Source of the DNA: Deltaproteobacteria bacterium
GTDB lineage: Bacteria; Desulfobacterota; DSM-4660; Desulfatiglandales; HGW-15
Reading direction: 5' to 3'
Assembly: GCA_016926135.1 (NCBI GenBank)
Contig: JAFGPH010000237.1
Location: forward strand, 1-17,458
DNA length: 17,458 nucleotides
This document shows positions 1-17,458 of the stretch, piece after piece. Below the pieces are notes generated by a model that saw only the letters and a list, made by a program, of their open reading frames with translations, ran no database searches and had not been told where the DNA came from. Numbering within the stretch: the first letter of the stretch is position 1; each line of letters opens with the position of its first letter. A program made the position numbers and the translations under genes.

Positions 1-959
1 AGGAGGTCCACCTCGATGGTGGAGTTGATGGAGATCAGGTTGTCGTTCTGCGCGATCACGTGCGGGTCATTGGTGTAGGAGACCGGGTAACTGGTCATGC
101 TGGGATTGTCATTCATGAAGTCGTACATCTCCCGGTCCCCCAATGCGTTGGTGAAGACATGCTGTCTGGGGTGGAGGTTCTTTCGCCGGCCGGTGATGAC
201 CCCCTTCTGAATGAGACGCATCATGCCTGGGCAGAAAAGTTCACTGTGAATCCCAAGGTCCTTATGGGCTTCCAGGTACCCCGCCACCGCGTTGGGAATG
301 GCGCCCACACCGAGCTGGATGGCGGCCCCGTCGGGGATCATTTCGGCGATGGATCGACCGATGATCCCCGCCTCGGGCTTGGGCTCGGCCGGAACGACTT
401 CCAGGATCGGAAGGTCATTCTCCACAATGGCATCCACCTCCGAAACATGCAGCGACGAGTCCCCAAACACCCTGGGCATCTGAGGATTGACCTCCACGAC
501 CAGCCTCCGGCAGTTCCTCGCGGCCGTAGAGATGTAGTCGTTGATGGCCCCGAATGTGAAGAATCCCGCCCTGTCCATGGGGGAGACGGTGGTGATCACC
601 AGGTCGATCTCCATGAAGTCCCTGATCAACCTGGGGACCTGGTGAAATTCATTGGGCACGAAGCTGTTCAGGCCCACCCGCACAAGCCCGCGGTCCGATG
701 CGCTCACAAACCAGGTGTGGGGAAAGATCACGTCGCTCAAGGCGGGATCCAGGATCGTCCTGGCCGCATGGGCCATGGGCAGCAGGGAAAAGACCTTCAC
801 CTCTTTGAATTTCCCGGCACGGGCACGGTCGGCGACAGCCCCGAGAAGCGCAGCGGGCTCCCCTGCCGCCATACCGTGCACGATGGTGCAGGTATCGGGA
901 ACGGGTGAGATCGCCTTTTCCGGCGTTGTGAGTCTGCGTCGATATTCGGCTTCATACAC
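1..959 (-). CDS. acetyl-CoA hydrolase / 4-hydroxybutyrate-type CoA-transferase, 3' end outside window
   Basis: Cytoplasmic class I CoA-transferase that would move CoA between a short-chain acyl-CoA and acetate or another acid. The visible 319 residues cover the N-terminal domain and the start of the C-terminal domain. Residues 214-229 (IQLGVGAIPNAVAGYL) match the glycine-rich CoA-binding motif. Glu240 in LGIHSEL sits where family members carry the Glu that forms the glutamyl-CoA thioester. Residues 287-311 (SMTSYPVSYTNDP onward) are also typical. The family is usually about 430 residues, so roughly 110 are missing beyond base 1. The start is GTG at 959, preceded by GGAGG nine bases upstream; no in-frame ATG fits. 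The gene has its own promoter at 1039-1067. The acyl substrate cannot be read from the sequence. Family assignment is firm. Confidence 0.93.
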   Translation of the reverse strand, partial: MYEAEYRRRLTTPEKAISPVPDTCTIVHGMAAGEPAALLGAVADRARAGKFKEVKVFSLLPMAHAARTILDPALSDVIFPHTWFVSASDRGLVRVGLNSFVPNEFHQVPRLIRDFMEIDLVITTVSPMDRAGFFTFGAINDYISTAARNCRRLVVEVNPQMPRVFGDSSLHVSEVDAIVENDLPILEVVPAEPKPEAGIIGRSIAEMIPDGAAIQLGVGAIPNAVAGYLEAHKDLGIHSELFCPGMMRLIQKGVITGRRKNLHPRQHVFTNALGDREMYDFMNDNPSMTSYPVSYTNDPHVIAQNDNLISINSTIEVDL

Positions 960-1038
960 GATGGAGTTCCTCCTTCCAAGGCACGCGGCGCACGGAGTCC
1001 CCGGCAAACGCAGACCTCCATTGCCTTTTTCCGGGAGG

Positions 1039-1067
1039 AGTATAGGGGGTCTCCCGTGCCCGGTCAA
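1039..1067 (-). promoter_or_regulatory. sigma-70-type promoter of the CoA-transferase gene
   Basis: On the minus strand TTGACC (1067-1062) and TATACT (1044-1039) are separated by exactly 17 bases, matching the consensus at five of six positions in each hexamer. The predicted transcript start near 1032 gives a leader of about 70 bases before the GTG at 959. No operator is obvious. Confidence 0.7.
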
Positions 1068-1533
1068 TCATGAATGCGGGCCAAGCGAATAAAGTTCTTG
1101 ATCTTTTTCGCTGCCTGGGGTAAAAGGTACATGTTTCCTGCCATTTTAGGCCCGCTCCTGATCGGCTCCCTATCTTGGCAGATGGCAGAACGCTTCAGCG
1201 AGGGACAGCGAGTGCCATCTCAGCCCGCTTTGAGTTGCCATTCCTCATCCTCTCGTCACAGGCTTGAACCGGGAAGTGGTAGACCCCTTGTGGCGTACGA
1301 CACCCCAGAAACGTCTGGCCGGGCCCCGTTGCATGGTACCGATGCAGGACCGGTCATTTCGCAGACCTCAACGCTCCCGATGGAACAGGCTTCACGGGGA
1401 CGGCGAAGGAACCTTCTGGGAACGGAGACAGGGGGAACAAAATCGCCGACTGCATCCTTCGGGTCGATCCCGAGGATGACGGGAGTCGTTCCGTATTAGC
1501 GGCTCAATCTTTGGAACAGCAGGGAGTGGGATC
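1068..1533. other. non-coding stretch with an inverted repeat
   Basis: No convincing gene in either direction. A frame open on the plus strand over 1074-1499 has low-complexity, Arg/Ser/Gly/Pro-rich translation and no recognisable domain. An exact 8-bp inverted repeat, AGATGGCA (1180-1187) and TGCCATCT (1213-1220), could form a stem with a 25-base loop. The stretch could hold a long leader for the RRM gene at 1534 or a small RNA, but no known RNA family was recognised. Confidence 0.4.
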
Positions 1534-1833
1534 ATGAACATCTACGTGGGGAACATGTCATACGGTGTCACGGAAGAGGATCTGCGCCAGGCCTTTCAAG
1601 GCTTCGGAACCGTGGAATCCGTGAAGATCATCACGGACACCTTCAGCGGTCGGTCCAAGGGATTCGGGTTCGTGGAAATGCCGGACGCATCGGAGGCGGA
1701 GGCGGCCATCGCAGGCCTGGACGGCAAAGAAATCAAGGGTCGCGCCGTCAAGGTCAATCAGGCCAAGCCCCGGACGGAAGGCCGGCAGAGAACGGGTGGA
1801 GGAAGAGGGGGCAGCCGGCGGCAGTTCTATTGA
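1534..1833 (+). CDS. RRM-type single-domain RNA-binding protein
   Basis: Small cytoplasmic RNA-binding protein of 99 residues. One RNA-recognition motif fills residues 2-78: RNP2 is IYVGNM (3-8) and RNP1 is KGFGFVEM (42-49), with the aromatic residues that stack on RNA bases. The tail from about 79 is basic and rich in Gly and Arg (TGGGRGGSRRQFY), as in the cyanobacterial and deltaproteobacterial Rbp-like proteins. The ATG at 1534 has a GGGAG Shine-Dalgarno sequence about eight bases upstream. These proteins are often linked to cold response or RNA chaperoning; that role here is inference. The methyltransferase gene follows after 60 bases and may be co-transcribed. Confidence 0.93.
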   Translation: MNIYVGNMSYGVTEEDLRQAFQGFGTVESVKIITDTFSGRSKGFGFVEMPDASEAEAAIAGLDGKEIKGRAVKVNQAKPRTEGRQRTGGGRGGSRRQFY

Positions 1834-1893
1834 ACGCCCACACGGCGACGAGTCCTGGTGATCGGCATGCGGCTCAGAGAGGCAGGTGGATGA

Positions 1894-2517
1894 TTGTCCC
1901 ATCCGGCCAAGACGGAATGCATTGCATTCGGGGTGCGCGCGCTGAAGGCGCGGCATTGCGAGGTGAGGAGACTGAAGCGTCTCCATGCCCCCTCGCGATT
2001 TGGGTTCAGGGTCTGGACATCAAGCTGGCTGCTTATGGACTTCTTCAGCCGTTACGGGCTGAGAGACGGCGCGCGGGTCATGGAGATTGGATGCGGATGG
2101 GGTTTGGCGGGCATCTATTGCGCAAAGAGACATCACGCCGTCGTCACGGGTGTGGACATTGATCCGGAGGTGTTCCCCTATCTCCGGCTCCACGCCCGTA
2201 TCAATAACGTAAAGATCACCACCGTGAACAGGGCTTTCGAGGAGATCACCTCCGGACAACTCGGAGACACCGACGTGCTTATCGGGGCGGATATCTGCTT
2301 CTGGGATGCCCTGGTCGATCCCTTCAAGGACCTCATCGTTCGCGCCCTGACCCAAGGGGTGAAGACCGTGGTGATCGCCGACCCGGGTAGGGTCTCCTTC
2401 CATGAGCTCGCCGATCATTTCATCGGCAACAGGCAGGGGGAAATCCTCTCCTGGGCAGTGCACGAACCCTCCGACATTGACGGCAAGATCCTTCGGGTAG
2501 CCCCCCTTTCGGGATAA
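1894..2517 (+). CDS. class I SAM-dependent methyltransferase (lysine-methyltransferase-like)
   Basis: Predicted cytoplasmic methyltransferase of 207 residues. VWTSSWLLMDFF (40-51) followed by the SAM-binding motif I VMEIGCGWGLAGI (62-74), the acidic GVDID (86-90) and DVLIGADICFW (127-137) match the Methyltransf_16 / ETF-beta-lysine-methyltransferase-like group, in which a W-x-x-S segment precedes motif I. The acceptor is not identifiable. The best start is TTG at 1894, after a weak AGGTGG. An in-frame GTG 13 codons later is possible, and the first 35 residues do not look conserved, so the start is uncertain. It lies 60 bases behind the RRM gene. Confidence 0.8.
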   Translation: MSHPAKTECIAFGVRALKARHCEVRRLKRLHAPSRFGFRVWTSSWLLMDFFSRYGLRDGARVMEIGCGWGLAGIYCAKRHHAVVTGVDIDPEVFPYLRLHARINNVKITTVNRAFEEITSGQLGDTDVLIGADICFWDALVDPFKDLIVRALTQGVKTVVIADPGRVSFHELADHFIGNRQGEILSWAVHEPSDIDGKILRVAPLSG

Positions 2518-2806
2518 CATCCGCAAACAACGGGCTCAAACTCAATATATTATTCTCCGCTACCTTGACGCGAGGGTGGCGGAAGTGCTCTTCTTCACCC
2601 CCTCCCCATCAAAGGGGAGCAGCCATCCGTTTCTACGGCAGATAAGTCAATGATTCCCAAAGGCTGCTGAAACCCGGATCGGAAGTTACCCAGAACCGTC
2701 TGGATGCAACGCGCCCGGACACCATTGCCTGCTGCGGTGTGGGCAGAAGGCCAATCCGTATGATGTATAAAAGCACCGAATTGACCACAATATGGAGAAA
2801 AATTAG
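2518..2806. other. non-coding stretch with a short hairpin
   Basis: No gene recognised on either strand. A perfect 6-bp stem, CTCCCC (2602-2607) and GGGGAG (2614-2619) with a 6-base loop, lies about 85 bases after the methyltransferase stop. It has no U tract on either strand, so it is not called a terminator. Base composition shifts from GC-rich to strongly AT-rich from about 2786. Confidence 0.4.
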
Positions 2807-2835
2807 TTGACAAATATATAAATGTATATTTAATT
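2807..2835 (+). promoter_or_regulatory. possible promoter in AT-rich island
   Basis: A perfect TTGACA (2807-2812) is followed after 17 bases by TTAATT (2830-2835), a weak match to the -10 hexamer; TAATTA one base later is an alternative. The spacer contains an exact inverted repeat AATATA-N6-TATATT, which could be an operator. It lies 80 bases upstream of the small gene at 2915, the only gene it could serve on this strand. Confidence 0.4.
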
Positions 2836-2914
2836 ATGTCTAAATATAGAACAGTTCATTTTCCGCGAAGTTGCGGCGTTATCTCCACGTCTTCTATCTT
2901 GCGAGGGAAAAACC

Positions 2915-3163
2915 ATGACACTGAACAGCACGTGCTCGGAGCCTCCTTTTGACTTCGAAAAACCAACCGATATCGAGGTGGCCATGTTTATTTCGCGATT
3001 GCTGGACGACTCGTGCAAGTCCGATATGGAAGCCGGTCGCCCACGATGGAAGGAGAGCATTCTCCTCATGGTAAGAGAAGCCCTGCGCACCATGACAAAC
3101 CCGTTCGCCAGGAAGTTCCTGGCGGATCAACTGAGAGAAAGGGAGGTCCTGATTCCTTCTTGA
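2915..3163 (+). CDS. small hypothetical protein
   Basis: Unrecognised 82-residue protein. It has no signal peptide or membrane segment. The sequence is largely helical and charged, with two Cys (7, 34). The central RPRWKESILLMVREALRTM (42-60) looks like an amphipathic helix. GAGG lies eight bases upstream of the ATG, and an AT-rich promoter region precedes it, which supports expression. The gene stands alone between the methyltransferase and a coding remnant on the other strand. No function is proposed. Confidence 0.55.
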   Translation: MTLNSTCSEPPFDFEKPTDIEVAMFISRLLDDSCKSDMEAGRPRWKESILLMVREALRTMTNPFARKFLADQLREREVLIPS

Positions 3164-3191
3164 GCTGCCTGCCCCCTTCCGGGTGAAACGC

Positions 3192-3371
3192 TCATGACAT
3201 CCTCTCCAGGGCGTGTTCGATCTCACGCTTGACAGTCTCCCCATCTGCCTTCCGCCTCCCCTCCAGGGCCTCCTTCTTGAGAAAGGCGAAGTAGTCCATG
3301 AGCCGTTTGTGCTCCGCCCCCTTTTCCTGCCTCTCATCCACCAGGTAGCATCGGCCGAAGGTACCGATCAA
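3192..3371 (-). pseudogene. possible 3' remnant of a broken gene (or small ORF of about 59 codons)
   Basis: A minus-strand frame open from about 3401 to the TGA at 3194-3192 translates to protein-like, charged, helical sequence: IGTFGRCYLVDERQEK near its start and REIEHALERMS at its end. The only possible start I see is TTG at 3371, without a ribosome-binding site, and an in-frame TGA lies about 30 bases upstream. This looks like the C-terminal end of a longer protein whose 5' part has been lost, next to the compositionally unusual 2786-2850 region. It could also be a real very short gene. The family is not recognised. Confidence 0.35.
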
Positions 3372-3504
3372 CTGGGGAGGAAAGGCGCGACGGTGGTAGT
3401 TTCAGAATTAGGTCTTATCTTGTTATCTAAATGATCGAACCCGGACCGCGTGAGAACGGTGTGCAGTTTCGGTCCGATGATACACGCTGACCCCGAGGTG
3501 AACC

Positions 3505-4665
3505 ATGAGAACCACCGTTATCGCAGTATTGATCCTGGGTGCCCTGCTGCTCTTGGGGTACCGTCAGGTCCGCAGCACGGAAAAAGGAGAGGACAAGACC
3601 ATGATTTCGAAACCTGCGGAAACAAAGACGGCCTTCTTCGCCGGCGGCTGTTTCTGGTGCACGGAATCCGATTTCGAGCATACAAACGGCGTCCTGGAGG
3701 TCGTCTCCGGATACACCGGAGGCCATGTAGTCGATCCCACCTATGACCAGGTATCCGCGGGTGCCACAGGCCATGTGGAGGCGATAAAGGTCGTCTACGA
3801 TCCGCAGAAGATCACGTATGAACAACTGTTGGACGTGTTCTGGCGTCATGTGGATCCTACCGATGCAGGGGGGCAGTTCGTGGATCGAGGCGCCCAATAT
3901 CGGAGTGTCATCTTCTATGCCGATGAGCGAGAGCGACAAAGGGCCGAAGCATCCAGAGAACGCCTGGCCGCATCCGGACGTTTCAAGAGACCCATCGTGA
4001 CCGAGATCCTTCCCCTGGGGCCGTTTTACGAGGCTGAGGTCTACCACCAGGATTACTACAAGCAGAATCCGATCCGCTATCGATGGTACCGTTCTGGCTC
4101 TGGCCGGGACCGGTTCCTGGAAAAGGTGTGGGCCGACGTCAATTCCGACATGAAAGGCGAGGAGAGGAAAGAAGGTGAAACCATGACTGCTCCGATGGGG
4201 CAAGGGAAAGAGGAGAACGCTGCGGGCGGCCACAGCCGCCTACAGGACGCGGACCTCCGCCGGCGGTTGACCCCTCTGCAATACGAGGTGACCCAGAAGA
4301 ACGGCACGGAGCCGCCCTTTGACAATGCCTACTGGAACAACCACGAGGAGGGCATCTACGTGGATATTCTCTCAGGGGAGCCCCTGTTCAGTTCAAAAGA
4401 CAAATTCGATTCCGGAACGGGCTGGCCCAGTTTCACCCGGCCCCTCGTACCTGAAAACGTTGTGGGGAAGAAGGACCGCCGTCTCTTCATGGTGCGCACC
4501 GAGGTGCGCAGCAGGCATGGGGATTCCCACCTCGGCCATGTGTTCGACGACGGCCCTCCGCCGAGGGGTCTGCGCTATTGCATCAACTCGGCCGCCCTGC
4601 GTTTCGTCCCCAAGGCAGCGCTGGAAAAAGAAGGCTACGGTCAGTATCTGGCCCTCTTCAGGTGA
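3505..4665 (+). CDS. msrAB: exported methionine sulfoxide reductase, MsrA-MsrB fusion
   Basis: Repairs both S- and R-methionine sulfoxide in proteins, here probably outside the cytoplasm. Residues 3-19 form a hydrophobic signal peptide or anchor. The MsrA domain spans about 42-210, with catalytic Cys49 in GGCFWCTE and the HQDYY segment at 181-185. A charged linker (211-250) leads to MsrB (about 254-386), with SGTGWPSF (303-310), [11 protein letters not shown] (337-347) and catalytic Cys359 in RYCIN. The CxxC pairs that bind zinc in many MsrB proteins are absent (IYVDILSG and RSRHGDSH in their place), so this is the zinc-free type, as in Neisseria PilB. There is no N-terminal thioredoxin domain like PilB's. 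GAGGTG lies four bases before the ATG. It converges with the osmC-like gene, 12 bases away. Confidence 0.96.
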
Positions 4666-4677
4666 AGGTTGGGCGGA

Positions 4678-5118
4678 TCACACCTTGCGCACATCGTACT
4701 CTGTCTCGATCCCCTCCTCCAGGGAATAGGTGAGCAGAGAGCCCCGATCCATGTCCTCCCGAATTCTTTCGAAGGTCGCATCATCCTTCTCATCCACCCC
4801 CACCTCCAATTCAAGAAGGATCCGGGTGTACCTCGTCCTCAGGATATCGTCCCTTTCCTTTTCTATGATGGCCCTGGCGCTCAGGGATCTTGTTTCGACA
4901 CCTGTCGCCTTCAAAGCGTTCACAAAGGTGTTCGTGTAACAGGCCAGCGCAGCACACAGGAGGAGCCTCGCCCCGAGGTGCTCCCCGTTGACTTCTTCCC
5001 GGGTCAGGTCGGCAAAATCAAACCGGATTTCCGGAAGGGATCTTGCCCCGGTCTTGAATACCTGGCTCTTTCCGATCTCGTACCTGCATTCCACGGAAAC
5101 GCCCTTTTTCTCGCTCAT
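4678..5118 (-). CDS. OsmC-family protein, last gene of the TRAP/DsrE operon
   Basis: A 146-residue cytoplasmic OsmC/Ohr-fold protein. The fold is suggested by a beta-rich N-terminus, GEHLGARLLLCAALACYTNT (46-65) with Cys55 and Cys60 on the central helix, and a beta C-terminal half. Classical OsmC/Ohr peroxidases use a second Cys in the C-terminal half; here that region reads DRGSLLTYSL with no Cys, so peroxidase activity is doubtful. Some OsmC-like domains are found with TusA/DsrE sulfur carriers, which fits its neighbours. The start is the ATG at 5118, with GGAGG seven bases upstream; an upstream GTG-started extension has no such site. It begins 14 bases after the DsrF-like gene. Confidence 0.85.
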   Translation of the reverse strand: MSEKKGVSVECRYEIGKSQVFKTGARSLPEIRFDFADLTREEVNGEHLGARLLLCAALACYTNTFVNALKATGVETRSLSARAIIEKERDDILRTRYTRILLELEVGVDEKDDATFERIREDMDRGSLLTYSLEEGIETEYDVRKV

Positions 5119-5132
5119 TTGGTTCCTCCGAG

Positions 5133-5465
5133 TTAAAACACCGCCACGGACCGGCACACCTCAACGATCCCGGCCACCTCGCTCTCAGGAATGACCCGGA
5201 CGCCTTGGAGCAGGGCCTCTTCCGGCAGCCCCCGGCTCTTCAGCCCTTCCCTGGTGCAGTAGACCTCTCCATCCTCCCGGATCACCTCCTTGAGCGTGAC
5301 CGTATGATACCCGGGGTTTTCCAGAAGGTTGTAGACGCCCTCATCCATGAACAAAACCTTGGTCTCCATGGAGGACATGAGCGTCGCATACGATGTCCGG
5401 ATGCCGAGGGTGGCACGCTCCTCTCCGGGGGGGCTTTTGACAACAACGCATATGGAATCGATCAT
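5133..5465 (-). CDS. DsrF/TusC-like sulfur-relay family protein
   Basis: Small cytoplasmic protein (110 residues) of the DsrE/F fold. In the characterised TusBCD and DsrEFH complexes this fold builds a hexamer that passes persulfide sulfur. The N-terminal strand IDSICVVVKSPP (2-13), VLFMDEGVYNLL (37-48) and Cys70 in VYCTREGLKSRGL (69-80) follow the TusC/DsrF pattern of a Cys before S/G-L-x-x-R-G-L. The ATG at 5465 lies five bases after GGAGG; the GTG at 5468 is too close to it. It is spaced 10 bases after the DsrE-like gene and 14 before the OsmC gene, so translational coupling is likely. A general DsrE-family protein is the alternative reading. Confidence 0.82.
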   Translation of the reverse strand: MIDSICVVVKSPPGEERATLGIRTSYATLMSSMETKVLFMDEGVYNLLENPGYHTVTLKEVIREDGEVYCTREGLKSRGLPEEALLQGVRVIPESEVAGIVEVCRSVAVF

Positions 5466-5475
5466 CACGGCCTCC

Positions 5476-5874
5476 TCAATGGCTCAGGGCCAGAAAGACA
5501 TGGGACACCAGGAGATAGTCACAGAAGGTGTGCCCGATATCGCCCCCTTTTACTCCCTCCAGGTACTCCAGGCCCTGGATCCCCCTGGCATGCTCGTTGG
5601 TATGGCATGTGGCGATCTTCGCGCCCATCCGGGCAATCTCCTCCAGTCTCTTTCCCGCCTTTCCGCCCTCTATATGTTCGAGAAGAGGAGCGGCGATGTG
5701 AAGATCGCCCTCGACAGTGTGATCCCTTTTCGAGAGATTCACACCGTTGCCATAAAGGTAGATGTTCACCTTGTCGCCCCGCTTGAGCACCGCCTCGGCG
5801 AGTTTCACGGCAAAAAGGGCGTCTTCGTTCTCACAGCTTCCGGACATCAACATGATGGTCAAGGTTTTTGCCAT
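5476..5874 (-). CDS. DsrE/TusD-like sulfur-relay family protein
   Basis: A 132-residue DsrE-family protein, probably cytoplasmic. The N-terminal strand TLTIMLMSGS is followed by a helix (DALFAVKLAEAVLKRG, 18-33) and strand NIYLYGNGV (37-45). Cys90 in GAKIATCHTNEHARG lies where DsrE and TusD carry their sulfur-binding Cys. Other Cys are 14 and 118. ATG at 5874 has GGAGGAG upstream; an upstream extension (to 5916) would run through that site. In the known complexes this is the subunit that bears the active Cys, so it is the best candidate for a sulfur acceptor or donor in this operon. Confidence 0.85.
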   Translation of the reverse strand: MAKTLTIMLMSGSCENEDALFAVKLAEAVLKRGDKVNIYLYGNGVNLSKRDHTVEGDLHIAAPLLEHIEGGKAGKRLEEIARMGAKIATCHTNEHARGIQGLEYLEGVKGGDIGHTFCDYLLVSHVFLALSH

Positions 5875-5916
5875 AACACCTCTCCTCCTAGAGGCTCGAT
5901 GAAACACCGCCTGCAC

Positions 5917-6047
5917 GCAGGCTGCTCAAAAACGTCCAGATATAAGGCCCCCGAAATCCCGAGGAATGAGGCGTACGGGGTAGTAAGTACGCCGCAGTGA
6001 CGAGGGATGAGGGTAACGCAGTAGATGGGCGTTTTTTGGCAGCCTGC
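5917..6047. repeat. palindromic intergenic repeat element, about 131 bp
   Basis: The ends are imperfect terminal inverted repeats: GCAGGCTGC at 5917-5925 and its complement GCAGCCTGC at 6039-6047 are exact, and 20 of the first 25 bases match. A nested dyad GGCGTAC (5970-5976) / GTACGCC (5987-5993) lies in the middle, so transcribed RNA could fold into a long hairpin. The right end stops at the TAG of the DsrH-like gene (6049-6047); the left end stops about 25 bases before the Shine-Dalgarno sequence of the DsrE-like gene. From memory, similar elements with GGGCGTTTTT-type ends and a central GGCGTAC/GTACGCC dyad are dispersed in deltaproteobacterial genomes. It encodes nothing. Confidence 0.8.
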
Positions 6048-6328
6048 TAGATGCAAAGGACCTTGTCCTCCATATCCATGATCAGCGTGGCCATCCCATC
6101 GTAATCCACCACCTCCCCATCGGGATGAAGTTCAACGCATCTGGTTTCCAGCGCGTCCCGGGACACATAGACCTCTTCCACGCCGGCAGACTGAAACCTC
6201 GCGGACATGAAGGGCGCAGCCCAGTAGACTGCATCTCCCGCAAGCAGCACGGTCTTTTCACCATCTCCTCCCAACTGCCTGATCAGGGCGAAGACATCCC
6301 TCCGGGGTTGGTTCAGGATGAACAGCAT
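6047..6328 (-). CDS. DsrH/TusB-like sulfur-relay family protein
   Basis: A 93-residue protein with the size and pattern of TusB/DsrH: N-terminal strand MLFILNQP, VLLAGDAVYWA (27-37), EVYVSRDALETRC (52-64), and the C-terminal VVDYDGMATLIMDMEDKVLCI (73-93), which parallels the family ending in which a D-Y-x-x-F/M-x-x-L helix precedes a final strand. Cys64 and Cys92 are present; in known complexes this subunit is structural or supporting. ATG at 6328 follows AGGAGG by six bases. It lies 39 bases after the phosphodiesterase gene and is separated from the DsrE-like gene by the repeat element. Confidence 0.78.
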   Translation of the reverse strand: MLFILNQPRRDVFALIRQLGGDGEKTVLLAGDAVYWAAPFMSARFQSAGVEEVYVSRDALETRCVELHPDGEVVDYDGMATLIMDMEDKVLCI

Positions 6329-6367
6329 GGGAACCCTCCTTTCGGATCGGGTGGCTTTTTTGAGACC

Positions 6368-8350
6368 TCAAGCACAGTCATGATGGTCCCACGGCTCCCG
6401 GCTCTGGCGTTCCACGGCGGCCTCCATACGGATCAGGCCATCCTTCAACTTCTGGATCTCCTTGATCTTGTAGTTCGGATTCTTGAAGGTCTGGTAAAGG
6501 ACGGCCCCTTCGACATTTTCCGGCACCGGGAAGTCCATCATATAGCAGACGGTCGGGACGATATCCGTGATGGAGCAGGTCCGCCCCAGGCGAAAACCCT
6601 TTTTCAGGCCCGGGCCCGCCATGCACAGGAGCCCCCTCAGAGAGCCGACGCCGTAATCCGCGGTGGGCAGGATCTGTCCGTGCTGGCTCCCGAACCAGGG
6701 CTGCAGGGCATAGACCACGTCTCCTACCCGGTCGCCGTGGAGTCCCAGCAGGCGGGCGTCTTTCTTGGTCAGGGCCAGGGCCACGGGCCTCTTTCCCGTT
6801 GTCGGATCCACGTAGCCGTAAAGGGCGTCGATGATCTCCTGCTGCACCTTCTCATAGTCCTCCGGCTCCACGATACCGCCCTTGTCCCGCCCCTTCAGGT
6901 TGACATACACATAGATCTCCCGCTGGGGGATCGCCTTGCTCCTTGAGATGTCCACCGCGGCGGTGCTCAGGCTCAGGACCCTCTCTCTCAAGTCGAACTC
7001 CTGGGGCCCATTTTTCTCGATAGGCGTGGCAAGCCCTGCAGGCACCAGGGCCTTGTAAGGATCAAAGGTCGGACCGTCCGGGGTGGCCCCGTGATCCGAG
7101 ACCACGACGATAAGGGTGTCCTTGCCCGCCGCCTCGACGATCTTTGCAAGCATGCGGTCTTCGATCTCGTACATCATGCGGTGCACCTTCCAGGCCCTCT
7201 CTCGCTTTTCCGGATCAGGACTCGCCATGTCGCTGATCACCACGTGGTACATCCAGTCGATGGGATGAGAGTGCATGATGAAAAAATCCCACTCCTCGTC
7301 CCGCATCAGGGTGGAGGCTGCATCGGCCATCCAGGTGGAGAGGTGGTCATTCATCTCCACATAGGTATCCATGTCGATGAGATCGAGCATGGCCATCACC
7401 ATACCCCCCTGGGCGTGAATACACCCGTCTTCTGAGGCGAGTGCCGTGGCGATCTCCGGGGGAGAGGTCCAACCGCCGTTCTCCACCATGGCACCGACGA
7501 GGAGCCGGAAGTCTTCTGCGTCCTCGGACAATTCGACGAGCTTGCAGCGGAAGAACACCTCACGTTGGGAGTCGTCGGGCATCCTGATCTTGGTCGTAAT
7601 CTTGGGACTCCACTCACCCGCCTTGAGGGTGAAAAAGGCATCCCTGAAATCCTTGGAGGGCGACAGGCTGACCCTGTCATAGGTCTCGTTGCCGTTCTGC
7701 CGCACCAGGGCATACCAGATCGTGTTCGCAGGTTTGACCCTGGCATCCTCAAAGGGGAGACGCACCTCCATTTCCAGGGGGTCCTCTCCCATGGTGTCCA
7801 CGTTCTGCCACCCTTCAGCCTCTTTGAATTCTCCTCGGAAGGCCTTGGGATAGTAGCCCGTGGTGATGAGCTGATCGCCGGAGAGGGAAAACACGCTGTC
7901 CAGTTGAGGCATGTCCGCCCGTCGCTCGCCGGGGGTAAAGCCCTCCCCTGCCACGACAATCCCGTTCTTCATGTGGCTGGGCCAGGAACTGGGATAGTTG
8001 AAAACAATGCACTTCTTCCCTTCCTTGTCCAGGGCATCCCAGATGTACTCGGCCTGGCACCGATCGCTGCTGAAGCTCTGCCGGATATGGCCGTTGTCCA
8101 GTGCCTCTCCTTCCACGTGGTAGTGAAAGTCGGTGATGCCGTGGGTGCCGGCTGAGGCCCCCGTGGCAATGGCGGCCCAATTGGGGGGCGTCACCGTGGG
8201 ATAGGGCACGAGACAGTTCTCGGCCCAGACTCCCTTGTCCCTCAAGCTCTTGAAGGTGGGAAGAATCCCCTCCTCGATGTATTTTTCGATCATATGGGGC
8301 AAGGCGCAATCCAGTCCTATGATTGCCACCCTTTTCGGTTTCGTTGCCAT
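6368..8350 (-). CDS. type I phosphodiesterase / nucleotide pyrophosphatase-type hydrolase (alkaline phosphatase superfamily)
   Basis: A 660-residue metal-dependent hydrolase expected to cleave phosphate or sulfate esters or diesters. Metal and active-site residues are visible in order: Asp14 in IIGLDCA; Thr54 in PTVTPPNW, the likely nucleophile; Asp365 and His369 in HSHPIDWMYH; Asp419-His420 in VVVSDHGATPDG; His557 in GSQHGQ. Residues 140-300 form a large insertion between the first and second metal clusters. There is no signal peptide, so it probably acts in the cytoplasm on an imported compound. ATG at 8350 follows AGGAGG; a longer reading from 8422 would translate through it. It lies between the TRAP membrane gene and the DsrH-like gene. 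The substrate is unknown. Confidence 0.88.
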   Translation of the reverse strand: MATKPKRVAIIGLDCALPHMIEKYIEEGILPTFKSLRDKGVWAENCLVPYPTVTPPNWAAIATGASAGTHGITDFHYHVEGEALDNGHIRQSFSSDRCQAEYIWDALDKEGKKCIVFNYPSSWPSHMKNGIVVAGEGFTPGERRADMPQLDSVFSLSGDQLITTGYYPKAFRGEFKEAEGWQNVDTMGEDPLEMEVRLPFEDARVKPANTIWYALVRQNGNETYDRVSLSPSKDFRDAFFTLKAGEWSPKITTKIRMPDDSQREVFFRCKLVELSEDAEDFRLLVGAMVENGGWTSPPEIATALASEDGCIHAQGGMVMAMLDLIDMDTYVEMNDHLSTWMADAASTLMRDEEWDFFIMHSHPIDWMYHVVISDMASPDPEKRERAWKVHRMMYEIEDRMLAKIVEAAGKDTLIVVVSDHGATPDGPTFDPYKALVPAGLATPIEKNGPQEFDLRERVLSLSTAAVDISRSKAIPQREIYVYVNLKGRDKGGIVEPEDYEKVQQEIIDALYGYVDPTTGKRPVALALTKKDARLLGLHGDRVGDVVYALQPWFGSQHGQILPTADYGVGSLRGLLCMAGPGLKKGFRLGRTCSITDIVPTVCYMMDFPVPENVEGAVLYQTFKNPNYKIKEIQKLKDGLIRMEAAVERQSREPWDHHDCA

Positions 8351-8397
8351 TGTTTCATTCCTCCTTTCGATCGTTTCAAATCCATTGATCCCTGTCC

Positions 8398-8412
8398 GTC
8401 CCCATCGGGGAC
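8398..8412. other. short perfect hairpin between dctQM and the phosphodiesterase gene
   Basis: GTCCCC and GGGGAC surround a 3-base loop in the 111-base gap between the two minus-strand genes. There is no U tract after it, so it is not a standard terminator. It could attenuate or protect the mRNA; this is speculation. A direct repeat ACTCCATTC (8411-8419 and 8430-8438) lies beside it. Confidence 0.35.
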
Positions 8413-8461
8413 TCCATTCCATGTTCCCGACTCCATTCGTTCAGCGAGCGCGCGGTTCCCC

Positions 8462-10441
8462 TTAGAAAAACAGCCCGGGCAGGAAAAGGGCGATCTGCGG
8501 GAACAGGGTCAAAATGACCGCACAGACGACCATGCAGACAAAAAAGGGGAAGACCCCTTTGAATATGGTCTCCATGGGCACTCCCTTGGCCACGCTGCTC
8601 AGGGCGAAGACATTGACCCCGATGGGAGGCGTGATCTGACCCATTTCCATGACGATCACCGTGATCACCCCGAACCAGATGGGATCGAACTCCAGGGCCA
8701 CGACCGAAGGGTAGATGGCCGGCAGGGTCAGCAGGATCATGGGGATCACGTTCATCAGGCAGCCCAGGACGATGAACAGCATGATGACGGCCGCAAATAC
8801 GAGGTAGCGATTCACCTCCAGCCCTGTCACCACATCGGCGAGGATGAAGGGAAACCTGGTTGCAGCGAGAAAGTAGCCCAGGATGGCCACCCCGATGAGG
8901 ATCATCAGGAGTTTGGTCGTCAGTTTGGCCGTTTCCCTCATGGCCAGCATGAGCTTTTCCGGGGTGATCCGTTTTCTGCAGAGGGCATAGATGAAAGCGC
9001 CCACCGCACCGATTCCACCCCCCTCCGTGGGGCTGAAGATGCCCCCAAGGATCCCTCCCAGGATCAGGACGAAGAGCAGGAGCATGGGGACGATCCCCCT
9101 GAGAGAGAGCAGTTTCTCCTTCAGGGTGGAGGACTCGCCCCGGGGGGCCAGCTCCGGCCGGTATCTGGCCATGAGATAGATGCAAACGATGAAGAGGGCT
9201 GCCAGAAGGAGCCCGGGGAGAATCCCTGCGACAAAAAGTTTGCCCACCGACTCCTCTGTGACGATGGCGTAGAAGATGAACCCCACGCTGGGCGGGATGA
9301 GGATCCCCAGGGTCCCGCCCGCAGCCAGGCTGCCCGTGGCCAGGCTGCTGCTGTATTGTTTCTTTTTCATCTCCGGGAGGGAAACCGCCCCCATGGTGAC
9401 CGCCGTGGACATGCTGTCCCCGCAGACGGCGGCAAATCCGGCGCATCCGGCCACCGCGGCCATGGCAAGCCCTCCCGGAAGCCGGCCGAACCACTTGTAG
9501 GCCGAATCGAAGAGGTCCTGGCTGATCCCGGAATGAAAGGCCAGTTCTCCCATCAGTACAAACAGGGGAACCACGGCCAGGAGAAAGGAGGCCGTTGCGT
9601 GGTAGGGCGCGATCCCCAGCATGCTCAGGGGCGCCGTCATATTCTTGCTGACGACCAGCATGCCCAGGAAGCCCGTCACGGCCATGGCGAATCCGATGGG
9701 CATCCGGACAAGAAGAAAGATGAAGAGGAGCCCCATTCCGGCAAGGCCCAGCGGGAGTCCGCTGAATCGTCCTGGAAGCATTTTCACGAGAAGGGGCAGA
9801 CCCAGGATAAAGATGCCCAGGGCGAAGGCGGGGATCAAACACCCCGCTCCCCCCTTCTCCATGAGCCCGGCCACGCACCTCAGGAGATCGCCCAGGAGAA
9901 CAAGGGCGAGCAGCAACGTGCCCAAGGCGGCCACACCAAGGAATACGGATATGGGAATCCCGAGGGAGAAGCTGGTCTCCCCCATCTTTTGAATAACCTG
10001 CAGGATGGTCTGCCAGCCCATGAGCGAGAAAACGACCAGGCAGACGGTGTAGTTGGAGATATCGAGGAGATCCCTCAACCGCGCCGGGAATCGGGAGAAG
10101 AGTAGATCGATGCTCACGTGCCCCTTGTCTCTCTGGATAACGGCCAGGGCCAGGAACACGATGAGGATCATCATAAACTCTTCCATTTCAATAATGCCCG
10201 GAATGGATTTCCCGAGGATCATGCGGCTCAGGACATCCAAGAAGATGGGGACGGACATGATCCCGGCGATGACGGCGCTCACCGTCTCAAGCTTCCGGTT
10301 GAGGCGTTCCATCATCCCCGAAAGAAAACCCACAAGGTGTCTTACTCCTCTCCCCTTCACGGTCCTTGTCTTTCCCGCCGTTTCCTTCAGGTAATCCAGG
10401 CCGTTCGTGTCTGCCGCAATGGCAGCGGGATATGAACTCAT
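8462..10441 (-). CDS. TRAP transporter fused membrane subunit (DctQ-DctM)
   Basis: Inner-membrane component of a tripartite ATP-independent periplasmic transporter, driven by a sodium or proton gradient. At 659 residues it fuses the four-helix DctQ (about 45-200) and the many-helix DctM (about 200-655). EMEEFMMILIVFLALAVIQR (85-104) and KGHVSIDLL are DctQ marks. GDSMSTAVTMGAVSLPEM (341-358) followed by GGTLGILIPPS (375-385), and later SPTEGGGIGAVGA, are DctM marks. The first 40 residues are hydrophilic. The start is set at ATG 10441 after GGGGGATGAAGGA; MMERLNRK about 43 residues later is a possible shorter start. It follows the binding-protein gene by 100 bases. Confidence 0.93.
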   Translation of the reverse strand: MSSYPAAIAADTNGLDYLKETAGKTRTVKGRGVRHLVGFLSGMMERLNRKLETVSAVIAGIMSVPIFLDVLSRMILGKSIPGIIEMEEFMMILIVFLALAVIQRDKGHVSIDLLFSRFPARLRDLLDISNYTVCLVVFSLMGWQTILQVIQKMGETSFSLGIPISVFLGVAALGTLLLALVLLGDLLRCVAGLMEKGGAGCLIPAFALGIFILGLPLLVKMLPGRFSGLPLGLAGMGLLFIFLLVRMPIGFAMAVTGFLGMLVVSKNMTAPLSMLGIAPYHATASFLLAVVPLFVLMGELAFHSGISQDLFDSAYKWFGRLPGGLAMAAVAGCAGFAAVCGDSMSTAVTMGAVSLPEMKKKQYSSSLATGSLAAGGTLGILIPPSVGFIFYAIVTEESVGKLFVAGILPGLLLAALFIVCIYLMARYRPELAPRGESSTLKEKLLSLRGIVPMLLLFVLILGGILGGIFSPTEGGGIGAVGAFIYALCRKRITPEKLMLAMRETAKLTTKLLMILIGVAILGYFLAATRFPFILADVVTGLEVNRYLVFAAVIMLFIVLGCLMNVIPMILLTLPAIYPSVVALEFDPIWFGVITVIVMEMGQITPPIGVNVFALSSVAKGVPMETIFKGVFPFFVCMVVCAVILTLFPQIALFLPGLFF

Positions 10442-10541
10442 TCCTTCATCCCCCGTTCTTTCTCCGGTGGGCAGGCCTGCTCTTGATGGCACCCGGCAAC
10501 AGACCCACCCGTTCCTTGTCTCCAAAAGAGCCCGGTTTTTG

Positions 10542-11612
10542 CTACTCTTCGTAACCTCTACCCGTGGTTTTTGCGTAGGCCTTTCCCAGTTTCAGGGCCT
10601 CATTCAGGATGACCCTTGCGTTCCTGAAGCCCTTGTCCTCCATCTTCCTGTCCCAGTCTTCGTGCATGCTCTTAAGGTTCTTGAACCACGTCTCCTTCTC
10701 GCTGTCCGGAAGGGCATAGAAGGTGTGGCCCTGGGATTTCATCCATTTGACGTCCGCAACCGCGCCCTGGTCCAGGGTCTTGCCTGAAGCCTGGGCCATT
10801 TTGGCGCCCGTTGTCTCCTCAAAAACCTTTTGGATATCCGGGGGGAGCTGTTTCCAGAGTTTCCGGTTCATGCCTGCCCAGAAGGGACCCACATTGATGT
10901 CCACGATGGTGTGGTATTTGGTGGCATCGCTGATCTTGTAAGACCTGACAGGCGCAAGGGGGCACAGGACGCCATCCGCCATGCCTCTCTGGAGGGCCAG
11001 ATAGGTGTCGGTCGGCGCGATCTGGAGGGGACTGGCGCCCAAGGCCTTCAGGATCTGGAGGAGCTTCTGGCTCCATCCGATGATCTTCATCCCATTCAGG
11101 TCATCCATATTGCGCACCAGTTTCTTGGTGGTGTGAAGCTGGTAGGTGGCGCTGGCCCACTGCCAGAGTATCTTCACGTCCTTGTACTCATCCCGCCATT
11201 CCGGGAACTCGTTATAGAGGTCCCAGGTGACGAGGCTTCCCGCCTCGGCGCTGGGTACGATCATGGGCAGTTCCATGGCCTCGTTCAACGGGAATTTGCC
11301 CGGGTTCATCCCGCAATAACCCGAGCCGATATCGATCACGCCGCTTGCCGTGGAGTCATAGGAGTCCTTTGCCGGGGCCAGCGTGTTGGGGTTGAAGTAT
11401 GTGATCTTGACCCTGCCCTGGGTCCGTTTTCCGACCTCCTCCGCCCAGGGGAGGAAGGCGTTCCTCACCGTCGGGTGCTTGTCCATGTATTCACTCGTGA
11501 AAGTCATCTCGAAAACCTTGTCCGCAGCATGTCCATTCAACACACCCGGTCCGTAAAAAGAAAAACAGGCCACCAGGACGGCCAGAAGTGATGCCGCAAA
11601 TGCCTTTTTCAT
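10542..11612 (-). CDS. dctP: TRAP transporter periplasmic solute-binding protein
   Basis: A 356-residue DctP-family receptor that hands solute to the DctQM protein. An export signal covers residues 1-30, with basic MKK, a hydrophobic core and GHAA before DKVFEM. LVAC at 13-16 resembles a lipobox, so a lipoprotein is possible. VIDIGSGYCGMNPGKFPLNEAMELP (92-116) and ALGASPLQIAPTDTYLALQRGMADG (190-214) are the usual family segments. In most members the segment before the latter reads K-I-R, where the Arg clamps a carboxylate; here it reads GMKIIGWSQ (174-182), without Arg, so the ligand may not be bound in the usual way. ATG 11612 follows GAGGAGG. First gene of the operon, with a sigma-54 promoter upstream. 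Confidence 0.92.
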   Translation of the reverse strand: MKKAFAASLLAVLVACFSFYGPGVLNGHAADKVFEMTFTSEYMDKHPTVRNAFLPWAEEVGKRTQGRVKITYFNPNTLAPAKDSYDSTASGVIDIGSGYCGMNPGKFPLNEAMELPMIVPSAEAGSLVTWDLYNEFPEWRDEYKDVKILWQWASATYQLHTTKKLVRNMDDLNGMKIIGWSQKLLQILKALGASPLQIAPTDTYLALQRGMADGVLCPLAPVRSYKISDATKYHTIVDINVGPFWAGMNRKLWKQLPPDIQKVFEETTGAKMAQASGKTLDQGAVADVKWMKSQGHTFYALPDSEKETWFKNLKSMHEDWDRKMEDKGFRNARVILNEALKLGKAYAKTTGRGYEE

Positions 11613-11668
11613 CTCTTTTTCCTCCTCTGTGCGTGATAGGTGTGAAATCGAGTTCGACCCTATGCATG

Positions 11669-11684
11669 GCAATTAGCGTGCCAG
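11669..11684 (-). promoter_or_regulatory. sigma-54 (-24/-12) promoter of the TRAP/DsrE operon
   Basis: The minus strand reads CTGGCACGCTAATTGC: TGGCACG (11683-11677), four bases, TTGC (11672-11669). The GG and GC dinucleotides are 10 bases apart, exactly as RpoN requires. Transcription should start about 12 bases on, near 11657, leaving a leader of about 45 bases before dctP. An enhancer-binding activator gene is immediately upstream, which makes the assignment strong. Confidence 0.88.
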
Positions 11685-11850
11685 GAGGACCACCCGACGT
11701 GTAAGGGCCTATTTTTGTTGAAACTGTACGGAATCAGCCTTGATTGGCCGGGGAACGGGAGCCCATGGAGGATGGGACAAAAAAGCCCACCTTTCTTGGT
11801 ATGCGAGTATAATTATTTAAAATACTGAGGCAAATCATGTGAGGCAGGAA
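11685..11850. other. spacer between candidate activator site and sigma-54 promoter
   Basis: No coding signal. The stretch carries an AT-rich run at 11808-11826 that could allow DNA bending, by IHF or intrinsically, between bound activator and RNA polymerase. No clear IHF consensus was found by eye. Confidence 0.35.
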
Positions 11851-11865
11851 GGGCCATTATGGGCC
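11851..11865. promoter_or_regulatory. candidate upstream activator site (15-bp dyad)
   Basis: GGGCCATTATGGGCC is a near-perfect dyad (arms GGxCCAT and ATGGxCC). It overlaps a second odd palindrome, ATGGGCCAT (11859-11867), so GGGCCAT occurs twice with a 10-base period. It lies about 170 bp upstream of the sigma-54 promoter, a normal distance for an enhancer-binding protein. It is also enclosed by GGCAGG (11843-11848) / CCTGCC (11874-11879), so a transcript hairpin after the regulator gene is an alternative role. Confidence 0.45.
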
Positions 11866-11902
11866 ATAGTGTCCCTGCCCTTTGGGGGGATTGAGCAAGG
11901 GT

Positions 11903-13720
11903 TCACACCCTTTCAGGTAATTTGTCAGGAGTTCCCATTTTCTTCATCTTTCTGAAGAGGGTCTTCCGTGGGATACCCAGCAGATCCGCGGCCCTGCTCC
12001 TATTCCAGCCGGTCTGATGGAGGGCCCGGGCGATCATGTCCCTCTCCACCTCCACCACCGCGGTCCTGAGATCGCCCACGACCTCCTTCCCTCTCCTGCC
12101 GGGAATCTCCGAAACATCAGGGCTGAGGACCTGGTCGGCGTGGATGAAATCGAGCCGCCCCACGGTGAGGTAGCGGTGGAGCGCATTCTGGAGTTCCCTT
12201 ACGTTTCCCGGCCAGCGATAACTGTAAAGGGATTCCATGACCCTTCCAGGCAGGGAGGAGAGTTCCCTGCCTTGTTTGCCGGATCGGAGGAAATGGTCCA
12301 CCAGGAGAGGGATGTCTTCCTTTCTCTCCCTGAGAGGGGGCAGATGGATCGGGATGACGTGAACCCTGTAAAAGAAGTCCTCCCTCATGAGTCCCTTGCG
12401 CATCCGCTCCTTCAGGTCCCTGTTGGTGGCCGCGATCATGCGGAAATCCGACGTTTCGGCCTTGCTGCTCCCCACAGGCGTGTAGCCGCCTCCCTCAATG
12501 GCCCGCAGCAGTTTCACCTGGATGTTGAGACTCAGGTCCCCCACCTCGTCGAGGAAGAGGGTTCCCCCTCCGGCCCGGTCCAGAAAGCCACCCTTGTCCG
12601 CATGGGCGCCCGTGAAGGCCCCCTTCCGGTAACCGAAGAACTCGCTCTCCAGGAGGGTCTCCGGAATGGCCCCGCAATTGACGGCTACGAACTCCCTGTC
12701 ATGGCGGTCGCTCATGTCGTGGATGGCACGAGCCACCAGTTCCTTGCCTGTCCCCGACTCTCCGTAGATGATCACGCTTGCCGACCCGGCAGCCGCCCTC
12801 AGGATGAGTTCGTACACCTCCTGCATGACCAGGCTCTTTCCCACAATATTCCCGAACCGGTACCGGTCCCTGATGGAAGAACGCAGTTGAATGTTCTCCC
12901 TTTTGAGGCGGCGGGCCTCCTCCTCGGCAGCGAGTTCCCTGGCCCGTGTCTCCGTGATGTCGATCACGGTCGAGAGCACGGCAGGCCTGTTCTCCCAGTT
13001 GATCACGTTGGGGTGACCTTCCACCCAGATCTCACGTCCGTCCCCGGCGACACCGGGCCACCGGAGGGTCTTTTCCTCCGACCTGCCGGACTCAAGGGCC
13101 TCCAGCGTCTCCCTGAACATCTCCCTGTGGCCCTCCGAAATGAGATCATGGGAAGGTCTGCCGGCCACGTCCTCGGGGCCGGCATATCCAAACATACGCG
13201 CAAAGGCCTGGTTGACCATCACAAAGCGCCCTCCCTGCATGAGGGCCACACCGTCGGGCACATTTTCGGCCAGAATTCTGTAGACCTCCTCAGACTGCAT
13301 CAGGGCCTTTTCAAAGTCCTTCTGTTCCGTCACGTCCAGAAAGCTCTCCACGGCTCCGGAAATCTCGCCGCTCTCATCATAAACGGGGGCAGCGAGAAAC
13401 CGGAGGTGTCGGGCCTGACCGCCCACATCCTCAAAGAAGTCCTCTGTCTCCCATGCATGGGGGACTACGCCCGATCTGGAGACCCTCTCCTGCCCGTAGA
13501 GGCTCCTCATGCCCTTCCGGTCGTGCTCCACCACAAAGTCGGCCAGGGTGGGCCTTTTCTCCGGGTAGAAGGGTTCCCAGTGACGATCCGTCCCCACCAT
13601 CTGCGCCGCCGAGCGTCCTGTGAGCAGTTCACAGGCCCGGTTCCACCGCGTAATCCGGTGTTCCCGGTCGATGGCATACTGGGCGACGGGCGAAAACTCG
13701 ATGATGCCGATATCGCTCAT
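11903..13720 (-). CDS. sigma-54-dependent enhancer-binding activator with two PAS domains
   Basis: A 605-residue NtrC-type transcription activator. Two PAS sensor domains (about 5-130 and 142-260, each ending in a DVTE/DITE segment) are followed by a short coiled linker (262-285) and an AAA+ domain (about 290-520): Walker A GESGTGKE (320-327), GAFTGA (367-372), Walker B TLFLDE (387-392), and RWPGNVRELQNA (502-513). A Fis-type helix-turn-helix ends the protein (about 553-594, GWNRSRAADLLGIPRKTLFRKM). No phospho-receiver domain is present, so a small ligand or redox state is probably sensed by the PAS domains. ATG 13720 follows GGAGGAAGG. The intact GAFTGA motif shows it can engage sigma-54, and the sigma-54 promoter just downstream is its likely target. 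Confidence 0.96.
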   Translation of the reverse strand: MSDIGIIEFSPVAQYAIDREHRITRWNRACELLTGRSAAQMVGTDRHWEPFYPEKRPTLADFVVEHDRKGMRSLYGQERVSRSGVVPHAWETEDFFEDVGGQARHLRFLAAPVYDESGEISGAVESFLDVTEQKDFEKALMQSEEVYRILAENVPDGVALMQGGRFVMVNQAFARMFGYAGPEDVAGRPSHDLISEGHREMFRETLEALESGRSEEKTLRWPGVAGDGREIWVEGHPNVINWENRPAVLSTVIDITETRARELAAEEEARRLKRENIQLRSSIRDRYRFGNIVGKSLVMQEVYELILRAAAGSASVIIYGESGTGKELVARAIHDMSDRHDREFVAVNCGAIPETLLESEFFGYRKGAFTGAHADKGGFLDRAGGGTLFLDEVGDLSLNIQVKLLRAIEGGGYTPVGSSKAETSDFRMIAATNRDLKERMRKGLMREDFFYRVHVIPIHLPPLRERKEDIPLLVDHFLRSGKQGRELSSLPGRVMESLYSYRWPGNVRELQNALHRYLTVGRLDFIHADQVLSPDVSEIPGRRGKEVVGDLRTAVVEVERDMIARALHQTGWNRSRAADLLGIPRKTLFRKMKKMGTPDKLPERV

Positions 13721-13746
13721 GTTCCTTCCTCCATCCGGCCGGGCCT

Positions 13747-13775
13747 ATAGTAAAGGGGACGGGAAAAAACCACAA
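13747..13775 (-). promoter_or_regulatory. possible sigma-70-type promoter of the activator gene
   Basis: On the minus strand TTGTGG (13775-13770), 17 bases, TACTAT (13752-13747). The hexamers match consensus only in part, but spacing is ideal and the activator ATG lies 27 bases beyond the -10. No second sigma-54 promoter was seen here, so simple constitutive or autoregulated expression is likely. Confidence 0.4.
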
Positions 13776-13958
13776 GCACTTAGAATCGGCCTTCCTGGAT
13801 CCACCACTCATCCGTGGTTAAGGCGGCTGTAAACAGCGCCAGGCATCAAGGGCGACCCCTCGTCCCCGGCATCCGGCGCTGGGTATTCGTGATGCCTCCC
13901 TTCATACTGACCCACCCACTTCCCCCCAATCCGGTGGCAGGAAGCGGGCAAAAATCAC
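13776..13958. other. divergent intergenic spacer
   Basis: Stretch between the activator promoter and the GntR promoter. No gene, RNA or clear repeat is seen. Open frames here have no ribosome-binding site and no protein-like composition. Confidence 0.4.
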
Positions 13959-13987
13959 TTGACAAGTCAATAGATATGACCTCTAAT
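13959..13987 (+). promoter_or_regulatory. sigma-70-type promoter of the GntR operon with overlapping dyad
   Basis: TTGACA (13959-13964), 17 bases, TCTAAT (13982-13987): perfect -35 and five of six in the -10. The -35 is embedded in an inverted repeat TTGAC-AA-GTCAA (13959-13970), a possible operator for autorepression by the GntR protein. The leader before the ATG at 14052 is about 58 bases and begins AT-rich. Confidence 0.7.
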
Positions 13988-14051
13988 GTTATACCAATAT
14001 ATCTTAATGTTTTTCCGGGTAAAAAGCCAACCCGTATCATGAAGGGGGACC

Positions 14052-14759
14052 ATGCAGAACCAGGGAGAGCGGTTGTTCCATGAGGTGAAAAAGCCCAGGG
14101 CCTCCGACGAGGCCAGGAGCCTGATCCTCAGCCTGATCAGCGAAGGTCGTTTGCAGGTGGGGGACCAGTTGCCTTCCGAGACAAGAATGGCCGAGCAGAT
14201 GGGGCTCAGTCGGGTCCCCGTGCGCGAGGCCGTGACCAGCCTCGAGCAGTTCGGCCTTCTCACGGTCAAGCGCGGCTCCGGCGGCGGGGTTTTCGTGGCC
14301 GAGCCGTCTCTGGAGCCTTTTGGGAAGTTCTTCTCCGTCCTTCTCAAAATGCGAAAGGCGAGTGTCCGTGAACTGACCGAGGCCCGCCTCCTCATCGAAC
14401 CCGGTGTGGCCGCCCTGGCGGCCCGAAACAGGGAGCCCGTGCATATCGACCGCCTCAGGCAGTCCATCGCCAACTATCGCAGTTCCCTGGAACAGGGAAG
14501 GGAAAGAAGCATCCAGGACTGGGATTTCCACATTGCGCTGGCAGAGGCTTCCCACAACACGGTTCTGGAGGTGCTGGTCAAAGGCATGGTGCCCCTGCTT
14601 CACAAGTCGGTAAAAGATCTGGAGTTTGACGTGGATAATCGAATCAGAGGGATCAGGGGTCACGAGAGGGTCCTGGCCGCCGTGGAGGCGGCCGATCCGG
14701 AGGGTGCGCAACAGGCCATGTCGAACCATGTGAACCGCATGGCCACCTTGTGGAAGTAG
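14052..14759 (+). CDS. GntR-family regulator, FadR subfamily (FCD domain)
   Basis: A 235-residue transcription factor, probably a ligand-released repressor. The winged helix spans about 10-82, with PSETRMAEQMGLSRVPVREA (41-60) as the helix-turn-helix and GSGGGVFV as the wing. The all-helical FCD domain spans about 105-230 and has the metal/carboxylate-binding set: Asp156 and His160 in DWDFH, His204, and His226 in NHV. FCD proteins commonly bind organic acids, which fits control of the following catabolic genes. ATG 14052 follows a GGGGGA. The next gene starts five bases after its stop. Confidence 0.94.
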   Translation: MQNQGERLFHEVKKPRASDEARSLILSLISEGRLQVGDQLPSETRMAEQMGLSRVPVREAVTSLEQFGLLTVKRGSGGGVFVAEPSLEPFGKFFSVLLKMRKASVRELTEARLLIEPGVAALAARNREPVHIDRLRQSIANYRSSLEQGRERSIQDWDFHIALAEASHNTVLEVLVKGMVPLLHKSVKDLEFDVDNRIRGIRGHERVLAAVEAADPEGAQQAMSNHVNRMATLWK

Positions 14760-14764
14760 CCGCT

Positions 14765-15673
14765 ATGGGATGGGCTGCGTATCACTTGGCGGAAAATGTG
14801 AGGGAGGCCCTTGAGGCCCTGGCCGCCGCTCAAGGCGAAGGCCGGATCATCGCCGGAGGAACGGATCTGGTGATCCAGTTGCGGCGCGCGGGTCGAGGGG
14901 CGGCCATTCTGGTCGATATCACCCGCATCCCGGGATTGAACCGGATAGAGAAGCAGGGGAACCTCCTGGTCATGGGTGCCCTGGTCACCCATGCCCAGGC
15001 CGCTGCCTCACCCATCGTCCGTCAACACATCACGGCGGTGGCGGAAGCCTGCGCGCACGTCGGGTCCCCGCAGATACGCAATGTGGGGACCCTCGTGGGA
15101 AATATCGTTTCGGCCCAGCCCGGGGCGGATGCAGCGCTCGCCCTGCACGCCTTTGACACGCAGGTCAGAGTAGCGGGAAGGGCGGGAGTGCGAACCATGG
15201 CCCTCCCCGACCTCTATGAAGGCCTCGGGCTTTGCTGTATCGATAGCTGCCGGGAACTGATTACCCACCTGATCGTCCCTCTCCCGCAGGAGGAGTGCGG
15301 AAGCGCCTTTGAGCGCCTGTCCCAGCGCCGCACCCTCACCCTCCCGGTGGTGAACACGGCCGTTTCCATCGCCCTGAGCGAGAACACAAAGAAGATCCAA
15401 AAGGCCCGTGTGGTCGTAGGCCCGGTATCCTCCACGCCCTTCAGGGCGTCAGAGGCGGAGGAAATCCTCCAGGGCTCTGAGCCGACCATGGAGGCATTCG
15501 GCCGCGCCGCAAGGGCAGCGGCCGAGGAAAGCAGGCCGAGGGCCAGCCTCCTGCGGGGAGGGAAGGAATACCGCCAGAACATGGTGGAGGTCATGGTCAG
15601 GCGTGCTCTGATGCGCGCGACCGAAAGGGGAAAGGGCATATGCCAGGACAAGGGGAACTCGTTCTCACGGTGA
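14765..15673 (+). CDS. molybdenum hydroxylase FAD-binding subunit (CoxM/HbaC-like)
   Basis: Medium subunit of a xanthine-dehydrogenase-family enzyme, carrying FAD that passes electrons from the iron-sulfur subunit. In its 302 residues, IIAGGTDLV (28-36) and SPQIRNVGTLVGNIV (101-115) are the two FAD-binding signatures. The C-terminal CO-dehydrogenase-flavoprotein domain covers about 175-285. The four-Cys insert that holds a [4Fe-4S] cluster in 4-hydroxybenzoyl-CoA reductase beta subunits is not seen. ATG 14765 is preferred, with GGAAG about eight bases upstream; GTG 14750 would overlap the regulator gene. Its 3' end overlaps the next gene by 34 bases. Confidence 0.93.
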   Translation: MGWAAYHLAENVREALEALAAAQGEGRIIAGGTDLVIQLRRAGRGAAILVDITRIPGLNRIEKQGNLLVMGALVTHAQAAASPIVRQHITAVAEACAHVGSPQIRNVGTLVGNIVSAQPGADAALALHAFDTQVRVAGRAGVRTMALPDLYEGLGLCCIDSCRELITHLIVPLPQEECGSAFERLSQRRTLTLPVVNTAVSIALSENTKKIQKARVVVGPVSSTPFRASEAEEILQGSEPTMEAFGRAARAAAEESRPRASLLRGGKEYRQNMVEVMVRRALMRATERGKGICQDKGNSFSR

Positions 15674-16128
15674 ATGGAGTGGAGCACTGCCTGAAGGTCG
15701 ATCCGGAGGATTCGCTCCTCCATGTCTTGCGCGCGCGACTGGGGTTGACCGGTACCAAGGCCGGCTGCGAGGAAGGGGAATGCGGGGCCTGCACCGTGCT
15801 GCTCGAAGGAATCCCGGTGGCTTCCTGTCTCATGCCGGCCTTGCGGTGCCAGGGGCTCCACGTGGAAACCGTGGAGGGGTTGGCCCGGGGAGAAACACTC
15901 CACCCCCTGCAGGAGGCCTTTGTCGAGGCAGGAGCCGTCCAGTGCGGCTTCTGCACCCCGGGCATGCTGATGAGCGGAGCGGCCCTTCTCCGGGAAAAGC
16001 CCTCACCGGGCAGGGAAGAGATCGCTCGTGCCCTTTCAGGCAACCTCTGTCGCTGCACCGGATATGTGAAGATAGCAGATGCCGTGTCCCTGGCGGCGAA
16101 GAGAACAAAAACCGCAGGAGGCGCATAG
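15640..16128 (+). CDS. molybdenum hydroxylase [2Fe-2S] subunit (CoxS/HcrC-like)
   Basis: Small subunit of 162 residues that relays electrons between the molybdenum centre and FAD. The plant-ferredoxin-type cluster is held by Cys43, Cys48, Cys51 and Cys63 (GCEEGECGAC...C). The second cluster, on the helical domain, is held by Cys102, Cys105, Cys137 and Cys139 (CGFCTPGM and LCRCTGY). All eight ligands are intact. The ATG at 15640 lies inside the end of the FAD gene, after GGGGAAAGGG. The UbiD gene follows after three bases. Confidence 0.96.
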   Translation: MPGQGELVLTVNGVEHCLKVDPEDSLLHVLRARLGLTGTKAGCEEGECGACTVLLEGIPVASCLMPALRCQGLHVETVEGLARGETLHPLQEAFVEAGAVQCGFCTPGMLMSGAALLREKPSPGREEIARALSGNLCRCTGYVKIADAVSLAAKRTKTAGGA

Positions 16129-16131
16129 AGA

Positions 16132-17458
16132 ATGGGGCTTTGCCTTCGAGACTGGATAGGGGTGCTGGAGGATCGGGCGGCCGGGGAAATCATCCGGGTC
16201 AGGAAGCAGGTCCATCCATCGCAGTTCGAGTCGGCCAGTGTGGTGGACGCCCTGGAACGGCAGGGCCGATTCCCCGCCGTGCTCTTTGAATCCGTGACCG
16301 ACCTCAGGGGTCGGCCCACTTCCTTCAAGATCCTGAACAATACCTTCGGCACGTTTCGGAAGATCGGGTTGGCCCTGGGTGCGGATACAGGGAATCGCAT
16401 GCCGATCCTGGACCGTATTCTGGAACGCTCCACCCGATCGATCCCTGTGAAGAAGGTGCCGCCGCAGGAGGCCCCTGTCAGAGCCCTGGTCACGGGGAAG
16501 GGGGAGGTCGACCTCTCGCTGCTTCCGGGCATTCGCCATACGGACCTGGACGGCGGACCCTATTTCACGCCCGTCGTGGTCTCCAGGAGTTCCGAGGGCC
16601 GATACAACGTCTCCTGGAACCGGACCCAGGTTCTGGACCGAAAACACCTGGCCATCTACATGTCGCCCCGCCATCTCTGGTCCACCTTCGCGGCAGCAGA
16701 GGCCCGGGACCGGTCTCTTCCTATAGCCGTGGTCCTCGGCCATCATCCCGCTTTCCACTTGACCGGTGCGTTGCTCAGCCCGCTCAACGCGGACGAGTAC
16801 GAGTCCGCCGGTGGGGTGCTGGGCGAGGCGCTGGAGGTGACCCGGTCCGAGACCTGGGGGGACGATCTCCTGGTGCCCGCCCAGGCAGAGGCCGTGATTG
16901 AGGGCCATATCCTCTCCCGCAAGCGATGCGTGGAAGGTCCCTTTGGTGAATTCACGGGCTATTCCGGTGCACAGCGGCTCTCCTGGGTTGTCGACGTCGA
17001 GGCGATTACCATGCGAAGGGAGCCGATCATAATCGACATCTTCCCCTGTCAGACAGAGCACATGAACGCCCACCTCCCGATTGAGGCATCCATCTACCAG
17101 AGCGCCAGGAAGGCCGTGCCGGGCGTGACCAAGACCTGCTGGGTGGGATCGGGCGGGCCCTTCAATCTCATTATCAGCCTGAGAAAGCGCACCGAGGGGG
17201 AACCCATGCGGGCGGCCATGGCCGCCATGAGCGCCAGCAACTTCATCAAGCACGTGATCGTTGTGGACGACGACATTGATCCGGAGGACAAGGCGGAGGT
17301 CATGTGGGCACTGGCTTCGCGGGTGCAGGCCGACGCGGACATTACCGTGCTGAAGAACCTGCAAGGTCAGGTCCTGGACCCCTCCTTGAGGCATGAGATC
17401 AAGTCATCCGGCATGATCATCGACGCCACCAAGCCCCTGGACCGGCCTTTTCCGCGCA
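16132..17458 (+). CDS. UbiD-family prenylated-FMN decarboxylase, 3' end outside window
   Basis: Reversible (de)carboxylase of aromatic or alpha,beta-unsaturated acids using prenylated FMN. The visible 442 residues cover most of the family length of about 450-500. Key residues: Asn159 and Arg164 in NVSWNRTQVL and His181, which match the cofactor/metal-binding segment; Glu224 in DEYESAGG; and the active-site block CVEGPFGEFTGYSG (266-279), with Glu268 and Glu273 in the places of the catalytic acids of Fdc1/UbiD. Start ATG 16132 follows AGGAGG. No UbiX prenyltransferase gene is in the window. Being co-transcribed with Mo-hydroxylase subunits suggests aromatic-acid breakdown. The substrate is not predictable. 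Confidence 0.95.
   Translation, partial: MGLCLRDWIGVLEDRAAGEIIRVRKQVHPSQFESASVVDALERQGRFPAVLFESVTDLRGRPTSFKILNNTFGTFRKIGLALGADTGNRMPILDRILERSTRSIPVKKVPPQEAPVRALVTGKGEVDLSLLPGIRHTDLDGGPYFTPVVVSRSSEGRYNVSWNRTQVLDRKHLAIYMSPRHLWSTFAAAEARDRSLPIAVVLGHHPAFHLTGALLSPLNADEYESAGGVLGEALEVTRSETWGDDLLVPAQAEAVIEGHILSRKRCVEGPFGEFTGYSGAQRLSWVVDVEAITMRREPIIIDIFPCQTEHMNAHLPIEASIYQSARKAVPGVTKTCWVGSGGPFNLIISLRKRTEGEPMRAAMAAMSASNFIKHVIVVDDDIDPEDKAEVMWALASRVQADADITVLKNLQGQVLDPSLRHEIKSSGMIIDATKPLDRPFPR

Follow-up and report, generated by a model that had tools for sequence, protein, structure and literature searches.

A sigma-54-linked gene set joining an NPP-fold hydrolase to DsrEFH-type proteins and a one-cysteine OsmC points to use of an organic compound, probably sulfur-containing

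The window, the whole stretch of 17,458 nucleotides that was analysed, carries seven genes that make up one version of a conserved, reshuffled gene set of anaerobic bacteria; the set points to an undescribed mode of using an organic compound that probably contains sulfur. We put at roughly 0.48 the probability that the set serves sigma-54-controlled uptake and hydrolysis of a small zwitterion, most likely sulfur-bearing, with OsmC and DsrHEF acting as a sulfur relay. Candidate substrates would be a taurine-like sulfonate or an amino-alcohol sulfate or phosphate ester. The earlier note had read these genes as uptake, hydrolysis and protein-bound sulfur handling, and this is still the best reading; its importer as a fixed part and its constant need for the sulfur genes had to be given up. 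No published description of the gene set was found in a literature search confined largely to openly accessible main texts.

As had been claimed, all seven genes lie on the minus strand: dctP for a TRAP solute-binding protein (10542..11612), dctQM for fused TRAP membrane subunits (8462..10441; Pfam DctQ, PF04290, and DctM, PF06808), the gene of HYD, a 660-aa NPP-fold hydrolase of the alkaline phosphatase superfamily (6368..8350; Pfam Phosphodiest PF01663, 4e-33), and the dsrH-like (6047..6328), dsrE-like (5476..5874), dsrF-like (5133..5468) and osmC-like (4678..5118) genes. The ORF coordinates gave gaps of 100, 111, 39, 172, 7 and 14 nt from dctP onward, so that the range first put at 10-170 bases is 7-172 nt. 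The gap of 172 nt between dsrH and dsrE holds a palindromic repeat element (5917..6047, strand not assigned), which touches the dsrH stop codon and has 22-nt arms that are 86% complementary and a fold z of -3.2; the same gap is about 12 nt in the relative locus L003. A scan of 10 proteins of the window revealed neither tusA nor yeeE/yedE, and the gaps are too small to hold either.

The proposed sigma-54 promoter was borne out. An exact -24/-12 site, TGGCACG-N4-TTGC, was located ahead of dctP (11669..11683, minus strand), and a 605-aa PAS-PAS-AAA-Fis activator containing GAFTGA, the presumed regulator, is encoded upstream (11903..13720, minus strand; Sigma54_activat 1.5e-63, PAS, HTH_8), so both marks of a sigma-54 regulon, site and activator, are present at the locus. 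Even when one mismatch is allowed, the window has no other such site, but by itself the site is weak evidence because about one match is expected there by chance. Locus L003 has a counterpart of the activator, 66% identical, at the equivalent position, and a -24/-12 site matching at 11/11 consensus positions at the equivalent place upstream of dctP. Across the cluster set, sites were found ahead of 23/39 operon starts versus 1/110 internal genes, in a test that used 23 of 35 loci (omitting L104, L118, L089, L090, L092, L098, L101, L102, L010, L121, L144 and L145), skipped two contig-edge starts and counted related loci as independent, so that its P value is too optimistic. At L103, L153 and L156, HYD-TRAP and OsmC-DsrHEF form separate units, each with its own sigma-54 site. 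A separate scan of upstream sites, omitting only L144, L145, L118 and L001, found none in L010 (Chloroflexi), L121 (G430), L104, L089, L090, L092, L098, L101 and L102. The result for L010 and L121 counts against the preferred reading, as do the relay genes of L121, which lie apart from HYD.

The search for the same neighbourhood in other genomes, which the earlier note had proposed as a check, showed that the set is kept across genomes, has sigma-54 sites of the matching kind and passes on as one block. The order dsrH-dsrE-dsrF with osmC within 1.5 kb was found in 24/24 DsrE units, and HYD or its shrunken relative TAIL lay no more than 10 kb away in 21 of these 24, contig ends cutting two of the three exceptions. 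HYD and DsrE occur together in 20 units from several lineages, Chloroflexi included, and at eight loci the osmC-dsrHEF unit sits between HYD and TAIL. Among the cultured bacteria that carry the set are Maridesulfovibrio salexigens, Desulfobaculum xiamenense and Taurinivorans muris; in D. xiamenense, the trees of HYD and of DsrHEF-OsmC cluster by cluster type, not by genome.

Each search profile rested on two to six seed sequences, or on a single one for some neighbour genes. By alignment search, DsrE was found in 4/63 genomes of the class of G001, exactly the four with a close HYD, in 15/199 of the family of G194 and in 0/192 of the class of G018. A single-sequence search at E <= 1e-10 detected it in 1/395 genomes of the phylum of G003, and the class of G004 gave one strong match in 298 genomes (G004, 232 bits), three further matches of 33-34 bits not being counted as DsrE of the cluster family. 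HYD at E <= 1e-50 was present in 8/395, 24/298 and 16/63 genomes of the phylum of G003 and the classes of G004 and G001, respectively. Cluster-type OsmC was found in 6/17 HYD-positive and 0/29 HYD-negative genomes; among 12 HYD-positive genomes without DsrE, only G431 has it, adjoining a sulfonate-type binding protein. A form of HYD with 41-44% identity occurs in 12 genomes of one class, all of them with arm-bearing TAIL, none with DsrE (0/12) and 11 without cluster-type OsmC. These genomes speak against the preferred reading and end the claim that the hydrolase always needs the sulfur genes; osmC-dsrHEF is therefore an add-on of one branch.

The importer likewise varies among TRAP, BCCT, taurine-like ABC or none recognised. 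DctP of the window matched PF03480 (1e-35) and NF037995 (95 bits, cut-off 50), and its residues 175-180 read MKIIGW where a K-I-R motif is usual. The Arg of this motif, the carboxylate ligand, is replaced by Ile in 6/6 cluster DctPs and kept in the five solved chains aligned. The taurine-like ABC importer was found in relatives without dsrHEF, where a TauCAB-like importer heads the HYD-TAIL operon in 6/6 loci with enough sequence and the binding protein is nearest TauA and SsuA. For the ABC parts of relatives L086-L093, taurine models are the best matches with scores under the cut-offs; at L089, NCBIfam TauA, TauB and TauC scored 206 of 304, 225 of 357 and 225 of 342 bits, respectively. These shortfalls weigh against the preferred reading, as does the BCCT motif of the cluster carriers, which has diverged from the betaine type. 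CutC lies near three HYD loci (L111, L113 and L114).

HYD shows the NPP fold, and none of the seven catalytic residues is missing (D, T, D, H, D, H, H as metal ligands and nucleophile); their roles were assigned from the NPP pattern, and no signal peptide was seen by eye. ENPP6 and ENPP7 were among the best fold matches, tied with all NPPs. NPP-type Thr enzymes are not known as sulfatases but as phospho-hydrolases, which argues against the preferred reading. So does the sulfatase signature (C/S)-X-(P/A)-X-R, given for formylglycine enzymes in the accessible text of PMC6189696, which HYD did not match. Choline sulfatase was absent from the top 50 matches of HYD and found only among those of TAIL.

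The C-terminal (D/E)CA was found in at least 85 of 120 HYD homologues among the matches listed. The conserved arm reads EPW-D-K/H-HDCA (REPWDHHDCA in the window, codons 6371..6400, minus strand), and many genomes place it on the separate TAIL. TAIL ended in EPW(D/E)KHDCA in 22/22 aligned proteins, the alignment leaving out L151, L113, L114, L094, L095, L096, L021 and the second TAIL of L159. The arm of HYD or TAIL carries a penultimate Cys on a flexible C-terminus, as DsrC does; regarding homology to DsrC/TusE, TAIL of L149 had no Pfam match and HYD no DsrC match. A role of the arm as strict partner of DsrE fails as a general rule because of the 12 genomes with armed TAIL and no DsrE, and is kept only in the desulfurating-hydrolase reading below; the pairing is also broken at L010, where dsrHEF occurs with an armless HYD; other HYDs on that contig do bear the arm.

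The DsrF-like protein matched the DsrE/F-like family PF02635 (5e-9) and is present in 24/24 units, while the DsrH-like protein had weak Pfam and NCBIfam DsrH/TusB matches (PF04077, 4e-4, 21 bits, under the gathering score of 24.4 bits) at a position kept in 24/24 units. The dsrE-like product had no Pfam or NCBIfam match of its own; a profile of it with four relatives matched Allochromatium vinosum DsrE (2hy5, 6e-4), and PF02635 was detected on 19/30 of its homologues among the matches listed. The transfer Cys90 of DsrE (codon 5605-5607) is kept in 24/24 units and the TCHT motif in 29/30 homologues among the matches listed, the remaining one being a fragment of 106 aa; the Cys region aligns weakly with YchN. 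Against the NCBIfam TusBCD cut-offs, TusD gave no match, TusC 32 of 94 and TusB 31 of 49 bits, and the subunits of L149 likewise fell short; E. coli TusBCD pass. DsrC genes were found in 6/6 genomes examined, including G002, which has HYD and no cluster-type DsrE.

The OsmC-like protein matched PF02566 (4e-7), with its first Cys aligned with that of E. coli OsmC, and this Cys60 (codon 4939-4941) is present in 32/32 copies. The position of the second Cys holds Ser in 24/24 dsrHEF-linked copies versus Cys in 8/8 other HYD-associated copies, and Ser in 34/34 homologues among the matches listed. This residue pattern suggests that DsrE has taken over the role of the second OsmC Cys. The dsrHEF-linked copies form one clade (support 100/100), because of which the switch may be a single event, a point against the preferred reading. 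A further one comes from T. muris, whose proteome yielded no DsrEFH proteins according to PMC10507020; its authors term the function of dsrEFH enigmatic.

In the preferred reading, a swappable importer, here TRAP DctP-DctQM, would carry the substrate in, and HYD, as a cytoplasmic two-metal NPP-fold hydrolase, would cleave it. The arm of HYD, or of TAIL as a catalytically reduced partner, probably completes the active site of the neighbouring subunit, a model drawn by analogy with the C-terminal extension of choline-O-sulfatase. DsrH, DsrE and DsrF would form a DsrEFH-type complex carrying sulfur on DsrE-Cys90, and OsmC would be its dedicated partner, with Cys60 accepting sulfur freed from the product. 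Because the second OsmC Cys is gone, DsrE would resolve the OsmC-Cys60 adduct and hand the sulfur on, plausibly to DsrC. In favour of this reading stand the kept neighbourhood with its sigma-54 sites, the trees of D. xiamenense, the NPP fold and residue set, DsrE-Cys90, the OsmC switch and DsrC in 6/6 genomes; on the importer side, the taurine-like ABC parts, the DctP lacking the usual Arg, the BCCT carriers and CutC add to them. Computation shows the gene set and its conservation, the promoter signature, the catalytic residues, the kept cysteines, the OsmC switch and the DsrC genes, while the direction in which sulfur flows, the contact between OsmC and DsrE, the function of the arm and the class of substrate are inferred.

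A different route for the same sulfur, which we hold to be improbable, makes HYD/TAIL an oxygen-free desulfurating hydrolase. The NPP-type site would cleave a taurine- or sulfoester-like compound while the pseudo-hydrolase subunit or a neighbouring protomer positions the penultimate Cys of the arm in the active site, where it would accept the freed sulfur as the penultimate Cys of DsrC does. The sulfur would then pass to OsmC-Cys60 and to DsrE-Cys90, substituting for the lost second Cys, and end on DsrC for use in respiration. A sulfur-free substrate is somewhat unlikely; HYD could in that case be an ENPP6-like phosphodiesterase or phosphomonoesterase that scavenges phospholipid headgroups (glycerophosphocholine, phosphocholine or similar), with OsmC-DsrHEF as a thiol or redox guard of the enzyme or of the cell in sulfide. 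The NPP fold and Thr nucleophile, the phosphocholine-type ENPP6 and ENPP7 among the best folds, the BCCT and CutC neighbours, and the frequent peroxidases of the OsmC family (PMC5962072) fit this; however, the tie of ENPP6/7 with all NPPs, the taurine/sulfonate-type ABC neighbour and sigma-54 control do not, and a sulfur-carrier complex with an OsmC lacking its second Cys would be an odd peroxide guard.

OsmC-DsrHEF could also be an ordinary DsrEFH/TusBCD-type relay, for DsrC in sulfur oxidation or disproportionation or for tRNA thiolation, that merely shares the regulon. We think this unlikely. DsrC in 6/6 genomes, the conserved DsrE Cys and the unit of L121, without HYD and beside a PLP trans-sulfuration enzyme, would agree with it, but all three subunits score under cut-offs that E. 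coli TusBCD pass, 21/24 units have HYD or TAIL nearby, eight loci hold the unit between both, and DsrC occurs in G002 without such a DsrE. The probability is smaller still that HYD is a formylglycine-free choline sulfatase releasing sulfate and choline from imported choline-O-sulfate, the sulfur relay being secondary. Choline-O-sulfate is a zwitterion suiting BCCT and sulfonate-type binding proteins, CutC stands near L111, L113 and L114, and choline-O-sulfatase, of the same superfamily, also uses a C-terminal extension (accessible text of PMC9063841); against this stand the Thr nucleophile and missing signature of HYD, choline sulfatase turning up among the matches of TAIL and not in the top 50 of HYD, and sulfate release, which would leave DsrHEF without a job. 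That unrelated genes are adjacent by chance is hardly credible: DsrE is uncommon (30 proteins among the matches listed, 1/395 and 0/192 genomes), but chance is contradicted because the neighbourhoods are conserved, with HYD and DsrE together in 20 units.

Here a DsrEFH-type complex occurs outside the dsr/tus and tusA-yeeE settings and is tied instead to a one-Cys OsmC, a hydrolase of the NPP fold and an importer, and the Cys-to-Ser switch is a sharp, testable hint of OsmC-DsrE pairing. Should an organosulfur zwitterion prove to be the substrate, the system would show how sulfate-reducing and gut bacteria tap osmolyte-like compounds for sulfur. It would be uncommon for an enzyme to have an active-site arm supplied by a partner that is a pseudo-hydrolase, and desulfuration by HYD/TAIL, if true, would give DsrEFH complexes one more role and TauD-type enzymes an anaerobic counterpart.

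Like DsrEFH type I of A. vinosum and TusBCD of E. coli, the complex has three small subunits, a single DsrE/TusD transfer Cys and DsrC available; unlike them, it scores under the TusBCD cut-offs, is tied to osmC and HYD instead of dsr/tus genes, and has its genes in the order H-E-F, in contrast to tusD-C-B (= E-F-H) in E. coli. DsrEFH type II of cable bacteria and sulfate reducers is a DsrEFH-like complex in sulfate-reducer lineages as well, but adjoins tusA and yeeE/yedE according to the accessible text of PMC13293266; the window cluster has neither and pairs with osmC, a distinction drawn from the synteny described there. OsmC shares its family and first, peroxidatic-type Cys with OsmC/Ohr peroxidases and differs from these two-Cys enzymes by the Ser in all dsrHEF-linked copies. 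HYD resembles NPP/ENPP phosphodiesterases in its predicted fold and full catalytic residue set, but it is cytoplasmic, has a large insertion and an arm of its own or on a separate pseudo-hydrolase, and stands in another substrate setting. Choline-O-sulfatase of S. meliloti, whose C-terminal extension contributes to the neighbouring active site (accessible text of PMC9063841), belongs to the same superfamily, and an equivalent role of the HYD arm is our proposal by analogy. Unlike that enzyme, HYD has a Thr nucleophile and no formylglycine signature. The relatives' ABC importer scores under the taurine cut-offs, unlike that of tauABC-tauD, while the layout of their operon, headed by a TauCAB-like importer, is alike; the place of HYD-TAIL is occupied in E. 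coli by the oxygen-dependent TauD.

Eight genes were identified on the minus strand of the window, in transcription order: a PAS-AAA-Fis sigma-54 activator (13720-11903), dctP (11612-10542), a fused dctQM (10441-8462), a 660-aa PF01663 hydrolase of the alkaline phosphatase superfamily (HYD; 8350-6368), and dsrH-like (6328-6047), dsrE-like (5874-5476), dsrF-like (5468-5133) and osmC-like (5118-4678) genes. The intergenic gaps from dctP onward were 100, 111, 39, 172, 7, and 14 nt, and an exact sigma-54 site, TGGCACG-N4-TTGC, was located 71 nt upstream of dctP. Gene calls, Pfam/NCBIfam matches and this promoter site confirmed the sigma-54-controlled seven-gene operon of TRAP importer, hydrolase, DsrHEF-like and OsmC proteins described in the earlier note. 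No signal peptide was seen in HYD by eye. The 172-nt dsrH-dsrE gap contained a palindromic repeat element (5917-6047) with 22-nt inverted ends, 86% complementary. Its fold beat 200 of 200 shuffles (z -3.2), and this strong RNA fold might therefore reduce expression of the genes 3' of it. An MsrA-MsrB fusion, a methionine sulfoxide reductase, was convergent with osmC (3505-4665). The region 14052-17458 encoded a GntR/FCD regulator (Pfam), followed by ORFs that by eye resemble the subunits (medium, small and a truncated large one) of an enzyme of the xanthine-dehydrogenase/CO-dehydrogenase type.

Reading all loci gave 24 DsrE units (dsrH-dsrE-dsrF groups) in 23 loci. Every unit kept the dsrH-dsrE-dsrF order with osmC at most 1.5 kb away, and HYD or TAIL (a shrunken HYD relative bearing the conserved C-terminal arm), a sigma-54 activator, and a TRAP or BCCT importer were present within 10 kb of 21, 20 and 16 units, respectively. 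The units without HYD or TAIL nearby were those of L144 and L152, where contigs end, and L121. In L121 (8775-11715), osmC-dsrH-dsrE-dsrF stood directly 3' of a PLP trans-sulfuration enzyme, a possible sulfur donor, with no HYD nearby; elsewhere in that genome, G430, there were nine HYD-family matches (L066-L068, L097-L102) in varied settings, none adjoining dsrHEF. The PLP enzyme was of the Cys/Met-metabolism, cystathionine gamma-synthase/methionine gamma-lyase type.

Several gene arrangements were found. The window and L003, its nearest relative found with context, shared activator-DctP-DctQM-HYD-DsrH-E-F-OsmC, all eight genes of L003 being in identical order at 48-76% identity. HYD of L003 (7633-9605, metagenome-assembled contig) had a frame broken near codons 591-607, with a second piece 83% identical; the arm was encoded in a different frame. 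HYD-DctP-DctQM-activator-OsmC-DsrH-E-F occurred in L103, L153, L156 and, as far as the contig reaches, L152. BCCT-HYD-DsrH-E-F-OsmC-TAIL occurred in L143, L147-L151, L154 and L158, with L145 cut by the contig end; an EamA permease and activator followed in 6 of 8 (L143, L147-L151). HYD-OsmC-DsrH-E-F was found in L001, after DctQM, and in Chloroflexi L010, where a GntR regulator preceded the cluster, beta-oxidation genes followed it, and neither a TRAP/BCCT-type importer nor a sigma-54 activator was present. In a second Chloroflexi genome, G002, a beta-oxidation gene directly followed the corresponding HYD, and DsrE was not found in that genome. Short HYD-like ORFs of about 270-280 aa with a differing C-terminus (EPAF) lay near osmC-HYD in Chloroflexi (L004:6092-6937, L002:4122-4928). 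L146, L155, L157 and L159 were additional variants; two complete OsmC-DsrHEF units adjoined in L159 (5927-13400), around HYD-TAIL. Among HYD loci without dsrHEF, TauC-TauA-TauB-like-HYD-TAIL was found in all six with enough upstream sequence, and HYD-TAIL lay near OsmC-Lpd-GcvH in L111-L114 (L111:15235-19901), accompanied by choline TMA-lyase CutC in L111, L113 and L114.

When 250 nt upstream were scanned (at least 9 of the 11 consensus positions matched, both GG and GC among them), sigma-54 sites preceded 23 of 39 operon starts but 1 of 110 internal genes (background 0.027 per region); the binomial P of 2e-26 is overstated because the loci are related, and the operon-start test covered 23 of 35 loci. 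In L103, L153 and L156, one site stood ahead of the HYD-TRAP unit and one ahead of the separate OsmC-DsrHEF unit, tying both halves where they are apart.

Among 63 genomes of the class of G001, HYD (E <= 1e-50) was present in 16 and DsrE in 4; a HYD match at E < 1e-270 occurred in these four and in no other. Cluster-type OsmC was found in 6 of 17 HYD-positive versus 0 of 29 HYD-negative genomes tested. HYD and DsrHEF-OsmC distances correlated across the 20 units with both parts (r 0.67, Spearman 0.37; 0 of 2000 permutations as high). The two clusters of Desulfobaculum xiamenense each grouped with their own cluster type in both trees, but tree congruence was only partial because other branches were placed differently.

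DsrE Cys90 (24/24), the penultimate Cys of TAIL (21/21) and OsmC Cys60 (32/32) were invariant, and no Cys was invariant in DsrF or DsrH. The position of the second Cys of E. coli OsmC was Ser in all 24 dsrHEF-linked OsmCs but Cys in all 8 HYD-associated copies without adjacent dsrHEF, which include the Lpd-GcvH type and the second T. muris copy. Since the linked copies form one clade (support 100/100), the switch may have been a single event. The Ser pattern fits DsrE-Cys90 acting in place of the second Cys. Peroxide reduction appears less favoured than sulfur chemistry, because an OsmC persulfide or thiosulfonate can pass to DsrE and an oxygen atom cannot. The OsmC beside Lpd-GcvH in L111-L114 keeps both Cys, which suggests lipoyl-dependent recycling.

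Three importer types alternated among the clusters. The one ABC binding protein searched had TauA (6e-34) and SsuA as nearest solved structures, and taurine models were the best matches, below cut-off, for all three ABC parts in both loci scanned. In six of six cluster DctPs the KIR arginine, kept in five solved DctP chains aligned, was replaced (KII, then Trp). Choline-like amines are suggested by CutC and by the BCCT carriers, despite a diverged motif in the latter. All these hints are compatible with a zwitterion that bears a sulfo or phospho group. The earlier note's interpretation, organic ester uptake and cleavage with protein-bound sulfur handling, was supported in part: the existence of a conserved system rests firmly on comparative genomics, and its chemistry is a proposal.

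Exact matches to named database proteins identified L143 as Maridesulfovibrio salexigens, L146 as Taurinivorans muris, L149 as Pseudodesulfovibrio sp. zrk46 and L153/L154 as D. xiamenense. T. muris carried HYD-TAIL-DsrH-E-F-OsmC with a second OsmC, an activator and BCCT; the second, two-Cys OsmC (L146:13687-14118) lay beside the activator and BCCT, adjoining the dsrHEF-OsmC cluster. PMC10507020 calls the function of T. muris dsrEFH enigmatic, lists DsrEFH among proteins not detected, and also names a separate dsrE-like gene; this dsrEFH probably corresponds to that of L146. The Dsr subunits scored below the TusBCD cut-offs, E. coli TusBCD scored above them, and DsrC was present in all six genomes tested. 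The parts of PMC13293266 and PMC11406059 consulted do not mention osmC, and the former places the recently described type II DsrEFH beside tusA and yeeE/yedE.
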